64,000 nucleotides of DNA, taken from Nocardiopsis flavescens. Its GTDB lineage: Bacteria > Actinomycetota > Actinomycetes > Streptosporangiales > Streptosporangiaceae. Every line of letters begins with the position of its first letter. Positions within the stretch are counted from its first letter, which is position 1. Below, piece after piece: positions 1-64,000 of this stretch. The position numbers and the translations under genes were made by a program. The notes beneath the pieces are model-generated. The model saw only the letters and a list, made by a program, of their open reading frames with translations. It did no database searches and was not told where the DNA came from. The stretch spans positions 186,001-250,000 of the forward strand of contig NZ_FQZK01000003.1 of the NCBI RefSeq assembly GCF_900141985.1, in the 5' to 3' direction.

Positions 1-1762
1 CGACCGACTCCGTGATGTAGTCCTCCTCCACCTCGGCGAAGCGGAGGAAGGACTGGAAGTGCTGGGGGTACCCGTCCTCGCCGACCCACAGGTCGAAGTC
101 GCCCTCGTAGGTGTACCTCTCGTCCTCCAGCCGCAGCGTCCCGGTGTAGTGGTGCCCGGTCCTGCCCGCCATGTCGAGGCCCTCGGTCAGCTCCTCCGGG
201 TAGGTCTCGAAGGGGGTGTCCGTCACGCCCTGGTAGGAGAAGGCCGCCGCGCCGCCGGTGAGCTGCTCCAGCAGCCCCAGCGACCTGTTCCAGCGCCCGC
301 GGGGCTCGGGGAGGTCGGCCGGGTCCGGCCGGTAGTAGCTCCCCTCGACGACTCCGGCCAGGTTGCTGTCCAGGCGCATGAGCACGTCGGGCCCGTCGCC
401 GACCTCCAGGACGTGCTCGGTGGCCGGGCCCAGGTAGGCGGTCTCCCGGTACCGGGGCTCGGGGTCCTCGGTGTAGAGGATCTGCTCGTTGCGCCCCTGG
501 CTCATGAGCTCTCCGGTGGCGTCCGAGTTGTGGACGATGAAGCTCGACGCCCCGCGGGCCAGCTCCACCGCCTCGGCGACGACCGCCTCGCCGTCCTGTG
601 GGTCGCGCTCGACCGCCGGGCCCTGCGCGGCGGCGGACGGACCGTCGGCCGCCGGTCCCGCGGAGGAGGCCGTCAAGGGGTCCTCGGGCGGCGTGTCACC
701 GCCGGGCGAGCGCGCCGCGAGGAACCCCCCGACGAGAACCGCGGCCAGGACGGCCGCCCCCGCGGCGAGGAACAGCCCGCGGCGCGGTCGCCGGACCCTG
801 CGCGGGCGCGGTGCCGCCACCCCGGTCCACTCCCGGCGCAGCATCTCGGGCAGGATCGCGGTGGCCGGGGCGCCGGCCGCGGGGGCGCCGGCCGGCTGGA
901 TCCGTGTGGCGCTCCAGCCCGCCGTGAGCTCGTCGAGCGCCTGGAGCGCGGTGGGCCGGCCCTCCGGGTCCTTGGAGAAGGCGCGCCGCAGCAGGGGGGC
1001 GAGGTGGTCGGGCACCCCGGCCAGGTCCGGCTCCTCGGTCCGGGTGCGGTGCGAGACCACGGACACCGGGCCGGTGCCGAAGGGCTCGCGGCCGGTGGCG
1101 GCGAACAGCACCATCCCCGCCCAGGCGAACACGTCGGAGCGGTCGGTGGCCTCCGCGCCCCCGTACTGCTCGGGGGAGACCCACCCCGGGGTGCCGAACA
1201 GGCCGCCGGTGCGGGTCAGGGCGGTGCCGCCGACCGCGCGCGCGATGCCGAAGTCCAGCACCTTGGGGCCGGTCGGCGCCAGGATGACGTTGCCCGGCTT
1301 GAGGTCGCGGTGCACCACCCCCGCCGCGTGGATCGCCGCCAGCGCCTCGGCCAGGCCGGCGGCCAGCGCGTCCAGCATGCCGCCGGACAGCGGGCCGTGC
1401 TTCCTGATGTGCGCGCGCAGGGTGTCCCCGGGCACGTACTCGGTGGCCAGCCAGGGGACGTCGGCCCCGGCGTCGGCGGCCAGGAAGGCGGGGGCGCACA
1501 CCGACCGCACCCGGGCCACCATGGCGACCTCGCGGGCGAACCGGGCCCGGAAGTCCGGGTCGGCGGCGAACTGCTCGTGGACGGCCTTGACCGCGGCGCA
1601 GGACCCGTCCGGGGCGAGCCCGGCGTAGACGGCCCCCATGCCACCGGCGCCGAGGCGGCCGACCACCCGGTAGGGGCCGATGCGGTCGGGGTCCGTCGCG
1701 GCGGGCGGGGTCGCGCCGGGCGGCAGGCGGTCTGCGTCGAAGGGGCGTTCGGAGTCGTTCAA
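1..1762 (-). CDS. Membrane Ser/Thr protein kinase (3' end beyond window)
   Basis: Hanks-type kinase with an extracytoplasmic sensor, expected to phosphorylate Ser/Thr at the inner membrane face. Seen: glycine loop GRLGAGGMG (about residues 36-44), ATP-binding Lys near 59, catalytic HRDLKPGN (Asp near 153), DFGIARA (Asp near 170), SPEQY in place of the usual APE, then one hydrophobic helix and a sensor domain. The sensor resembles the LppX/LprG lipid-binding type only in general character. The TTG start is chosen because GAGGAG lies about 10 nt upstream and no ATG or GTG sits in a suitable place. The stop is not in the window. It lies 37 nt downstream of a paralogous kinase and is probably co-transcribed with it. 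Kinase identity is secure; the signal sensed is unknown. Confidence 0.88.
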   Translation of the reverse strand, partial: MNDSERPFDADRLPPGATPPAATDPDRIGPYRVVGRLGAGGMGAVYAGLAPDGSCAAVKAVHEQFAADPDFRARFAREVAMVARVRSVCAPAFLAADAGADVPWLATEYVPGDTLRAHIRKHGPLSGGMLDALAAGLAEALAAIHAAGVVHRDLKPGNVILAPTGPKVLDFGIARAVGGTALTRTGGLFGTPGWVSPEQYGGAEATDRSDVFAWAGMVLFAATGREPFGTGPVSVVSHRTRTEEPDLAGVPDHLAPLLRRAFSKDPEGRPTALQALDELTAGWSATRIQPAGAPAAGAPATAILPEMLRREWTGVAAPRPRRVRRPRRGLFLAAGAAVLAAVLVGGFLAARSPGGDTPPEDPLTASSAGPAADGPSAAAQGPAVERDPQDGEAVVAEAVELARGASSFIVHNSDATGELMSQGRNEQILYTEDPEPRYRETAYLGPATEHVLEVGDGPDVLMRLDSNLAGVVEGSYYRPDPADLPEPRGRWNRSLGLLEQLTGGAAAFSYQGVTDTPFETYPEELTEGLDMAGRTGHHYTGTLRLEDERYTYEGDFDLWVGEDGYPQHFQSFLRFAEVEEDYITESV

Positions 1763-1799
1763 CGGGGGGTTGCTCCTCGGTGCTCGATCGGCGGGCGGA

Positions 1800-3545
1800 T
1801 CAGGTTCCGGCGGGGTCGTAGGCGCAGCTGTTCAGGGGCCTGCCGTCGGTGAGGCGCGCGTCGTGCGGCCCCAGGGAGTCGTGGCCGGGGAAGGCGGGGC
1901 CCGCCGCCTCGTCGTCGTGGGACGAGCGCACGTAGCAAACGCCGCCGGGCGTGTCGAGGGGCGCGGTCCGCCCCTCGCCGAGGGAGGCCGCGGGCAGCAG
2001 GTAGAGGGCCCCGGGAGGCGCGCCGAAGAACGCGACGGTGGTCTCCGCCTCGGGGGAGCCGGGGTCGAGTTCCGCGAGCACCCCGCGGGTGTTGGGCCGC
2101 CGGTAGTCCAGGCTCTCGTCGTCGGGCGAGACCGCCTGCACCCAGCCGAAGTCCTCGGCGTGCAGGCTCAGGGAGCCGAAGTCCGGGAGGTACTCCACCC
2201 TCAGGCCGAGCGACAGGGTGCTGGCGTTGCTCGGGTTGTCGGCGGTGAGGTAGGTGACGCGCAGCTGCTCCAGGGCGGTGCCGTCCTCCCCGACCAGGGA
2301 GCGGACGACCACCGGCTCGGTGTCGGAGGCCTCGACCACCACCGTGCCGTCGGTGTAGAGGCCGCGGTACTCCTCCGGGACGTCGTCGGGGACCGGCTCC
2401 CCGTCCGCGCCCGCGGCCGGCGGCAGGGCGGCGCCCCCGTCCGGGGAGGGCCCCGGCACCGTGCCGCCGTCGGCCGCCGTCCCCGTGGGGACCAGGGCCG
2501 GGGCGGTGGCCGCGGCGACGGCGAGGGCGGTCGCCGCGGCGGACACCGCGAGCACGCGGCCGTGGCGGCGCACCCACGGGCGGCGGGGCGGGGCGACGCG
2601 GGTCCAGGAGAGCGGGTCGGCGTCCACCGCGGGCAGGACGGCCGCCCAGGGGGCCGGGGCGGGGAACGCGGGCAGGGCCCGCGCCGCCTCGGCGGCGGAG
2701 GGCCTGCGGGCCGGGTCCTTGTCCAGCGCGGCGGCCAGGACCGGGCGCAGCGGTCCGGGGACGCCGTGGAGGGCGGGGGCCGCGGACAGCACCGCCGAGA
2801 TGACGCCCTCCTCCGTGCCCGGGCCGAACGGGCCGCGGCCGGTCGCGGCGAACACCGCCATGCACGCCCAGGCGAACACGTCCGAGCGGTCCGTGGCCGC
2901 CTCGCCCCGGTACTGCTCGGGGGAGATCCACCCCGGCGTCCCGACCAGGGCGCCCGTACGGGTCAGCGCGGTCTCCTCCGCGGCGCGGGCGATCCCGAAG
3001 TCCAGGACACGGGGCCCGGCCGGGGACAGGATGACGTTGCCCGGCTTGAGGTCGCGGTGCACCACCCCCGCCGCGTGGATCGCCGCCAGCGCCCGCGCGG
3101 TGACGCGGGCGAAGTCGGCGAGGAACCCGGCGGGCAGCGGGCCGCCCCCGCGCACCCGGGCGTCCAGGGTGGGTCCGGGCACGTACTCGGTGGCCAGCCA
3201 GGGGACGTCGGCACGGGTGTCGGCGGCGAGGAAGCGCGGCACGCCCTCGGCCCGGACCCGGCGCACCAGCCGGACCTCGCGGGCGAAGCGGTCGCGGAAG
3301 TCGCCGTCGGCGGCGTACACCGCGTGGATGCGCTTGAGGGCCGCGCGCCGGTCGCGGTCGTCCAGGGCGGCGTAGACGGTGCCCATGCCACCGGCGCCGA
3401 GGCGGCCGGCGATCCGGAAGGGGCCGACGGCGCGCGGGTCCCCCTGCGACAGGGGGGACACACCGGCGGGGGCGCCCGGTGGGCGGGGCGGGGGAGGGTT
3501 CACGGGAACGTCGGTCCTCGTTCGGTTCCAGGGGGCGGCGGTCAC
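1800..3545 (-). CDS. Membrane Ser/Thr protein kinase
   Basis: A 581-residue Hanks-type kinase, first of a tandem pair. The Gly-rich loop (residues 48-55), Lys71, HRDLKPGN with Asp165, DFG with Asp182 and the TPGWISPEQ activation segment are all present, so it should be active. A proline-rich N-terminal tail precedes the kinase domain, and a hydrophobic helix near 330-352 separates it from a roughly 220-residue extracytoplasmic sensor with two cysteines that I do not recognise. The GTG start has AAGGAG nine nt upstream; a second GTG 42 nt inside has a weaker GAGGA. The kinase domain closely resembles that of the downstream gene but the sensor does not, suggesting duplication followed by sensor replacement. 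Confidence 0.9.
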   Translation of the reverse strand: MTAAPWNRTRTDVPVNPPPPRPPGAPAGVSPLSQGDPRAVGPFRIAGRLGAGGMGTVYAALDDRDRRAALKRIHAVYAADGDFRDRFAREVRLVRRVRAEGVPRFLAADTRADVPWLATEYVPGPTLDARVRGGGPLPAGFLADFARVTARALAAIHAAGVVHRDLKPGNVILSPAGPRVLDFGIARAAEETALTRTGALVGTPGWISPEQYRGEAATDRSDVFAWACMAVFAATGRGPFGPGTEEGVISAVLSAAPALHGVPGPLRPVLAAALDKDPARRPSAAEAARALPAFPAPAPWAAVLPAVDADPLSWTRVAPPRRPWVRRHGRVLAVSAAATALAVAAATAPALVPTGTAADGGTVPGPSPDGGAALPPAAGADGEPVPDDVPEEYRGLYTDGTVVVEASDTEPVVVRSLVGEDGTALEQLRVTYLTADNPSNASTLSLGLRVEYLPDFGSLSLHAEDFGWVQAVSPDDESLDYRRPNTRGVLAELDPGSPEAETTVAFFGAPPGALYLLPAASLGEGRTAPLDTPGGVCYVRSSHDDEAAGPAFPGHDSLGPHDARLTDGRPLNSCAYDPAGT

Positions 3546-3623
3546 CTTCCGTGACTCCTTTTACGATACCGAGTGCCGGAAAAAGGTTCCCGGGGCCGCC
3601 GGGAGGTCCCGGGCGGGCGGCCG

Positions 3624-3629
3624 TACCCT
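3624..3629 (+). promoter_or_regulatory. Candidate -10 box, leaderless start
   Basis: TACCCT lies six nt before the ATG at 3636 and no Shine-Dalgarno sequence is visible, consistent with a leaderless transcript. Confidence 0.45.
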
Positions 3630-3635
3630 GGGCGC

Positions 3636-4010
3636 ATGCGTTCGTTCCCGGTTCTCGCCGCCCTGCTCGCCGACCTGGTGTGCGTCCTGGTGTTCGTCGT
3701 GGTGGGGAAGGCGGACCACGGTACGGGTACCGCATTCGGGGCGGTGCTGTCGACCGCGTGGCCGTTTGTGGCCGGGGCCCTGCTGGGGTGGGCGGCGACC
3801 CGTGCGTGGCGCGCTCCGGCGGCGCTGTGGCCGACGGGGGTGTTCGTGTGGGCGGTCACCGTGGTCGGGGGCATGCTGGCGCGGCGGGCCGTCGGCGAGG
3901 GGACCCCCCTGTCGTTCGTGATCGTCACCTCGCTCTTCCTCGCGGCGGCGATGCTCGGCTGGCGCGCGGTCGCACTTCTTGTCGCGAAAAGGCGACAGCG
4001 GGCCGCCTGA
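3636..4010 (+). CDS. DUF3054-family small membrane protein
   Basis: A 124-residue integral membrane protein with four hydrophobic segments (about residues 4-22, 34-48, 58-78 and 92-115) and a basic C-terminal tail. The pattern ADLVCVLVFVVVGKADHG at the N-terminus matches the DUF3054 family, whose function is unknown. The ATG is preceded by a TACCCT hexamer six nt upstream and no ribosome-binding site, so the message is probably leaderless. The gene stands alone, divergent from the kinase pair. Family assignment is from the pattern of the first helix and the length. Confidence 0.75.
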   Translation: MRSFPVLAALLADLVCVLVFVVVGKADHGTGTAFGAVLSTAWPFVAGALLGWAATRAWRAPAALWPTGVFVWAVTVVGGMLARRAVGEGTPLSFVIVTSLFLAAAMLGWRAVALLVAKRRQRAA

Positions 4011-4055
4011 AGAGCGAAACTGGGGGTGTCGCCCCCGATCGCTAAGGAGCCGTCC

Positions 4056-4451
4056 GTGGCCGACCCCGTCACCCTCGCCCTGGCCACCGCGGTCGTCACC
4101 GGCGTGGCCACCAAGATCTCCGAGCACGCCGGCACGGCGGTCACCGAAGGGCTGGCGCGGCTGCGCCGGGCCGCCTTCGCGTGGTTCCGCGGCGACGACG
4201 GGGCCCGGGAGGCCCTGGACGAGGCGCTGCTGTCCACCGGCGACCCCGCGGCCCTGGAGGCGGTGGCCGGGCACCTGGAGCGCGCGTCCGCCCAGAACCC
4301 GGAGATCGCGGCCCTCATGCGCGAGCTGGGCGCGGAGGTCGACGTCTCCCAGGAGGGCGAGGGGAACACCGTCAACCAGATCCACGGCGACGTCAGCGGC
4401 AGCGCCCGGGTCGTCCAGGCGCGCGACTTCCACGGGGACATCCACCTGTAG
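4056..4451 (+). CDS. Small protein with C-terminal amyloid-signalling-like motif
   Basis: A 131-residue protein with an alpha-helical N-terminal part (residues 1-95, Ala/Leu/Glu rich) and a C-terminal segment, residues 103-131, of the form GNTVNQIxGxVSGxxxVVQARD followed by FHGDIHL. This Asn/Val/Gln/Gly pattern recurs at the ends of many actinomycete proteins. It resembles the RHIM-like bacterial amyloid signalling sequences (BASS) that link NLR-type receptors to effectors; that link is my inference. The GTG start is fixed by AAGGAG six nt upstream. No NLR, protease or toxin is adjacent, so any partner must be elsewhere. Gene call is strong; function unknown. Confidence 0.8.
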   Translation: MADPVTLALATAVVTGVATKISEHAGTAVTEGLARLRRAAFAWFRGDDGAREALDEALLSTGDPAALEAVAGHLERASAQNPEIAALMRELGAEVDVSQEGEGNTVNQIHGDVSGSARVVQARDFHGDIHL

Positions 4452-4473
4452 GCGGTGCCTAAGCTGGGGGGCG

Positions 4474-5151
4474 ATGAACGAGAACCCCGACACCCCCGGT
4501 GAGGACGAGGCGCGCGAGGTCGGTGTCGGCCCCTGGGAGGGCCCCTGGCCCCGGGGCGGGCACTACGACCCCGCACTGCTCGCGGACGGCGACCGGCGCA
4601 ACGTCGTGGACCGCTACCGCTACTGGCGGCGGGAGGCGATCGTCGCCGACCTCGACACCGTCCGGCACCCCTTCCACGTCGCGGTGGAGAACTGGTCCCA
4701 CGACTTCAACATCGGCTCGGTGGTACGCACCGCCAACGCCTTCGGCTGCGCCGCGGTGCACATCGTGGGGCGGCGGCGGTGGAACCGGCGGGGGGCGATG
4801 GTCACCGACCGCTACCAGCACGTGCACCACCACCCCGGCACCGGGGCGCTGGTGGCCTGGGCGGCGGAGCGGGGCCTGCCGCTGATCGGCGTCGACAACC
4901 TGCCCGGCGCGGTACCGCTGGAGACCTACCCGCTGCCGCGCGAGGCGGTGCTGGTGTTCGGCCAGGAGGGGCCGGGGCTGTCGGAGGAGGTGCGGTCGGT
5001 GTGCCGCGCGGTGCTGTCGATCGCCCAGTTCGGGTCGACCCGGTCCATCAACGCGGGGGCGGCCGCGGCGATCGCGATGCACGCGTGGGTCCGGGCGCAC
5101 GTTTTCGACCAGGAACTGCAGGAAACGGTCACACCCCCCGGAGTCTCGTGA
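4474..5151 (+). CDS. SpoU/TrmH-family RNA 2'-O-methyltransferase
   Basis: A 225-residue enzyme of the SPOUT superfamily, expected to transfer methyl from S-adenosylmethionine to a ribose 2'-OH of tRNA or rRNA. All three SpoU motifs are visible: motif 1 NIGSVVRTANAFG, motif 2 LVFGQEGPGLSEEV and motif 3 STRSINAGAAAAIAMH, which together form the trefoil-knot cofactor site. There is no L30e-like N-terminal substrate domain, so it is the short TrmL/TrmH-like form. The ATG follows TAAGCT by eight nt, suggesting a leaderless transcript. The target RNA cannot be told from sequence. Confidence 0.9.
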   Translation: MNENPDTPGEDEAREVGVGPWEGPWPRGGHYDPALLADGDRRNVVDRYRYWRREAIVADLDTVRHPFHVAVENWSHDFNIGSVVRTANAFGCAAVHIVGRRRWNRRGAMVTDRYQHVHHHPGTGALVAWAAERGLPLIGVDNLPGAVPLETYPLPREAVLVFGQEGPGLSEEVRSVCRAVLSIAQFGSTRSINAGAAAAIAMHAWVRAHVFDQELQETVTPPGVS

Positions 5152-5172
5152 CGCATTCGTGATCTACCATGG
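5148..5172 (+). promoter_or_regulatory. Duplicated promoter/operator element, copy 1
   Basis: GTGAC-N6-GTGATCTACCATGG. The two GTGA repeats start 11 bp apart (one helical turn), followed by a -10-like TACCAT at 5165-5170. The same element precedes the paralogous gene at 5859-5883. The first GTGAC overlaps the stop codon of the methyltransferase. Confidence 0.55.
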
Positions 5173-5204
5173 CCGGGTAGGCCCCCTACTGGAGAGCGAA
5201 CCGC

Positions 5205-5837
5205 ATGACTGCGACTGTGACCGCCGGTTCCCGAGCCGCGACTCCCGACGACGTCCCCGGGGTGGCGCACGTGCTGAGCCGCGCGCTGTACGACGACCCC
5301 CTCTTCGCGTGGCTGTTCCCCGACCTCGAGACGCGGCTGGCCCGGACCAGGCGCATGCTGGCGCTCACCGCCGGGTTCGGCTACGTGCCCTTCGGCGACA
5401 CCCGGGTCGTGGAGGTGGCCGAGGAGGGGGCCGACCCCGTGATCCGCGGCGCGGCGCTGTGGGCCCCCTACACGACCAACCCCGAGGGGCGCCTGGTGTC
5501 CCTGCGCATGTGGCCGCACTGGGGCCAGCTGCTCGGGCGCGCCCGGACCGCGGGGTTCGTGCGCGTCTTCGCGGAGTGGAAGATCGCCGCGCCGCAGGAG
5601 CCGCACGTGTACCTGGCGGCGCTGGGCGTCGACCCGGCCATGACCGGGACCGGCCTGGGCGGCGGGCTGCTCACCGCGGGCCTGGACCGCGCGGACTCCG
5701 AGGGCCGGCCGGTCTTCACCCAGACGCTCGACGAGAAGGGCCTCGGCTTCTACGAGCGCTTCGGCTTCCGGGTGGTCGGCGAGGCCGCCAACCCCGAGGT
5801 CGGCACCAGCTGGTTCCTGCGGCGCGACCCGCTCTGA
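5205..5837 (+). CDS. GNAT-family N-acetyltransferase (copy 1)
   Basis: A 210-residue acetyl-CoA-dependent acetyltransferase. The GNAT fold is shown by the N-terminal ATPDDVPGVAHVLSRAL, the acetyl-CoA loop LGVDPAMTGTGLGGGLL (about residues 143-159) and the C-terminal GFYERFGFRVVGE. GGAGAG eight nt before the ATG is a good ribosome-binding site. It is paralogous to the next gene over the full length, and both carry the same upstream element, so this is a tandem duplication that included the promoter. Substrate unknown. Confidence 0.88.
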   Translation: MTATVTAGSRAATPDDVPGVAHVLSRALYDDPLFAWLFPDLETRLARTRRMLALTAGFGYVPFGDTRVVEVAEEGADPVIRGAALWAPYTTNPEGRLVSLRMWPHWGQLLGRARTAGFVRVFAEWKIAAPQEPHVYLAALGVDPAMTGTGLGGGLLTAGLDRADSEGRPVFTQTLDEKGLGFYERFGFRVVGEAANPEVGTSWFLRRDPL

Positions 5838-5858
5838 GAACACGCGGGACACGGGTGT

Positions 5859-5883
5859 GTGACCTCCCCGTGATCTAGCATGG
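5859..5883 (+). promoter_or_regulatory. Duplicated promoter/operator element, copy 2
   Basis: GTGAC-N6-GTGATCTAGCATGG, identical in spacing to the element at 5148-5172 and differing in one base within the shared core. TAGCAT (5876-5881) is a good -10 hexamer. Confidence 0.55.
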
Positions 5884-5908
5884 TGTCCCGAGGAAGAGGG
5901 GCACCGCC

Positions 5909-6541
5909 ATGACCAGTACTCTCGCGCGGACCGTGCGCACCGCCACCGTGGACGACCTGCCGGGGGTGGCGCGCGTCCTGGGCCGCTCCTTCCACGACGA
6001 CCCGCTGTTCCGGTGGCTCTTCCCGGACCCCCTGCTGCGGATCTCCCGGACCACCCGGGCCCACGCCCTGCTGGCGGGCTTCACGTTCGTCCCCGTCGGG
6101 TACTCCGCCCTCGTCGAGGCGCAGGAGGACCCCGGGCGCGGACCGGTCGTCCGGGGCGCCGCGCTGTGGACCCCGCCCGGCTGGGACGGCGGCACCGCGG
6201 CCGCGCTGCGCTCCCTGCCGCACTGGGTGGAACTGGTGGGTCCGGGCCGGTTCCCGGAGGTGCTCCGGTACTTCGCGGCGGTGGCCGCGCACGCGCCCGC
6301 CGAACCGCACTGGCACCTCCAGGTGCTGGGCGCGGACCCGGCGGTGCCGAGGACCGGGGTCGGGTCCCTGCTGCTGCGCGCGGGCCTGGAGCGCGCCGAC
6401 GCCGACGGCTCCCCGGTGTACCTGGAGACGATGAACCCGGACAACCTCGCGTTCTACACGCGCTTCGGGTTCGAGGCCGTCGACACCGTGGACGCCCCGG
6501 AGGGGCCGACCGCCCACCTGATGCTGCGCCGGCCCGCCTGA
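5909..6541 (+). CDS. GNAT-family N-acetyltransferase (copy 2)
   Basis: A 210-residue paralogue of the preceding gene, with the same N-terminal TVDDLPGVARVLGRSF helix and C-terminal AFYTRFGFEAVD. The cofactor loop LGADPAVPRTGVGSLLL is less canonical than in copy 1 (an Arg replaces the first loop Gly), so acetyl-CoA binding may differ. The start has a purine-rich GAGGAAGAGGGG upstream. Divergence in the loop alongside conserved ends suggests functional separation after duplication. Confidence 0.87.
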   Translation: MTSTLARTVRTATVDDLPGVARVLGRSFHDDPLFRWLFPDPLLRISRTTRAHALLAGFTFVPVGYSALVEAQEDPGRGPVVRGAALWTPPGWDGGTAAALRSLPHWVELVGPGRFPEVLRYFAAVAAHAPAEPHWHLQVLGADPAVPRTGVGSLLLRAGLERADADGSPVYLETMNPDNLAFYTRFGFEAVDTVDAPEGPTAHLMLRRPA

Positions 6542-6686
6542 CACCCCCGCGCCGTGCCGTCCGCACGGACGTACGAGGCGTCGCCCGCCGCGTCGACCCG
6601 GCGCGCGGAGCGCGTCGCCGCCGGCATGCGCACCGTCCGCGCGGAGCCGCAGCGCACCGCCGTGATGCCCCTCGGCCACGACCTCG

Positions 6687-6716
6687 CGTGCCCGCGGGCC
6701 GCGGCCCGCGGGCACG
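6687..6716. repeat. Perfect 30-bp palindrome
   Basis: Half-site CGTGCCCGCGGGCCG is followed without spacer by its exact reverse complement. It is either a loopless hairpin (cruciform or terminator) for the acetyltransferase pair or a dimeric protein-binding site. The absence of a loop favours DNA-level function. Confidence 0.7.
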
Positions 6717-6955
6717 GCCGTGCCGGCGGCGGAGCCGAGGCACGGGTGCGGCCGCGGTGCTCCGACCGGCCCGTCGCGGAGCAGGCCGCCCGGCCGCCGC
6801 GGTGGAGGAGCTGCGCTCCGCCCGTCCGGGACGGGCCGCCCCCGCCGGTGGGGACGGGGTTCTCGCCGCCGTGGTGCGCCCCCGGCCTCGCCTCCCGGGA
6901 GCCCGGGGCCTTCCACACGGTCGCCGCGCGCTGCTCCGCGGGCACCGGGCTCCGA

Positions 6956-6961
6956 TAGCCT
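6956..6961 (+). promoter_or_regulatory. Candidate -10 box, leaderless antitoxin
   Basis: TAGCCT lies six nt before the antitoxin ATG at 6968 and no Shine-Dalgarno sequence is present. Confidence 0.45.
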
Positions 6962-6967
6962 CCGGGC

Positions 6968-7165
6968 ATGGAACTCACCCTGGACCTCCCCGACCCCCTC
7001 TGGGCACGTCTGCGGGAGATCGCCGACTCCGAGGGCACCGACGCGGCGACGGCCGCCGTCGGCGTCCTGCGCGCCCACCTGGACCTGCGCCGCGCCGAGG
7101 TCCGGCGGTGCGCCGAGGAGATCGCCGCCGAGGACGCCGAACTCTTGAGGAGGCTGGGCGCATGA
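6968..7165 (+). CDS. Antitoxin-like small protein paired with Doc toxin
   Basis: A 65-residue acidic, largely helical protein beginning with a short strand MELTLDLPDPLWARL, resembling ribbon-helix-helix antitoxins. Its stop overlaps the start of the Fic/Doc-domain gene (ATGA), the usual layout of a type II toxin-antitoxin operon with the antitoxin first. It would neutralise the toxin by direct binding and bind its own promoter. The role rests mainly on position and size. It is too short to tell a Phd from a CopG type. Confidence 0.7.
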   Translation: MELTLDLPDPLWARLREIADSEGTDAATAAVGVLRAHLDLRRAEVRRCAEEIAAEDAELLRRLGA

Positions 7166-7599
7166 CCCGGCACCTGACGCGCGGCGACGCCCTGGAGATC
7201 GCCGGGGTGATCCTGCCGCCCGCCGTGTCCGTGCGCGACGCCGCCCTGCTGGACGCGGCGCTGGCCCGGCCCCGGGACACGGCGTTCGGGGAGGAGGCCT
7301 ACCCGGACCCGTGGCTCAAGGCGGCGGCGCTGCTGCGCTCGGTCCTGATCGGACACCCCCTGTCGGACGGCAACAAGCGCCTGGCCTGGACCTGCGCGAA
7401 GACCTTCCTGCGGCTGAACGGGGTCGCCTGGGGCCCGGTGGACCAGGACGCCGCCTACGACCTCGTCATCGCGGTGACCACCGGCGCGCTGGTGGACGCC
7501 GCGGAGATCGCCGCTCGCCTGCGCGCCCTGCCCGCCCGCGTGTGGGGGGCGGCCGGGGAGGACGCCGGGGCACAAGACCCCGGCCGGGGCTCGGGGTGA
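7162..7599 (+). CDS. doc: Fic/Doc-family toxin (death-on-curing)
   Basis: A 145-residue Doc-like protein. The Fic motif HPLSDGNKR is at residues 65-73, with the catalytic His, the acidic Asp and the Asn-Lys-Arg phosphate-binding part intact. P1 Doc phosphorylates EF-Tu and Fic enzymes AMPylate targets. The Asp-Gly form here lies between the two, so the reaction is open. The C-terminus runs about 15 residues past the usual Doc end and is low-complexity. It overlaps the antitoxin gene by 4 nt and ends before a strong bidirectional hairpin. Confidence 0.85.
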   Translation: MTRHLTRGDALEIAGVILPPAVSVRDAALLDAALARPRDTAFGEEAYPDPWLKAAALLRSVLIGHPLSDGNKRLAWTCAKTFLRLNGVAWGPVDQDAAYDLVIAVTTGALVDAAEIAARLRALPARVWGAAGEDAGAQDPGRGSG

Positions 7600-7732
7600 G
7601 CGGCCGGTCCTGCGCGAACCGCCCGGTGTCGCGGCCACCGGTCGGATGCGGGCCGGGTGCGGCCCGCGCGGCGGGGCCGGAAAAGGGCCGGGGCCGCGAG
7701 GACGCGGCCGGCCCGGCCCCCGCAGACGCGAA

Positions 7733-7762
7733 ACGCTCGGCCGGGGTGTCCCGGCCGAGCGT
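7733..7762. terminator. Bidirectional hairpin terminator
   Basis: ACGCTCGGCCGGG, loop GTGT, then the perfect 13-nt complement. It lies between the convergent doc and sdhB genes and can serve both. Confidence 0.75.
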
Positions 7763-7862
7763 CTCCTCGGGCTCCTGACGGCGAACCGCCGGCTCCACGT
7801 ACCGCGACGGCGGGCGGGACCCGCCGCACGCGTGCGGCCCGGGGCCTCGCCGCGGGTGCCGG

Positions 7863-8605
7863 CTAGCCGACGCCCTTGGCGAGGGAGCCCAGCAGGTCGC
7901 GGTTGAGCTGCGAGATGGTGTCCAGCGGGATGCCCTTGGGGCAGACCGCCGCGCACTCCCCGATGTTGGTGCAGCCGCCGAAGTCCTCTTCGTCGTGCTG
8001 GCTGATCATGTTGACCACGCGGGAGGCCCGCTCGGGCTGCCCCTGCGGGAGCATGCCCAGGTGGGTCACCTTCGCGGCGGTGAACAGCATGCCGGAGGCG
8101 TTCGGGCAGGCCGCCACGCAGGCGCCGCAGCCGATGCAGGTCGCGGCGTCGAACGCGCGGTCGGCGTCCGGCTTCGGGATCGGGTTGGCGTGGGCGTCCG
8201 GGGCGGTGCCCGTCGGGGCGCTGATGTAGCCGCCCGCCTGGATGATCCGGTCGAACGCGCCGCGGTCCACGACCAGGTCCTTGATGACCGGGAACGCCTT
8301 GGCCCGCCACGGCTCCACGGTGATGGTGTCGCCGTCCTTGAAGCTGCGCATGTGCAGCTGGCAGGTGGTGGTGACCTCCGGGCCGTGGGCCTCGCCGTCG
8401 ATCACGACGCCGCACGCACCGCAGATGCCCTCGCGGCAGTCGTGGTCGAACGCGACCGGCTCCTCGTTCTCCAGCGTGAGCTTCTCGTTGAGAACGTCGA
8501 GCATCTCCAGGAAGGACATGTCCGGGGAGACGTCGGTGAGCTTGTAGTTGACCAACCGGCCCTGGTCGTCCCGGCCCTTCTGGCGCCATACGCGCAGGGT
8601 GATGT

Positions 8606-8609
<4 letters not shown>
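7863..8609 (-). CDS. sdhB: Succinate dehydrogenase iron-sulfur subunit
   Basis: A 248-residue electron-transfer subunit of complex II that passes electrons from the flavoprotein to the cytochrome b anchor. The N-terminal 2Fe-2S ligands are in [10 protein letters not shown] with a further Cys in TTTCQLH. The C-terminal 4Fe-4S/3Fe-4S ligands are in [21 protein letters not shown] and AAVCPKGI. The GTG start overlaps the sdhA stop (GTGA), showing translational coupling. It is last in the operon sdhC-sdhA-sdhB; there is no sdhD, as expected for the type with a single cytochrome b558-like anchor. Confidence 0.96.
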
Positions 8610-10551
<1,942 letters not shown>

Positions 10552-10552
<1 letters not shown>

Positions 10553-11256
10553 TACTTACTCACCAGTCCAAAGGTGACCGCCAGGGGCGGGAGCAGGAAG
10601 CCGATGGTCACGACCAGGGAGACCGCCACGGCCACCGCGTTGATCTTGCCCTGGCGGGACGCCTTGTTCGCGCCGAGCGTGGCCATGGCACTCCAGATGC
10701 CGTGCCGCAGGTGGAAGCCGACGGCGATGACGGCGGCGACGTAGAACAGGGTCACGTACCAGAACTCGGGCTGGAACCCGTTCACGAGCCGCTCGAAGGG
10801 GCTGTCGGACTTGCCGCCGGGCGCGATGGCGTTGACGGTCAGGTGCAGGATGTGGAACACCACGAAGAACGCGATGAGGACGCCGCCGTACCGCATGGTG
10901 TACGAGGCGTAGGTGCGCTGGACGCGCTTCTTCACCTGGTACCGGTCGTTGCGGGCACGGGCGGCGCGCCGCCAGAGGACGGCCACCGCGTAGATGTGGA
11001 TCAGGATGCTCGCCAGCAGGACGATGCGCGCGATCCACAGGAAGCCCTGCTCGGGCAGGAGCGGGTAGCCGAGCTCGCGCAGGCCGTGCGCGTAGCCGTC
11101 GAAGGCCTCCTGGCCCGAGAAGACTTTCAGGTTGCCGTACATGTGCGCGATCAAATACAGCACGAGGATCGCCCCGGTGACAGCCATCGCTGACTTGAGT
11201 GCCACCGTGGACCCGTAGGCCGTAGACCGCTTCTTGGTCAAGGTACTGTTCGCCAC
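10552..11256 (-). CDS. sdhC: Succinate dehydrogenase cytochrome b558-type anchor
   Basis: A 234-residue membrane anchor with five predicted helices that binds haem and reduces menaquinone. His residues suited to haem ligation occur in [26 protein letters not shown] and VGFHLRHG. The GTG start is chosen because -10-like TAGAGT lies eight nt upstream and the protein then begins at a normal place before the first helix. The frame remains open upstream into the divergent LysR gene but with no better start. It is first in the sdhCAB operon, divergent from lysR across an 80-nt intergenic region. Confidence 0.92.
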
Positions 11257-11264
11257 AGCCTGCC

Positions 11265-11270
11265 ACTCTA
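11265..11270 (-). promoter_or_regulatory. Candidate -10 box of sdhCAB
   Basis: TAGAGT on the minus strand, eight nt before the sdhC GTG, suggesting a leaderless or nearly leaderless sdh message. Confidence 0.4.
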
Positions 11271-11314
11271 AATTCGTGTTGAGCCCGACGTCTAAGGCAT
11301 CAGGACTCTGGCAT

Positions 11315-11333
11315 CCATAGCCGTAGGCTATGG
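11315..11333. promoter_or_regulatory. LysR-type regulator box
   Basis: Inverted repeat CCATAGCC-GTA-GGCTATGG containing the classic T-N11-A core. It ends three nt before the lysR ATG and lies about 60-80 nt upstream of the divergent sdhC start, a natural site for autoregulation plus control of sdhCAB. Confidence 0.75.
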
Positions 11334-11336
11334 ACC

Positions 11337-12305
11337 ATGCAGTTCCAACAGCTCGCCTACTTCGTCGCCGTCGCCCGCACACGCCATTTCACCCGTGCAG
11401 CAGAGCTTTCCCGCGTCGCCCAGCCGAGTTTGAGCAAACAGATCCGCAGCCTTGAGAAGGAGCTGGGCGCGCCGTTATTCAGTCGTGCCCGGGGAAATAT
11501 CACACTCACCCCGGCCGGCGAGGCGCTGCTCCCGCTGGCCCAGCGCATCCTCACGGACCTGGAGACGGCCCGGCGCGAGGTGGCCGAACTGGCGGGGGTG
11601 CGCCGCGGCCGGGTCCGCCTGGGGGCCACCCCGTCGCTGTGCGCGGGGCTGCTGGCCGACGTCCTGGCCGACTTCCACACCCGCTACCCGGGGATCGAGC
11701 TGAACGTGGAGGAGAGCGGGTCCCGCGACCTCATCCGCGACCTGGGCCGGGGCGAGCTGGACCTGGCGCTGATCATCCTGCCTCTACAGAGCAGCGACCC
11801 GGACCTGTCCACCACCCCGATCCTGCGGGAGAACCTGGTGGTGGCCAGCCCCACGGCGCGGCCCTCCCCCAACGGCCGGGCGTCGATCCGGATCACGGAG
11901 CTGCGGGACCGGCCGCTGGTGATGTTCCGGCGGGGGTACGACGTGCGCGAGGCGACGCTGCGCGCGTGCCGGGCGGCGGGGTTCGAACCGGAGCTGGCGG
12001 TGGAGGGCGGCGAGATGGACGCCGTGCTGCGGTTCGTGGAGGCGGGACTGGGGCTGGCGGTGGTGCCGAGCATGGTGCTCAAGAGCCGCCCCGGCCTGCG
12101 GGGTACCCCGCTGGCCCGGCCGCGGCTGCTGCGGACGGTGGCGCTGGCGCGGCGCAAGGACGTCGACCCCTCGCACTCGGCGGACGCGTTCCGCCGCCAC
12201 CTCAACGCGTACCTGCTGGAGATGTCGCCGCAGGAGCTGGGGCCGGACCTGGAGGTGCTCATCTCGGACCCGGAGGCGGGCGGCCGGGAAAAGGACGGGG
12301 CTTGA
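11337..12305 (+). CDS. LysR-family regulator of the sdhCAB locus
   Basis: A 322-residue LysR-type regulator. The N-terminal winged HTH (residues 1-60: QLAYFVAVARTRHFTRAAE, then AQPSLSKQIRSLEKELG) is followed by a linker helix and two-lobed effector domain (about 90-295). It is divergent from sdhCAB, and a palindrome with a T-N11-A core sits at its own start. By the usual LysR layout it should regulate itself and the neighbouring sdh operon in response to a small acid, perhaps a C4-dicarboxylate; the effector is a guess. The tail past residue 300 is acidic and poorly conserved in character. Confidence 0.92.
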   Translation: MQFQQLAYFVAVARTRHFTRAAELSRVAQPSLSKQIRSLEKELGAPLFSRARGNITLTPAGEALLPLAQRILTDLETARREVAELAGVRRGRVRLGATPSLCAGLLADVLADFHTRYPGIELNVEESGSRDLIRDLGRGELDLALIILPLQSSDPDLSTTPILRENLVVASPTARPSPNGRASIRITELRDRPLVMFRRGYDVREATLRACRAAGFEPELAVEGGEMDAVLRFVEAGLGLAVVPSMVLKSRPGLRGTPLARPRLLRTVALARRKDVDPSHSADAFRRHLNAYLLEMSPQELGPDLEVLISDPEAGGREKDGA

Positions 12306-12365
12306 CCCCTACCACTCAGGCCACTCATTTACCAAAAGTGCCGAAGTTCCCAAAAAGAATCTTCA

Positions 12366-12401
12366 TTCTGTTTTCATGACATAACCATACAAAAAACAGA
12401 A
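12366..12401. repeat. AT-rich inverted repeat
   Basis: TTCTGTTTT, an 18-nt spacer, then AAAACAGAA. It lies in a roughly 130-nt AT-rich island downstream of lysR that stands out from the surrounding GC-rich DNA. It could be a lysR terminator or an operator for the second sdh operon. Confidence 0.5.
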
Positions 12402-12453
12402 CAATAGTGGCGCAATTCACATCCATTTCTCCGGCATTTCGTGGACCCTGAGA

Positions 12454-12469
12454 TGTGACCGTCATCACA
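12454..12469. promoter_or_regulatory. CRP/FNR-type palindrome
   Basis: TGTGA-N6-TCACA, a perfect match to the symmetric CRP consensus. A -10-like TAGCGT follows at 12476-12481. If that box is used, the site overlaps the -35 region, a repressing position. It precedes the second succinate dehydrogenase operon (first gene at 12618). An adenylate cyclase gene is present at 19083-20081. Confidence 0.7.
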
Positions 12470-12617
12470 GGCCCCTAGCGTGGCGTGACAGTGCGGTCCC
12501 CCTCCGGCCACTCCCGGGCCGGCGGGCCGCTCGTCAGGAGGCGCCACGGCGCAGGGCGCGGCCACCCCGCGGCCCGTCCCCGCTCCGGGCCCTCCCCCAC
12601 AGGAGGTGGAGACAACG

Positions 12618-13430
12618 GTGACCCCGCCCGACCGCGCGGCCCCCGCCCGCGCACGGATACAGCTCCCGCGGCGCACGCTGCGCACCGACCGATGGTGGCT
12701 CGCCCCCCTGTTCACCACGCTGGGGCTGGCCGCCTTCGTCGTCTACGCGACCCTGCGGGTCTTCCAGCAGGACCACTACTGGGTCCAGGAGCACCACTAC
12801 CTGACCCCGTTCTACTCGCCCTGCCTCGCGGCCCAGTGCGCGCCGGACGCCGCCCTGTTCGGACGCCTGCCGGTGGAGTTCCCCCCGCTGGTCCCCTACG
12901 CCCTGCTCAGCCTGCCGTTCCTGCTGCTGTTCCGGGTGACCTGCTACTACTACCGCAAGGCCTACTACCGCTCGGTCTGGCAGGCGCCCACGGCCTGCGC
13001 CGTCCGGGAGCCGCACCGGTCCTACACCGGCGAGACCCGGCCGCTGATGCTCCCGCAGAACGGGCACCGGTACTTCTTCTACGTCGCCTTCGCCATCACC
13101 GCGGTCAACACCTGGGACATGCTCGTCCCCTTCTTCCACGGGACGGACGGCGGCTTCGGCGTCGGCCTGGGCAACGTGATCATGGTCGTCAACGTGCTCA
13201 TGCTGTGGGGCTACACCCTCAGCTGCCACTCCTGCCGCCACATCATGGGCGGCCGGCTGCGCAGCTTCGGCCGCCACCCGGTCCGCTACCGCCTGTGGAC
13301 GGGGATCTCCCGGCTCAACGACCGGCACATGTACTTCGGATGGGCCAGCATCGCCACCCTCATCGCCACCGACGCCTACGTCGCGCTCATGGCGGGCGGG
13401 GTCATCTCCGACCTGCGCTTCTTCAACTGA
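12618..13430 (+). CDS. Sdh1-type succinate dehydrogenase membrane anchor
   Basis: A 270-residue polytopic membrane protein with about five helices, resembling the single long anchor of the mycobacterial Sdh1 complex (Rv0249c type). Histidines and aromatic motifs such as VTCYYYRKAYYRSVW and SCHSCRHIMGG with paired Cys/His could ligate haem or sit near quinone. The GTG start is set by AGGAGG at 12601-12606. It opens a three-gene operon, anchor-flavoprotein-FeS, the same order as Rv0249c-0248c-0247c. Assignment rests on operon context and these motifs. Confidence 0.85.
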   Translation: MTPPDRAAPARARIQLPRRTLRTDRWWLAPLFTTLGLAAFVVYATLRVFQQDHYWVQEHHYLTPFYSPCLAAQCAPDAALFGRLPVEFPPLVPYALLSLPFLLLFRVTCYYYRKAYYRSVWQAPTACAVREPHRSYTGETRPLMLPQNGHRYFFYVAFAITAVNTWDMLVPFFHGTDGGFGVGLGNVIMVVNVLMLWGYTLSCHSCRHIMGGRLRSFGRHPVRYRLWTGISRLNDRHMYFGWASIATLIATDAYVALMAGGVISDLRFFN

Positions 13431-13465
13431 CCTCTGGGCACGAGGCCGACCCGGAAAGGCACAAG

Positions 13466-15409
13466 ATGGCTCCTTCGAGAGCACCCGGCGTCACCCGCCA
13501 CACCTACGACGTGGTGGTCATCGGTGCGGGTGGTGCGGGGCTGCGCGCCGCGATCGCCGCCCGCGAGCAGGGCATGCGCACCGCCGTGATCTCCAAGTCG
13601 CTGTTCGGCAAGGCGCACACCGTGATGGCCGAGGGCGGCGCCGCGGCCGCGCTGGGCAACGCCAACCCCGCCGACGGGTGGCGGGTCCACTTCCGCGACA
13701 CCATCCGCGGCGGCAAGTTCCTCAACGACCCGCGGATGGCCGAGCTGCACGCACGCGAGGCCCCCGACCGCATCCTGGAGCTGGAGTACTGGGGCGCGCT
13801 GTTCGACCGGACCCCCGACGGCCGGATCAGCCAGCGCAACTTCGGCGGCCACGAGTACCCGCGCCTGGCGCACGTCGGCGACCGGACCGGGCTGGAGATG
13901 ATCCGCACCCTCCAGCAGCGGATCGTCGCCCTCCAACAGGCAGACGCCGCCGAGCTGGGCGACCCCGACGCGATGCTGCGGGTGTTCCCCGAGACCGCGG
14001 TCACCGAGCTGCTGCTGCACGACGGCGCGATCGCCGGGGCGTTCGGCTACCGCCGCGAGGACGGCGGGTTCGCGGTGTTCGAGGCCCCCGCGGTCGTCCT
14101 GGCCACCGGCGGCATCGGCAAGATGTTCCGGACCACCTCCAACTCCTGGGAGTACACCGGCGACGGCCACGCGCTGGCGCTGCGGGCCGGGGCGTCCCTC
14201 ATCAACATGGAGTTCGTCCAGTTCCACCCGACCGGGATGGTCTGGCCGCCGTCGGTGCGCGGCATCCTCGTCACCGAGTCGGTGCGCGGCGACGGCGGGG
14301 TGCTGCGCGACTCCGGGGGCCGCCGCTTCATGTTCGACTACGTCCCCGACGTGTTCCGCGCCCAGTACGCGGAGTCGGAGGAGGAGGCCGACGGCTGGTA
14401 CGACGACCCGGAGAACCACCGCAGGCCCCCCGAGCTGCTGCCCCGCGACGAGGTGGCGCGGGCGATCAACAGCGAGGTCAAGGCCGGGCGGGGCTCCCCG
14501 CACGGCGGCGTGTTCCTGGACGTGTCCACCCGGCTCCCGGCCGAGGAGATCCGCCGCCGCCTGCCGTCCATGCACCACCAGTTCAAGGAGCTGGCGGACG
14601 TGGACATCACGGCCGAGCCCATGGAGGTGGGCCCCACCTGCCACTACGTGATGGGCGGGGTGCGGGTGGACGCCGAGACCGCCGCCTCCGACGTCCCCGG
14701 GCTGTTCGCCGCCGGAGAGGTGGCGGGCGGCATGCACGGGTCCAACCGGCTGGGCGGCAACTCCCTGTCCGACCTGCTGGTGTTCGGCCGCCGGGCCGGG
14801 CTGGGCGCGGCGGAGTACACCGCCGGGCGGGGCGGGCGCGCCCCCTACGAGGCCGTGGCGGACCGGGTGTCCGAGGCCGCGGACCACGCGTTGGCGTACC
14901 TCAAGCAGGGCACCGGGGAGAACCCCTACACACTCCACTCCGACCTCCAGGACACCATGAACGACCTGGTCGGGATCATCAGGCGGGGACCGGAGCTGGA
15001 GCGGGCGCTGGAGCGGCTGGACGTCCTCCTGGAGCGGTCCGCGGAGCTGAGCGCCCCCGGGGACCGGGTCTACAACCCCGGCTGGCACCTGGCGATGTCG
15101 CTGCCCAACATGCTCGTGGTCTCCCGGGCGATCGCGGCGGCGGCGCTGGAGCGGGAGGAGTCGCGCGGCGGGCACACCCGGGACGACTTCCCCGAGATGT
15201 CGTCGCGGTGGCGCCGGATCAACCTGGAGGTCCGGGCCCGCGGGGAGGGCGCCGTGACGGTGGAGCACCGGCCGGTGCCCGACATCCCCGCGGGGATGCT
15301 GGCCGTGTTCGACCCCGACGAGCTGGCCAAGTACCTGACCAAGGAGGAGCTGCCCGAGACGGCCGCCGACACCGGCGACGGGCACGAGGACGAGGAGGAG
15401 CGGGCATGA
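13466..15409 (+). CDS. Sdh1-type succinate dehydrogenase/fumarate reductase flavoprotein
   Basis: A 647-residue FAD subunit. The dinucleotide fold VVVIGAGGAGLRAAIAA is at about residues 17-33, the flavinylation region KAHTVMAEGGAAAA follows, the active-site FHPTGM and HYVMGGVRVD are present, and AGEVAGGMHGSNRLGGNSL forms the C-terminal FAD cap. It is closer in character to Rv0248c than to the sdhA at 8606-10552. Its stop overlaps the start of the iron-sulfur subunit (ATGA), and GGAAAGG precedes its own ATG. It should work in a second complex II with its neighbours. Confidence 0.94.
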   Translation: MAPSRAPGVTRHTYDVVVIGAGGAGLRAAIAAREQGMRTAVISKSLFGKAHTVMAEGGAAAALGNANPADGWRVHFRDTIRGGKFLNDPRMAELHAREAPDRILELEYWGALFDRTPDGRISQRNFGGHEYPRLAHVGDRTGLEMIRTLQQRIVALQQADAAELGDPDAMLRVFPETAVTELLLHDGAIAGAFGYRREDGGFAVFEAPAVVLATGGIGKMFRTTSNSWEYTGDGHALALRAGASLINMEFVQFHPTGMVWPPSVRGILVTESVRGDGGVLRDSGGRRFMFDYVPDVFRAQYAESEEEADGWYDDPENHRRPPELLPRDEVARAINSEVKAGRGSPHGGVFLDVSTRLPAEEIRRRLPSMHHQFKELADVDITAEPMEVGPTCHYVMGGVRVDAETAASDVPGLFAAGEVAGGMHGSNRLGGNSLSDLLVFGRRAGLGAAEYTAGRGGRAPYEAVADRVSEAADHALAYLKQGTGENPYTLHSDLQDTMNDLVGIIRRGPELERALERLDVLLERSAELSAPGDRVYNPGWHLAMSLPNMLVVSRAIAAAALEREESRGGHTRDDFPEMSSRWRRINLEVRARGEGAVTVEHRPVPDIPAGMLAVFDPDELAKYLTKEELPETAADTGDGHEDEEERA

Positions 15410-16194
15410 GCGAGCGGGTGTTCCGGGTCTGGCGCGGCGGGGCCGACGGAGGGCTGGCCGAGTACCGGGTGGAGGTGAACGAGGGCGAGGTGGTGCTGGA
15501 CGCGCTGCACCGCCTCCAGGCCACCCGGGCCCCCGACCTGGCGGTGCGCTGGAACTGCAAGGCGGGCAAGTGCGGGTCGTGCTCGATGGAGGTCAACGGG
15601 ATGCCGCGGCTGTCGTGCATGACGCGGATGAGCGTGTTCGACGAGGACGAGACGGTCACCGTGACGCCGCTGCGCACCTTCCCGGTGATCAGGGACCTGG
15701 TGTGCGACGTGTCGTTCAACTACGACAAGGCGCGGGAGATCCCCTCCTTCACCCCCGACCCGGCGACCTCGCCCGGGGACTTCCGGATGGCACAGGTCGA
15801 CGTGGAGCGGTCACAGGAGTTCCGCAAGTGCATCGAGTGCTTCCTGTGCAACAGCGTGTGCCACGTGATCCGCGACCACGAGGAGAACCAGCCGCACTTC
15901 TCCGGCCCCCGGTTCCTGATGCGGGTGGCCGAGCTGGAGATGCACCCGGAGGACACCGCCGACCGGCGCCTGATCGCCCAGGACGAGTTCGGGCTCGGCT
16001 ACTGCAACATCACCAAGTGCTGCACGGAGGTGTGCCCGGAGGGCATCCACATCACCGACAACGCGCTCATCCCGATGAAGGAGCGCGTCGCCGACCGCAA
16101 GTACGACCCCCTGGTGTGGCTGGGGTCCAAGATCGGCGTCCGTCCCAGGGACACCCCGATCGCGCCCAACATCCGTCCGCCGGCGGACGGATGA
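15406..16194 (+). CDS. Sdh1-type succinate dehydrogenase iron-sulfur subunit
   Basis: A 262-residue iron-sulfur subunit. The 2Fe-2S ligands are in CKAGKCGSCSMEVNG and LSCMTRM. The C-terminal cluster ligands are in CIECFLCNSVCH and TKCCTEVCPEGI. It begins by a 4-nt overlap with the flavoprotein gene, so the two are translated together. It ends just before a perfect 14-bp hairpin. The C-terminal cluster spacing differs from SdhB at 7863-8609, supporting two independent complexes rather than a recent duplication. Confidence 0.94.
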   Translation: MSERVFRVWRGGADGGLAEYRVEVNEGEVVLDALHRLQATRAPDLAVRWNCKAGKCGSCSMEVNGMPRLSCMTRMSVFDEDETVTVTPLRTFPVIRDLVCDVSFNYDKAREIPSFTPDPATSPGDFRMAQVDVERSQEFRKCIECFLCNSVCHVIRDHEENQPHFSGPRFLMRVAELEMHPEDTADRRLIAQDEFGLGYCNITKCCTEVCPEGIHITDNALIPMKERVADRKYDPLVWLGSKIGVRPRDTPIAPNIRPPADG

Positions 16195-16200
16195 CCGCGT

Positions 16201-16232
16201 CCGGGGCGCGGGGCCGCCGCCCCGCGCCCCGG
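16201..16232 (+). terminator. Hairpin terminator of second sdh operon
   Basis: CCGGGGCGCGGGGC, loop CGCC, then the exact complement, starting seven nt after the stop codon. Confidence 0.75.
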
Positions 16233-16370
16233 CGCCGTCCGCGACGGGGGGAGGCGTATGCGGCGGAAGGGCGGAACATGCCCGCTCATCCGCTTGATGG
16301 CGAATCTCGACTTTTCCCGTGCGGAGGGGCACACTGTGCCCCCTCGGATCGCGGGTGAGGGCGGGGAGCG

Positions 16371-17492
16371 ATGGCGGACGACCACAGCCTCAAACGGCAC
16401 GTCGGCGGCGGGGCCGCACGGGTGCTGGGCACGGCGATCCGGGAGCGGCTCCCCGGGTTCGACGTGGAGGGCTACGCCGGGGAGGTGGCGGCCCGGGTCG
16501 GCCCACTGGAGCTCAAGGACCGGGTGATGGTGATGGCCGAGGGCCTGCGGGCGCGGCTTCCCGCCGCCTATCCCGAGGCCGTCGCCGTGCTCGTGGAGTC
16601 CCTGGGCGAGGACCTGGTGGACGGCGCCGGGATGTACGCGCACGGGTTCCACCTGATGGCGGTGGCCCGGTTCGTGGAGGAGTACGGGGTGGCCCACCCC
16701 GAGGCGTCGCTGCCCGCCCTGGTGGAGATCACCCGCAGGCACACCTCCGAGTTCGCGGTGCGGCCCTACCTGGTGCACCACCGGGAGGCGGCGCTGGACC
16801 TGATGCGCGCCTGCGCCGCCGAACCCGACCCCAACGTGCGGCGGTTCGCCAGCGAGGGGCTGCGCCCCCGGCTGCCGTGGGCGCGGCGGCTGCCGGAGTT
16901 CGTCGCCGACCCGGGGCCGGTACTGGAGGTGCTGGAGGTACTGCGCAACGACCCGTCGGCGTACGTGCGCACCTCGGTCGCCAACAACCTCAACGACATC
17001 TCACGCGACCACCCCGGCAGGGTCCTGGACCTGGCCGAGCGGTGGACGCGGGAGAGCCCCACCCCCGAGACCGCCTGGACCGTCCGGCACGCGCTGCGCA
17101 CCCTGGTCAAGCGGGGCGACCCGCGCGCCCTGGCACTGCTGGGCGCCACCGGCGGCGACCGCGTGGGCACCGCGGACCTGTCCCTGTCCCCCGCCGTGCT
17201 GGACCTGGGCGGCGAACTCCGGGTGCGGGTGGAGCTGGTCAACACCGACGACCGCCCGCACACGGTCATCGTGGACTACCGGGTGCACTACGTGAAGGCC
17301 GACGGCTCCCGCCGCCCCAAGGTGTTCAAGTGGACCACCGTGGAGCTGTGCGCGGGCGAGCGGCGCACGCTGGAGAAGCGGCACCGGGTGAAGCCGATCA
17401 GCACCCGCACCCACCACCGCGGCGAGCACCTGGTGGAGGTGCAGGTCAACGGGGTGATCAAGGCGGCGGCCCCGTTCGAGCTGCGGGTGTGA
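16371..17492 (+). CDS. AlkC/AlkD-like DNA alkylation repair protein with Ig-like domain
   Basis: A 373-residue HEAT-like repeat protein of the AlkC/AlkD DNA glycosylase superfamily, which removes alkylated bases such as 3-methyladenine. Helical repeats run over residues 1-265 and include RRFASEGLRPRLPWARRL and SVANNLNDISRDHP, typical of this family. From about 270 to the end lies a beta-rich Ig-like domain ending VEVQVNGVIKAAAPFELRV; AlkC proteins with such a domain use it for substrate engagement. The start ATG follows a GGGGAG purine run. It stands alone, convergent with a small gene 13 nt away. Confidence 0.87.
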   Translation: MADDHSLKRHVGGGAARVLGTAIRERLPGFDVEGYAGEVAARVGPLELKDRVMVMAEGLRARLPAAYPEAVAVLVESLGEDLVDGAGMYAHGFHLMAVARFVEEYGVAHPEASLPALVEITRRHTSEFAVRPYLVHHREAALDLMRACAAEPDPNVRRFASEGLRPRLPWARRLPEFVADPGPVLEVLEVLRNDPSAYVRTSVANNLNDISRDHPGRVLDLAERWTRESPTPETAWTVRHALRTLVKRGDPRALALLGATGGDRVGTADLSLSPAVLDLGGELRVRVELVNTDDRPHTVIVDYRVHYVKADGSRRPKVFKWTTVELCAGERRTLEKRHRVKPISTRTHHRGEHLVEVQVNGVIKAAAPFELRV

Positions 17493-17505
17493 GCGGCCCG
17501 GCCGG

Positions 17506-17862
17506 TCAGGCCCCGGCGGCGATGAGCGGACGCATGTCCAGCCGGTGCACCCCGGCGGGACCCAGGGGGTCCCAGCCGTCGGCGAGCGCGGCGCGAACCG
17601 CCTCGGCCACCCGGGCCGGGGTGATGGGCTCGGGCATGGACTCGTCGGGCGAGCAGTCCGTGCAGCAGTAGTGGGACAGCGGGAGCCGATCGCCCAGGGT
17701 GACCGAGAGCAGGCGGCCGGGCGCGTCGTCGCGCTCGACCGCGAAGGTCAGCGGGCGGGAGCCGGTCCGGGCCTCGGCGGCGCTGCGGCGGGAGCGGTGG
17801 CGCCAGCGGTAGGCGGTGCCGTCGACGGTGATCCTGCGGGTGCCCTTCCTGGGCATGGTCAT
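17506..17862 (-). CDS. Conserved hypothetical protein (KGTRxIxVDG type)
   Basis: A 118-residue protein starting MTMPRKGTRRITVDGTAYRW, a pattern I recognise from an unnamed family of small bacterial proteins. The middle is a predicted beta-strand region with a Cys-Cys pair and a further Cys (YCCTDCSPDE). The C-terminal part ITPARVAEAVRAALADGWDP is helical. It has no known function. A GAGG stretch lies upstream; a second in-frame ATG two codons later is an equal start. It is convergent with the DNA repair gene. Confidence 0.75.
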   Translation of the reverse strand: MTMPRKGTRRITVDGTAYRWRHRSRRSAAEARTGSRPLTFAVERDDAPGRLLSVTLGDRLPLSHYCCTDCSPDESMPEPITPARVAEAVRAALADGWDPLGPAGVHRLDMRPLIAAGA

Positions 17863-17982
17863 CGGGGCCTCGTTCGTTCGGGGGGCTGGACGGGCACCAC
17901 GCTAGGGGCCGCGCCCGGGCCCGCGCCACGGGTTTTCCGGGACCGCGCCGGGCGGGGATCCGCCGCCCGAACAGGCCACGGA

Positions 17983-18230
17983 CCGGGAGTTCCCGTCGAG
18001 GACGGCCCCCGCCTCACCGAGGGCCACCGGAACACCCGCCGGGACCACGCCGCCCGCACCAGGCAAGACCCCCCGGCCACGAACCGGGAGGCCGTGCCGG
18101 GGAAGGGACCCGCGGTCACCGAAGGCCACCGGCGGAACCACGCCGCCGGCACCGCACGGGACCCCACGACCCCGAACAGACCAGGGACCGGGAAGCCGTG
18201 CCGGGGAAGGGCCCCGCATCGACAAAAGCC
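17983..18230. repeat. Degenerate 101-104-nt tandem repeat
   Basis: Three units begin with CCGGGA at 17983, 18084 and 18188; the last is partial. The first roughly 50 nt of each unit are alike (a shared segment reads CACCGARGGCCACCGG). It fills most of a 433-nt gene-free stretch (17863-18295) between two minus-strand genes. No gene is supported here in any frame. Confidence 0.6.
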
Positions 18231-18295
18231 GCGGGCCGCCGGGACCGTGTCCGCAGGCGCCGCGAAGGGACCCGCCCGCCCGGTCGCCCCGGGGG

Positions 18296-18931
18296 CTAGA
18301 AGCCCCGGGCCGCCCAGTCGTCCAGGTGCGCGGCGGCCTCGGCGATGGTCGTCGACTCCCCGTGCCCGGGGTGCACGACCGTGTCCCCCGGCAGCACGGC
18401 CAGGTGGTCGCGGATGGACGCGATGATGGTCGGGAAGTCCGAGAGCGGCTGCCCGGTGGAGCCCGGGCCGTCCGGGAAGAGCGTGTCGCCGCTGAAGACC
18501 GCGCCCAGGGCGGGCGCGTACAGGCTCACCCCGCCGGGGGTGTGCCCGGGGGTGTGCAGGATGCGCAGCTCGACCCCGCCGACCTGGAGGGCCTCGCCGT
18601 GCAGCAGCGGGGCGTCGGGCTCCTGGTCGGGGTGGACCAGGTGCCAGAGGTCGGCGTCCTCGGGGTGCAGCAGCACGGGGCTGTCGGTGAGCTCGGCCAG
18701 TGCCACCGCCGCGTTGATGTGGTCGGTGTGGGCGTGGGTGCACACGATCGCCATCAGCTCCCGGTCGCCCAGCCCGCGGGCGATGGCCCGGTGGTCGTGG
18801 GCGGCGTCGATGACGATCGCGCTCTCCTCGTCCCCCACGATCCACACGTTGTTCTCGACCGCCGACTCGACGCCCTCCAGGCTGAGCACCCCCGAGGTGC
18901 GCAGGTGCGCGACGGGGTAAGGGTCGGTCAT
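18296..18931 (-). CDS. Metallo-beta-lactamase-fold hydrolase
   Basis: A 211-residue MBL-fold enzyme of the glyoxalase II-like group. Metal ligands are in THAHTDH (about residues 71-77), the His of TPGHTPG, the Asp of FSGDTLFP and the late His of VHPGHGE. Such proteins in actinomycetes often hydrolyse thioesters or thiol adducts; the substrate here is unknown. The ATG is chosen over an upstream GTG because GGAGG lies five nt before it. It is followed on the same strand by the repeat tract. Confidence 0.9.
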   Translation of the reverse strand: MTDPYPVAHLRTSGVLSLEGVESAVENNVWIVGDEESAIVIDAAHDHRAIARGLGDRELMAIVCTHAHTDHINAAVALAELTDSPVLLHPEDADLWHLVHPDQEPDAPLLHGEALQVGGVELRILHTPGHTPGGVSLYAPALGAVFSGDTLFPDGPGSTGQPLSDFPTIIASIRDHLAVLPGDTVVHPGHGESTTIAEAAAHLDDWAARGF

Positions 18932-19082
18932 CGAAGCCTCCACCACCTGACGTCCGCTGCTTGCTCCGGTGGCTCAGCCTATCCCGACGGGGGGACGCGC
19001 ACACGCGTTCGCGGGCGGGGGCCGCGCCGCCGCCGCGCGCCCGGGGTGCTCCCGCGGACCGCCCGGCGGGAGTACCCCCGGG

Positions 19083-20081
19083 TCAGGCGGTGGTGCCGGG
19101 TTCGAAGTTGCGGCGCAGGGCGTACGGCTGGATGAGGCCGAGCCCGTGGGCGTGCCGCGCGCGCACCCTGACCACCTGTAGCCCCTCGGCATCCTCCAGG
19201 CTGCGGGCGAGGTCCTCGTCGATGAGGACCGTGCCCGGCCGAGCGAAGGAGGTGAGGCGGCTGGACCGGTTGACGGTGGTGCCGAAGACGTCGCCGTGCA
19301 GGGTGAGCACCGGCCCGGAGGACAGGCCGACCCGCACGTCGGGCACCTCCACGTGGGTCTTGACCCCCGAGGCCAGGCGCAGAGCGATGTCGGCGGCCTT
19401 GACGGGGTCGTCGGCCACGTAGAGGACCTCGTCGCCGAGGGTCTTGACGACCCGGCCGCCGCCGGAGGCGACGATGTCGGCGGCGGTCGCCTCGAAGCCC
19501 TCGACCACCTGGGCCAGCTCGACCTCGTCCAGTTCGCGGCTGAGGGTGGTGAAGGAGACCAGGTCGGCGAACCCGACGATGAGCGGGTAGTAGTTGGGCA
19601 CCCCGTCGCCGCCGTTGGACATCACCGCCAGGGTGCGGGCCGTGGACGCGGCGAGCTGGCGGCGCCAGATGTGCAGCAGCAGCCGCTCGACCTCGGGCAG
19701 CAGCTCCTTGACCTGGTTCATCAGCGGGACGGCGCCCTCGGCGCCCTTCCCCTCGCGAAAGACCAGGGTGCTGAGGATGCTGGTCTGCCAGTCGGCCAGG
19801 CGGGCCATGGTCTGGCCCATGGCGCGGGCGAACCGGACCACCGCCTCCTCATCGAGGACGTCCTCGTCCAGGAGCCCGGTGGCCAGCCGCAGGGCCTCGA
19901 CGTCGCTCTCGGTGAAGATGACGGTGTCGTCGCTCTGGGTGGGAAAGCCCAGGGCGCGCCAGATCCGTCCGGCGAGTTCGGGATCGGATCCGGCGAGTTC
20001 GATCGCCTGCTCCCTGGTGTAGACCGCTTCACCGCCCAGGAGAGCGGTCTCGATCACTTTCGGGTCAGGACGCGACGACAT
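19083..20081 (-). CDS. cya: Class III adenylate cyclase
   Basis: A 332-residue soluble nucleotidyl cyclase making cAMP from ATP. The catalytic domain occupies about residues 163-325. The metal-binding Asp173 is in GFADLVSF, Asp217 is in TLGDEVLY, and the conserved end reads HGDVFGTTVNRSSRLT. The N-terminal 160 residues are helical and resemble the regulatory half of the Streptomyces cyclase, which also sits beside birA and the propionyl-CoA carboxylase genes. The ATG is preceded by AAAGAG. Product cAMP would act through a CRP-family protein, for which a perfect site exists at 12454-12469. Confidence 0.92.
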   Translation of the reverse strand: MSSRPDPKVIETALLGGEAVYTREQAIELAGSDPELAGRIWRALGFPTQSDDTVIFTESDVEALRLATGLLDEDVLDEEAVVRFARAMGQTMARLADWQTSILSTLVFREGKGAEGAVPLMNQVKELLPEVERLLLHIWRRQLAASTARTLAVMSNGGDGVPNYYPLIVGFADLVSFTTLSRELDEVELAQVVEGFEATAADIVASGGGRVVKTLGDEVLYVADDPVKAADIALRLASGVKTHVEVPDVRVGLSSGPVLTLHGDVFGTTVNRSSRLTSFARPGTVLIDEDLARSLEDAEGLQVVRVRARHAHGLGLIQPYALRRNFEPGTTA

Positions 20082-20204
20082 ACGTTCTCTTTCACGGAAC
20101 CGTCCCCGCCCGTGCGGGGAGCGAGTACTGGGGTCCACCGCGTCGGTGCCGCGGGGGTCCGCCTCCAGCTTACGCCGGGGGGACGCCGCCGCTCCGGGCG
20201 GCCT

Positions 20205-20567
20205 TCACCGGAGGTCGGAGCGGGTCTGCGGCCGGTGCGCGTCGCTGACGCGCCGGTAGATCTCGGACTGGAACCACTCCGGGCGCGGCACCTTCCCGGG
20301 GGTGACGGCCTCCTGTTCGGAGGCGGACTGCACGGTCAACGTGCCGTACCTCATGATGCGTTCCCACACCGACATGCCGAACGCGGCGTCGTCGACCCGG
20401 CTCGGCGGCATGTCGCGGCCTTGCCGGGAGATGAGGCCGTCGCGCGTCATCAGGCGGTGGTCGGCGGGGGCGGGGGCGGTGAACTCCTCGATGAGGACGG
20501 TCCGGTGCCGGCGGACGACGTGGACGAGTTCCTCGCCGTCGGAGAGGTAGCGGTCCGCGATAGCCAT
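20205..20567 (-). CDS. PH-domain (bPH2-like) protein lacking its membrane hairpin
   Basis: A 120-residue protein. The N-terminus IADRYLSDGEELVHVVRRHRTVL and the later HRLMTRDGLISRQGRDMPPS with TLTVQSASEQE match the actinomycete membrane PH-domain protein found next to biotin ligase. The two transmembrane helices normally lying between these blocks are absent and replaced by about ten residues. The reading frame is maintained, so this is an in-frame deletion rather than a frameshift. No ribosome-binding site is evident. The product would be soluble; whether it still functions is unclear. Confidence 0.7.
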   Translation of the reverse strand: MAIADRYLSDGEELVHVVRRHRTVLIEEFTAPAPADHRLMTRDGLISRQGRDMPPSRVDDAAFGMSVWERIMRYGTLTVQSASEQEAVTPGKVPRPEWFQSEIYRRVSDAHRPQTRSDLR

Positions 20568-20679
20568 AGGGGGATCATGGCATAGGCGGGTACCGCCCAG
20601 AAAGGCCGTGCGCGGGCCTGTGGACGGCGGAGCGCGCAAGTCTGCGCGGAACGCGCGCGTCCCGCGCGCCCCCGCGGCC

Positions 20680-21537
20680 TCAGACCCCCGGGCGCAGGTG
20701 CACGACGTCGCCCGCGCTCAGGGCCCGTTCGCCCCCGGGCCCGTCGACCACCAGGCGGCCCTCGGCGTCGATCGCGCGGGCGACGCCGTCCAGCACGCGG
20801 TCGTCGGGCAGGTGGACCCGGACCCGGCGGCCCAGGGTGGTGCAGACGTCGCGGTAGACCGCGGCCAGCCCGCTGCGCTCGGCGTCCCCGCCGGCCGCCG
20901 CCCACACCGTGTACAGCTCCTCGAACTCGCCCAGCAGCGAGGCCAGCAGCACGTTCCGGTCGACGTCGGCGGCGCCCTCCCCGCGCAGGGACACCGCGGT
21001 GTCCACGGGCAGCTCGTCGCGGCTCTGGGAGACGTTGATGCCGATGCCGGCGACCACCGCCGGGCCGCCGGAGGAGAAGTCGACCTCGGCGAGGATCCCG
21101 GCGAGCTTGCCGTCGCCCCCGCCCGGCCCGCTCCGCAGCGTCTCGGGGACCAGCAGGTCGTTGGGCCACTTGAGGGCGGCCTTGACCCCGGTGGTGCGCC
21201 GCACCGCGCCGACCGCGGCGACGCCCATCAGCGCCGAGAGCCAGCCCAGCCGGCCGGTCGGCACGGCGGGGCGCAGCAGCACCGAGACGGTGAGCGCGGC
21301 GCGCGGCGGGGTGCTGAAGCCCCGCCCCATCCGGCCCCGGCCCGCGCTCTGGTGGTCGGCCACCAGCACGCTGCCGTGCGGGGCCCCGGACCGGCCGCGC
21401 GCGGCCAGCTCGGTGTTGGTGGACCCTGCCTCGGGCACCACCTCGATCCGCTCCCACATGCCGCCGGGGCGGATGAGGGCGGCGGTGAGCGCCGCCCGGT
21501 CGAGCGGCGGTCGGGGGTAGGGGTCGGGTGCGGCCAT
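20680..21537 (-). CDS. birA: Biotin-[acetyl-CoA-carboxylase] ligase
   Basis: A 285-residue biotin protein ligase that attaches biotin to the carboxyl-carrier Lys of acyl-CoA carboxylases via biotinyl-5'-AMP. The signature GRGRMGRGFSTPP, the substrate motif KWPNDLLV with KLAGILAEV, and the small C-terminal SH3-like domain are present. There is no N-terminal DNA-binding HTH, so it is a group I ligase without repressor function. Its clients are encoded nearby, notably the biotin carboxylase/BCCP at 26411-28177. Confidence 0.94.
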   Translation of the reverse strand: MAAPDPYPRPPLDRAALTAALIRPGGMWERIEVVPEAGSTNTELAARGRSGAPHGSVLVADHQSAGRGRMGRGFSTPPRAALTVSVLLRPAVPTGRLGWLSALMGVAAVGAVRRTTGVKAALKWPNDLLVPETLRSGPGGGDGKLAGILAEVDFSSGGPAVVAGIGINVSQSRDELPVDTAVSLRGEGAADVDRNVLLASLLGEFEELYTVWAAAGGDAERSGLAAVYRDVCTTLGRRVRVHLPDDRVLDGVARAIDAEGRLVVDGPGGERALSAGDVVHLRPGV

Positions 21538-21578
21538 GCCCCCATTACAGCAGCGCGGCGGCGGTGGACGCGCCCGGC

Positions 21579-21607
21579 GCCCCGCCCCGCGGCGTGCGGG
21601 GCGGGGC
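21579..21607. terminator. Hairpin terminator of ppc
   Basis: GCCCCGCCCCGC, loop GGCGT, then the exact complement, just downstream of the ppc stop on the minus strand. Confidence 0.7.
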
Positions 21608-21619
21608 TCCGGTCGGGGG

Positions 21620-24274
<2,655 letters not shown>

Positions 24275-24281
24275 AGGGCAG

Positions 24282-24287
24282 ACACTA
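24282..24287 (-). promoter_or_regulatory. Candidate -10 box of ppc
   Basis: TAGTGT on the minus strand, seven nt before the ATG. Confidence 0.5.
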
Positions 24288-24291
24288 CAGA

Positions 24292-24303
24292 GAACACTTG
24301 TTC
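24292..24303. promoter_or_regulatory. GAAC-N4-GTTC dyad (LexA-box-like) at ppc promoter
   Basis: GAACACTTGTTC matches the Gram-positive SOS-box core GAAC-N4-GTTC and sits just upstream of the ppc -10 box. A related TAACAATTGTTC lies at 24348-24359. Because ppc is not an SOS gene, another regulator with similar specificity is equally possible. Confidence 0.4.
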
Positions 24304-24489
24304 CGGAGGGTTCTCGGGGGCGCATTTCCGAGCCTTTGCCGCGACGTTAACAATTGTTCCGAAAAAGCGCCGAATTCACACCGGGTCACGTTTCCCGGGT
24401 CCCCCCGGGGCGGCGGGGCCGCCGAGCGAAACCGAACGCTACTCGCTAGTAACCACGGGGCGCGTCGTCGGCGGCGACCCCGGCGGAGT

Positions 24490-24495
24490 TAACCT
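24490..24495 (+). promoter_or_regulatory. Candidate -10 box of pccB
   Basis: TAACCT lies eight nt before the pccB ATG and no Shine-Dalgarno sequence is seen. Confidence 0.4.
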
Positions 24496-24503
24496 GCGTA
24501 GTT

Positions 24504-26114
24504 ATGGCCACCGAAGCCCCTGAACCACTGCCCGCGGACGAGATCGACATCCACACCACCGCGGGCAAGCTCGCCGACCTGCGGCGACGACGCTACGAGG
24601 CGGTCCACGCGGGATCCGCGCGCGCCGTCGAGAAACAGCACGCCAAGGGCAAGATGACCGCCCGCGAACGGATCGACGCCCTGCTCGACCCGGGGTCGTT
24701 CGTCGAGCTGGACGCCCTGGCGCGCCACCGCTCCACCAGCTTCGGGCTGGACGCCGACCGCCCCTACGGGGACGGGGTCGTCACCGGCCACGGAACGGTC
24801 GACGGGCGGCCCGTCGCCGTGTTCAGCCAGGACGTCACCGTCTTCGGCGGATCGCTCGGGGAGGTCTACGGCGAGAAGATCTGCAAGGTCCTCGACCACG
24901 CCCTCACCAACGGGTGCCCCGTCATCGGCATCAACGAGGGCGGCGGGGCCCGCATCCAGGAGGGCGTCGTCTCCCTGGGCCTGTACGCCGAGATCTTCAA
25001 GCGCAACACCCACGCCTCCGGCGTCGTCCCGCAGATCTCCGTGATCATGGGAGCCGCCGCCGGCGGCCACGTCTACTCCCCCGCCCTCACCGACTTCGTC
25101 GTGATGGTCGACCGGACCTCGCAGATGTTCATCACCGGACCCGACGTCATCAAGACCGTCACCGGCGAGGACGTCTCCATGGAGGAGCTGGGCGGGGCGC
25201 GCACCCACAGCACGAGGTCGGGCGTGTCCCACTACATGGGCGCCGACGAGCAGGACGCCCTCGACTACGTCAAGGCCCTGCTGTCGCACCTGCCCGGCAA
25301 CAACCTGGAGGACGCGCCGGCCCTGGCCCCCGAGGAGGACCCGGGCGAGGAGGTCAACGACGCCGACCTGGCGCTGGACACCTTCGTCCCCGACTCCGCC
25401 AACCAGCCCTACGACATCCGGACCGTCCTGGGAACCGTCCTCGACGACGGGGACTTCCTGGAGGTCCACGCCATGTTCGCCACCAACATGGTGGTGGGCT
25501 TCGGCCGCGTCGACGGGCGCTCCGTCGGCATCATCGCCAACCAGCCGATGAGCCTGGCCGGCTGCCTGGACATCGACGCGTCCGTCAAGGCCGCCCGGTT
25601 CGTGCGCACCTGCGACGCCTTCAACGTCCCGGTGCTCACCTTCGTGGACGTGCCCGGGTTCCTGCCCGGCACCGGCCAGGAGTGGGACGGCATCATCCGC
25701 CACGGCGCCAAGCTGCTCTACGCCTACGCCGAGGCCACCGTGCCGCTGATCACCGTCATCACCCGCAAGGCGTTCGGCGGCGCCTACGACGTCATGGGCT
25801 CCAAGCACCTGGGCGCCGACGTCAACCTCGCCTGGCCCACCGCGCAGATCGCCGTCATGGGCGCCCAGGGCGCGGTGAACATCCTGCACCGGCGCACCCT
25901 CGCCGCCGCCGACGACGTGGAGGCCGAGCGGACCCGGCTCGTCGGCGAATACGAGGACACGCTCCTCAACCCCTACTCGGCGGCCGAGCGCGGCTACGTC
26001 GACGGGGTGATCCTGCCGTCCGAGACGCGCGTCCAGATCACCAGGGCGCTGCGCGCGCTGGCGGGCAAGCGCAGACAGCTGCCGCCCAAGAAGCACGGGA
26101 ACATCCCGCTGTGA
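24504..26114 (+). CDS. pccB: Propionyl-CoA carboxylase beta (carboxyltransferase) subunit
   Basis: A 536-residue carboxyltransferase that moves CO2 from carboxybiotin to an acyl-CoA, giving methylmalonyl-CoA. Both crotonase-fold halves are present, with oxyanion motifs [10 protein letters not shown] and [14 protein letters not shown]. The Asp in GGAYDVM (about residue 429) corresponds, by my recollection, to Asp422 of Streptomyces PccB, which favours propionyl-CoA over acetyl-CoA. Its stop overlaps the start of the epsilon subunit. It is probably leaderless, since TAACCT lies eight nt before the ATG. Confidence 0.95.
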
Positions 26115-26338
26115 GCGCGCAGAGCACACCGCCGCACCTGGTCGTCGTCCGAGGCGAGCCCACCGACGAGGAACTCGCCGCCCTGACCGCGGTGCTCGCC
26201 GCCCGCGCCGCGGCGGCGCGGGCCGGGGCACGGGTCCCGGCCGCGCCGGAGCGCACCTCCGCCTGGCGCGACCGCGCCCGGGGCCTGCGCGCCCCGCTGC
26301 GCCCGGGCCCCGGTGCCTGGCGCACGAGCCTGCGGTGA
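26111..26338 (+). CDS. pccE: Acyl-CoA carboxylase epsilon subunit
   Basis: A 75-residue small subunit that stabilises the actinomycete acyl-CoA carboxylase complex. The conserved N-terminal segment [20 protein letters not shown] is diagnostic; the rest is an Arg/Ala-rich tail with a Trp ([10 protein letters not shown]) as usual. The GTG start overlaps the pccB stop (GTGA), so it is made only with pccB. It lies 72 nt ahead of the biotin carboxylase gene, completing an alpha-beta-epsilon set in one cluster. Confidence 0.9.
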
Positions 26339-26410
26339 CACCCCACAACTCAGACTCCAAGAGGAGCGGTCGGCGCATCCGCCCCACCCGACAGCAGAAG
26401 GATCTCCACC

Positions 26411-28177
26411 GTGCGTAAAGTTCTGATCGCCAACCGCGGCGAGATCGCCGTGCGCATCGCGCGCGCGTGCCGCGACGCCGGGCTGGGCAGCGTCGCCGTC
26501 TACGCCGAGCCCGACCTGGACGCGCTGCACGTCAAGGTCGCCGACGAGGCCCACTCCCTGGGCGGGTCAACCCCGGCCGACTCCTACCTGGACATGGGCA
26601 AGCTCCTGTCCGTCGCCGCCGCCTCGGGGGCCGACGCCGTGCACCCCGGCTACGGGTTCCTCGCGGAGAACGCCGACTTCGCCCGGGCGGTCATCGACGC
26701 CGGGCTCACCTGGATCGGGCCGCCCCCCGCCGCGATCACCGCGCTGGGCGACAAGGTGCAGGCCCGCCACATCGCCCAGAAGGTCGGCGCCCCGCTGGTC
26801 GCGGGCACCCCCGACCCGGTGGCCTCCGCCGACGAGGTCGTGGCGTTCGCCCGGGAGCACGGGCTGCCCATCGCCATCAAGGCCGCCTTCGGCGGCGGCG
26901 GGCGCGGGCTCAAGGTCGCCCACACCCTGGAGGAGGTCGCCGACGCCTACGAGTCGGCGGTACGCGAGGCCGTCACCGCGTTCGGCCGCGGGGAGTGCTT
27001 CGTGGAGCGCTACCTGGACAGGCCCCGGCACGTCGAGACCCAGTGCCTGGCCGACTCCCACGGCAACGTCGTGGTGGTGTCCACCCGTGACTGCTCCCTC
27101 CAGCGCCGCCACCAGAAGCTGGTGGAGGAGGCGCCGGCGCCGTTCCTGACGCCGGAGCAGACGGAGAGCCTGTACTCCGCGTCCAAGGCCATCCTCAAGG
27201 AGGCCGGGTACGTGGGCGCGGGCACCTGCGAGTTCCTCGTGGGCGTGGACGGCACCATCTCCTTCCTGGAGGTCAACACCCGCCTCCAGGTCGAGCACCC
27301 GGTCACCGAGGAGGTCACCGGCATCGACCTGGTGCGGGAGATGTTCCGCGTCGCCGACGGCGAGGAGCTGGGCTACGGGGACCCGGAGGTGCGCGGGCAC
27401 TCCTTCGAGTTCCGGATCAACGCCGAGGACCCGGGGCGCGGCTTCATGCCCGCGCCGGGCACCATCACCGAGTTCGTCCTGCCGGGCGGGCCGGGGGTGC
27501 GCGTGGACACCGGCTGCGAGGCGGGGTTCACGGTGCCGCAGGCCTTCGACTCCCTGGTCGCCAAGCTGGTCGTCACCGGGCGCACCCGCACCCAGGCGCT
27601 GGAGCGGGCGCGGCGGGCGCTGGCGGAGTTCACCGTCGGCGGGATGCCCACGGTGATCCCCTTCCACCGCGCCGTGGTGGAGGACCCGGCGTTCGCCCCG
27701 GCCGACCCGGACGAGGCGTTCGGGGTGCACACGCGCTGGATCGAGACGGCGTTCGACAACCGGATCGAGCCCTGGTCGGGCGCCCCGGGCGAGGCGGGGC
27801 CGGTCGAGCGCGAGACCGTGACCGTGGAGGTCGGCGGCCGGCGCATCGACGTCGTCCTGCCCGCCTCCCTCAACGTCGGCGCCGCGCCGGCCGCCCCGGC
27901 GGGCGGGCGGCGCAAGCGCGCCTCCCGGTCCGGCGGCGGCTCCACCGCCGCCGTGAGCGGCGACGCCCTGGTCTCCCCGATGCAGGGCACCGTGGTCAAG
28001 GTCGTGGCCGCCGAGGGGCAGGAGGTGGCCGAGGGCGACACGGTCGTGGTCATCGAGGCCATGAAGATGGAGCAGCCGCTGACGGCCCACCGCCCGGGCA
28101 CCGTGACCGGCCTGAAGGTCACCGCGGGCGAGGCCGTGGGCAGCGGCGCCGTCGTCTGCGAGATCAAGGACGCGTAG
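26411..28177 (+). CDS. accA: Acyl-CoA carboxylase alpha subunit (biotin carboxylase-BCCP)
   Basis: A 588-residue fusion of biotin carboxylase (residues 1 to about 450) and biotin carboxyl carrier protein (about 515-588). The N-terminal [20 protein letters not shown], the ATP-grasp GGGGRGLK loop and the active-site [14 protein letters not shown] are seen. The biotinylated Lys is in EAMKM near residue 552. It serves the PccB partner encoded upstream and possibly other beta subunits elsewhere. AGAAGGA precedes the GTG start. Residues 470-515 form a basic, Gly/Ala-rich linker. A strong hairpin follows the gene. Confidence 0.95.
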
Positions 28178-28282
28178 GGCCCGCGCCCGGGCGCTTCCCG
28201 CGGCGCACGGGCACGGCGGTCGGCGCCCGGCTGTCCGCGGCGGCTCCGGGGCCCCGGAACCCGGACCGGAGACGGAAGCGGA

Positions 28283-28311
28283 AGGGGGAGGCACCACCGG
28301 TGCCTCCCCCT
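28283..28311. terminator. Bidirectional hairpin terminator
   Basis: AGGGGGAGGCACC, loop ACC, then the exact complement, between the convergent carboxylase and Uma2-like genes. Confidence 0.75.
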
Positions 28312-28323
28312 CGCCGTGTCGTC

Positions 28324-28995
28324 TCAGCGGTCCCTCCTCCAGGAGAGGTCGGCCAGATCGAGATCCAGTTCACAGGGGACGGTGACCTTGAGCCGTCGCC
28401 GGTGAACACCGGTGGCCACGTACTCCTTGCGGACCGGGTCCAGTTCGTAGACGTGGGCGACGCCGGCGGCCTCCCCCTCCTCCTGCTCGATCAGCCAGAA
28501 GTGCGGGATGCCGGCGCCCGCGTACAGCTGCGGCTTGCGTTCGAGGTCGCGTGTCCGGGACTCGGGGGAGACCACCTCGATCGCCAGCCTCACGTCCTCG
28601 ACCGCGACCCAGGTGACATCCAGGTCGTCCGGATCGTCCGTGCTGATGAGCATCAGATCGGGCTCAGGACGCTGATCCTTCCTCAACACGGTCGTCATCT
28701 CCCTCTCCACGATCAGGTCCGGGGGGACCTGATCGAGGAGCTGGAGTTCGAGCGACCTGAGCATGCGCATGTGAAAGCGTTTCTGGGGGCTCACCAGGAC
28801 CAGGCTTCCGTCGATGAGTTCGGTGTGCGGCGGAAGATCCGGGATGCGGTCCAGGTCGCCGGCGACGAACCCGTCCTCGGGGGGGAGCGGGACCGTCACC
28901 TCCGGACCGAACTCCCGGGCCGACGGTGCGGCCACGGTCGGTGCGGACATGTCGTCTCCGATCGTCGGATCGTTCTCATCACTGACAGTAGCCAT
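28324..28995 (-). CDS. Uma2-family (DUF820) putative endonuclease
   Basis: A 223-residue protein with a PD-(D/E)XK nuclease-like core: PEPDLMLI supplies the Asp and AIEVVSPESRTRDLERK supplies the Glu and Lys, followed by YAGAGIPHFWLIE, the Uma2 hallmark. These proteins are abundant in actinomycetes and cyanobacteria; their cellular role is unproven. The ATG is chosen for GAGGTGG about seven nt upstream over an in-frame ATG 39 nt earlier. A Ser/Thr/Asp-rich N-terminal extension of about 30 residues precedes the domain. Confidence 0.85.
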   Translation of the reverse strand: MATVSDENDPTIGDDMSAPTVAAPSAREFGPEVTVPLPPEDGFVAGDLDRIPDLPPHTELIDGSLVLVSPQKRFHMRMLRSLELQLLDQVPPDLIVEREMTTVLRKDQRPEPDLMLISTDDPDDLDVTWVAVEDVRLAIEVVSPESRTRDLERKPQLYAGAGIPHFWLIEQEEGEAAGVAHVYELDPVRKEYVATGVHRRRLKVTVPCELDLDLADLSWRRDR

Positions 28996-29173
28996 GTCCA
29001 CCACCTCATGAGGGTGCTTTCCGTAGATCATGCCACCGACACCCGCGCGGGCGTGATTCTCGCCGCACCGGCGGCCGGTCGGGGGCGGCCGAAGCGCCGA
29101 TGGGGGCGACGATCCGGTCATAGGACGTAGGAAACCTCGACCCCTGTCTATGGAAAAGGTAGGAAAAGGCGTA

Positions 29174-29179
29174 TATGGT
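29174..29179 (+). promoter_or_regulatory. Candidate -10 box of leader transcript
   Basis: TATGGT lies eight nt before the leader-peptide GTG at 29188 and no Shine-Dalgarno sequence is placed correctly, so the transcript probably starts at or near the leader codon. Confidence 0.4.
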
Positions 29180-29187
29180 TCCCCCTT

Positions 29188-29280
29188 GTGACGAACATCT
29201 GGGGACTGACCCGCCGCTGGCACATCGACCTGTGCCGTCGCGGCTGTCAGGCGTGTAGCCAGGTCCACGCGCGCCCGTAG
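29188..29280 (+). CDS. Cys-containing leader peptide upstream of symporter
   Basis: A 30-residue open frame. The core LTRRWHIDLCRR followed by two more cysteines (Cys16, Cys20, Cys23) matches the actinomycete putative leader peptide family that carries RRxHIDLCR and precedes sulfur-assimilation and cysteine-related genes. Ribosome stalling at the Cys codons when cysteinyl-tRNA is short would alter folding of the 211-nt segment before the transporter (29281-29491) and switch its expression. The peptide match is seen; the mechanism is inferred from the family. Confidence 0.75.
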   Translation: MTNIWGLTRRWHIDLCRRGCQACSQVHARP

Positions 29281-29491
29281 GGCGACGCGCCGCGCACCCT
29301 TCCCTTGTCCGCCCCTCCCACGGGGCGGTACCCCGCCCCGCCGCTCCCTACCGACGAGGGCCGCACCAGCCCGTCACCCCTCTCCGGTGACACCCGCACA
29401 CCTTCCCCGAGCCGGAGATCCCGCACGTCCCGAGGCCGACCGCCGCGGCGTGCCCGTGCTCCGGTTGCACTCACCGCTTGGAGCCACTTCC
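29281..29491 (+). promoter_or_regulatory. Attenuator region between leader peptide and symporter
   Basis: A 211-nt untranslated segment between the leader stop and the symporter GTG. It contains several GC-rich segments able to pair (for example the GGCGGTACCCCGCC block near 29322). I did not resolve the exclusive structures expected of an attenuator, so this is called on position. Confidence 0.4.
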
Positions 29492-30952
29492 GTGTCCGCA
29501 CAGACCGACAAGGTCACGCCGCAGCGCCGCCGCCTGCGGCTCCCGTCGTTCGGCGTCCAGGTCCTCATCGGCCTCGTCCTGGGCCTGGTCCTGGGCTTCG
29601 TCGCCCTCCAGATCGGCCCCGTGGGCGAGGAGGGCGAGCCGAACTGGCTGGCCGTCACCCTCCAGACCGTCGGCAGCGCCTTCGTGTCGCTGCTGCGCAC
29701 GATCGTCCCGCCGCTGATCATCCTGGCCGTCATCTCCTCCATCGCCAACCTGCGCAACGTCACCAACGCCGCGCGGCTGGCCTGGAAGACGCTGCTCTGG
29801 TTCGCGATCACCGCCCTGGTCTCGGTGGCCATCGCCATCGGCCTGGGCCTGCTCATCCGCCCCGGCGTGAACAGCGCGGTCGACCCGGGCACCGTCTCCG
29901 AGCCCTCCAGCAGCGGCTCGTGGATCGCGTTCATCGAGAGCATCATCCCCGCGAACTTCCTCGGCCTGGCCGCGGACACCTCCGGCTCGGTCACCACCGC
30001 CGACGACGGCTCGCTGGGCCTGGACGCCAGCACCTCGCTGGGCTTCAACGTCCTCCAGCTGATCGTCATCGCGATCGTGCTGGGCATCGCCGCCGTCAAG
30101 ACCGGCAAGGCCGCCGAGCCGTTCATCTCGTTCACCGAGTCGGCCCTCCAGGTCGTCCTCAAGGCCCTGTGGTGGGTCATCCGCCTGGCCCCGATCGGCA
30201 CCGTCGGCCTGCTCGGCAACGCCGTCTACAGCTACGGCTGGACCACCATCGGCGCCCTGGGCAAGTACACGCTGACCATCTACATCGGCCTGGCGCTGGT
30301 GCTGTTCGTCGTCTACCCGGTGGTCGCCCGCCTCAACGGCCTGTCCCCGGTCAAGTACTTCACCGGTGCCTGGCCCGCGATCCAGCTGGGCTTCGTGTCG
30401 CGCTCGTCGATGGGCACCATGCCGGTCACCCAGCGGGTCACCGAGCAGAACCTGGGCGTGCCGCGCTACTACTCCGCGTTCGCGGTGCCGTTCGGCGCGA
30501 CGACCAAGATGGACGGCTGCGCCGCGATCTACCCGGCGATCTCGGCGATCTTCATCGCGCAGTTCTTCCCGGACATCAGCCTGGGCATCACCGACTACCT
30601 GCTCATCGTGTTCGTGTCGGTCATCGGCTCCGCCGCCACCGCCGGCACCACCGGCGCGACGGTCATGCTGACGCTGACCCTGTCCACCCTGGGCCTGCCC
30701 CTGGAGGGCGTCGGCCTGCTGCTGGCCGTGGACCCGATCCTGGACATGGGCCGCACCGCCGTGAACGTGGCCGGCCAGGCCCTCATCCCGGCGATCGTCG
30801 CCAAGCGCGAGGGCATCCTGGACCTGGACCGCTACAACGCGCCGCGCGACGCCTCCGGCTTCGTCCCGCTGGACGGGTCCGCCCAGGACGGCGAGGACCC
30901 CGAGGGCGCGCAGGACCAGGAGAAGGTGCCCGCCGCCACCGCCAAGGAGTAG
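29492..30952 (+). CDS. DAACS-family symporter, probably for cystine
   Basis: A 486-residue dicarboxylate/amino acid:cation symporter with eight transmembrane segments and two re-entrant hairpins. Family signatures: the serine-rich hairpin FVSRSSMGTMPVTQRV, MDGCAAIYP, and the C-terminal DPILDMGRTAVNVAGQ. The Cys-containing leader peptide upstream points to L-cystine (TcyP-like) rather than glutamate or C4-dicarboxylates; that is inference. The GTG start is supported by TTGGAG eight nt upstream. An acidic Gln/Glu-rich C-terminal tail follows the last helix. A 16-bp hairpin ends the transcript. Confidence 0.9.
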   Translation: MSAQTDKVTPQRRRLRLPSFGVQVLIGLVLGLVLGFVALQIGPVGEEGEPNWLAVTLQTVGSAFVSLLRTIVPPLIILAVISSIANLRNVTNAARLAWKTLLWFAITALVSVAIAIGLGLLIRPGVNSAVDPGTVSEPSSSGSWIAFIESIIPANFLGLAADTSGSVTTADDGSLGLDASTSLGFNVLQLIVIAIVLGIAAVKTGKAAEPFISFTESALQVVLKALWWVIRLAPIGTVGLLGNAVYSYGWTTIGALGKYTLTIYIGLALVLFVVYPVVARLNGLSPVKYFTGAWPAIQLGFVSRSSMGTMPVTQRVTEQNLGVPRYYSAFAVPFGATTKMDGCAAIYPAISAIFIAQFFPDISLGITDYLLIVFVSVIGSAATAGTTGATVMLTLTLSTLGLPLEGVGLLLAVDPILDMGRTAVNVAGQALIPAIVAKREGILDLDRYNAPRDASGFVPLDGSAQDGEDPEGAQDQEKVPAATAKE

Positions 30953-30974
30953 CCGCTCCCGGTCGCACCCCTGC

Positions 30975-31010
30975 CGCGACGGCCCGCCGGAGTACCGGCG
31001 GGCCGTCGCG
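30975..31010 (+). terminator. Hairpin terminator of symporter
   Basis: CGCGACGGCCCGCCGG, loop AGTA, then the exact 16-nt complement, 22 nt after the stop. Confidence 0.8.
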
Positions 31011-31095
31011 CGTTCCCGGAGAGAAGCACGTCACGATGGGAACCACGGGGGCTCTCCGTTCGTCCCTGGAGTGTGAGGGAAGCGAGAGGAACGAC

Positions 31096-32385
31096 ATGTT
31101 GCGCCGCTTGGTAACGCCCACCGTGCTGACCGCCGGGATCACGGCCGCGGTGGTGAGCGCCGCGGTGGTGCCCGCGGCCGCCGACACCGTCCAGCCCCCT
31201 GAGAGCAACGCCATCGTCCAGGAGCTGGAGGACGACGGCGTCTTCATCGACCCGCAGGTCGGTGACGCCATCCCCTCCGCCGAGGAGGGCGCTCTGGAGG
31301 CCGCCGCGTCCGGCACCGACACCCCCGTCTACTACGTGATCCTGCCGACCGACGCGGTCGGCTCCGACTCCGCGCTCAACGCGCTGATGGAACCCGTCAT
31401 GGCCGACGTCGGCGACGGCCTGTACGGCGTGCTGGCCGGCTCCGAGGAGTTCCGGGTCATGTCGCCGAACGTGGAGGACACCGAGGCCGTCCGGGAGATC
31501 GCCCTGCGCGAGGGGGGCGGCAACCAGGTGGACACCCTGGTCGCCATCCCCGACGCCGCCCAGCAGGTGGAGGACTCCGCCGCGGCGGGGGCGACCTCGC
31601 TGTGGGTCCTGCTCGTCATCGCGGTGCTGGTCGCGGGCGGCATCTTCCTGTTCGTCCGCAACAGCCGCCGCAAGCAGGCCGAGGTCAAGGCCAAGCAGCT
31701 GGCGGAGATCAAGCAGATGGCCACCGAGGACGTCGTGCGCCTGGGCGAGGACGTCGCCCGGCTGGAGATCGACCTGTCCGCGGTCGACGACGAGACCCGC
31801 ACCGACTACTCCCGCGCCATGGACGCCTACGACCAGGCCAAGACCCGGCTGGACACCATCCGCGAGCCGGAGGAGATCCGCCAGGTCACCAACTCGCTGG
31901 AGGACGGCCGGTACTACATGACGGCCACCCGCGCCCGGATGAACGGGACCCCGGTCCCGGACCGGCGCGGCCCCTGCTTCTTCAACCCGCAGCACGGCCC
32001 CTCCGTGGAGGACGTGACCTGGGCCCCGCCCGGCGGCTCGCCCCGCTCGGTGACGGCCTGCGCGTCCTGCGCCCAGGCGGTCAAGAGCGGCATGGACCCC
32101 AACGACGTGCGCATGGTCGAGGTCGACGGGCGCCGCGTGCCGTACTACGACGCGGGCCCCGCCTACTCGCCCTACGCCGGCGGCTACTTCGGCATGGACA
32201 TGATGATGGGCATGTTCACCGGCATGATGATGGGCTCCATGATGGGCTCGATGATGGGCATGGGGATGGGGATGGGCATGGGCGACGCCACCGGCGACGT
32301 CGGAGCCGAGGGGGACTTCGGCGGCGGCGACTTCGGTGGAGGCGACTTCGGCGGGGGCGGCGACTTCGGGGGCTTCGACTTCTGA
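31096..32385 (+). CDS. Membrane protein with Met-rich and Gly-Phe tails
   Basis: A 429-residue protein I cannot name. In order: a signal peptide (residues 1-29), an extracytoplasmic domain (30-165), one helix (about 169-188) followed by RNSRRKQ, a Lys/Glu coiled coil (190-260), then a cytoplasmic domain with CFFNPQHGP and ACASCA (possible metal ligands). A Met/Gly tract (about 366-397) and a GGGDFGGGDF tail close the protein. A similar architecture is familiar from actinomycetes. AGAGGA precedes the ATG. A hairpin follows. Metal binding or membrane stress sensing is conceivable but unproven. Confidence 0.82.
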   Translation: MLRRLVTPTVLTAGITAAVVSAAVVPAAADTVQPPESNAIVQELEDDGVFIDPQVGDAIPSAEEGALEAAASGTDTPVYYVILPTDAVGSDSALNALMEPVMADVGDGLYGVLAGSEEFRVMSPNVEDTEAVREIALREGGGNQVDTLVAIPDAAQQVEDSAAAGATSLWVLLVIAVLVAGGIFLFVRNSRRKQAEVKAKQLAEIKQMATEDVVRLGEDVARLEIDLSAVDDETRTDYSRAMDAYDQAKTRLDTIREPEEIRQVTNSLEDGRYYMTATRARMNGTPVPDRRGPCFFNPQHGPSVEDVTWAPPGGSPRSVTACASCAQAVKSGMDPNDVRMVEVDGRRVPYYDAGPAYSPYAGGYFGMDMMMGMFTGMMMGSMMGSMMGMGMGMGMGDATGDVGAEGDFGGGDFGGGDFGGGGDFGGFDF

Positions 32386-32410
32386 CCCGCCCGCACACCG
32401 AACGCGGCAC

Positions 32411-32439
32411 AGGGGCCCCGGGCGACGCCCGGGGCCCCT
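32411..32439. terminator. Bidirectional hairpin terminator
   Basis: AGGGGCCCCGGGC, loop GAC, then the exact complement, between convergent genes. Confidence 0.75.
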
Positions 32440-32486
32440 CGCGTGTCCGGCCGGGGGAAGAGCCTCCGGCACGGGGCCGGGGCCGT

Positions 32487-33122
32487 TCAGGGGCGGGCGG
32501 CGTGCAGCTCCTCGACCCAGGCCGCGATGCGGTCGGCGGTGCCGACCGGATCGGAGTCGGTGGTGTCCACGAGGGTGAGCGGCGGGTCCAGCCGGCCGGC
32601 CTCCTCGCGCACCCAGGCGGCGAACTCCAGCGTCTCGGCGACGCGCTCCTCGTCCCACTCGCGCCAGGCCGGCCGGGCCCGCAGGCGCCGGGCCAGCACA
32701 TCCGGGTCGCAGGTGAGCGACAGGTAGTGGACGCCGTCGAACAGCGCCCGCTCGGGCAGCGGCTCGAACTCCGGCGGGACCACGGTCCCGCACAGCACGA
32801 CCGGCCGCCCGCTCTGCTGCACCATGGCGGCGGTGCGCAGCCAGGTCGACCGGAACAGGCGGTGGTGCCCGGCCGGGTCGCGCAGGCCGCCCACCCACAG
32901 CAGGTCCTGTTCGAGCACGACGAACCGGTCCCGCAGACGCTCCAGCAGCAGGCCGGCGACGGTGGACTTGCCGGTGCCGCTGGGCCCGGAGACGCAGTAG
33001 AGGGGCAGGCGCAGGAAGGGACGGGTGCGGCCGCAGAAGCGGCACAGCAGCACGGAGGCCCCCGACGAGGTGTCGGGGGCCGGGTCCCATTCCCCGCAGT
33101 GGGTACAGATCAGCGGGTGCAC
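32487..33122 (-). CDS. P-loop kinase-like NTPase with N-terminal zinc ribbon
   Basis: A 211-residue protein. An N-terminal zinc ribbon is formed by CTHC and CRFC (residues 6-31), followed by Walker A GPSGTGKST (about 46-54) and a nucleoside/gluconate-kinase-like fold with VVLCGTVVPPEF and an Arg-rich lid [16 protein letters not shown]. It probably phosphorylates a small molecule; the substrate is not evident. It lies 12 nt downstream of the zinc-finger gene on the same strand, so the two are likely co-transcribed. Confidence 0.8.
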   Translation of the reverse strand: MHPLICTHCGEWDPAPDTSSGASVLLCRFCGRTRPFLRLPLYCVSGPSGTGKSTVAGLLLERLRDRFVVLEQDLLWVGGLRDPAGHHRLFRSTWLRTAAMVQQSGRPVVLCGTVVPPEFEPLPERALFDGVHYLSLTCDPDVLARRLRARPAWREWDEERVAETLEFAAWVREEAGRLDPPLTLVDTTDSDPVGTADRIAAWVEELHAARP

Positions 33123-33134
33123 GTGGGAACGCCT

Positions 33135-33485
33135 CTAGTCGAAGAGTCCTTCGAGGAAGCTCTTTTTGCGCCGGTAGGGGCGCGGGGAGTCGCTGTAGCC
33201 GCGCGGGGAGTCGGGGTAGCCGCCCCGGTAGCCGCGGGGCGAGTCGGGGTAGCCCGGCGCCGGGTAGCCCTGCGGGGGGCGGGCCGGGCGCGCGTAGCCG
33301 CCGGAGGGCGGCGGGGCCTGGGGGTCGGGCGGCGGGGCCACGCCGTAGTGACGCTGTTCGGCGTCGACGATGCGCTCCAGCTCGCCGCGGTCCAGGAAGA
33401 TGCCCTGGCACCCGTCACACCGGTCGAGGTGGACGCCCTGGCGGTCGAACGTGCGCATGTTGCTTTGGCACTTGGGACAGATCAC
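33135..33485 (-). CDS. TFIIB-type zinc-finger protein with YPDSPRGY repeats
   Basis: A 116-residue protein. The N-terminal CPKC plus CDGCQGIFLDRGELE (residues 3-37) is the zf-TFIIB domain. Residues 50-105 are a Pro/Gly/Tyr/Arg low-complexity tract with repeated YPDSPRGY units, and the end KSFLEGLFD is a common C-terminal motif of this family. Function unknown; nucleic acid or protein scaffolding is plausible. The GTG start follows TAGCGT by six nt with no ribosome-binding site, so the message is likely leaderless. Confidence 0.85.
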   Translation of the reverse strand: MICPKCQSNMRTFDRQGVHLDRCDGCQGIFLDRGELERIVDAEQRHYGVAPPPDPQAPPPSGGYARPARPPQGYPAPGYPDSPRGYRGGYPDSPRGYSDSPRPYRRKKSFLEGLFD

Positions 33486-33491
33486 AACAGA

Positions 33492-33497
33492 ACGCTA
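33492..33497 (-). promoter_or_regulatory. Candidate -10 box of zinc-finger gene
   Basis: TAGCGT on the minus strand, six nt before the GTG at 33485. Confidence 0.5.
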
Positions 33498-33521
33498 ATC
33501 CCCCCGGCGTTAAGGAAACGT

Positions 33522-33548
33522 AAAAGGCCCGCCCGCGAGGGGCGGGCC
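33522..33548 (-). terminator. Intrinsic terminator of lpdA
   Basis: On the minus strand GGCCCGCCC, loop CTCGC, GGGCGGGCC, followed by TTTT. It lies just after the lpdA stop. Confidence 0.75.
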
Positions 33549-33560
33549 GGGGCGCGGAGC

Positions 33561-34943
33561 CTACTCGGGCGAGGCCAGCATGAGGGAGCGGGCCGCCTCG
33601 GTGACGCTCCCCGACAGGGACGGGTACACCGCGAAGGTGTGCGCGAGGTCGTCCACGGTCAGCCGCTGCTGCACCGCCACCGACACCGCGAGGATCAGCT
33701 CGCTGGCACGCGGGCCGACGATGACGCCGCCCAGGACGATGCCGGTGTGCTGGCGGCAGATGAGCTTGACGAAGCCGTCCTTGACCTCGTTCATCTTGGC
33801 GCGCGGGTTGGTGTTGAGCGGCAGGGTGACCGAGCGCCCGTCGATGCGGCCGCTGCGCACGTCGTCCTCGCTCGCCCCCACCGCGGCCAGCTCGGGGTGG
33901 GTGAACACGGTGGAGGCCACGGTGGACAGCTTCAGCGGCGAGACCGCCTCGCCCAGGGCGTGCCACATGGCGATGCGGCCCTGCATTGCGGCCACCGAGG
34001 CGAGCATGTTGACGCCGGTGCAGTCCCCGGCCGCGTACACGCCGGGGACCGTGGTGCGCGAGACCCGGTCGACCTCGACGAACCCGCCCTGGCCCAGCCG
34101 GACGCCCGCCTCCTCCAGGCCCAGCCCGTCGGTGTTGGGGATCATGCCGACGGTCATCAGGCAGTGGGAGCCCTCGACGGTGCGGCCGTCGGAGAGGGTG
34201 ACCAGCACCCCGTCGTCGGTGCGCACGACCGACTCGGCGCGGGTGCGGTTGAGGACGGTCATCCCCCGGCGCAGGAAGACCTCCTCCAGGACCCGGGCGG
34301 CGTCGGGGTCCTGGGTGGGCATGACGTGCTCGCGGGAGGAGACGAGGGTCACGTCGGAGCCCAGCGACTGGTAGGCGCTGGCGAACTCGGCGCCGGTGAC
34401 GCCGGACCCGACCACGATGAGCTTCTCGGGGAGTTCGTCCAGGTCGTAGAGCTGGCGCCAGGTGAGGATGCGCTCGCCGTCCGGACGGGCGGAGGCCAGC
34501 TCGCGGGGGTGGGCCCCGGTGGCGACGAGGACGACGTCGGCGCGGATGCGGGTGTCGCCGACGGCGACGATGTGCGGGTCGACCAGGCGGGCCTCGCCCT
34601 CGACGACCTCGATGCCCTCCTTGACCAGCCGGGCGCGGGTGTCGGCGGACTGCGCCTGGGCCAGGGCCAGGATCCGGTTGTTGACGGTGGGCATGTCGAC
34701 GTGCACGGAGGACTTGCCGTCGAGCTGGTCGTCCACCTGGATGCCGAGCTTCTCGGACTCGCGCACGTAGGTGGTGCGGGTGGAGGTGGCGATCAGGCTC
34801 TTGGAGGGAACGCAGTCGGTGAGGACGCAGGCACCGCCGATGCCGTCGCGGTCCACCACCGTCACGTCCGCGCCGAGCTGCGCGGCGACCAGTGCCGCCT
34901 CGTAGCCCCCGGGACCGCCCCCGATGATCACGACCTTCGTCAC
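33561..34943 (-). CDS. lpdA: LpdA-type NAD(P)H-quinone oxidoreductase (flavoprotein disulfide reductase family)
   Basis: A 460-residue FAD/NAD(P) flavoprotein. FAD motif VVIIGGGPGGYEAA, redox segment GGACVLTDCVPSK (Cys39 and Cys44), NAD motif VVGSGVTGAEFA and the FAD-binding YAAGDCTG are present. The sequence follows mycobacterial LpdA (Rv3303c), a quinone reductase. The C-terminal AVYPSLSGSVTEAAR lacks the His-Glu dyad of true dihydrolipoamide dehydrogenases. Unlike the Rv3303c I recall, both redox cysteines are kept. The GTG start has GGAGTGAAGAAGA upstream. It is divergent from punA. Confidence 0.92.
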   Translation of the reverse strand: MTKVVIIGGGPGGYEAALVAAQLGADVTVVDRDGIGGACVLTDCVPSKSLIATSTRTTYVRESEKLGIQVDDQLDGKSSVHVDMPTVNNRILALAQAQSADTRARLVKEGIEVVEGEARLVDPHIVAVGDTRIRADVVLVATGAHPRELASARPDGERILTWRQLYDLDELPEKLIVVGSGVTGAEFASAYQSLGSDVTLVSSREHVMPTQDPDAARVLEEVFLRRGMTVLNRTRAESVVRTDDGVLVTLSDGRTVEGSHCLMTVGMIPNTDGLGLEEAGVRLGQGGFVEVDRVSRTTVPGVYAAGDCTGVNMLASVAAMQGRIAMWHALGEAVSPLKLSTVASTVFTHPELAAVGASEDDVRSGRIDGRSVTLPLNTNPRAKMNEVKDGFVKLICRQHTGIVLGGVIVGPRASELILAVSVAVQQRLTVDDLAHTFAVYPSLSGSVTEAARSLMLASPE

Positions 34944-35158
34944 TCTTCTTCACTCCCTCTGCGGCCGGACCGCCGTCCCCCTCGTCCCGGTCGGGGCCGG
35001 AGGGCATGACGGGGCGGCGTGTGGTTCTCTCGCTCGCTTACCCCCATTGTCGGCCATGCGGACCGGCGGATTCCGCACCCGCCCCCGGACGGGCGGCCGG
35101 GCGCTCCCGTTACCGGCCCCCTAGCGTTGCGTTCCGGAATCATCCGGCTACACGGCGG

Positions 35159-35164
35159 TAGCAT
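35159..35164 (+). promoter_or_regulatory. Candidate -10 box of punA
   Basis: TAGCAT lies seven nt before the GTG at 35172; no ribosome-binding site is visible. Confidence 0.5.
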
Positions 35165-35171
35165 CCGCTGT

Positions 35172-35996
35172 GTGAGCGAAACAGAGCAGCCGCCGAGGAC
35201 GACCGCCCAGGCGAAGGGGCTGGCGGCCGAGGCGGCACACGAACTCCTGGTCCGGGCCGGCGCCGACGGCTTCGACGCCCTGGTGGTGCTCGGCTCGGGG
35301 TGGACGGACGCCGCGGAGACGCTCGGCTCCCCCGACATCGAGTTCGACGTGCGGGAGCTGCCCGGCTTCCAGGCCCCGACCGCCGAGGGGCACGGGACCA
35401 CGGTGCGCAGCACGTGGGTGGGCGACAAGAGGGTGGTGGTGTTCACGGGACGCCTGCACCTGTACGAGGGCCACGACCCGATGCAGGTCGTGCACGCGGT
35501 CCGCACCGGGATCGCCGCCGGGGCGGGGCTGGCCGTGCTGACCGGGTCGGCGGGCTCCCTGCGGGTGGACATCGGGCCGGGGCAGCCCATGGTGGTGAGC
35601 GACCACATCAACCTGACGGCGCGCTCGCCGCTGGTGGGCCCGACGTTCGTGGACCTGTCGTCCGCCTACAGCCCGCGGCTGCGCCGCCTGGTCCACGAGG
35701 TGGACTCCTCGCTGGCGGAGGGCGTGTACGCGGCGACGACGGGGCCGCAGCTCCAGACGCCGACGGAGGCCAAGGTGCTGCGCCAGGCGGGGGCGGACGT
35801 GGTGGGCCGGTCGATCCCGCTGGAGGCCATCGCCGCCGTGGAGCTGGGCGTCGAGGTGCTGGGGCTGTCGATCGTGAGCAACGACGCCCTCGGGGCGGTG
35901 CTGGAGCCGTTCCGGCAGGAGCGTGCGATGGAGATCGTCCGGCAGCGGTCGCGCCGTCTAGGGGAGCTCCTCCACCGGCTGCTGGTCCGGGCCTGA
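35172..35996 (+). CDS. punA: Purine-nucleoside phosphorylase
   Basis: A 274-residue trimeric-type phosphorylase that splits inosine or guanosine with phosphate in purine salvage. Motifs: LVVLGSGWTDAAE (phosphate loop), TGRLHLYEGHDPMQVVH, LTGSAGSLR, and YAATTGPQLQTPTEAK with the purine-binding SNDALG near the end. The GTG start is supported by TAGCAT seven nt upstream (leaderless) and by the protein beginning at the usual distance before the core. It works in the same pathway as adenosine deaminase at 37120-38220. Confidence 0.93.
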   Translation: MSETEQPPRTTAQAKGLAAEAAHELLVRAGADGFDALVVLGSGWTDAAETLGSPDIEFDVRELPGFQAPTAEGHGTTVRSTWVGDKRVVVFTGRLHLYEGHDPMQVVHAVRTGIAAGAGLAVLTGSAGSLRVDIGPGQPMVVSDHINLTARSPLVGPTFVDLSSAYSPRLRRLVHEVDSSLAEGVYAATTGPQLQTPTEAKVLRQAGADVVGRSIPLEAIAAVELGVEVLGLSIVSNDALGAVLEPFRQERAMEIVRQRSRRLGELLHRLLVRA

Positions 35997-36484
35997 GGCT
36001 CCGGCCGCCTCCCGGGTACGGTCCCGGCCGTGCCGCGGGCACCGGGGCCGTGCGCGTTCCGGGCGCGCCGCGCGGGACCCCCGCAGGTCCCTTTCGAGCG
36101 CGCGACGCGACCCGGACGCGTCGTTGCCGGGGCCGCCTCCGAACGGGTCCGTCCGGTACCGGCGTGGCGAGCGTACACCCCGAGGCCTTGGGGTGGACGG
36201 TACCGGCCGTGCTCCGTCCGGAGGCGTGAAGCCCCGTTCCGATGCCCCGCCCGTGCAGGATCCCCGCAGACCCCGTTGGACTCACGGGCCGGTGGGACAC
36301 CGGTTTCTCTCTTCCCGTTGTTCGTCAGAACAGCGCGATGCCCTGGAGAAGGTCCGGGCGGGCGGCCATCCGCGCGAAGCCCTCCCGCCCGGAACACTCT
36401 CCATTAGGCATGCCTTACCTAACCAGAGCGGGCGGGTTCCGTCAACCCCGGGCGCGGGCGAAGAACGGACCCGGGGAGAAGCGC
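35997..36484. other. Convergent intergenic region with orphan regulatory elements
   Basis: 488 nt without a supported gene between punA (plus) and the PH-domain gene (minus). It contains a nested hairpin (36153-36206: CCGGTACCGG repeats around CACCCC-N8-GGGGTG) and an iron-box-like sequence at 36404-36422. Frames open here are Arg/Pro-rich and match no family. Confidence 0.6.
36404..36422. promoter_or_regulatory. Orphan IdeR/DmdR-type iron box
   Basis: TTAGGCATGCCTTACCTAA has both arms (TTAGG and ACCTAA) of the 19-bp actinobacterial iron box and matches 14 of 19 positions of the consensus as I recall it. No gene starts next to it. Confidence 0.55.
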
Positions 36485-37123
36485 TCAGGCCAGCAGGAAC
36501 GACGCGACCAGCAGCACCAGGACGGCCCCGGCGACGACGACCACCTCGACCGACACCATGGTCTGCGGGCGGTCCCGGGCGCCCAGCGCGGCGGGCCCGG
36601 CCTCGTCGATGTCGCGGATCGGGCCGGACAGCGGGCGCGCCTTGTGGCGCTCCGCGTCCTGGCGCAGCTGGAGGGCGGCCCGGTCCATCGGCCGCATCGT
36701 CCGCGGGTCCTCGTCCGACTCGTCCATGAAGCCGCCCTCGCGGCGCATGTTGTCGCGGACGCGGCTCCTCTTGGTCTCGCGCAGCGGCCACGAGCGCACC
36801 GGGCCGTCGGGGGTGTGCACCCGCAGCACGTCGACCACGTCCACCCACAGCACCGCGGCCCAGGGCACGAAGGTCTCCCGCAGCGGGTTGATGACCCGCA
36901 GGCCCCGCTCGGTGACCAGGACGCGCGGGCGCAGCCACACCAGGTAGACCAGCGCGACACTGGCCACCAGGACGGCCCCGTACCGCCAGACGTCGGGCCC
37001 CTGGCCGCGCAGGAACAGGTCGACCAGCAGGAGGGCGGCGATGACCGCCCAGGCCGCGGCCAGGACGCGGGAGGAGAGGGAGTAGTGCACCGTCGGGTTG
37101 GCGCCGGCGGCCGGTCCGCTCAT
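36485..37123 (-). CDS. Membrane PH-domain protein
   Basis: A 212-residue protein with two N-terminal helices (about residues 17-35 and 45-62), a bacterial PH-like domain ([24 protein letters not shown] and following) and a C-terminal helix (189-211). Arg-rich segments lie on the cytoplasmic side. Such proteins are common and of unknown role, possibly membrane stress scaffolds. Its ATG overlaps the stop of the adenosine deaminase gene (ATGA), so the two are co-translated. Confidence 0.82.
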
Positions 37124-38220
37124 CGCTCGGCCGCCCACTTCAACTGCGCGAACCCGGGCTTGATGACGCCGTTGATGAGCGCCAGGCGCTCGTCGAAGGG
37201 CAGGAACGCCGACTTCATGGCGTTGACCGTGAACCACTGCACGTCGTCCCAGCCGTACCCGAACGCCGCGGAGAGCGCGGCGAACTCCTCCGAGAGGGAG
37301 GTGCCGCTCTGGAGGCGGTTGTCGGTGTTGACCGTCACCCGGAAGCGCAGGTCGCGCAGCAGCCCGATGGGGTGCTCGGCGACCGACGGCACCGCCCCGG
37401 TCTGCACGTTGGAGCTGGGGCACATCTCCAGCGGGACGCGCTTGTCGCGGACGTACTGGGCCAGCCGTCCCAGGCGCGGGGCGCCGCCCTCGGTGACGGT
37501 GATGTCGTCGATGATCCGCACCCCGTGGCCGAGCCGGTCGCAGCCGCACCACTGGAGGGCCTCCCAGATCGACGGGAGCCCGAACGCCTCGCCCGCGTGG
37601 ATGGTGAAGTGGAAGTTCTCCCGGCGCAGGTACTCGAAGGCGTCCAGGTGCCGGGTCGGCGGGTTGCCCGCCTCGGCGCCGGCGATGTCGAACCCGGCGA
37701 CTCCGGCGTCGCGGTAGCGCACCGCCAGCTCGGCGATCTCCGAGGACCGGGCGGCGTGGCGCATGGCGGTGACCAGCTGGCCGGTGCGGATGCTCCGCCC
37801 TGAGTCAGCGGCCCGCTTCTCCCCCAGCTCCAGCCCCTCCTGGACGGCCTCGACGACCTCCTCCAGGGTGAGCCCGCCCTCCAGGTGCTGCTCGGGCGCG
37901 TAGCGCTGCTCGGCGTAGACCACCCCGTCGGCGGCCAGGTCCTCGGCCGCCTCGGCGGCGACCCGCACCAGGGCGTCCCTGGTCTGCATGACCGCGGTGG
38001 TGTGCGCGAACGTCTCCAGGTAGAGCTCCAGCGACCCGGAGTCGGAGGCGTCGCGGAACCAACGCCCCAGCTCCTGCGCGTCGTAGGTGGGCAGGTCCTT
38101 GTATCCGACCTCCCGCGCCAGCTCGACCACGGTGGCCGGACGCAGCCCGCCGTCGAGGTGGTCGTGCAGGAGGACCTTGGGGGCGCGCCGGATCTGTTCG
38201 ACTGTGAGTGGCTGGTTCAT
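37120..38220 (-). CDS. add: Adenosine deaminase
   Basis: A 366-residue zinc enzyme converting adenosine to inosine for purine salvage. Zinc ligands and catalytic residues are in [10 protein letters not shown] (His-x-His, with Asp where many have Asn), [17 protein letters not shown] and TVNTDN, all in the expected order. The Ser/Gly-rich SLSEE follows the last Asp. The ATG has no ribosome-binding site; CATTCT six nt upstream is a weak leaderless-type -10. Product inosine is the substrate of the phosphorylase at 35172. Confidence 0.94.
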
Positions 38221-38372
38221 GCATTCAGAATGCCACCGGCGCCGGACCCGGCCCGCCACCCCGGCGCGAAGTTACCGAGATCCCGGCAGATCCGTGACGT
38301 CCGGCCCGGTCGCGGGCCCGGCACGGACCGCTCCGGCACGGACGCCGGGCGGCCCGCCCGGGCGGCGCGGGG

Positions 38373-39614
38373 TCAGAAGGACACGGCCTCCTCGGCGGCG
38401 TCCCGGGCGCGCGTGCGCCCGTCCGCCGCCAGGGAGGTGAGGGCCGTGGTCACCAGGAACCGGGTGCCGACGCCGATGGCGCGCTCGTCCACGTCGAAGG
38501 TCCCCCGGTGCAGGTCCAGCATGGGGCCGTCCCAGTCCGGGGAGTGGGTGCCCAGCCGGGCCAGCGCGCCGGGGACGTGCTCCAGGTACCAGGCGAAGTC
38601 CTCCCCGCCCAGGCTCTGCGGGGTGGGCGAGGCCGCCTCCGGGCCCAGGGCCAGGGCGGCGGCCTCGCGCATGACGTCCACGCTGGAGGCCTCGTTGATG
38701 GTGGGCGGGACCCCGCGCTTGTAGGTGACCTCGGCGTCGGCGCCGTAGGCGGAGGCCACCGACTCCACGAGGCCCTTGACGATGTCGGGGGCCTGGTGCC
38801 AGGCCTCGTCGTCCAGGCAGCGCACGGTGCCCTCGGCGACCGCGTCGTCGGGGATGACGTTGGGCGCGGACCCGGCGCTGATGCGGCCCCACACCAGGCT
38901 GAACCCGGCGCGCGGGTCGATGCGGCGGGAGAGCGCGGCGGGCAGCTCGGTGACGACCTTGCCCATCGCGTACACGAGGTCCGCGGTCAGGTGGGGGCGC
39001 GCGGTGTGCCCGCCCGGTCCGGACAGCCGGACCATCAGCTGGTCGCAGGCGGCGGTGATGCCGCCGGTGCGCAGCCCCACCCGGCCGGCCATGAGGCGGG
39101 GGTCGCAGTGCAGCGCGAAGATCCGGTCGACGCCCTCCATCGCCCCGGCGTTGACGACCTCCACGGCGCCGCCGGGGAGCTCCTCGGCGGGCTGGAAGAC
39201 CAGCCGGACCCGGCCGGGCAGGGCGCCCGCCCGGTCCTGCTGGGCGAGGAAGACCCCCGTGGCCAGCAGGACCGTGGTGTGGACGTCGTGGCCGCAGGCG
39301 TGGGCGGCCCCCGGGACGGTGGAGCGGTAGTCGACGTCCTTCTCGTCGGTGAGGGGCAGGGCGTCGATGTCCGCCCGCAGGGCGACGGTGGGGCCGGGGC
39401 CCGAGCCGATGTCGCAGACCAGCCCGGTGCCCCCGGGGAGCACCCTCGGCTCCAGTCCGACTCCGCGCAAGTGGTCGGCTATCCGTTTCGTGGTGCGATG
39501 TTCGGCGAAGGCGAGTTCGGGGTGCATGTGCAGGTCACGGCGGAAGCCGATGAAGTCCCGCCCACGTCGCGCCAGAAAAGCGGTCAACTGCTCCGGCAGG
39601 TCTCGTCCCTGCAT
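38373..39614 (-). CDS. M20-family amidohydrolase
   Basis: A 413-residue metallo-amidohydrolase of the M20D type (hippurate hydrolase/N-acyl-amino-acid deacylase group). Metal-binding motifs RRDLHMHPELAFAE, ALRADIDALPL, HACGHDVHT and QPAEELPGGA are intact, and SGPGGHTARPH marks the dimerisation lid. Near the C-terminus SLGGEDFAWYLE supplies the last ligand region. It would release an acyl group from an N-acyl amino acid; substrate unknown. GAGAGGG precedes the ATG. It lies 32 nt after the GCS2-family ligase on the same strand. Confidence 0.92.
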   Translation of the reverse strand: MQGRDLPEQLTAFLARRGRDFIGFRRDLHMHPELAFAEHRTTKRIADHLRGVGLEPRVLPGGTGLVCDIGSGPGPTVALRADIDALPLTDEKDVDYRSTVPGAAHACGHDVHTTVLLATGVFLAQQDRAGALPGRVRLVFQPAEELPGGAVEVVNAGAMEGVDRIFALHCDPRLMAGRVGLRTGGITAACDQLMVRLSGPGGHTARPHLTADLVYAMGKVVTELPAALSRRIDPRAGFSLVWGRISAGSAPNVIPDDAVAEGTVRCLDDEAWHQAPDIVKGLVESVASAYGADAEVTYKRGVPPTINEASSVDVMREAAALALGPEAASPTPQSLGGEDFAWYLEHVPGALARLGTHSPDWDGPMLDLHRGTFDVDERAIGVGTRFLVTTALTSLAADGRTRARDAAEEAVSF

Positions 39615-39646
39615 ACGAGGGCCCTCTCTACGCTTTCGCCCATGTC

Positions 39647-40819
39647 TTACCGAGCGCCGGCGCCGTCGCCGGCGCCGACTCCTGCACGGGTGGGCCCGTC
39701 GTCGAGCTCGGCCGCGAGCATGTCCACGACGTCGTCGAGGGTGCCGCCCTCGGCGACGACCGCGCGCTGACGCTCGTAGGAGGCACCCTTGTCCAGGATC
39801 TCGGAGATCAGGTCCAGGTCCTCGGCGCAGCCCAGGCGGGTCGCGACCGGCTTCAGCTCGCGGACCAGCTCGTAGAGGTCGTCACGGAGGGGGACGGTGG
39901 TCCCCCGTTCGTCCGTGATGACGCGAGCGTCGAGCCCGTAGCGGGTGGCCCGCCACTTGTTGTCCCTCACCAGCCAGGACGGCGGGCTGGGCAGACGGTA
40001 CCCGCGGTCGAGCTGGTGATCGAACAGCTCCACCAGGCTCTGGGAGAGCGCGGCGGCCATTCCCACCTCGCGCAGGGTGGGAATCCCGTCGAACATCCGG
40101 ATCTCGATGGTGCCGAAATCAGGGTGCGGCCGAATGTCCCACCACACTTCTTTGATGGAAGCGATGGTACCCGCCCGGAGAAGTGTTTCGAGGTATTCCT
40201 CGAAAGCCGACCAGTTCGGGAGGTTCGGCGGCGGCCCGGAGGTGGGCAGCGCGCCGAAGACGACGGAGCGGGCGGAGGCCAGGCCGGTGTCGTGCCCCGA
40301 CCAGAAAGGGCTCGAAGCACTCAAAGCGAGAAAATGCGGGAGATACCTCGCAAGCGCGTTCACGATGGGAATGGCCTTGTCCTGGTGCCGCACCCCCACG
40401 TGCACGTGGACGCCGCAGGTGAGGATGCGCCGCGCGATCCACTGCATCTGCTCGACGAGTTCCCGGTACCGGGTGCCGGGGCTGAACTCCTGGTCCCGCC
40501 AGTCGTCGATGGGGTGGGTGCCGGAACAGGTGAGGGTGGTGCCCCAGGGCGCCAGGACCTCCCGCATGCGGGAGATGCTGCGGGCCAGGTCGCCCTTGGC
40601 CTCGCCGACCGTCTCGCAGATCCCGGTGACGACCTCCACCTGGGACTGCATCAGCTCGTGGCGCAACGGCGGGACCGCGGCCGCGGAACTCAGTTCCGGG
40701 AGTTCCGAGAGGAGCTTCTGCGCCTCCTGCCGCAGGTGGCGGTTGCGGCGGTCGACGAGCTGGAGCTCCCACTCCACACCGATCGTCGCGCGTTCGGACG
40801 ATTTGAATGCGGTTCCCAT
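39647..40819 (-). CDS. YbdK/GCS2-type carboxylate-amine ligase
   Basis: A 390-residue enzyme of the GCS2 glutamate-cysteine ligase family, which forms gamma-glutamyl amides with ATP. TIGVEWELQLVD, CGVHVHVGV, EVWWDIRPHPDFGTIEIRM and HQLDRG are typical. Mycothiol producers do not need glutathione, so the physiological acceptor is uncertain. GGAGGG ahead of the ATG sets the start. A short Gly/Ala-rich tail ends the protein. The segment near 40.0-40.4 kb is a little less GC-rich than its surroundings, but nothing else marks transfer. Confidence 0.88.
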   Translation of the reverse strand: MGTAFKSSERATIGVEWELQLVDRRNRHLRQEAQKLLSELPELSSAAAVPPLRHELMQSQVEVVTGICETVGEAKGDLARSISRMREVLAPWGTTLTCSGTHPIDDWRDQEFSPGTRYRELVEQMQWIARRILTCGVHVHVGVRHQDKAIPIVNALARYLPHFLALSASSPFWSGHDTGLASARSVVFGALPTSGPPPNLPNWSAFEEYLETLLRAGTIASIKEVWWDIRPHPDFGTIEIRMFDGIPTLREVGMAAALSQSLVELFDHQLDRGYRLPSPPSWLVRDNKWRATRYGLDARVITDERGTTVPLRDDLYELVRELKPVATRLGCAEDLDLISEILDKGASYERQRAVVAEGGTLDDVVDMLAAELDDGPTRAGVGAGDGAGAR

Positions 40820-40978
40820 CTGCCCTCCGAGGGGGGTGTCTGCCGACCTTCCCGGCCGGCGGAACGGCGCGCCCCGGCGGGGCTCTCGGCCGGGACAGGG
40901 GAGGACTACCCCCTCGGAACCTGGAACATACGGGCATCGAGGACCTTGGGTGTCATTTTCCGCAAGCAAAGTGTCACA

Positions 40979-42109
40979 CTAGGCGACAGGACGATTCCGT
41001 CGGCGCAGCAGCCACGCCGCGGTTCCGCCCGCTCCCAGCGCCCCGGCGGCCGTGAGACCGGCGGCGAGCACGCGTTGCGCGCGCCGGTGCTCCGACAGCT
41101 CGCGCGGGTCGACCCGCGGCACGGGCGCGGGCCGCGTCCAGTCGATCCCGTTCTCCTCCGGCAGCGGCAGCGAGCCGGTGTAGGGCGGCGGCACCGACAG
41201 CCGGGTCGCCGTCCAGGCCGCGCTGAACATGACCAGGCGCATCACCAGGTTGATCCACACCAGCAGGCCGACCAGAACCGCGAAGGAGGCGTACACCGGG
41301 TTGCTCAGCGTCCCGGCCAGCAGCAGCGCCGCGCCGGCCTTGAGGATCTCGAACCCCACCGCGCCCAGCACGGCGCCCCGCCACATGGTGCGGGCCGGCC
41401 TCCCGCTGCCGGACAGCAGCACGAACGTCAGCATGAAGATGAGCGTGTTGGCGCCGACGGCGATGGCCAGGGCCAGCACGCGCAGCGCGATGTTGGCCAC
41501 GATCGACTCGTCCAGGGCCACCAGGGACAGCAGCCACCGGGTGGCCGCCTGGGCGACACCGGTGACGGACACCGACAGCAGCAGGGCCAGCCCCAGGCCC
41601 AGCATGACCAGCAGGTCCCGCCCCTTGCCCAGCAGCAGCCCGGGGCCGTCCTTGGGGTTCTTGAGCCAGATCGCGTGCAGGGCCTCGCGCAGCGCCGACA
41701 CGGAGTTCAGGCCCGCGTAGAGCAGGCCCACCAGGCCGAACAGCCCGGCGCCCACCCTGGCGTCGGCGATCTGCTCGATGGGCAGCTGCTGCGACAGCCC
41801 CGGCAGCACCTCGTCCAGCGCCCGCTCCAGTTGGTCGCCCAGCTCGATCTGGAGGGTCGCCAGCACGTAGCCGACCGCGGCGAACGCCAGCGCCAGCAGC
41901 GGAAAGAACGACAGGAACGCGAAGTAGGTGACCGCGCCCGCCAGCTGGTTGCCGTTGCGGTCGGCGTAGCGCTCGTAGGCGCGCACCAGGTGGTCCACGA
42001 ACGGCCGCCGGCGCCGCAGCGCCCAGTAGGAGTCCATGGCGGCGTTCCGGTAGTGCCGGGCCCTCGCCTTCATCCCGTCCAGCACCGGGGCCACCGCACC
42101 CTCCCCCAC
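40979..42109 (-). CDS. YihY/BrkB-family membrane protein
   Basis: A 376-residue inner-membrane protein with six helices between about residues 58 and 300 and a cytoplasmic proline-rich tail. The signature NQLAGAVTYFAFLSFFPLLAL, then VGLLYAGLNSVSALREALHAIW and LVWINLVMRLVMFSAAW mark the family (UPF0761, once annotated as ribonuclease BN). Function is unresolved; transport is suspected. The GTG start is taken as the most upstream reasonable one. An ATG 36 nt inside, after GGACGGG, is an alternative. Confidence 0.87.
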   Translation of the reverse strand: MGEGAVAPVLDGMKARARHYRNAAMDSYWALRRRRPFVDHLVRAYERYADRNGNQLAGAVTYFAFLSFFPLLALAFAAVGYVLATLQIELGDQLERALDEVLPGLSQQLPIEQIADARVGAGLFGLVGLLYAGLNSVSALREALHAIWLKNPKDGPGLLLGKGRDLLVMLGLGLALLLSVSVTGVAQAATRWLLSLVALDESIVANIALRVLALAIAVGANTLIFMLTFVLLSGSGRPARTMWRGAVLGAVGFEILKAGAALLLAGTLSNPVYASFAVLVGLLVWINLVMRLVMFSAAWTATRLSVPPPYTGSLPLPEENGIDWTRPAPVPRVDPRELSEHRRAQRVLAAGLTAAGALGAGGTAAWLLRRRNRPVA

Positions 42110-42228
42110 CTCGACCGAGCCGCCACCCTAGCGGCCTACCCGCTCTGTTGCGAAGGTCCCACTCCGGATACTCCCGGACTTGGGCAGACTTGGAGGGACG
42201 GTGGTGGTCCGGGGGGAAAGGTGCTGAC

Positions 42229-43353
42229 GTGGGGGGCGCGGGGGCGCGGTGGAGAGCCGTGTTGGGCATGCGGACGGCGGGGCCGCGGGGCGAGTGGCCG
42301 GCGGGGGCGCCGGACCCCGACCGGCTGGCGGAGGGGTTCGGCGGGCTGTACGGGGGCCCGCCCGCGGGGGTGTGGCACGCCCCCGGCCGCGCCGCGCTGC
42401 TGGGCGAGCACACCGCCCCCTCGGACGGGGTGGGGCTGTACGCGGCCCTGCCCTGGGGGGTGACGGCCGCGGTGGGCACCGTGCCCGACGACCCGCGGGT
42501 GCGGACGGCGTCGCTCAGCGGCCCGCTGCGCTCCCGGGGACCGCAGGCCCGGGCGGTGGCCGGCGCCGTGGCCGCGGCGCGGCGTACGGGGCTGCTGGAG
42601 GCCGCAACGGGACTGCGCGTGATGCTCGGCTCCGACCTGCCCGAACAGGCCTCCCTGGGGTACGCGGGGGCGGTGGGCGCCGCGGTGGCGCTGGCCCTGG
42701 CCGACCTCGCCGGGGGCCCGCCCCCCGAGGGCGCGACGGCGGACCAGCGGGTGGCCCTGGCCGCGCGCCCCGGCTGCGCCGTGCGGGTCAACCTGCGCAC
42801 CCTGGGCACCACCGTGCTCCCCTTCGACCCGGCGGCCGAGGGGCTGTCGCTGCTGGTCGCGGACACCGGGGCGCTGCCCCGGCGCGACGCCCGGCCCGCG
42901 CACGCCGCCGAGCTGGAGCGCGCCCGCAAGGCCCTGGGGCCGCTGCGGTCCGTCACCGACCTGCCCTCCGCGCTGCCCCGGCTGCCCTCCCCCGCGCTGC
43001 GCCACCGGGTGGAGTACGCCGTGACCGAGGTGCACCGCCTCAACGCCGTGGTGGGCCTGCTGCGCGCCGAGCGCTTCGGGGAGGTCGGCGTGATCCTGAC
43101 CGCCTCGCACCTGTCCCTGCGCCGGTTCGGGCTGCCGCTGCCCGAGGTGGAGCTGGCGGTGGAGACCGCCAACCGGGCCGGGGCGCGCGGGGTGCGGATG
43201 ACCGGCTGGGCGGGCACCGCCCTGGCCCTGGCCGCCGACGACCGGACCGCGGGCATCGGCGCCGCCCTGGAGGAGGCGTTCGCCGACCGGGGCCTGCCCG
43301 CCCCGCGGGTCCGCACCGCGCTGCCGTCGGCGGGGGCGCACCGGCTCCGCTGA
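42229..43353 (+). CDS. Galactokinase-like GHMP protein with degenerate motifs
   Basis: A 374-residue relative of galactokinase. The N-terminal PGRAALLGEHTAPSDG corresponds to PGRVNLIGEHTDYNDG but lacks the Asp-Tyr-Asn that binds sugar. The phosphate-binding Ser-rich loop is replaced by DLPEQASLGYAGAVGAA. The third motif is MTGWAGTALAL rather than GAGFGG. An ADQ matching the catalytic-Asp MDQ remains, as does LPFDPAAEGLSLLVADTG. It may have a changed substrate or be catalytically dead. Of several possible starts, the GTG with GGGAAAGG eight nt upstream is preferred. Confidence 0.72.
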   Translation: MGGAGARWRAVLGMRTAGPRGEWPAGAPDPDRLAEGFGGLYGGPPAGVWHAPGRAALLGEHTAPSDGVGLYAALPWGVTAAVGTVPDDPRVRTASLSGPLRSRGPQARAVAGAVAAARRTGLLEAATGLRVMLGSDLPEQASLGYAGAVGAAVALALADLAGGPPPEGATADQRVALAARPGCAVRVNLRTLGTTVLPFDPAAEGLSLLVADTGALPRRDARPAHAAELERARKALGPLRSVTDLPSALPRLPSPALRHRVEYAVTEVHRLNAVVGLLRAERFGEVGVILTASHLSLRRFGLPLPEVELAVETANRAGARGVRMTGWAGTALALAADDRTAGIGAALEEAFADRGLPAPRVRTALPSAGAHRLR

Positions 43354-43503
43354 CCCCTGAGACTCCTCCGGGATGTCCCCGGGATGTCCCCGTCCCTCCC
43401 GGTTCGGGGGCGATTCTCCGAACCCCGCTACTCTTTCTGCGATCCCACAGAGTGGAGGCCGTGATCACGGACCTTCCGCACAGCGGAGGAGATAGGCGGT
43501 TCG

Positions 43504-44781
43504 ATGGCAGACCGAGGACGCCGGGGAGGCTCCGACCCGACCGGTGAGCACGACAGACAGGGCGTGTTCCGGCGCAAGGGCGCCGACGACGGGCCCGAGG
43601 CGTTCGAGAAGCTCTACCGGGCCCGGGAGTCGGAGCAGCGGGTCGTCGGGGAGTCCCGGCGGATCCCCGACGCCGACGAGGTCCCGCCGCTGCGGCGGGA
43701 GCGTCCGCAGCGGCGCACGCACCACGCCGGACGCGAGTACGACGGCACCGGCCGCAACCGGCGGCGGCGCCGCAGGCAGGCGCGCAACGCGCGCAACGTG
43801 ACCGTGGTGGCCCTGGTGGTCCTGCTGTTCGTCGTGCTGGTCGTGCCCGCCTGGTTCTACCTGTGGTCCAACGCCAGGCTCCAGCGGGTCGACGCCCTCC
43901 AGGACTACGAGGGGCGCCCCGACCGCCAGGACGGCGACGTGTTCATGATCGTGGGCTCCGACAGCCGGGACGGCCTGGACGACGACCAGATCCAGGAGCT
44001 GGCCACCGGCCGGGCCGAGGGCCGCCGCACGGACACGATCATGCTGCTGTACATCCCCGACACCGACGAGGCCGAGCCCACCATCGTCAGCGTCCCCCGC
44101 GACTCCTACGTGCCGCTGGCCATCCCCGGCTTCGCGGCCAACAAGATCAACGCCTCCTTCGCGGACGCCGTCTGCGGCACCGACGACGAGGGCGAGGAGG
44201 TCTGCGGCGGCCCGGCGCCGCTGGTGCAGACCTTCGAGCAGGCCTCGGGCGTGCGGGTGGACCACTACGTGGAGATCGGCATGGGCGGGTTCGTCGGCCT
44301 GGTCGACGCGGTCGGCGGCGTGGAGCTGTGCCCCGAGGAGCCGATGGAGGACCCCAAGGCGGGCCTGGACATCGAGGCGGGCTGCCAGACGATGGACGGC
44401 GGCACCGCGCTCGGGTACGTGCGCACCCGCGCCACCCCGCGCGCCGACCTGGACCGGATCGCCCGCCAGCGGGAGTTCTTCTCCGCGCTGGTGGAGGAGG
44501 CGAGCGCCCCGGGCACCCTGTTCAACCCGTTCCAGTCGGTTCCGCTGGTGCTGGAGGGCACGGACATGTTCGTGGTGGACGAGGGCGACAAGCTGCGCCA
44601 CCTGGCGACGATGCTGCTGGCCATGCGGGGCGGCACGCAGACGACCGCGATCCCGGTGGGCGCCACCCCGACGCTGCCCGACGTGGGCTCGGTCGTCCAG
44701 TGGGACGAGGCCCGCTCCGAGGAGATGTTCGCGGCGATGCGCGAGGGCGAGCCGATCCCCGAGAGCGCCTTCCAGGACTGA
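43504..44781 (+). CDS. LytR-CpsA-Psr (LCP) family cell-wall ligase
   Basis: A 425-residue membrane-anchored phosphotransferase that links secondary polymers such as arabinogalactan-like glycans or teichoic acids to peptidoglycan. A basic cytoplasmic N-terminus (residues 1-97), a helix (about 99-121) and the LCP domain follow. Seen: IVGSDSRDG, RTDTIMLLYIP, SVPRDSYV, NKINASFADA and the Arg-rich YVRTRATPRADLDRIARQ, with the lipid-phosphate Arg/Asp residues. GGAGGAG lies upstream of the ATG. The exopolysaccharide locus at 52.4-61.4 kb could supply a substrate, though the distance makes that speculative. Confidence 0.93.
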   Translation: MADRGRRGGSDPTGEHDRQGVFRRKGADDGPEAFEKLYRARESEQRVVGESRRIPDADEVPPLRRERPQRRTHHAGREYDGTGRNRRRRRRQARNARNVTVVALVVLLFVVLVVPAWFYLWSNARLQRVDALQDYEGRPDRQDGDVFMIVGSDSRDGLDDDQIQELATGRAEGRRTDTIMLLYIPDTDEAEPTIVSVPRDSYVPLAIPGFAANKINASFADAVCGTDDEGEEVCGGPAPLVQTFEQASGVRVDHYVEIGMGGFVGLVDAVGGVELCPEEPMEDPKAGLDIEAGCQTMDGGTALGYVRTRATPRADLDRIARQREFFSALVEEASAPGTLFNPFQSVPLVLEGTDMFVVDEGDKLRHLATMLLAMRGGTQTTAIPVGATPTLPDVGSVVQWDEARSEEMFAAMREGEPIPESAFQD

Positions 44782-44957
44782 CACCGGACCGCCCCCTCCC
44801 GCCTCCGGCCCCCGCCGTCGCTCCCCGACGGCGGGGGCCGCCCCGTTCCCCGGCCCGGAGAACCGCGGACGGCGGTCGGCGGGGCCCGCCGCCCGGGCCC
44901 CGGAGAGCCGCGGACGGCAGGGGCGGGGCGGGCGGCCGCGGGGCCCCGGGAAAGGCG

Positions 44958-44987
44958 AAGGGCCCGGTGCCGAAGCACCGGGCCCTT
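44958..44987 (+). terminator. Hairpin terminator of LCP gene
   Basis: AAGGGCCCGGTGC, loop CGAA, then the exact complement, followed by CTT. Confidence 0.75.
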
Positions 44988-45000
44988 CTTCGTGACGTTC

Positions 45001-45044
45001 CGTACTGTGCGCGCCTACCCCCCAGCGGGCGCACGGCCGGTACG
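45001..45044. ncRNA. Possible structured RNA with C-rich loop
   Basis: Outer stem CGTAC/GTACG and inner stem GTGCGC/GCGCAC enclose a 16-nt loop containing six consecutive C. The C-rich loop recalls actinobacterial 6C RNA, but the second C-loop hairpin of that motif is not found. Weakly supported. Confidence 0.25.
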
Positions 45045-45122
45045 TCGGTTCGTGGGGCCTGAGCGGAAAAACCCGCTCTGGCCTGCCGGTTCTCACCGGC
45101 GTGTCTCCACTGTAAGTCAAAG

Positions 45123-45139
45123 TTCGCACAAGGTGCGAA
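45123..45139. promoter_or_regulatory. 17-nt dyad, operator-like
   Basis: TTCGCAC-AAG-GTGCGAA, a perfect inverted repeat in a less GC-rich segment with no adjacent gene start. Confidence 0.4.
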
Positions 45140-45426
45140 TCGAGTTCACGTGTCCTACGTCGCACTGGCTCCGTGACCCGATGCAGTCATCCTCCCACCC
45201 TCGGAACGCGGATGTCCGCAGAATCGGGGAAACACGCCGAGGAAATTCATCGAGAGTGCCCGGATGGTGACGGAAAGCGTCCGGCCGTCCCCCGCGGGAG
45301 ACGGCCGGACGTGGCGAAGGTCACCGGCGGAGTCGGCTCAGAAGACCGCCGGGACGCCCCCGCACCCCGGTCCCCCCGCCGCACCGCCCCCACGGGCGGC
45401 GGCGGGCGGCCGGGGCGGGGCGCCTC

Positions 45427-46644
45427 CTAGGCGAGGCGCTTGGCGAGGTTCTCGTCCAGGGCGGCGAGGAACGCCTCGGTGGTCAGCCACTCCTGCTCGG
45501 AGCCGACCAGGAGCGCGAGGTCCTTGGTCATCTGGCCGCCCTCGACGGTCTTGATGACGACGTCCTCCAGGCTGGTGGCGAACTCCGCCAGCTTGGGGGT
45601 GTTGTCCAGCTTGGCCCGGTGCTCCAGACCGCGGGTCCACGCGAAGATGGAGGCGATCGGGTTGGTGGAGGTGGGCTTGCCCTGCTGGTGCTGCCGGTAG
45701 TGGCGGGTGACGGTGCCGTGCGCGGCCTCGGCCTCGACGGTCCGGCCGTCGGCGGTGCGCAGCACGGAGGTCATCAGGCCCAGGGAGCCGAAGCCCTGCG
45801 CGACGGTGTCGGACTGGACGTCGCCGTCGTAGTTCTTGCAGGCCCAGACGTAGCCGCCCTCCCACTTGAGCGCGGCGGCGACCATGTCGTCGATGAGGCG
45901 GTGCTCGTAGGTGAGGCCGGCCTTCTCGAACCGCTCCTTGAACTCGGCCTCGTAGATCTCCTGGAACACGTCCTTGAACATGCCGTCGTAGGCCTTGAGG
46001 ATCGTGTTCTTGGTGGACATGTACACCGGGTAGTTCCGGTCCAGGCCGTAGTCCAGGCTGGCCCGCGCGAAGTCCTCGATGGACTTGCGGTAGTTGTACA
46101 TGCCCATGGCCACGCCGCCGGCCTCGGGGAAGTTCGCGACCTCGAACTCGACCGGCTCGCTGCCGTCGGCCGGGGTGTAGGTCATCGTGACGGTACCGGG
46201 GCCGGGGACCTTGAAGTCGGTGGCCTTGTACTGGTCGCCGTGGGCGTGGCGGCCGATGATGATCGGCTTGGTCCAGCCCGAGACCAGGCGCGGCACGTTC
46301 TCACAGATGATCGGCTCGCGGAAGACGACGCCGCCGAGGATGTTGCGGATGGTGCCGTTGGGCGACCGCCACATCTTCTTCAGGCCGAACTCCTCGACCC
46401 GGGCCTCGTCCGGGGTGATGGTGGCGCACTTGACGCCGACGCCGTACTGCTTGATGGCGTTGGCGGCGTCGACGGTGATCTGGTCATCGGTGCGGTCGCG
46501 CTCCTCGATGCCCAGGTCGTAGTACTTCAGGTCGACGTCGAGGTACGGAAGGATCAGGCGGTCCTTGATGAAGGACCAGATGATCCGGGTCATCTCGTCG
46601 CCGTCGAGCTCGACTACGGGGTTCTCGACCTTGATCTTGGCCAT
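45427..46644 (-). CDS. icd: NADP-dependent isocitrate dehydrogenase
   Basis: A 405-residue homodimeric, eukaryote-like IDH converting isocitrate to 2-oxoglutarate with NADP. Features: [16 protein letters not shown], the substrate loop [45 protein letters not shown] with metal-binding Asp, and [14 protein letters not shown] for NADP. The ATG has AAGGGACAG upstream. The gene stands near folD and DUF3017 as in other actinomycetes and works with the two succinate dehydrogenases in the TCA cycle. Confidence 0.96.
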
Positions 46645-46825
46645 GGCTGTGTGGCTGTCCCTTCAGTCTTCGCCACCACCTCGTGCGGCGGTGGTCGGGG
46701 CCCGGCCCGCGGCCGGGTCCCGGCGTGCGCGCGCGGCGATCCCCCGGTCCCGCCCGGTCCGTGCTCTCCGGGGAGGGGGTGGCTCGTCGGTGTCGCGGTA
46801 TCTCGATATCAAGCTTATTAGACGC

Positions 46826-47164
46826 TTACGATGACAATTGCGGCGCCACCCATGCGAGCACGATGAGCAGCACCGCCATGGTGGCCAGCGTGGCGACGTC
46901 GATCCAGCGGCGGCGGACGGCGAGCATGCCGATCCACGCGTCGGGCAGGAAGGCCCGAAAGGCCGAGGCCAGCAGCAGGGCGCCCGCGATGACGGCCGGC
47001 CCCCGCTTGAAATAGGCCGCGGCCACGATGACGATCCCCGCGGCCAGCGCGGACAGCACGAGGATGTACGGCACCTGGACCAGCCAGGCCGGAGCCGGCC
47101 TCTCCTGCGGTACCGGGGTCCCCTCGTCCGTGTCCGACAACTCCGCCAGCTCCACCCTGTTCAC
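46826..47164 (-). CDS. DUF3017-family membrane protein
   Basis: A 112-residue protein with an acidic N-terminus and three hydrophobic segments: VPYILVLSALAAGIVIVAAA, GPAVIAGALLLASAFRAFLP and TLATMAVLLIVLAWVAPQ. The family is usually found beside folD in actinomycetes, as here, and has no known role. The GTG start with CGGAG close upstream is preferred. The frame stays open for another 36 codons upstream, but that part is not membrane-like and lacks a better start. Confidence 0.8.
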   Translation of the reverse strand: MNRVELAELSDTDEGTPVPQERPAPAWLVQVPYILVLSALAAGIVIVAAAYFKRGPAVIAGALLLASAFRAFLPDAWIGMLAVRRRWIDVATLATMAVLLIVLAWVAPQLSS

Positions 47165-47629
47165 CGCGCTCCGTTCCGCCTGGTCCACGATCCCCCGCCC
47201 GGAACTGGCACAGACCGGCCACGCGTCGACGCGCGGGTGTCCGAAACGGAGCACCGGGGCGGAACGGCTCATGTTCCAGGTGGCTCCGGTGGCCGACCGT
47301 GGTCTCGGACCGGGAGGGTCAGGGCCATTGTATTGATCCGTGTCGCCGACGCCTCAGGGCTCACGGAAACGGCCCGGCGGCCCGCGGAGGGCCACCGCGA
47401 CCGTTTCCCGCTTCCGGTTCGGACACAGAGCCGTATTTCCGCGCCTTATCCGCCTAACTCCGGAGTAAGCGCGTAGAACGCTCGGCAGCCGGGTAACCCA
47501 GCTGGAGACGAGTGCACAGGTGAGCGAGGACCCACCCCCATGAAGCCCACCCCCCGAACCGCGACCCCTCGACCCCACCGTCGTCCGCACACCCACCGGC
47601 AGCGCCACACGAGCCCGGCAGGAGGCACC
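47165..47629. other. Divergent intergenic region
   Basis: 465 nt between DUF3017 (minus) and the FHA gene (plus). The only motifs I see are a 10-bp palindrome ACTCCGGAGT (47457-47466) and a TAGAAC hexamer near 47473 that could be a promoter element. The FHA frame remains open back to an ATG at 47540, discussed with that gene. Confidence 0.5.
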
Positions 47630-48238
47630 GTGGACGGGCCCTACCTCCGGGTCGAGGAGTCCGGCGAGATCCGCGAGCTCGCGGACGAGGTCACCACGGT
47701 CGGCCGCGGCGAGGGTGCCGACATCCGCCTCGACGACCCCAGCGTCTCGCTGCTCCACGCCGAGCTGGTCCGCCGCGGCCCCTACGTGTACGTGGTGGAC
47801 ATGGGCCTGTCCCGCAACGGCACCCGGGTCAACGGCCGGCCGATCGCCCGGCGCGTCCTGGAAGAGGGCGACGTGGTAAGTTTCGGCACCGCCCGCTGCC
47901 GGGTCGGCGGCCTGCCCCAGGAGCAGATCAGCCCGGACGTGGAGCTGCGCCGCAGCGCCGCCCCCGAGCTGACCCGCCGGGAGCTGGACGTGCTGACGGC
48001 GCTGTGCCAGCCCGCCCTGTCGGAGGAGGCGTTCGTCGCTCCGGCGACCGCCCGCGACATCGCCGAGGTGCTGGTGGTGACCGAGGCGGCGGTCAAGCAG
48101 CACCTGCTCCGGCTGTACCAGAAGTTCCGCATCCCCGAGGGCCAGAACCGGCGCACCCGGCTGGCCAACGAGGTGGTCGCGCTGGGGCTGGTGCGCCCGC
48201 TGCCGGTCGGCCACCACACCCGGCGCGCCGCCGGCTGA
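47630..48238 (+). CDS. FHA-domain protein with C-terminal HTH
   Basis: A 202-residue protein joining a phosphothreonine-binding FHA domain to a helix-turn-helix. The FHA domain (about residues 20-95) shows TTVGRGEGADIRLDDPSVSLLHAEL and SRNGTRVNGRPI. The C-terminal part (about 110-190) has LTRRELDVLTALCQP and ARDIAEVLVVTEAAVKQHL, a LuxR/SARP-like HTH. It could couple Ser/Thr kinase signalling to transcription. GTG with AGGAGG five nt upstream is the start; an ATG 90 nt earlier has a poorer site and would add an Arg/His/Pro-rich tail. Confidence 0.87.
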   Translation: MDGPYLRVEESGEIRELADEVTTVGRGEGADIRLDDPSVSLLHAELVRRGPYVYVVDMGLSRNGTRVNGRPIARRVLEEGDVVSFGTARCRVGGLPQEQISPDVELRRSAAPELTRRELDVLTALCQPALSEEAFVAPATARDIAEVLVVTEAAVKQHLLRLYQKFRIPEGQNRRTRLANEVVALGLVRPLPVGHHTRRAAG

Positions 48239-48314
48239 GGCCGGGGGCCGCCCCCGCCGACGGGCGCGGGGCGGCGGCCCGTCCGGACCACCGCCCCGTG
48301 CGCGAGGACGCGGG

Positions 48315-49175
48315 TCAGCCCCGCGCGGCGACCTGCCGCTCGGCCGCCTCGACCACGTTGACCAGCAGCATCGCGCGGGTCATCGGGCCCACCCCGCCGG
48401 GGTTGGGCGAGATGTGCCCGGCCACCCCGGCCACGTCCGGGACGACGTCCCCGACCAGGCCGTCCTCCGTGCGCGAGACGCCCACGTCCAGCACGGCCGC
48501 GCCAGGGCGCACCATGTCGGGGGTGATGAGCCCGGGCACCCCGGCCCCGGCGACGATGATGTCGGCGCGGCGGGTGTGCTCGGCGAGGTCGCGGGTGCCG
48601 GTGTGGCACAGGGTGACGGTGGCGTTCTCCGACCGGCGGGTCAGCAGCAGCCCCAGCGGGCGGCCCACGGTGACACCGCGGCCGACCACGACCACCTCGG
48701 CGCCCTTGAGGGGGACGTCGTAGCGGTGGAGCAGCTCGACGATGCCGCGCGGGGTGCAGGGCAGCGGGGCCTCCTGCATCAGCACCAGCCTGCCGAGGTT
48801 GGAGGGCTGGAGCCCGTCGGCGTCCTTGACCGGGTCGATCAGGCCCAGCACCCGGTTCTCGTCCAGGCCCCGGGGCAGGGGCAGCTGCACGATGTAGCCG
48901 GTGCAGGCCGGGTCCTCGTTGAGTTCGCGGACGGCCTGCTCCACCTGCTCCTGGGTGGCGTCGCCGGGCAGGTCGCGCCGGATGCTCGCGATGCCGACCT
49001 GGGCGCAGTCGCGGTGCTTGCCGCGGACGTAGGAGTGGCTGCCCGGGTCGTCGCCGACCAGGACGGTGCCCAGCCCGGGGGTGACGCCCTGCTCGCGCAG
49101 GCGGGCCACCCGGCCGGTGAGCTCCTCGCGGATGGACGTGGCGACGGCCTTGCCGTCCAGAACGATCGCGCTCAT
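48315..49175 (-). CDS. folD: Methylenetetrahydrofolate dehydrogenase/cyclohydrolase
   Basis: A 286-residue bifunctional enzyme interconverting 5,10-methylene-, methenyl- and 10-formyl-tetrahydrofolate. [14 protein letters not shown] with the catalytic Lys, [21 protein letters not shown] and the dinucleotide site [18 protein letters not shown] are present, ending with [23 protein letters not shown] precedes the ATG. It is last in the purN-purH-folD operon, 11 nt after purH, and supplies the formyl donor both upstream enzymes consume. Confidence 0.95.
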
Positions 49176-49186
49176 GCCTGGGTCTC

Positions 49187-50752
49187 CTAGTGGAAGAAGT
49201 GCCGGGTGCCGGTCAGGTACAGGGTGGCCCCGGCCGCCTCGGCCGCCGCGACGACCTCCGCGTCGCGGACCGAGCCGCCGGGCTGCACGACGGCGCGCAC
49301 CCCGGCCGCGGTGAGGATCTCCAGCCCGTCGGGGAAGGGGAAGAAGGCGTCGCTGGCGGCGACCGACCCGGCCACCCGGTCCCCGGCGCGGGACACCGCC
49401 AGGCGCGCGGAGTCGACCCGGTTGACCTGGCCCATGCCGACGCCGACGGTGGCGCCGTCGGAGGCGAGCAGGATGGCGTTGGACTTGACGGCGCGCACCG
49501 CCCGCCAGGCGAAGGCCAGGTCGGCCAGGGTCGCCTCGTCGGCGGGCTCACCGGTGGCCAGGGTCCAGCTCTCGGGGGCGTCGCCCGGGGCGTCGATGCG
49601 GTCGACCGACTGGGCGAGCAGCCCGCCGCTGATCAGGCGGGTCTCCACCGCGGGGCCGGCGGCGGCCTCGACCTTGAGCAGGCGGATGTTCTTCTTGCGG
49701 GTGAGGATGTCCAGCGCCGCGGGCTCGAAGCCGGGGGCGGCCACGACCTCGGTGAAGACCTCCGAGATCTGCGCGGCCAGCTCCTCGCCCACCGGGCGGT
49801 TAGTGGCGATGACCCCGCCGAACGCCGACACCGGGTCGGCGGCGTGCGCCTTGCGGTGGGCCTCGGCGTTGTCGGCGCCCACCGCGATGCCGCACGGGTT
49901 GGCGTGCTTGATGACGGCGACGCAGGGGGCGTCGAAGTCGTGGGCGGCGCGCACGGCGGCGTCGGTGTCCACGTAGTTGTTGAACGACATGGCCTTGCCG
50001 TGCAGCTGCTCGGCCCCGGCCAGGCCGTGCGCGGGCACGCCCGCCGGAACGTACAGGGCGGCGCCCTGGTGCGGGTTCTCGCCGTAGCGCAGGACGGCCT
50101 TGCGGGTGTGGACGGCGGCCCGGAAGTCCGGCCAGGCCGTCTCGGCGGCCTCGGCGTCGGGCGCGTAGGTGCCGGAGAACCACTCGGCGACCGCCGCGTC
50201 GTAGGCGGCGGTGTGCTGGAACGCCAGCCCGGCCAGGCGCCTGCGGCGGTCGAGGGTGAAGCCGCCGCCGCGCACGGCCTCCAGGACGGAGTCGTAGGAG
50301 GCGGGGTCGACGACGACGGCGACGCTGGAGTGGTTCTTGGCGGAGGCGCGCACCATGGCGGGGCCGCCGATGTCGATCTGCTCGACGCACTCCGTCCCGG
50401 AGGCGCCCGAGGCGACGGTCTCGCGGAACGGGTAGAGGTTGACCACGACCAGGTCGAAGGGGGCGATGCCCAGATCCTCGATCTGGGACACGTGGTCGGG
50501 GTTGTTCTGGTCGGCGAGGAGCCCGGCGTGCACGGACGGGTGGAGGGTCTTGACCCGGCCGCCCATGATCTCGGGGAATCCCGTGACGTCCTCGACCCCG
50601 GTGACGGGGACGCCCGCCTCGCGCAGCCGCGCGGCGGTGGAGCCGGTAGAGACGATCTCCACCCCGGCCGCGGCCAGGCCCGCGCCCAGGGCCTCCAGGC
50701 CGGTCTTGTCGTACACGCTGATCAACGCACGCCGGATGGCCTGCTGGGTCAC
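49187..50752 (-). CDS. purH: AICAR transformylase/IMP cyclohydrolase
   Basis: A 521-residue bifunctional enzyme for the last two steps of IMP synthesis. The N-terminal MGS-like cyclohydrolase domain has [25 protein letters not shown] and [14 protein letters not shown]. The C-terminal transformylase has [28 protein letters not shown] and [12 protein letters not shown] with the catalytic Lys-His. The C-terminus ends GTRHFFH as in the family. The GTG start overlaps the purN stop (GTGA). Confidence 0.96.
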
Positions 50753-51417
50753 CGGTTCTCCTTCGGTTCGGTCGCGTCCGCGACGCTCTGCTCGGTGCGG
50801 TCGGCCCGGCCGAACCGCACCTTCCTGCCGTCGATGGTCCAGCCCTCGCGGGACAGGCGGCCGACCGTGTCGACCAGCATGCGCCGCTCCACGCCCTTGA
50901 TGCGCTCGTGGAGGCCGGACTCGTCATCGTCGTCCTCGACGGGGACCGCCACCTGGTCGATGATCGGCCCGGAGTCGACGCCCTCGTCGAGGAAGTGGAT
51001 GGTGGTGCCGGTGACGCGGACACCGTGGGCGAGCGCGTCACGCACCGCGTGGGCGCCGGGGAAGGAGGGGAGCAGGGCCGGGTGGATGTTCACGGCGGCG
51101 TACTCGCGCACGACCTCGGGGCCGAGGATGCGCATGAACCCGGCGGAGACGACCAGGTCGGGAGCGTGTTCCCCGATGTGCTCGGCCAGGTCGGCGTTCC
51201 AGCGGGCGCGGTCGGCGTACTCGCGGAAGGGGACGGTGAACACGGGTACACCGGCCTCGCGGGCCCGTTCGATGCCCCGGGTCCCCTCGCGGTCGGCCCC
51301 GACGGCGACGATCTCGGCCCCGTAGGCCGGATCCCGGGCCGCCTCCAGGAGGGCGGCCATGTTGCTGCCCGTACCCGATATGAGAACCACCACTCGCGCG
51401 GACAATGCTTCTCCCAT
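50749..51417 (-). CDS. purN: Phosphoribosylglycinamide formyltransferase
   Basis: A 222-residue GAR transformylase using 10-formyl-tetrahydrofolate in purine synthesis. [17 protein letters not shown] binds the substrate phosphate. The catalytic triad lies in [21 protein letters not shown] and [16 protein letters not shown] (Asn, His, Asp). It heads the purN-purH-folD operon. The ATG at 51417 lacks a ribosome-binding site. A TTG at about 51405 with GGGAGAA close upstream is a credible alternative that would shorten the protein by four residues. Confidence 0.93.
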
Positions 51418-51720
51418 GTGACTAGAGAACGGTGCGGGAGTCCCCTCCCGTACTCCGGGGGCACCGGGGGACGGCGCAGCATCCGGAAAACGCGTACACC
51501 CGGTACAGATCCCGGGCTTGGGCCGTGCGAGGGCCCGTCCGCACCACCACCCTATCGGGCCGGGTAGCGTCGGACCCACGTGAGGCGGGCTTGGGGACGA
51601 CGTGTGACGCGGGCCTCCGACCGGCCCCGATCCTCCGGAAGTCGTCTTCGGCGGATACCCTCCGCTCAAGCCGCAGTGTGACGAGGGCATCCGCCGCGGG
51701 TGCCCCGAAGGAGTGAGACC

Positions 51721-52113
51721 TTGACCGAGAACCGCCCGGAGCCGCGATCCGAGGACGACCGCCCCCGTGTCGAGCGCGGCGGGCTGTGGGGCCTGTTCTT
51801 CGGGCTGGCCGGGCTGCTGCTGCCGCCCTACGGGGGCGTACTGTCCGCGTTCGGCCTGGTTCAGGGCATCCAGGCGCGGCGGGCCGCCCGGCGCAACCGG
51901 TCCGACGCCCCGCTGGCGCTGCTGAGCGTGGCGGTGGGCGTGGCCGGGGTCGTGGTGTCCCTGGCGATGATCGCGGTCTCGGTGGTGTTCAACGACCAGC
52001 TCATCGAGTACCGGGACTGCTCGGCGCGGGCGCACACGGTGTCCACCCAGCAGGCGTGCGACGACGCCTGGAACTCGGGGACCGCGCTGCCCTCGTGGGT
52101 CACCGGCGCCTGA
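51721..52113 (+). CDS. DUF4190-family membrane protein
   Basis: A 130-residue protein with a charged N-terminus and two helices: LWGLFFGLAGLLLPPYGGVL and ALLSVAVGVAGVVVSLAMIA. The linker VQGIQARRAARRNRS between them is typical of DUF4190. A short extracytoplasmic tail with two Cys (RDCSARAH and QQACDDAW) follows. The TTG start is set by AAGGAG eight nt upstream. Function unknown. It ends before a 15-bp terminator and is the last gene before the polysaccharide locus. Confidence 0.83.
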   Translation: MTENRPEPRSEDDRPRVERGGLWGLFFGLAGLLLPPYGGVLSAFGLVQGIQARRAARRNRSDAPLALLSVAVGVAGVVVSLAMIAVSVVFNDQLIEYRDCSARAHTVSTQQACDDAWNSGTALPSWVTGA

Positions 52114-52143
52114 GCACCATGACATAGCGGTACAGAACGTCCC

Positions 52144-52177
52144 GGAGGGGGCGGCGGGGAGACCCGCCGCCCCCTCC
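52144..52177 (+). terminator. Hairpin terminator
   Basis: GGAGGGGGCGGCGGG, loop GAGA, then the exact 15-nt complement, isolating the DUF4190 gene from the polysaccharide locus. Confidence 0.8.
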
Positions 52178-52251
52178 GCGTTCTGTTTCCGGCCTTGTTC
52201 TCCAGAGGAAACGGACCTTCTCCGGGCATCGAGCACGCACCCCAAGGGACT

Positions 52252-52283
52252 ACACTTAGTGTTCAATCGTTCACTAAAAGTGT
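52252..52283. promoter_or_regulatory. Operator-like dyad upstream of polysaccharide locus
   Basis: TTAGTG, ten nt, CACTAA with flanking ACACT and AGTGT (the flank offset by two nt). It lies in an AT-richer patch 134 nt before the first gene of the locus. Confidence 0.55.
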
Positions 52284-52416
52284 CGACTCCCGGGGGCCGA
52301 GAACCCGGCCGCCCCCATGCCGCCACCCCGGCGGCGGGGGGAGCCGGCCCGCACCCGCCGCACGGCGTGGCCGATTCCCCGCACATCGAAGCCAGTGGCC
52401 TCTTCAGGAGGGTTTG

Positions 52417-54234
52417 ATGGACACCCCCGCCCCCGGATCACCCGGACCGGAACTCAAGGAGTACACCGCGCTGCTGCGCCGCCGCTGGCGGCCGGTGGCC
52501 GCCGGGGTGCTCGGCGGCGCGGCCCTGGCCCTGGCCGGGGTGTTCGCGGTGCCCTCCGCCTACACCTCCACGGCCGCCGTCCAGGTACTGCCGACCGGGA
52601 TGGCCGAGTTCACCGGCGAGCGGTCCGGCCGCCTGGCGGGCGACGTGAACCTCGACACCGAGGCGCAGGTGCTGCGCTCGGAGGAGGTCTCCGCCGCGGC
52701 GGCCGAACTCGCCGCCGAGGCCACCGGTTCCCCCGCCACCGCCGACGACCTGCGCGAGAACGTCGACGTCACCGTCCCCTCCAACAGCAACGTGCTGGAG
52801 ATCCACTACACCGCGGGCTCCCCCGAGGCCGCCCGGGCCGGGGCCGACGCCTACTCCCGGGCCTACCTCGGGCAGCGGGCCGAACGCGTGGACGGCCTCA
52901 TCGGCGCCCACCTGGAGGCGCTGCGCGGCGAGCGTGAGCGCCTGGAGGAGGAGCTGGGCGGGGTGTCCGGCGGCGCCGCGTCCGCCGACCCCCGCGCCGA
53001 GGTCCTGCGCCAGGAGGCCACCGCGCTGGGCGGGGGCATCGCACCGCTCGCCGCGCTGCGCGGGACCGTCGAGACCGGCCGGGTGATCACCCCGGCCGAC
53101 CTGCCCGAGCGGGCCTCCTCCCCCAACCCGCCGCTGTGGCTGGCCGCGGGCACCGCCCTGGGCCTGCTGGCCGGGCTGGGCGCGGCCGTGGTCCGCGACC
53201 GCCTGGACCGGCGCCTGCACGACACCGAGGAGACCGGGCGCCTGAGCGGCCTGCCCGTGCTGCTCGACCTGTCCTCCTGCGCGCCGCAGCGCGGGGGGCG
53301 CACCCCCGGCCTGCTCGGGGAGAACGAGACCGGCGGCCAGCGGGTCCAGTCCCTGGTCCACCTGGTCCGCGCCCGCGGCGCCGGCCCGGGCGGCTCCGTA
53401 CGGCCCCCGGCCGCCGCGGACGGGACCGCCGCGGACGGGGAGGGCCCGCGGGCGGGCCGCGTGCTCGTGGTCGCGGCCACCACGCCCGGCCGGTCCGGAA
53501 CCGCCGCCGCGGTGAACGTCGCCGCGGCCCTGGCCCGGACGGGTTCGGAGACGCTGCTGGTGTGCGCCGACCCGCGGTCCGACACCGTGGGCGAGCTGCT
53601 GGGCCTGCCCGAGGGCCCCGGCCTGGCCGAGGCCCTGGTCGACGGCGAGGACCCCGGCGACCTGGAGGTGCGCCCGGAGGCGGCCCCCCGGTTGCGGGTG
53701 CTGCGCCACGGGCGGCCGGGGGCTGCCGCACCGGTGCAGGACACCGCGATGGGCGACCTGCTGGGACTGCTGCGCGAGCAGGCCGACCACATCGTGGTCG
53801 CGGTGCCGCCGCCCGGCGAGCGCGCCGACGTGCACGCCGTGGCCGGCGCCGCCGACCTCGTGCTCCCGGTCGTCGAGCTGGGCCGCACCCTCCGCGCCGA
53901 CCTGGCCGACCTGCTCGCCGTCGCCGACCGGTTCGCGCTGGAGGCCCCCGGCGTGATCGTGCTGCCCCGGCAGCCGCTGCCCGGCCCGCTCCCCGAACTC
54001 GCCCCCGCGGGCGGGGCCCCGTCCGCGCCCCGGCGGACCACCTCCGGAGTCGTCCGGGCGGACGGGGACCCGCAGGAGAAGGCGGAGAAGGAGCAGGACC
54101 CGCAGGAAGCGGAGGACGCGCAGGACGCGCAGGACGCGGAGGAGGCCGGCCGCGACGGGGCCGCGGAGCCCGGCGAGGCCGGGGACGGCGAGACCGTCGT
54201 GGTGCCCGCCGACGTCGCCGGGGCGCGGCGCTGA
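52417..54234 (+). CDS. Wzz/BY-kinase-like polysaccharide co-polymerase with degenerate P-loop
   Basis: A 605-residue chain-length determinant-like protein. Wzz features: first helix about residues 26-48, long extracytoplasmic coiled-coil part, second helix about 245-265, then a cytoplasmic CpsD/ParA-like domain (about 345-530). The Walker A equivalent ATTPGRSGTAAAVN lacks the GK[ST] lysine, and the second Asp motif reads CADPRSD, so ATP use and autophosphorylation are doubtful. The C-terminus is a Glu/Asp/Gln tract with DAQDAQDAEEA. AGGAGGG fixes the ATG. It opens the exopolysaccharide operon and overlaps the polymerase gene (TGATG). Confidence 0.85.
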   Translation: MDTPAPGSPGPELKEYTALLRRRWRPVAAGVLGGAALALAGVFAVPSAYTSTAAVQVLPTGMAEFTGERSGRLAGDVNLDTEAQVLRSEEVSAAAAELAAEATGSPATADDLRENVDVTVPSNSNVLEIHYTAGSPEAARAGADAYSRAYLGQRAERVDGLIGAHLEALRGERERLEEELGGVSGGAASADPRAEVLRQEATALGGGIAPLAALRGTVETGRVITPADLPERASSPNPPLWLAAGTALGLLAGLGAAVVRDRLDRRLHDTEETGRLSGLPVLLDLSSCAPQRGGRTPGLLGENETGGQRVQSLVHLVRARGAGPGGSVRPPAAADGTAADGEGPRAGRVLVVAATTPGRSGTAAAVNVAAALARTGSETLLVCADPRSDTVGELLGLPEGPGLAEALVDGEDPGDLEVRPEAAPRLRVLRHGRPGAAAPVQDTAMGDLLGLLREQADHIVVAVPPPGERADVHAVAGAADLVLPVVELGRTLRADLADLLAVADRFALEAPGVIVLPRQPLPGPLPELAPAGGAPSAPRRTTSGVVRADGDPQEKAEKEQDPQEAEDAQDAQDAEEAGRDGAAEPGEAGDGETVVVPADVAGARR

Positions 54235-55625
54235 TGGCGCGGGGCCCCGCGGCGGCCGGGACCGGCGCGGCCGTGCCCGTCACCGCGGGCCCGGCCCCGT
54301 CCTCCGGGCGCCCGCTGCTGTGGCTGCTGGCGGGCTACCCGGTGTGGTGGGCGCTGGGCCTGGGCCAGTTCGCCTACTGGGTGTTCGCCGTCCCGATGGC
54401 CGTGGAGCTGGTGCGCCGCCACCGGACGGTCGGCCTGCGGGTGCCCCCGGCGTTCTGGCTGTGGGCGCTGTTCCTGGTGTGGTCGGTGCTGGGCCTGGCC
54501 GTGGTCCCGCTGGAGATGCCGGGCACCGTCCCGGACAGCGGCGGCTACGGCGGGGCCGTGCTCCGGGTCGTCAACTACCTGGTGCTGACGGTGCTGCTGC
54601 TGTACGCGGGCAACCTGACCAAGCGCGAGCTGCCCACCCGCGCGGTGGTGGCGGCGCTGACGGTGCTGGGCCTGGCCACGATCGCCGGCGGGTACCTGGG
54701 GATGCTCGCGCCGCGGTTCGAGTTCACCGCGCCGCTGGAGTACCTGCTGCCCGGCGGGCTGGCCTCCGACCCGTTCATGAAGACCCTCATCCACCCGGCG
54801 TCCGCGCAGGTGATGGACATCTTCGGGTACGACTCGGCGCGCCCCAAGGCGCCCTGGGAGTACACCAACGTGTGGGGGTACATGATCTCCCTGCTGCTGG
54901 TGTGGGCCGCCGTGCTCGTCCTCGGCCGCGCGGGCGCTCCGCCGTGGGTGCGCTGGGGCCTGCCCGTGGCCATGCTGCTGGCGGTGGTGCCCGTCGTGCA
55001 CTCGCTCAACCGGGCGCTGTGGGTGGGGCTGGCGCTGTCACTGCTCTACGCGGGGTTCGCGGCGCTGCGCCGGGGGCGGGTGCTGCCGGTGGCGGTGTGC
55101 GCGCTGGTCGCGGTGCTGGCCCTGGGGGTGCTGGCGCTGTCCCCGCTGGCCGACGTGGTGCGGGCGCGGGCCGACGCCCCGCACAGCGACGACGGGCGGG
55201 CAGCGACCAACGCGGCGTCGGTGGCCGCCGCCGACCTGTCGCCGGTGCTGGGCTGGGGCACCACCCGGGAGACCCTGGGCAGCTCCGACTCCATCGCGAT
55301 CGGCCCCTCCGCCGAGTGCCCCGGCTGCGGCCAGCACGTGATCGGCAACGCGGGCCAGCTGTGGATGACACTCGTCGCGAGCGGGTGGGTGGGCACGGCC
55401 CTGTTCCTGGGCTTCTTCGCGGCGGTGGCCTGGCGGTACCGGTCCGCGGTGACGCCCGCGGGCCAGGGCGCCCTGCTCACCGTGCTGCTGCTCTTCTGGT
55501 ACATGTTCTTCTACGTCGCGCTCATGTCTCCGCTGGCCGTGACCATGGTGGCCGTCGCCCTGCTGTGGCGGGACGAGGAGCCCCTGCTCCGCCGCGGGAC
55601 CGCGCACGGGCGGGGGTCCCGATGA
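54234..55625 (+). CDS. O-antigen polymerase/ligase-like membrane protein
   Basis: A 463-residue polytopic protein with about 11 helices, consistent with a Wzy polymerase or O-antigen ligase. Between helices lie a loop with RPKAPWEYTNVWGYMISL and a large extracytoplasmic loop with DDGRAATNAASVAAAD and WGTTRETLG, the sort of Arg-containing periplasmic loop used by this family, plus CPGC whose pair could form a disulfide. It starts within the stop of the preceding gene (TGATG). In this locus it would join repeat units exported by the flippase. Confidence 0.8.
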   Translation: MARGPAAAGTGAAVPVTAGPAPSSGRPLLWLLAGYPVWWALGLGQFAYWVFAVPMAVELVRRHRTVGLRVPPAFWLWALFLVWSVLGLAVVPLEMPGTVPDSGGYGGAVLRVVNYLVLTVLLLYAGNLTKRELPTRAVVAALTVLGLATIAGGYLGMLAPRFEFTAPLEYLLPGGLASDPFMKTLIHPASAQVMDIFGYDSARPKAPWEYTNVWGYMISLLLVWAAVLVLGRAGAPPWVRWGLPVAMLLAVVPVVHSLNRALWVGLALSLLYAGFAALRRGRVLPVAVCALVAVLALGVLALSPLADVVRARADAPHSDDGRAATNAASVAAADLSPVLGWGTTRETLGSSDSIAIGPSAECPGCGQHVIGNAGQLWMTLVASGWVGTALFLGFFAAVAWRYRSAVTPAGQGALLTVLLLFWYMFFYVALMSPLAVTMVAVALLWRDEEPLLRRGTAHGRGSR

Positions 55626-56839
55626 ACGGTGAGACGACCTATCTGACAGACCTGGCGGCGGTGCTGTGGCCGTGCGGGGGGCTGCTGGGGCACGGCCCCG
55701 GCCCCGCCCGCGGGCGGGGCCGGGGCAACCAGTACCTGCCGGTGCCCAGCGCCTGCGACCCGCGGGTGATCCTGCCCGCGCACAACCGGTCGGCGGCCAC
55801 CCGGGGCATCGCGTCCTTCTCCCAGGGGCACTCCCTGCGGGAGCGGCTGCGCAAACTGCTGCTGACCGGGGCGTTCGCCTCGGGGATGGCCCCGCTGCTG
55901 CTGCGCGACCGCCTGTACGTGGGCGCCGGTCCGGGCATCGAGCACGCGCTCGCGGCGGCGCTGGACCGCGAGCTGGCCATCGCCATCCACGTGGGGCCGC
56001 CGCGGGCCAACCGCAAGCCGGTCCTGCTGCTGCTCACCCCGGGCGGGCGGACCATCGGCTACGCCAAGGTCGCCGTGAACGACCTGACCGGGCGGCTGGT
56101 GGTGGCCGAGGCGCGGGCGCTGCGCCTGCTGGCCGACCACCGGCTGCGCGACGTCACCGTGCCCCGGCTGATGTACCAGGGCGAGTGGAACGGCCGCCCG
56201 CTGCTGGTGCAGGAGGCGCTGCCGGTGGGCGACCAGACCGACCGGCCCACCCGGCGCCAGCTGCTGCGCTGCGTCGCCCAGATCACCTCCCTGGTGGAGG
56301 TGCGCCGGCGCCGCCTGTCGGCGAGCACGTACCGCGGCGCCCTGGAGGAGCGGATCGCCGCACTGGGCGCGCGTCCGGAGGCGGGGCCGCTGATGGCTGC
56401 GCTGCACGGCCTGCCGGACGTGTCCCTGCCCTTCGGCGCCTGGCACGGGGACCTGACCCGGTGGAACATCGCCGGGACCGCGCGCCGCTCGTTCGTGTGG
56501 GACTGGGAGCGCCTGTCGCTGGACGCGCCCGCCGGGTTCGACGCCCTCCACTACGACCTCAACGAGTCCGTGCAGGCGGGGGTGCACCCCGGGGTGCACC
56601 GGTGGCTGGAGAGCGGCGCCCGGCTGCTGCGCGACCCGCTCATGGCCGAGCTGGGACTGGCAGCGCACACCGTGTCCACGGTGATGGCCCTCTACCTCAT
56701 CGACCTGGCCACCCGCTACCTGCACGACCGCCAGGACGAGATCGGCGTCCACCTGGCCGCGGTCGACGACTGGCTGCTGCCCGCCCTGGAGGGCCTCCAG
56801 GAGCGGGCGGCGCACGAGGCCGCCCGCGCCGGCGGCTGA
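55622..56839 (+). CDS. Choline/aminoglycoside-kinase-fold phosphotransferase in polysaccharide locus
   Basis: A 405-residue protein with a kinase-like fold: catalytic loop HGDLTRWNIAG near residue 275 (His-x-Asp-x4-Asn) and metal-binding WDWERLSLDAPAGFDALHYD. An N-terminal part with RANRKPVLLLLTPGGRTIGYAKVAV holds the ATP-binding Lys. It could add a phosphate or phospho-substituent to a sugar or alcohol precursor of the glycan. It overlaps the polymerase gene by 4 nt (ATGA), tying it to the pathway. Substrate unknown. Confidence 0.8.
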   Translation: MNGETTYLTDLAAVLWPCGGLLGHGPGPARGRGRGNQYLPVPSACDPRVILPAHNRSAATRGIASFSQGHSLRERLRKLLLTGAFASGMAPLLLRDRLYVGAGPGIEHALAAALDRELAIAIHVGPPRANRKPVLLLLTPGGRTIGYAKVAVNDLTGRLVVAEARALRLLADHRLRDVTVPRLMYQGEWNGRPLLVQEALPVGDQTDRPTRRQLLRCVAQITSLVEVRRRRLSASTYRGALEERIAALGARPEAGPLMAALHGLPDVSLPFGAWHGDLTRWNIAGTARRSFVWDWERLSLDAPAGFDALHYDLNESVQAGVHPGVHRWLESGARLLRDPLMAELGLAAHTVSTVMALYLIDLATRYLHDRQDEIGVHLAAVDDWLLPALEGLQERAAHEAARAGG

Positions 56840-56967
56840 GCCGTGCCCTCCCGGGCCCCCGCCCCGTTCCGCCCCGTCCCCCGCCCGCAACCGCCCCCGA
56901 GCGAACCGAGCCCGCACCGTCCGACGCATGTCCAACCCTGGAACCCGGAAACGACGAGGTCGATGTG

Positions 56968-57846
56968 ATGCCGCAGCGCACAGCAACCCTGCCGCGACGA
57001 CTGGCCGCGCCGGCCCGGCGGGCGGTCCTCCCGCTCGTCGACGCGCTGGGAACGGTCACCGGGCCCGCCCGGGCCCTGCCCGACTTCCTGATCTGCGGCG
57101 CGCAGCGCAGCGGGACGACGTCGCTGTTCAAGTCCCTGTCGGGGAACCCGGCCGCCACCGGTCCGGTGCTGCGCAAGGGGGTGCACTTCTTCGACACCGC
57201 CCACCACCGGGGGACGGCGTGGTACCGGTCGCACTTCCCGCTGCGGCTGTCGCTGCGGGAGCGTCCGGGGCGGCCCCGGGTGCGGGCGTTCGAGTCCAGC
57301 CCCTACTACCTGTTCCACCCGCTGGCGGCCGAGCGGATCGCCCGCGACCTGCCGGGGGTGCGGGTGGTGGTGATCCTGCGCGACCCGGTGGAGCGGGCGT
57401 ACTCGGCGCACGCGCACGAGACGGCGCGCGGGTTCGAGACCGAGCCCTTCGCGCGGGCGGTGGAGCTGGAGGAGTCGCGCCTGGCCGGGGAGGAGGAGAA
57501 GCTGCTCTCCGAGCCGGGCTATGTGTCCCACTCCCACCAGCACCACGGGTACATCGCCCGGGGCCGCTACGCGGACCAGCTGGAGCGGATGGAGGGGCAC
57601 CTGGGCCGGGACCGGATGTACGTGGCGGACTACGCCGAGCTGTTCGACGGGACCGTCGGCGAACTGCGGCGGATCGAGGACTTCCTGGGACTGCCGCCGG
57701 GGCCGGACCGGGTGCCGGGGCGGCACAACGCGCGCGGGCGGGCGGCGATGCCCGAGGCGCTGCGGGCCGAGCTGGCGGAGCGGTTCGCCGAGAGCGACCG
57801 GCGGCTGGCCCGGTGGTGGGGGCGGACCCCGTCGTGGTGCGCGTGA
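56968..57846 (+). CDS. PAPS-dependent sulfotransferase
   Basis: A 292-residue sulfotransferase. The 5'-phosphosulfate loop GAQRSGTTSLFKS is at residues 44-56, KGVHFFD follows, and the 3'-phosphate motif VILRDPVERAYSAHAH is near 137. The type resembles carbohydrate (heparan N-/O-) sulfotransferases. It should transfer sulfate from PAPS to the glycan made by the surrounding genes. The ATG is chosen for GAGG about eight nt upstream. It follows the phosphotransferase after 128 nt, the one real gap early in the locus, and overlaps the flippase gene. Confidence 0.9.
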   Translation: MPQRTATLPRRLAAPARRAVLPLVDALGTVTGPARALPDFLICGAQRSGTTSLFKSLSGNPAATGPVLRKGVHFFDTAHHRGTAWYRSHFPLRLSLRERPGRPRVRAFESSPYYLFHPLAAERIARDLPGVRVVVILRDPVERAYSAHAHETARGFETEPFARAVELEESRLAGEEEKLLSEPGYVSHSHQHHGYIARGRYADQLERMEGHLGRDRMYVADYAELFDGTVGELRRIEDFLGLPPGPDRVPGRHNARGRAAMPEALRAELAERFAESDRRLARWWGRTPSWCA

Positions 57847-59375
57847 CCGAGGTAGCGGAGCGGGGGAACCCGGGGCTGCGCCGCGTACTGCGGGGCGGCG
57901 CGGTCAACATGGCGGGCGCGGTGGTGGGGGCCGGGCTCAACCTGGCCCTGATCGTGGCGATCACGCGGGCCTTCTCCCAGGAGGCGGCGGGGCTGCTGTT
58001 CTCCGCGACGTCGGTGTTCCTCATCGCGGCGGCGGTGGCGAACGTGGGGGCGCCGGACGGGCTGGTGTACTTCATCGCCCGGCTGCGGGTGCTGGGCCGG
58101 GCGGGCGCGGTGCCGCGGCTGGTGCGGCTGGCGACGGTCCCGGCGGTGCTGGTGTCCTGCGGGGCGGCGGTGCTGATGGCGGCGTTCGCCGGGCCGATGG
58201 CCGACGCGCTGGGGACCGACGACGCCGCGGTGTACCTGCGGCTGCTGGCGGTGTTCCTGCCGTGCGCGGTGCTGCTGGACACGGCCCTGGCGGCGACCCG
58301 GGCGCACCACGCGATGGCGGCGACGGCGCTGCTGGACAAGGTGGGGCGGCCGCTGGCGCAGGTGGGTCTGGTGGCGGCGATGGCGCTGTCGGGTTCGGCG
58401 GGGATGCTGGCGCTGGCGTGGGCGGGGCCGTACCTGCCCGCGGCGGTGCTGGCGTGGTTCTGGCTGGGGCGGATCCTGCGCCGCGGGGCTCCGGGGGAGG
58501 CGGCGGGCGCGGGGGCCCCGTCGGCTCCCCCGGCGGGGCCGGACGCGGGGTACGCGTCCGGCCCCGAGCCGGTCTCCCCCGCCGAGTTCTGGTCGTTCTC
58601 GCTGCCGCGCGCGGTGGCGGGGGTGGCGCAGATGGGGGTGCAGCGCGGAGGCGTGGTGCTGACCGCGCTGCTGGGCGGGCTGACCGGCGCCGCGGTGTTC
58701 ACGGCGGCGACCCGGGTGATGGTGGTCGGGCAGTTCGGGGCGCAGACGGTGCTGTCCGCGGCGCAGCCGCGGTTCGCCGAGCAGCTGGCCACCGGAGACC
58801 ACGACGGGGTGCGCGCCCTGTACACGGCTGGGTCGTCGTGGCTGATGTGCCTGACCTGGCCGCTGTACCTGACCGCGCTGGTCTTCGCACCCGAGGTGAT
58901 GGGGGTGTTCGGCGCGGACTACGCGGCGGGGGCGGACGCCCTGGTCGTGATCTGCGCCGGGCAGCTGGCGGCGTCGCTGCTGGGGATGGGCGACCTGATC
59001 CTGACGATGACGGGGCGCACGGGCGCGAACCTGTTCAACAACCTGCTGGCGCTGGCGGTGAGCGTGGGCGGGTGCCTGCTGCTGGTCCCGGCCGCGGGGG
59101 CGGTGGGCGGCGCTCTGGCGCTGGTGGCGGCGGTGCTGGTGCGCAAGGCGCTGCCGCTGTGGCAGCTGCGGTCGCACGTGGTCCTGCGCCCGCTGGGGCG
59201 GCCGGTGCTGGTCGCGGCGGGCGGGTGCCTGCTGTGGTTCGGCGCCCTGCCGCTGGCGGCGGAGCGGGTCCTGGGCGAGGGCCTCCCCGCCCTGGCCCTG
59301 GCGGTCGTCGCGGGCTCCGCGGGTCACCTGGCGACCGTGTGGGCCTGCCGGGGCCCCCTGGGGCTGCGCACCTGA
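57843..59375 (+). CDS. Wzx-like polysaccharide flippase (MOP superfamily)
   Basis: A 510-residue protein with about 14 helices, beginning VLRGGAVNMAGAVVGAGLNL, a pattern seen at the start of lipid-linked oligosaccharide flippases. A Pro/Ala/Gly-rich loop (about residues 218-245) separates the two halves; the second starts FWSFSLPRAVAGVAQMGVQRG. It would flip the undecaprenyl-linked repeat unit across the membrane. The GTG start overlaps the sulfotransferase stop (GTGA). Confidence 0.9.
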   Translation: MTEVAERGNPGLRRVLRGGAVNMAGAVVGAGLNLALIVAITRAFSQEAAGLLFSATSVFLIAAAVANVGAPDGLVYFIARLRVLGRAGAVPRLVRLATVPAVLVSCGAAVLMAAFAGPMADALGTDDAAVYLRLLAVFLPCAVLLDTALAATRAHHAMAATALLDKVGRPLAQVGLVAAMALSGSAGMLALAWAGPYLPAAVLAWFWLGRILRRGAPGEAAGAGAPSAPPAGPDAGYASGPEPVSPAEFWSFSLPRAVAGVAQMGVQRGGVVLTALLGGLTGAAVFTAATRVMVVGQFGAQTVLSAAQPRFAEQLATGDHDGVRALYTAGSSWLMCLTWPLYLTALVFAPEVMGVFGADYAAGADALVVICAGQLAASLLGMGDLILTMTGRTGANLFNNLLALAVSVGGCLLLVPAAGAVGGALALVAAVLVRKALPLWQLRSHVVLRPLGRPVLVAAGGCLLWFGALPLAAERVLGEGLPALALAVVAGSAGHLATVWACRGPLGLRT

Positions 59376-59389
59376 CCGATGAATACACA

Positions 59390-59409
59390 GAGTCATGAGA
59401 TGATGACTC
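59390..59409. promoter_or_regulatory. Perfect dyad abutting the pssD-like start
   Basis: GAGTCAT, spacer GAGATG, ATGACTC, ending two nt before the ATG at 59411. It is either an operator or a hairpin hiding the start codon of the glycosyltransferase pair. Confidence 0.55.
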
Positions 59410-59410
59410 C

Positions 59411-59869
59411 ATGTCTTCGCGACCGGTTCTCCTGGTGGCCTCCAACGGGGGGCACCTCGCCCAGCTGTGCGCGCTCCGCCCCTGGTGGGAGGGGCGCGAG
59501 CGGGCCTGGGTGACCTTCCGGACCCCGGACGCCGAGTCCGCCCTGGCGGGCGAGCGCGTCCACTGGGCGTACCACCCGACCACCCGCAACGCGGGCAACC
59601 TCCTGCGCAACACGGGGCTGGCCGCCCGGGTGCTGCGCGCCGAGCGGCCCGCCGCGGTCGTGACCACGGGCGCGGGCGTGGCGCTGCCGTTCTTCGCCCT
59701 GGGGCGGCTGAGCCGCGTCCCGACCGTCTACATCGAGGTCTACGACCGGATCGACACCCCCACGCTCACCGCCCGGCTGTGCCGCCCCTTCACCCGCCTG
59801 TCCCTCGCCCAGTGGGAGGAGCAGCGCGCCTTCATGCCGACCGCCATCACCGTAGGACCTCTCCTGTGA
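59411..59869 (+). CDS. PssD/Alg14-like glycosyltransferase anchor subunit
   Basis: A 152-residue protein matching the PssD/Alg14 family: ASNGGHLAQL at the N-terminus, then VVTTGAGVALPFFALGRL and YIEVYDRIDTPTLTARL. In two-part transferases this subunit recruits the catalytic partner to the membrane lipid acceptor. The partner (PssE/Alg13-like) is the next gene, which starts inside this stop (GTGA). The domain is about the usual length for PssD. A palindrome sits directly in front of the ATG. Confidence 0.87.
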   Translation: MSSRPVLLVASNGGHLAQLCALRPWWEGRERAWVTFRTPDAESALAGERVHWAYHPTTRNAGNLLRNTGLAARVLRAERPAAVVTTGAGVALPFFALGRLSRVPTVYIEVYDRIDTPTLTARLCRPFTRLSLAQWEEQRAFMPTAITVGPLL

Positions 59870-61377
59870 CCGAACAGACCACCCGCCCTGCACCCCGGCC
59901 CGACGGCAGCGACCACCCCGACGTGGTCGTCAGCATCGGGACCGACCACCACGCGTTCGACCGGCTCGTGCGCTGGATCGACGACTACGCCCTGGCCCGC
60001 CGGGACCTGAGGATCCTGGTGCAGCACGGGCACAGCGCGGCCCCCGAGGTCGCCTCGGGCACACCGTTCCTGCCGGGCGAGGACCTGGGCGGGCTCATGG
60101 GGGCGGCGCGCGTCGTCGTCACCCACGGGGGGCCCGGGACGATCGTCCAGGCCCGCCGGGCGGGGAGGCTGCCGGTGGTGGTGCCGCGCGACCCCGAGCT
60201 GGGAGAGCACGTCGACGACCACCAGCTGCTGTTCGTGTCCCGGCTCCAGGAGGCGGGGCGGGTGCGGTCCTGCTCCAGCCCGCAGCAGCTGTACGCGCTG
60301 CTCGACCGCGCGCTGGCCGCGCCGGAGGACTTCCGGGTGGGCCCGGAGGACGACGAGGGGGCGGTGCGCTCGGCGCTGCGCGCGGGCGCGCTCATCGACC
60401 TCGTCGCCGACCGCGCCGGGCAGGACGCCCCCGCCGCCGAGCCCCGCCGGGACGGCGGCGAGGTGACGGAGTGGCCCGAGGTCACCGTGGTGGTCCCCAC
60501 CCGGGACCGGCCCGAGCTGCTGCGCCGCACCCTGCGCGCCGTCTCCGAGCAGGACTACCCCGGCACCATCACGACGATCGTGGTCTACGACAACGACCAG
60601 CCCGACCCGTCCCTGGCCCGCGGGGAGGGCGGCCGGCCGGTCCGGGTGGTCACCAACACCCTGACCCCCGGCCTGGCGGGCGCCCGCAACACCGGCGTGC
60701 TGGCGGCGCACACGGACCTGGTGGCCTTCTGCGACGACGACGACACCTGGATGCCCGGCAAGCTGCGCGCCCAGGTGCGGGTGATGCTGGAGGAGCCGGG
60801 GACGGACATGGTGTGCTGCGGGATCACCGTGGTGTACGACAAGGTGGAGGCGGTGCGGACCCTGGACCGCACCAGCGTCAGCTTCGGGGACCTGCTGGGG
60901 TCGCGGCTGACGGAGCTGCACCCGTCCACGTTCCTGATCCGGCGGCGGGCGATGATCGACGGCTGCGGGACGGTGAGCGAGGAGATCCCGGGCAGCTACG
61001 CCGAGGACTACGAGCTGCTGCTGCGCCTGGCCCGGCGCGGCCCCATCCGCAACATCCCGGAGACGGGCGTGCGGGTGCTGTGGCACCGGCGCTCGCACTT
61101 CTCCGGGCGCTGGCAGACGATCTCGACGGCGCTGCGCTGGCTGCTGGAGCGCTACCCGGAGTTCCGCCTGGTCCCGCGCGGCCACGCCCGCGTCGCCGGA
61201 CAGATCGCGTTCGCCGAGGCGTCCGCGGGGCACCGCCGGGCCGCGCTGCGCTGGATCGGCACCACCGTGCGCACCCGGCCCACCGAGGCCCGCGCCTATC
61301 TGGCCCTGCTGGTGGTCCTGGGCGTTCCTCCGGGCTGGGTCACGCGCGCCCTGCACCTGCGCGGCAAGGGCCTCTGA
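59866..61377 (+). CDS. PssE/Alg13-like transferase fused to family 2 glycosyltransferase
   Basis: A 503-residue fusion. Residues 20-175 are PssE/Alg13-like: VVVSIGTDHHAFDRLVRWI, the UDP-sugar motif VVTHGGPGTIVQARRAG and ELGEHVDDHQ. After an acidic linker (about 176-202), residues 203-503 form a GT-A glycosyltransferase with VTVVVPTRDRPELLRRTL, the metal-binding FCDDDDTW near 290, and EDYELLLRLARRG. No stop separates the parts; an internal GTG at about 60463 could also give the GT2 part alone. With PssD it would add two sugars in succession. Confidence 0.86.
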   Translation: MTEQTTRPAPRPDGSDHPDVVVSIGTDHHAFDRLVRWIDDYALARRDLRILVQHGHSAAPEVASGTPFLPGEDLGGLMGAARVVVTHGGPGTIVQARRAGRLPVVVPRDPELGEHVDDHQLLFVSRLQEAGRVRSCSSPQQLYALLDRALAAPEDFRVGPEDDEGAVRSALRAGALIDLVADRAGQDAPAAEPRRDGGEVTEWPEVTVVVPTRDRPELLRRTLRAVSEQDYPGTITTIVVYDNDQPDPSLARGEGGRPVRVVTNTLTPGLAGARNTGVLAAHTDLVAFCDDDDTWMPGKLRAQVRVMLEEPGTDMVCCGITVVYDKVEAVRTLDRTSVSFGDLLGSRLTELHPSTFLIRRRAMIDGCGTVSEEIPGSYAEDYELLLRLARRGPIRNIPETGVRVLWHRRSHFSGRWQTISTALRWLLERYPEFRLVPRGHARVAGQIAFAEASAGHRRAALRWIGTTVRTRPTEARAYLALLVVLGVPPGWVTRALHLRGKGL

Positions 61378-61439
61378 CCCGGGGGCCGGGCGCCGCCCCA
61401 CGGCCGATACCGGGGCCGGGGGGGAGACGGTGCTCGGCC

Positions 61440-61501
61440 CCCCGCCGAGGCGGTGCCGGGCGCGTCCGATCCCGTACCCGCCCGGCTCCGCCTCGGCGGG
61501 G
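61440..61501 (+). terminator. Long hairpin, probable terminator of polysaccharide locus
   Basis: CCCCGCCGAGGCGG pairs with its exact complement at 61488-61501. After one T-T mismatch GCCGGGCG pairs with CGCCCGGC, leaving a 16-nt loop: about 22 bp in all, 63 nt after the last glycosyltransferase. Confidence 0.6.
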
Positions 61502-61706
61502 GCGCGGACCCGGCGCGGTGCCGCCCGTCCACGTACAGGTGGACCCCGCCCTGGCCGCGGGCCCCGGGTGCGGGCGTCGCGGGCGTACACCGTCCGGCCG
61601 CCGTCCCGGATTCCGGTCCCCGAACCCGGCGGCCCCCTCGACCTGGAACGACGGCCAGGCCGACACAGCGTATCGAAACTGCCGCGATGGTAGCATCACG
61701 GCGTAT

Positions 61707-61721
61707 CGGTACGGCGTACCG
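61707..61721. promoter_or_regulatory. TetR operator candidate
   Basis: CGGTAC-GGC-GTACCG, a perfect dyad between a TAGCAT -10 candidate (61691-61696) and the ATG at 61745; suited to autoregulation. Confidence 0.55.
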
Positions 61722-61744
61722 GAACCGGGCGAGGGAAGGCGGAC

Positions 61745-62353
61745 ATGGAACCGACACCACCGGAGGGCCTCGGCAGCCGCGACAGGATCCTGTGGGCGGC
61801 GGCGACGATGCTGGGCGAGGGTCCCGGCGCGATCCTCAGCGTGCGCAACATCGCCGCGCGGGCCGGTGTGAGCCCTGGGTCGCTGCGCCACCACTTCCCC
61901 ACGCAGCGCGCCCTGATGGACACGGTCCTGCCCCTGGTCTACGACATGGTGCTCCCCGAGGACAGCGTCCACGACTCCTCGCTCCCGGCCCGGGACCGGC
62001 TCGTCGCCCGCCTGCGGCGGCTGCTCGCGCCCACCGGCGCCGGCGCCGACCCACGGGAGTCCTGGCGCCTGGCCTTCGAGCGGTACGTCGACCCCGAGCC
62101 GACGGAGGCGGTGCGGGAGGAGTACCTGGCCCTGGAGCGGGAGATGGCCCGCCGCGTCGAGTCCTGCCTGGCGGTCCTCCAGAACGAGGGCGCCCTCCCC
62201 GAGGGGGACACCCACCGCCGGGTGAGGTTCCTGATGACCGTGGTCAACGGGCTCTCCATTGCCCAGGCACTGCCCGCGGACGCGTCCCTGCCGCGGACGG
62301 AGACCGAGGTGCTGAACGCCGCCGCCGACGCCGTTCTCACGGGCGGCGTCTGA
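61745..62353 (+). CDS. TetR-family regulator
   Basis: A 202-residue TetR-type repressor. The N-terminal HTH (about residues 12-58) has SRDRILWAAATML, LSVRNIAARAGVSPGSLRHHFP and TQRALMDTVL. The C-terminal ligand-binding half is helical and resembles BetI-like TetR_C members. GCGAGGGAAGG precedes the ATG. A perfect dyad at 61707-61721 lies in its promoter. It is convergent with the membrane protein gene. Confidence 0.92.
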   Translation: MEPTPPEGLGSRDRILWAAATMLGEGPGAILSVRNIAARAGVSPGSLRHHFPTQRALMDTVLPLVYDMVLPEDSVHDSSLPARDRLVARLRRLLAPTGAGADPRESWRLAFERYVDPEPTEAVREEYLALEREMARRVESCLAVLQNEGALPEGDTHRRVRFLMTVVNGLSIAQALPADASLPRTETEVLNAAADAVLTGGV

Positions 62354-62384
62354 GGACCGGCCGCGGGCCCGTGCCCGGCGCCGG

Positions 62385-62954
62385 TCATGACGCCTTCCTT
62401 CGCAGCAGGGCGCCCAGACGGAGGGCGGAGACCAGGAAGAAGACACCGCCGACGGCGGCGTAGCCGCCGACCCCCGCGATGTCGCCGGAGCCCTGGAGGC
62501 CCTGGGCCAGGAAGGCGCCGCCGGCCAGGACGGAGATGCCGCCGCTGAGGATCTGCGGCACCTGGCCGCCGGAGCGCCGCCGCCGGACCGCGGCGACCAG
62601 CTGGGGGATGCCCGAGCCCACGGCCCAGGCGCCCCAGACGGCGAGGGCGGCGGCGGGGGACACCGTGGACGCCCAGCCGAGCGCGACGGCCACGGCCGCG
62701 CTGACCGCCACGTTGACCCGTTCCGCCGCGCGCGGCGAGGCGGGATCGCGGTGCCGGGACCGGAGCTGCCACAGGACGGCGGCGGCGTCGAAGAGCGGGT
62801 AGGCGACCAGGAGCGCGGTGAGCACCGGCCCCGCGGCCCCCGCCGTCGCGAACACCAGCACCGCCCAGGCGAGGGCGAAGGCGAAGCGGACGAAGTACAG
62901 GCGGCGCAGCGCCTCGCCGAACCGCGTCGGCGCGGTCGTGTCGGACACGGTCAT
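62385..62954 (-). CDS. Six-helix membrane protein (DUF308/HdeD-like)
   Basis: A 189-residue protein with about six hydrophobic segments arranged in pairs, for example FAFALAWAVLVFATAG, PVLTALLVAYPLFDAAAVLW and AVGGVFFLVSALRLGALL. Spacing and length resemble DUF308/HdeD-like proteins, but I am not certain of the family. GGAGAG six nt before the ATG sets the start. It is divergent from a TetR gene with a dyad between them, so it is the likely target of that repressor. Confidence 0.8.
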   Translation of the reverse strand: MTVSDTTAPTRFGEALRRLYFVRFAFALAWAVLVFATAGAAGPVLTALLVAYPLFDAAAVLWQLRSRHRDPASPRAAERVNVAVSAAVAVALGWASTVSPAAALAVWGAWAVGSGIPQLVAAVRRRRSGGQVPQILSGGISVLAGGAFLAQGLQGSGDIAGVGGYAAVGGVFFLVSALRLGALLRRKAS

Positions 62955-63032
62955 GGGTTCTCTCCTGGGAAAGGTCGGGCCGTGGCGGCGGTGTACAGGG
63001 GCGCGGACATCGTGCCTCCTCGACCGCTTCAA

Positions 63033-63056
63033 TGTAGAGTTACTAGTTCGTCTACA
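63033..63056. promoter_or_regulatory. TetR operator candidate, divergent promoter
   Basis: TGTAGA, a 12-nt spacer, TCTACA, in an AT-richer patch between the membrane protein gene and the divergent TetR gene. A wider TAGAGT/ACTCTA pair flanks its right side. Confidence 0.6.
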
Positions 63057-63122
63057 TCGACGACTCTAGACTCGTCCCAGCGCCGGTGCAACCGGTCGGA
63101 CGAAAAGAGGGGGACGGCAGAC

Positions 63123-63731
63123 ATGCACGCCGAGACGACCGAACCGGCGAAGCGCAGGCCGTCGGGGGCCGCGACGAGGGCGCGCATCCTCACCGCCGCG
63201 AACGAGCTGTTCTACGCCCAGGGCATCCGGGCGACGAGCGCCGACCGCATCATCGAGCAGGTGGGCGTCACGAAGGTGACGTTCTACCGCCACTTCCGGA
63301 CCAAGGGCGACCTCGTGGTCGCCTACCTGGAGGAACAGGCCGCGGCGGAACGCCGGTGGCTGGCGGGCGCGCGCCGCGAGGGCGACCCGGCGGGGTCGCT
63401 GCGCGCCCTGGCCACCGACATCGGTGCGGCCAGTTGCAGCCCGGGGTTCCGGGGGTGCGCGTTCATCAACGCGGCGGCGGAGTTCTCCGACCCGGAGGAC
63501 CCGGTGCGGGCCGCGGTCGACGCGCACCGCGCGTGGATGCTCGGCGAGTTCGCGGACATCGCGGCGCAGGCGGGCGTGCGGAACGTGGACGCCGTCGCGC
63601 GGCAGCTGATGATCCTGCGCGACGGGGCGATGGTGAACGGCTACCTCGGGGAGGCGGAGACCGTCGCGGACTCCCTGGCGGCCGCGTTCACCTCGATCCT
63701 CGCGGCGCCGGGCGGAGCCTCCCCCCGCTGA
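63123..63731 (+). CDS. TetR-family regulator (LmrA/YxaF-like)
   Basis: A 202-residue repressor. The HTH (about residues 15-62) reads ATRARILTAANELFYAQGI, then ADRIIEQVGVTKVTFYRHF and RTKGDLVVAYLE. The C-terminal part with SPGFRGCAFINAAAEF is typical of the LmrA/YxaF group, which control small membrane or efflux proteins. It is divergent from the six-helix membrane protein across 168 nt with a clear dyad. A classical U-tract terminator follows. Confidence 0.92.
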   Translation: MHAETTEPAKRRPSGAATRARILTAANELFYAQGIRATSADRIIEQVGVTKVTFYRHFRTKGDLVVAYLEEQAAAERRWLAGARREGDPAGSLRALATDIGAASCSPGFRGCAFINAAAEFSDPEDPVRAAVDAHRAWMLGEFADIAAQAGVRNVDAVARQLMILRDGAMVNGYLGEAETVADSLAAAFTSILAAPGGASPR

Positions 63732-63763
63732 ACCCCGCCACGGCGGCCCGCACGCGCCCCGGA

Positions 63764-63795
63764 CCCCGACCTGGAATTCCAGGTCGGGGTTTTTT
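63764..63795 (+). terminator. Intrinsic terminator with U-tract
   Basis: CCCCGACCTGGAA is followed directly by its exact complement and then six T. A full Rho-independent terminator, rare in this GC-rich window. Confidence 0.9.
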
Positions 63796-64000
63796 CCCTT
63801 GCCTATGACCCGATAAGTACTTTTAGCGAAGACAAAAGGAAAAATTCCCGACCCCATTCCCACCTGCGAGAACACCGAACCGAAAAGATTCCCCGGCACG
63901 ACCGAAGAACAACCGGACCTATCGTCTTTCCCATCGCGGATCTCTGTCCGACAACCGAAAGCAGAGACCCCGGTGTCCGGGGCCGTAGCGGTGGTTCACC
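63796..64000. other. AT-richer region at window edge, no gene seen
   Basis: The last 205 nt are clearly less GC-rich than the coding DNA, with A-rich runs (AAAAGGAAAAA near 63835). No open frame with a start and ribosome-binding site is visible. It probably holds the promoter of a gene beyond the window or is a boundary. Confidence 0.5.

Follow-up and report, generated by a model that had tools for sequence, protein, structure and literature searches.

The seven genes at positions 52417-61377 of the window, i.e., of the whole 64,000-nucleotide stretch of Nocardiopsis flavescens DNA that was analysed, are the left half of a chromosomal locus of about 14 genes which is conserved in the Nocardiopsis family. 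Judged from its gene content, this locus very probably specifies a sulfated Wzx/Wzy-type exopolysaccharide made by both of its operons. An earlier note on this DNA had proposed an exopolysaccharide, probably sulfated; the proposal is supported by an adjoining initiating transferase (PGT), ATP sulfurylase, PAP phosphatase and second sulfotransferase, and by an APS kinase in the genome. To our knowledge, sulfated polysaccharides are rare in bacteria and unproven in actinomycetes. Our literature search retrieved no measured sulfated polymer for any actinomycete with this locus and no report on sulfated exopolysaccharides in Nocardiopsis. Since one vertically conserved locus provides two sulfotransferases together with sulfate activation, chain initiation and polymer assembly, the question is open to gene deletion and sulfate assay.

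All seven open reading frames were confirmed on the plus strand at the positions previously given, and all have Pfam matches: Wzz, Wzy_C, APH, Sulfotransfer_1/3, Polysacc_synt, Alg14, and Glyco_tran_28_C plus GT2. Their codon-position GC is actinomycete-like. Four of the six junctions overlap, co-polymerase/polymerase by 1 nt and polymerase/kinase, sulfotransferase/flippase and PssD/PssE by 4 nt each, the flippase starting with GTG at 57843; gaps of 128 nt (kinase to sulfotransferase) and 35 nt (flippase to PssD) separate the others. The Wzz, Wzy_C, Polysacc_synt and Alg14 scores are slightly under the curated Pfam cut-offs. We uphold these assignments because of the hydrophobic segments, the NCBIfam matches for PssD/PssE and the co-polymerase, and the position kept in related loci. 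The description as a compact locus covered only half of what is there. The other half is a convergent operon just beyond the window edge, GH26-ST2-subtilase-CysN-CysD-CysQ-PGT, located on the minus strand at 252398-261142 of contig C53 (genome G000), 2.4-11.1 kb past the window end. The two-operon layout is intact in 32/32 Nocardiopsaceae loci with contigs spanning both operons; two loci (L091, L092) which ended at or missed the locus were left out of the counts. Conservation in 37 genomes rules out chance, and loci with the same gene content recur across many actinomycete families.

The first gene (52417-54234, plus strand) encodes a Wzz-type co-polymerase (Pfam Wzz, E 3e-5; NCBIfam eps_transp_fam, E 2e-18) with a degenerate BY-kinase-like domain. 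Its Walker A motif reads TTPGRSGTAAAVN, with the Lys replaced, and the final 120 residues contain no Tyr; an active BY-kinase of the Wzc/CapB kind was rejected on account of the degenerate Walker A and the absent C-terminal Tyr cluster. The Wzy-type polymerase (54234-55625, plus strand; Wzy_C, E 7e-7, just below cut-off) has about 12 hydrophobic segments and is 57-91% identical to its counterparts in relatives. The Wzx-type flippase (57843-59375, plus strand; Polysacc_synt, E 2e-4, below cut-off) has about 14-16 such segments. A PssD/Cps14F-like, i.e., Alg14-like, glycosyltransferase subunit (59411-59869, plus strand; NCBIfam PssD, E 2e-26) is followed by a PssE/Cps14G-like, i.e., Alg13-like, catalytic subunit (59866-61377, plus strand; Glyco_tran_28_C plus GT2; NCBIfam PssE, E 4e-18). 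The two-part architecture is that of PssD/PssE and Cps14F/Cps14G; unlike these, PssE is fused to GT2, and both NCBIfam scores are below their cut-offs. Because of the scores and the fusion, linkage and sugar cannot be read from the likeness. In several loci outside the Nocardiopsaceae PssE and GT2 are separate genes.

The earlier note had correctly stated that no PGT is in the window, but this is solely so since the window ends. A genome search for an initiating transferase and PAPS synthesis genes, as the note had recommended, retrieved PGT, ATP sulfurylase and APS kinase. The PGT (Bac_transf, PF02397) belongs to the facing operon, 12.3 kb beyond the last of the seven genes, is the only PF02397 gene of the genome, and has a single match in each of 37 relatives; a missing initiating transferase is thus ruled out. 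With PGT, Wzx, Wzy, PCP and glycosyltransferases all present, the Wzx/Wzy-dependent set is assembled, the Wzx, Wzy and Wzz Pfam scores being slightly below cut-offs.

The sequences themselves give gene content, families, conserved linkage and co-loss, and show that CysD, APS kinase and PGT each occur once; enzyme activities, step order, sugar identity and the role of the kinase we infer. The PGT would put a sugar-1-phosphate onto undecaprenyl phosphate, and PssD-PssE with the fused GT2 domain would lengthen the lipid-linked sugar to roughly a trisaccharide. The suggestion that few transferases imply a simple repeat unit fits, because PGT, PssDE and GT2, the transferases of the locus, would account for about three sugars, although others may be encoded elsewhere. 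The two locus sulfotransferases, ST1 and ST2, would add sulfate from PAPS, before or after flipping. Wzx would flip the repeat unit, Wzy would polymerise it under the Wzz-type co-polymerase, and GH26 of the facing operon, which is secreted, would trim the polymer. CysD-CysN would generate APS, the single APS kinase encoded elsewhere would convert it to PAPS, and CysQ would destroy the by-product PAP.

The closest studied relative of the locus, compared via its published gene list, is the wps-1 cluster of Actinoplanes missouriensis, whose product was predicted to be a sulfated polysaccharide and whose genes were tested by deletion (Tezuka and Ohnishi, 2026, PMC13390465). wps-1 is required for normal sporangia; deletion of wps-1 genes, including wpsH, the ST1 counterpart, resulted in deformed sporangia and less spore release, and wpsD was dispensable (PMC13390465). 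Deletion of the adjoining Sat/APS-kinase gene AMIS_7390 caused the same defects, a phenotype called 'unexpected' (PMC13390465); PAPS supply is its likely explanation. The contiguous order Wzz (WpsK), Wzy (WpsJ), kinase-like protein (WpsI), heparan-sulfate-type sulfotransferase (WpsH) and Wzx (WpsG) is common to both, as are a second sulfotransferase (WpsB), a GH26 (WpsE) and a GT2 (WpsA). Unlike wps-1, the Nocardiopsis locus has PssD and PssE-GT2 in place of a GT2 and GT26 pair, and it holds PGT and CysQ-CysD-CysN as a convergent operon, with the Sat-like/APS-kinase fusion on another contig. Scanning the genes of both operons with Pfam gave no hit to the wps-1 accessories GT26, methyltransferase and DUF4262; therefore we call the Nocardiopsis locus a variant and not the same cluster. 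Further, Nocardiopsis forms spore chains, not sporangia. The following is new with respect to wps-1: sulfate activation and the PGT belong to the locus itself, PAPS supply would explain AMIS_7390, and the kinase outlives the polymer machinery. The idea of an undescribed surface polymer thus holds for the chemistry, not for the kind of locus, which is already known from wps-1 (PMC13390465).

A sulfated polymer has been chemically demonstrated for synechan, product of the xss cluster of Synechocystis PCC 6803 (PMC8205485). Like the Nocardiopsis locus, xss encodes two sulfotransferases, each from another family, alongside a Wzx/Wzy/PCP pathway; it differs in having eight glycosyltransferases, a plasmid location and outer-membrane export (PMC8205485). 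We claim no orthology. As the Nocardiopsis locus does not have such a large set of glycosyltransferases, it would work like xss rather than belong to it.

Gram-positive Wzx/Wzy products are often anchored to the wall. This favors a variant compatible with the main explanation, namely that the same reactions yield not a released exopolysaccharide but a cell-bound sulfated glycan, either wall-attached and teichuronic acid-like or lipid-linked. The proposed placement of the wps-1 product in the sporangium matrix points in the same direction (PMC13390465). Against it, the scan of the genes in both operons brought up no dedicated wall ligase, and we regard a cell-bound product as the less probable outcome, although one to be reckoned with.

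The view that the polymer is sulfated depends on the acceptors of ST1 and ST2. ST1 (56968-57846, plus strand; Sulfotransfer_1/3) is of the heparan-sulfate type. By sequence its best solved relatives are 3rnl and the heparan sulfate 3-O-sulfotransferases; the best Foldseek matches of its predicted fold are 3rnl, 3-OST-1 and NDST. It has the 5'-PSB and 3'-PB motifs for PAPS, a Glu aligned to the catalytic glutamate of 3-OST, and the invariant motifs QR-GTT, ESSPYY and LRDPV-RA. Sequence motifs and predicted fold are common to ST1 and the 3-O- and N-sulfotransferases (3-OST, NDST); unlike these, ST1, at about 22% identity, has no Golgi anchor, and a heparan backbone is not implied. A shared fold is no proof of a glycan acceptor, and a sugar acceptor is putative. 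Sulfotransferase families have many acceptors; mycobacterial and nodulation sulfotransferases act on non-polysaccharide targets. ST2 matches solved enzymes only weakly, and further sulfotransferase genes are present elsewhere in the genome. Conceivably, then, the polysaccharide is made while the sulfotransferases modify a glycolipid, a small molecule or a protein. We consider this unlikely: ST1 is nearest in sequence and fold to polysaccharide-acting enzymes, it is located within the polymer operon of relatives, and the equivalent deletion in A. missouriensis, that of wpsH, copies the polymerase deletion (PMC13390465). Moreover, in four genomes devoid of any PF02397 PGT the polymerase, flippase, ST1, ST2 and GH26 are jointly absent from the readable part of the locus. 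These natural losses are ready-made controls.

The facing operon encodes both ATP-sulfurylase subunits, CysD and CysN, and CysQ, which is similar to a known PAP phosphatase. CysD is single-copy and adjoins the PGT in 35/35 genomes checked. Exactly one APS kinase is present in the genome, as a Sat-like/APS-kinase fusion on contig C50; in several sister-genus and other loci this fusion is adjacent to or near the locus. Its Sat-like domain was considered as a second ATP sulfurylase; the score is weak, the HxxH/GRDHAG-like motifs look degraded, and it is probably inactive. CysH has CC and CxxC pairs, as Fe-S APS reductases typically do. With this reductase-like CysH and a single APS kinase, the genome probably provides PAPS chiefly for sulfotransfer. 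CysDN is the sole clear ATP sulfurylase of the genome, hence assimilation also explains CysDN, which is not a dedicated device. One might go further and see in CysQ-CysD-CysN ordinary assimilation genes beside an exopolysaccharide locus whose polymer is un- or incidentally sulfated. CysD is single-copy per genome, and CysNDQ is kept in all three PGT-less genomes with a full contig, as assimilation predicts. This reading is nevertheless very unlikely: it leaves unexplained two conserved locus sulfotransferases as well as a PAP phosphatase and APS kinase alongside an APS-reductase-like CysH, and the conserved CysD-PGT adjacency suggests co-regulation. Likely, CysQ-CysD-CysN serve both assimilation and sulfation. 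A generic secondary-metabolite sulfotransferase was rejected as first choice, since locus conservation, fold and co-loss argue against it.

The APH-fold kinase (55622-56839, plus strand) scores above the Pfam cut-off, and HGDLTRWN and WDWE are invariant in 20 orthologues. Its fold is near choline kinase, APH and FN3K; as many small-molecule kinases are structural neighbours at similar Z, no substrate can be named, and a PDB sequence search gave no useful match. ST1 is within 10 kb of the kinase in 62 of 66 kinase-bearing genomes; the family accompanies the sulfotransferase across the actinomycete class. The kinase is kept at the locus in the four PGT-less genomes; beside CysNDQ it is intact and under purifying selection even in lineages where the PGT, the polymerase, the flippase and the two sulfotransferases of the locus are gone. 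Tentatively, the kinase may not merely modify the glycan but possibly have a second conserved role, e.g., in sulfate/PAPS metabolism or regulation, which links sulfur activation to polymer making.

Upstream of the co-polymerase (52243-52288, plus strand) is a promoter-proximal element, CAAGGGACTACACTTAGT-N12-ACTAAAAGTG, with a putative -10 (TACACT) and an operator-like dyad. At up to 3 mismatches it occurs once genome-wide, and a reversed-pattern control yielded 0. The examined loci of the Nocardiopsis type have it ahead of the co-polymerase gene, whereas it is degenerate in sister genera. It is a candidate promoter/operator. A nearby TetR gene was rejected as its regulator because the flanking insert of TetR is strain-specific (tetRa only in L016 and L067), whereas the element is conserved.

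Seven forward-strand ORFs (window 52417-61377), with overlaps at four of their six junctions, are flanked by the purN/purH region on one side and by a strain-specific insert on the other. The window corresponds to positions 186001-250000 of contig C53 (genome G000); adding 186000 to a window position gives the contig position. Pfam and NCBIfam assignments bear out the seven-gene locus described in an earlier note: a Wzz-type co-polymerase (52417-54234), a Wzy_C-type membrane protein as polymerase, an APH-fold kinase (55622-56839), the sulfotransferase ST1, a polysaccharide flippase, a PssD/Alg14-like protein and a PssE/Alg13-like protein fused to GT2. The Wzz, Wzy_C, Polysacc_synt and Alg14 scores are slightly below the curated Pfam cut-offs; hydrophobicity and conservation back these assignments. 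The BY-kinase-like domain of the co-polymerase has neither the Walker A lysine nor a tyrosine tail, a degeneration which recurs in most orthologues whose motif can be read. Upstream of the co-polymerase, an AT-rich element of about 40 bp (52243-52288) with a TTAGT-N12-ACTAA dyad sits right behind a -10-like box, TACACT; it is kept at this place in Nocardiopsis loci and present once in this genome.

The claim that an initiating phosphoglycosyltransferase (PGT) is absent holds for the window, not for the genome. The genome search proposed with it has been run and returned a single PF02397 gene, 12.3 kb beyond the seven genes (contig C53, 259640-261142, reverse strand). It belongs to a facing operon in which, toward the polymer genes and likewise on the reverse strand of C53, follow CysQ (258845-259636), CysD (257852-258784), CysN (256507-257775), a subtilase (254750-255934), a second sulfotransferase, ST2 (253647-254570), and a GH26 hydrolase (252398-253525). 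This operon lies outside the window because a strain-specific insert of about 4-5 kb separates the two (window 61745-64000 on to position 1005 of neighbourhood L003). The insert holds two TetR-type genes, a membrane protein and one ORF without assignment; most relatives lack it, and Nocardiopsis sp. N85 (L016/L067) alone has a partial counterpart.

Scanning named genomes with the polymerase as query yielded 37 loci in Nocardiopsis, Streptomonospora, Marinactinospora and Marinitenerispora. Wherever contigs span both operons (32 of 32 loci), GH26, ST2, CysN, CysD, CysQ and PGT face the polymer operon. The PGT has a single match in each of the 37 genomes. CysD adjoins it and occurs once per genome in 35 of 35, although in one of them a contig end splits the gene. 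Since flanking genes are also conserved, with DUF4190 on the left in Nocardiopsis loci and, in many loci, peptidyl-tRNA hydrolase on the right, this is a core chromosomal locus, vertically kept. Records titled Glycomyces fuscus (L019, NYMS01000004.1) and Streptomonospora nanhaiensis (L050, NZ_CP113264.1) carry Nocardiopsis-like copies, with polymerase identities of 77-78%; their species labels may be wrong. The Marinitenerispora locus (L093:3632-7377) has extra genes between flippase and PssD, including an acyltransferase-3, possibly for further decoration.

Within the genus, the kinase profile (A1) matches 39 of 40 genomes, missing only a 970-contig assembly; in an even sample of the class it matches 66 of 394 genomes. 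ST1 lies within 10 kb of the kinase in 62 of these 66, mostly about 1 kb apart. Among 20 more distant neighbourhoods 19 combine kinase, polymerase and ST1, in several gene orders, usually with flippase, co-polymerase, PssD/PssE, GT2 and ST2; two (L129, L133) also possess ST2-CysN-CysD-CysQ-PGT facing the polymer genes. PssE and GT2 are separate genes in several distant loci, in some with ST2 between them; thus the fusion is probably derived.

A search for PAPS synthesis genes, also suggested earlier, succeeded. CysH is the sole other PF01507 gene of the genome, therefore the locus CysDN is its only clear ATP sulfurylase. The sole APS kinase is on contig C50 (L052:6926-8620), next to mfd-like and mazG-like genes; it is fused to a Sat-like domain that scores weakly and whose catalytic motifs seem degraded. 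Such a fusion is found in or close to the locus in a number of neighbourhoods from sister genera and from further afield (L039, L040, L045, L046, L049, L115-L118, L120), matching AMIS_7390 of Actinoplanes missouriensis, which adjoins the wps-1 cluster. CysH is nearest to 7lhr, and its CC and CxxC pairs are characteristic of [4Fe-4S] APS reductases. If it is such an enzyme, assimilation would probably use APS itself and PAPS would serve chiefly for sulfotransfer, but dual-specific CysH enzymes exist.

By sequence and by fold (AlphaFold model, pLDDT 84), the nearest solved structures to ST1 are the bacterial sulfotransferase 3rnl and heparan sulfate 3-O- and N-sulfotransferases. Across 17 orthologues its motifs QR-GTT, ESSPYY and LRDPV-RA show little or no variation, and the Glu of ESSPYY aligns with the Glu that acts as catalytic base in 3-OSTs. 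ST2 is a Sulfotransfer_3 protein.

The gene families and their linkage suggest a pathway, although its activities, step order and product are predictions. Assembly on undecaprenyl phosphate would proceed from PGT via PssDE to GT2, ST1 and ST2 would sulfate with PAPS as donor, Wzx would flip, and Wzy would polymerise under the kinase-degenerate Wzz-type co-polymerase; secreted GH26 may trim the product and CysQ remove PAP.

The closest known system is wps-1. According to published gene descriptions, WpsK-J-I-H-G correspond in the same order to co-polymerase, polymerase, kinase, ST1 and flippase, and WpsB, WpsE and WpsA to ST2, GH26 and GT2. Here, in contrast, PGT and CysQDN are inside the locus, PssD and PssE-GT2 replace GT2 and GT26, and the scanned genes of the two operons include no methyltransferase. 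Ours is therefore a variant of the wps-1 kind, not the same cluster. In A. missouriensis, each deletion of wpsA, C, G, H, I, J or K gave squashed sporangia, and that of AMIS_7390 'unexpectedly' a severe defect; the authors predict sulfation of the product without demonstrating it and, in the sections consulted, do not tie AMIS_7390 to PAPS supply (PMC13390465). Synechan is a chemically proven cyanobacterial analogue (PMC8205485).

Natural losses bear on the role of the sulfotransferases. ST1 is absent genome-wide from three genomes that match the kinase strongly (G137, G162, G098); these and G262, of another genus, have no PF02397 gene anywhere. In the readable part of the loss loci, polymerase, flippase, ST1, ST2, GH26 and PGT are missing (for ST2, in the surroundings of the locus). 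What remains is co-polymerase, kinase, subtilase and CysN-CysD-CysQ in G137, kinase, PssD, PssE-GT2 and CysNDQ in G098, and the APS-kinase fusion, kinase, PssE-GT2 and CysNDQ in G262; in G162 the contig stops just past the kinase. Loss of polymer genes and sulfotransferases as a set argues that the latter serve the polymer. A further use in assimilation would account for the survival of CysNDQ. Contrary to expectation, the kinase is kept (L136:8715-9938, L137:9006-10229, L138, L115), with intact catalytic motifs. Its dN/dS between G137 and G162 is 0.27, compared with 0.09-0.22 for intact-locus pairs; thus constraint on the kinase persists, though somewhat loosened.
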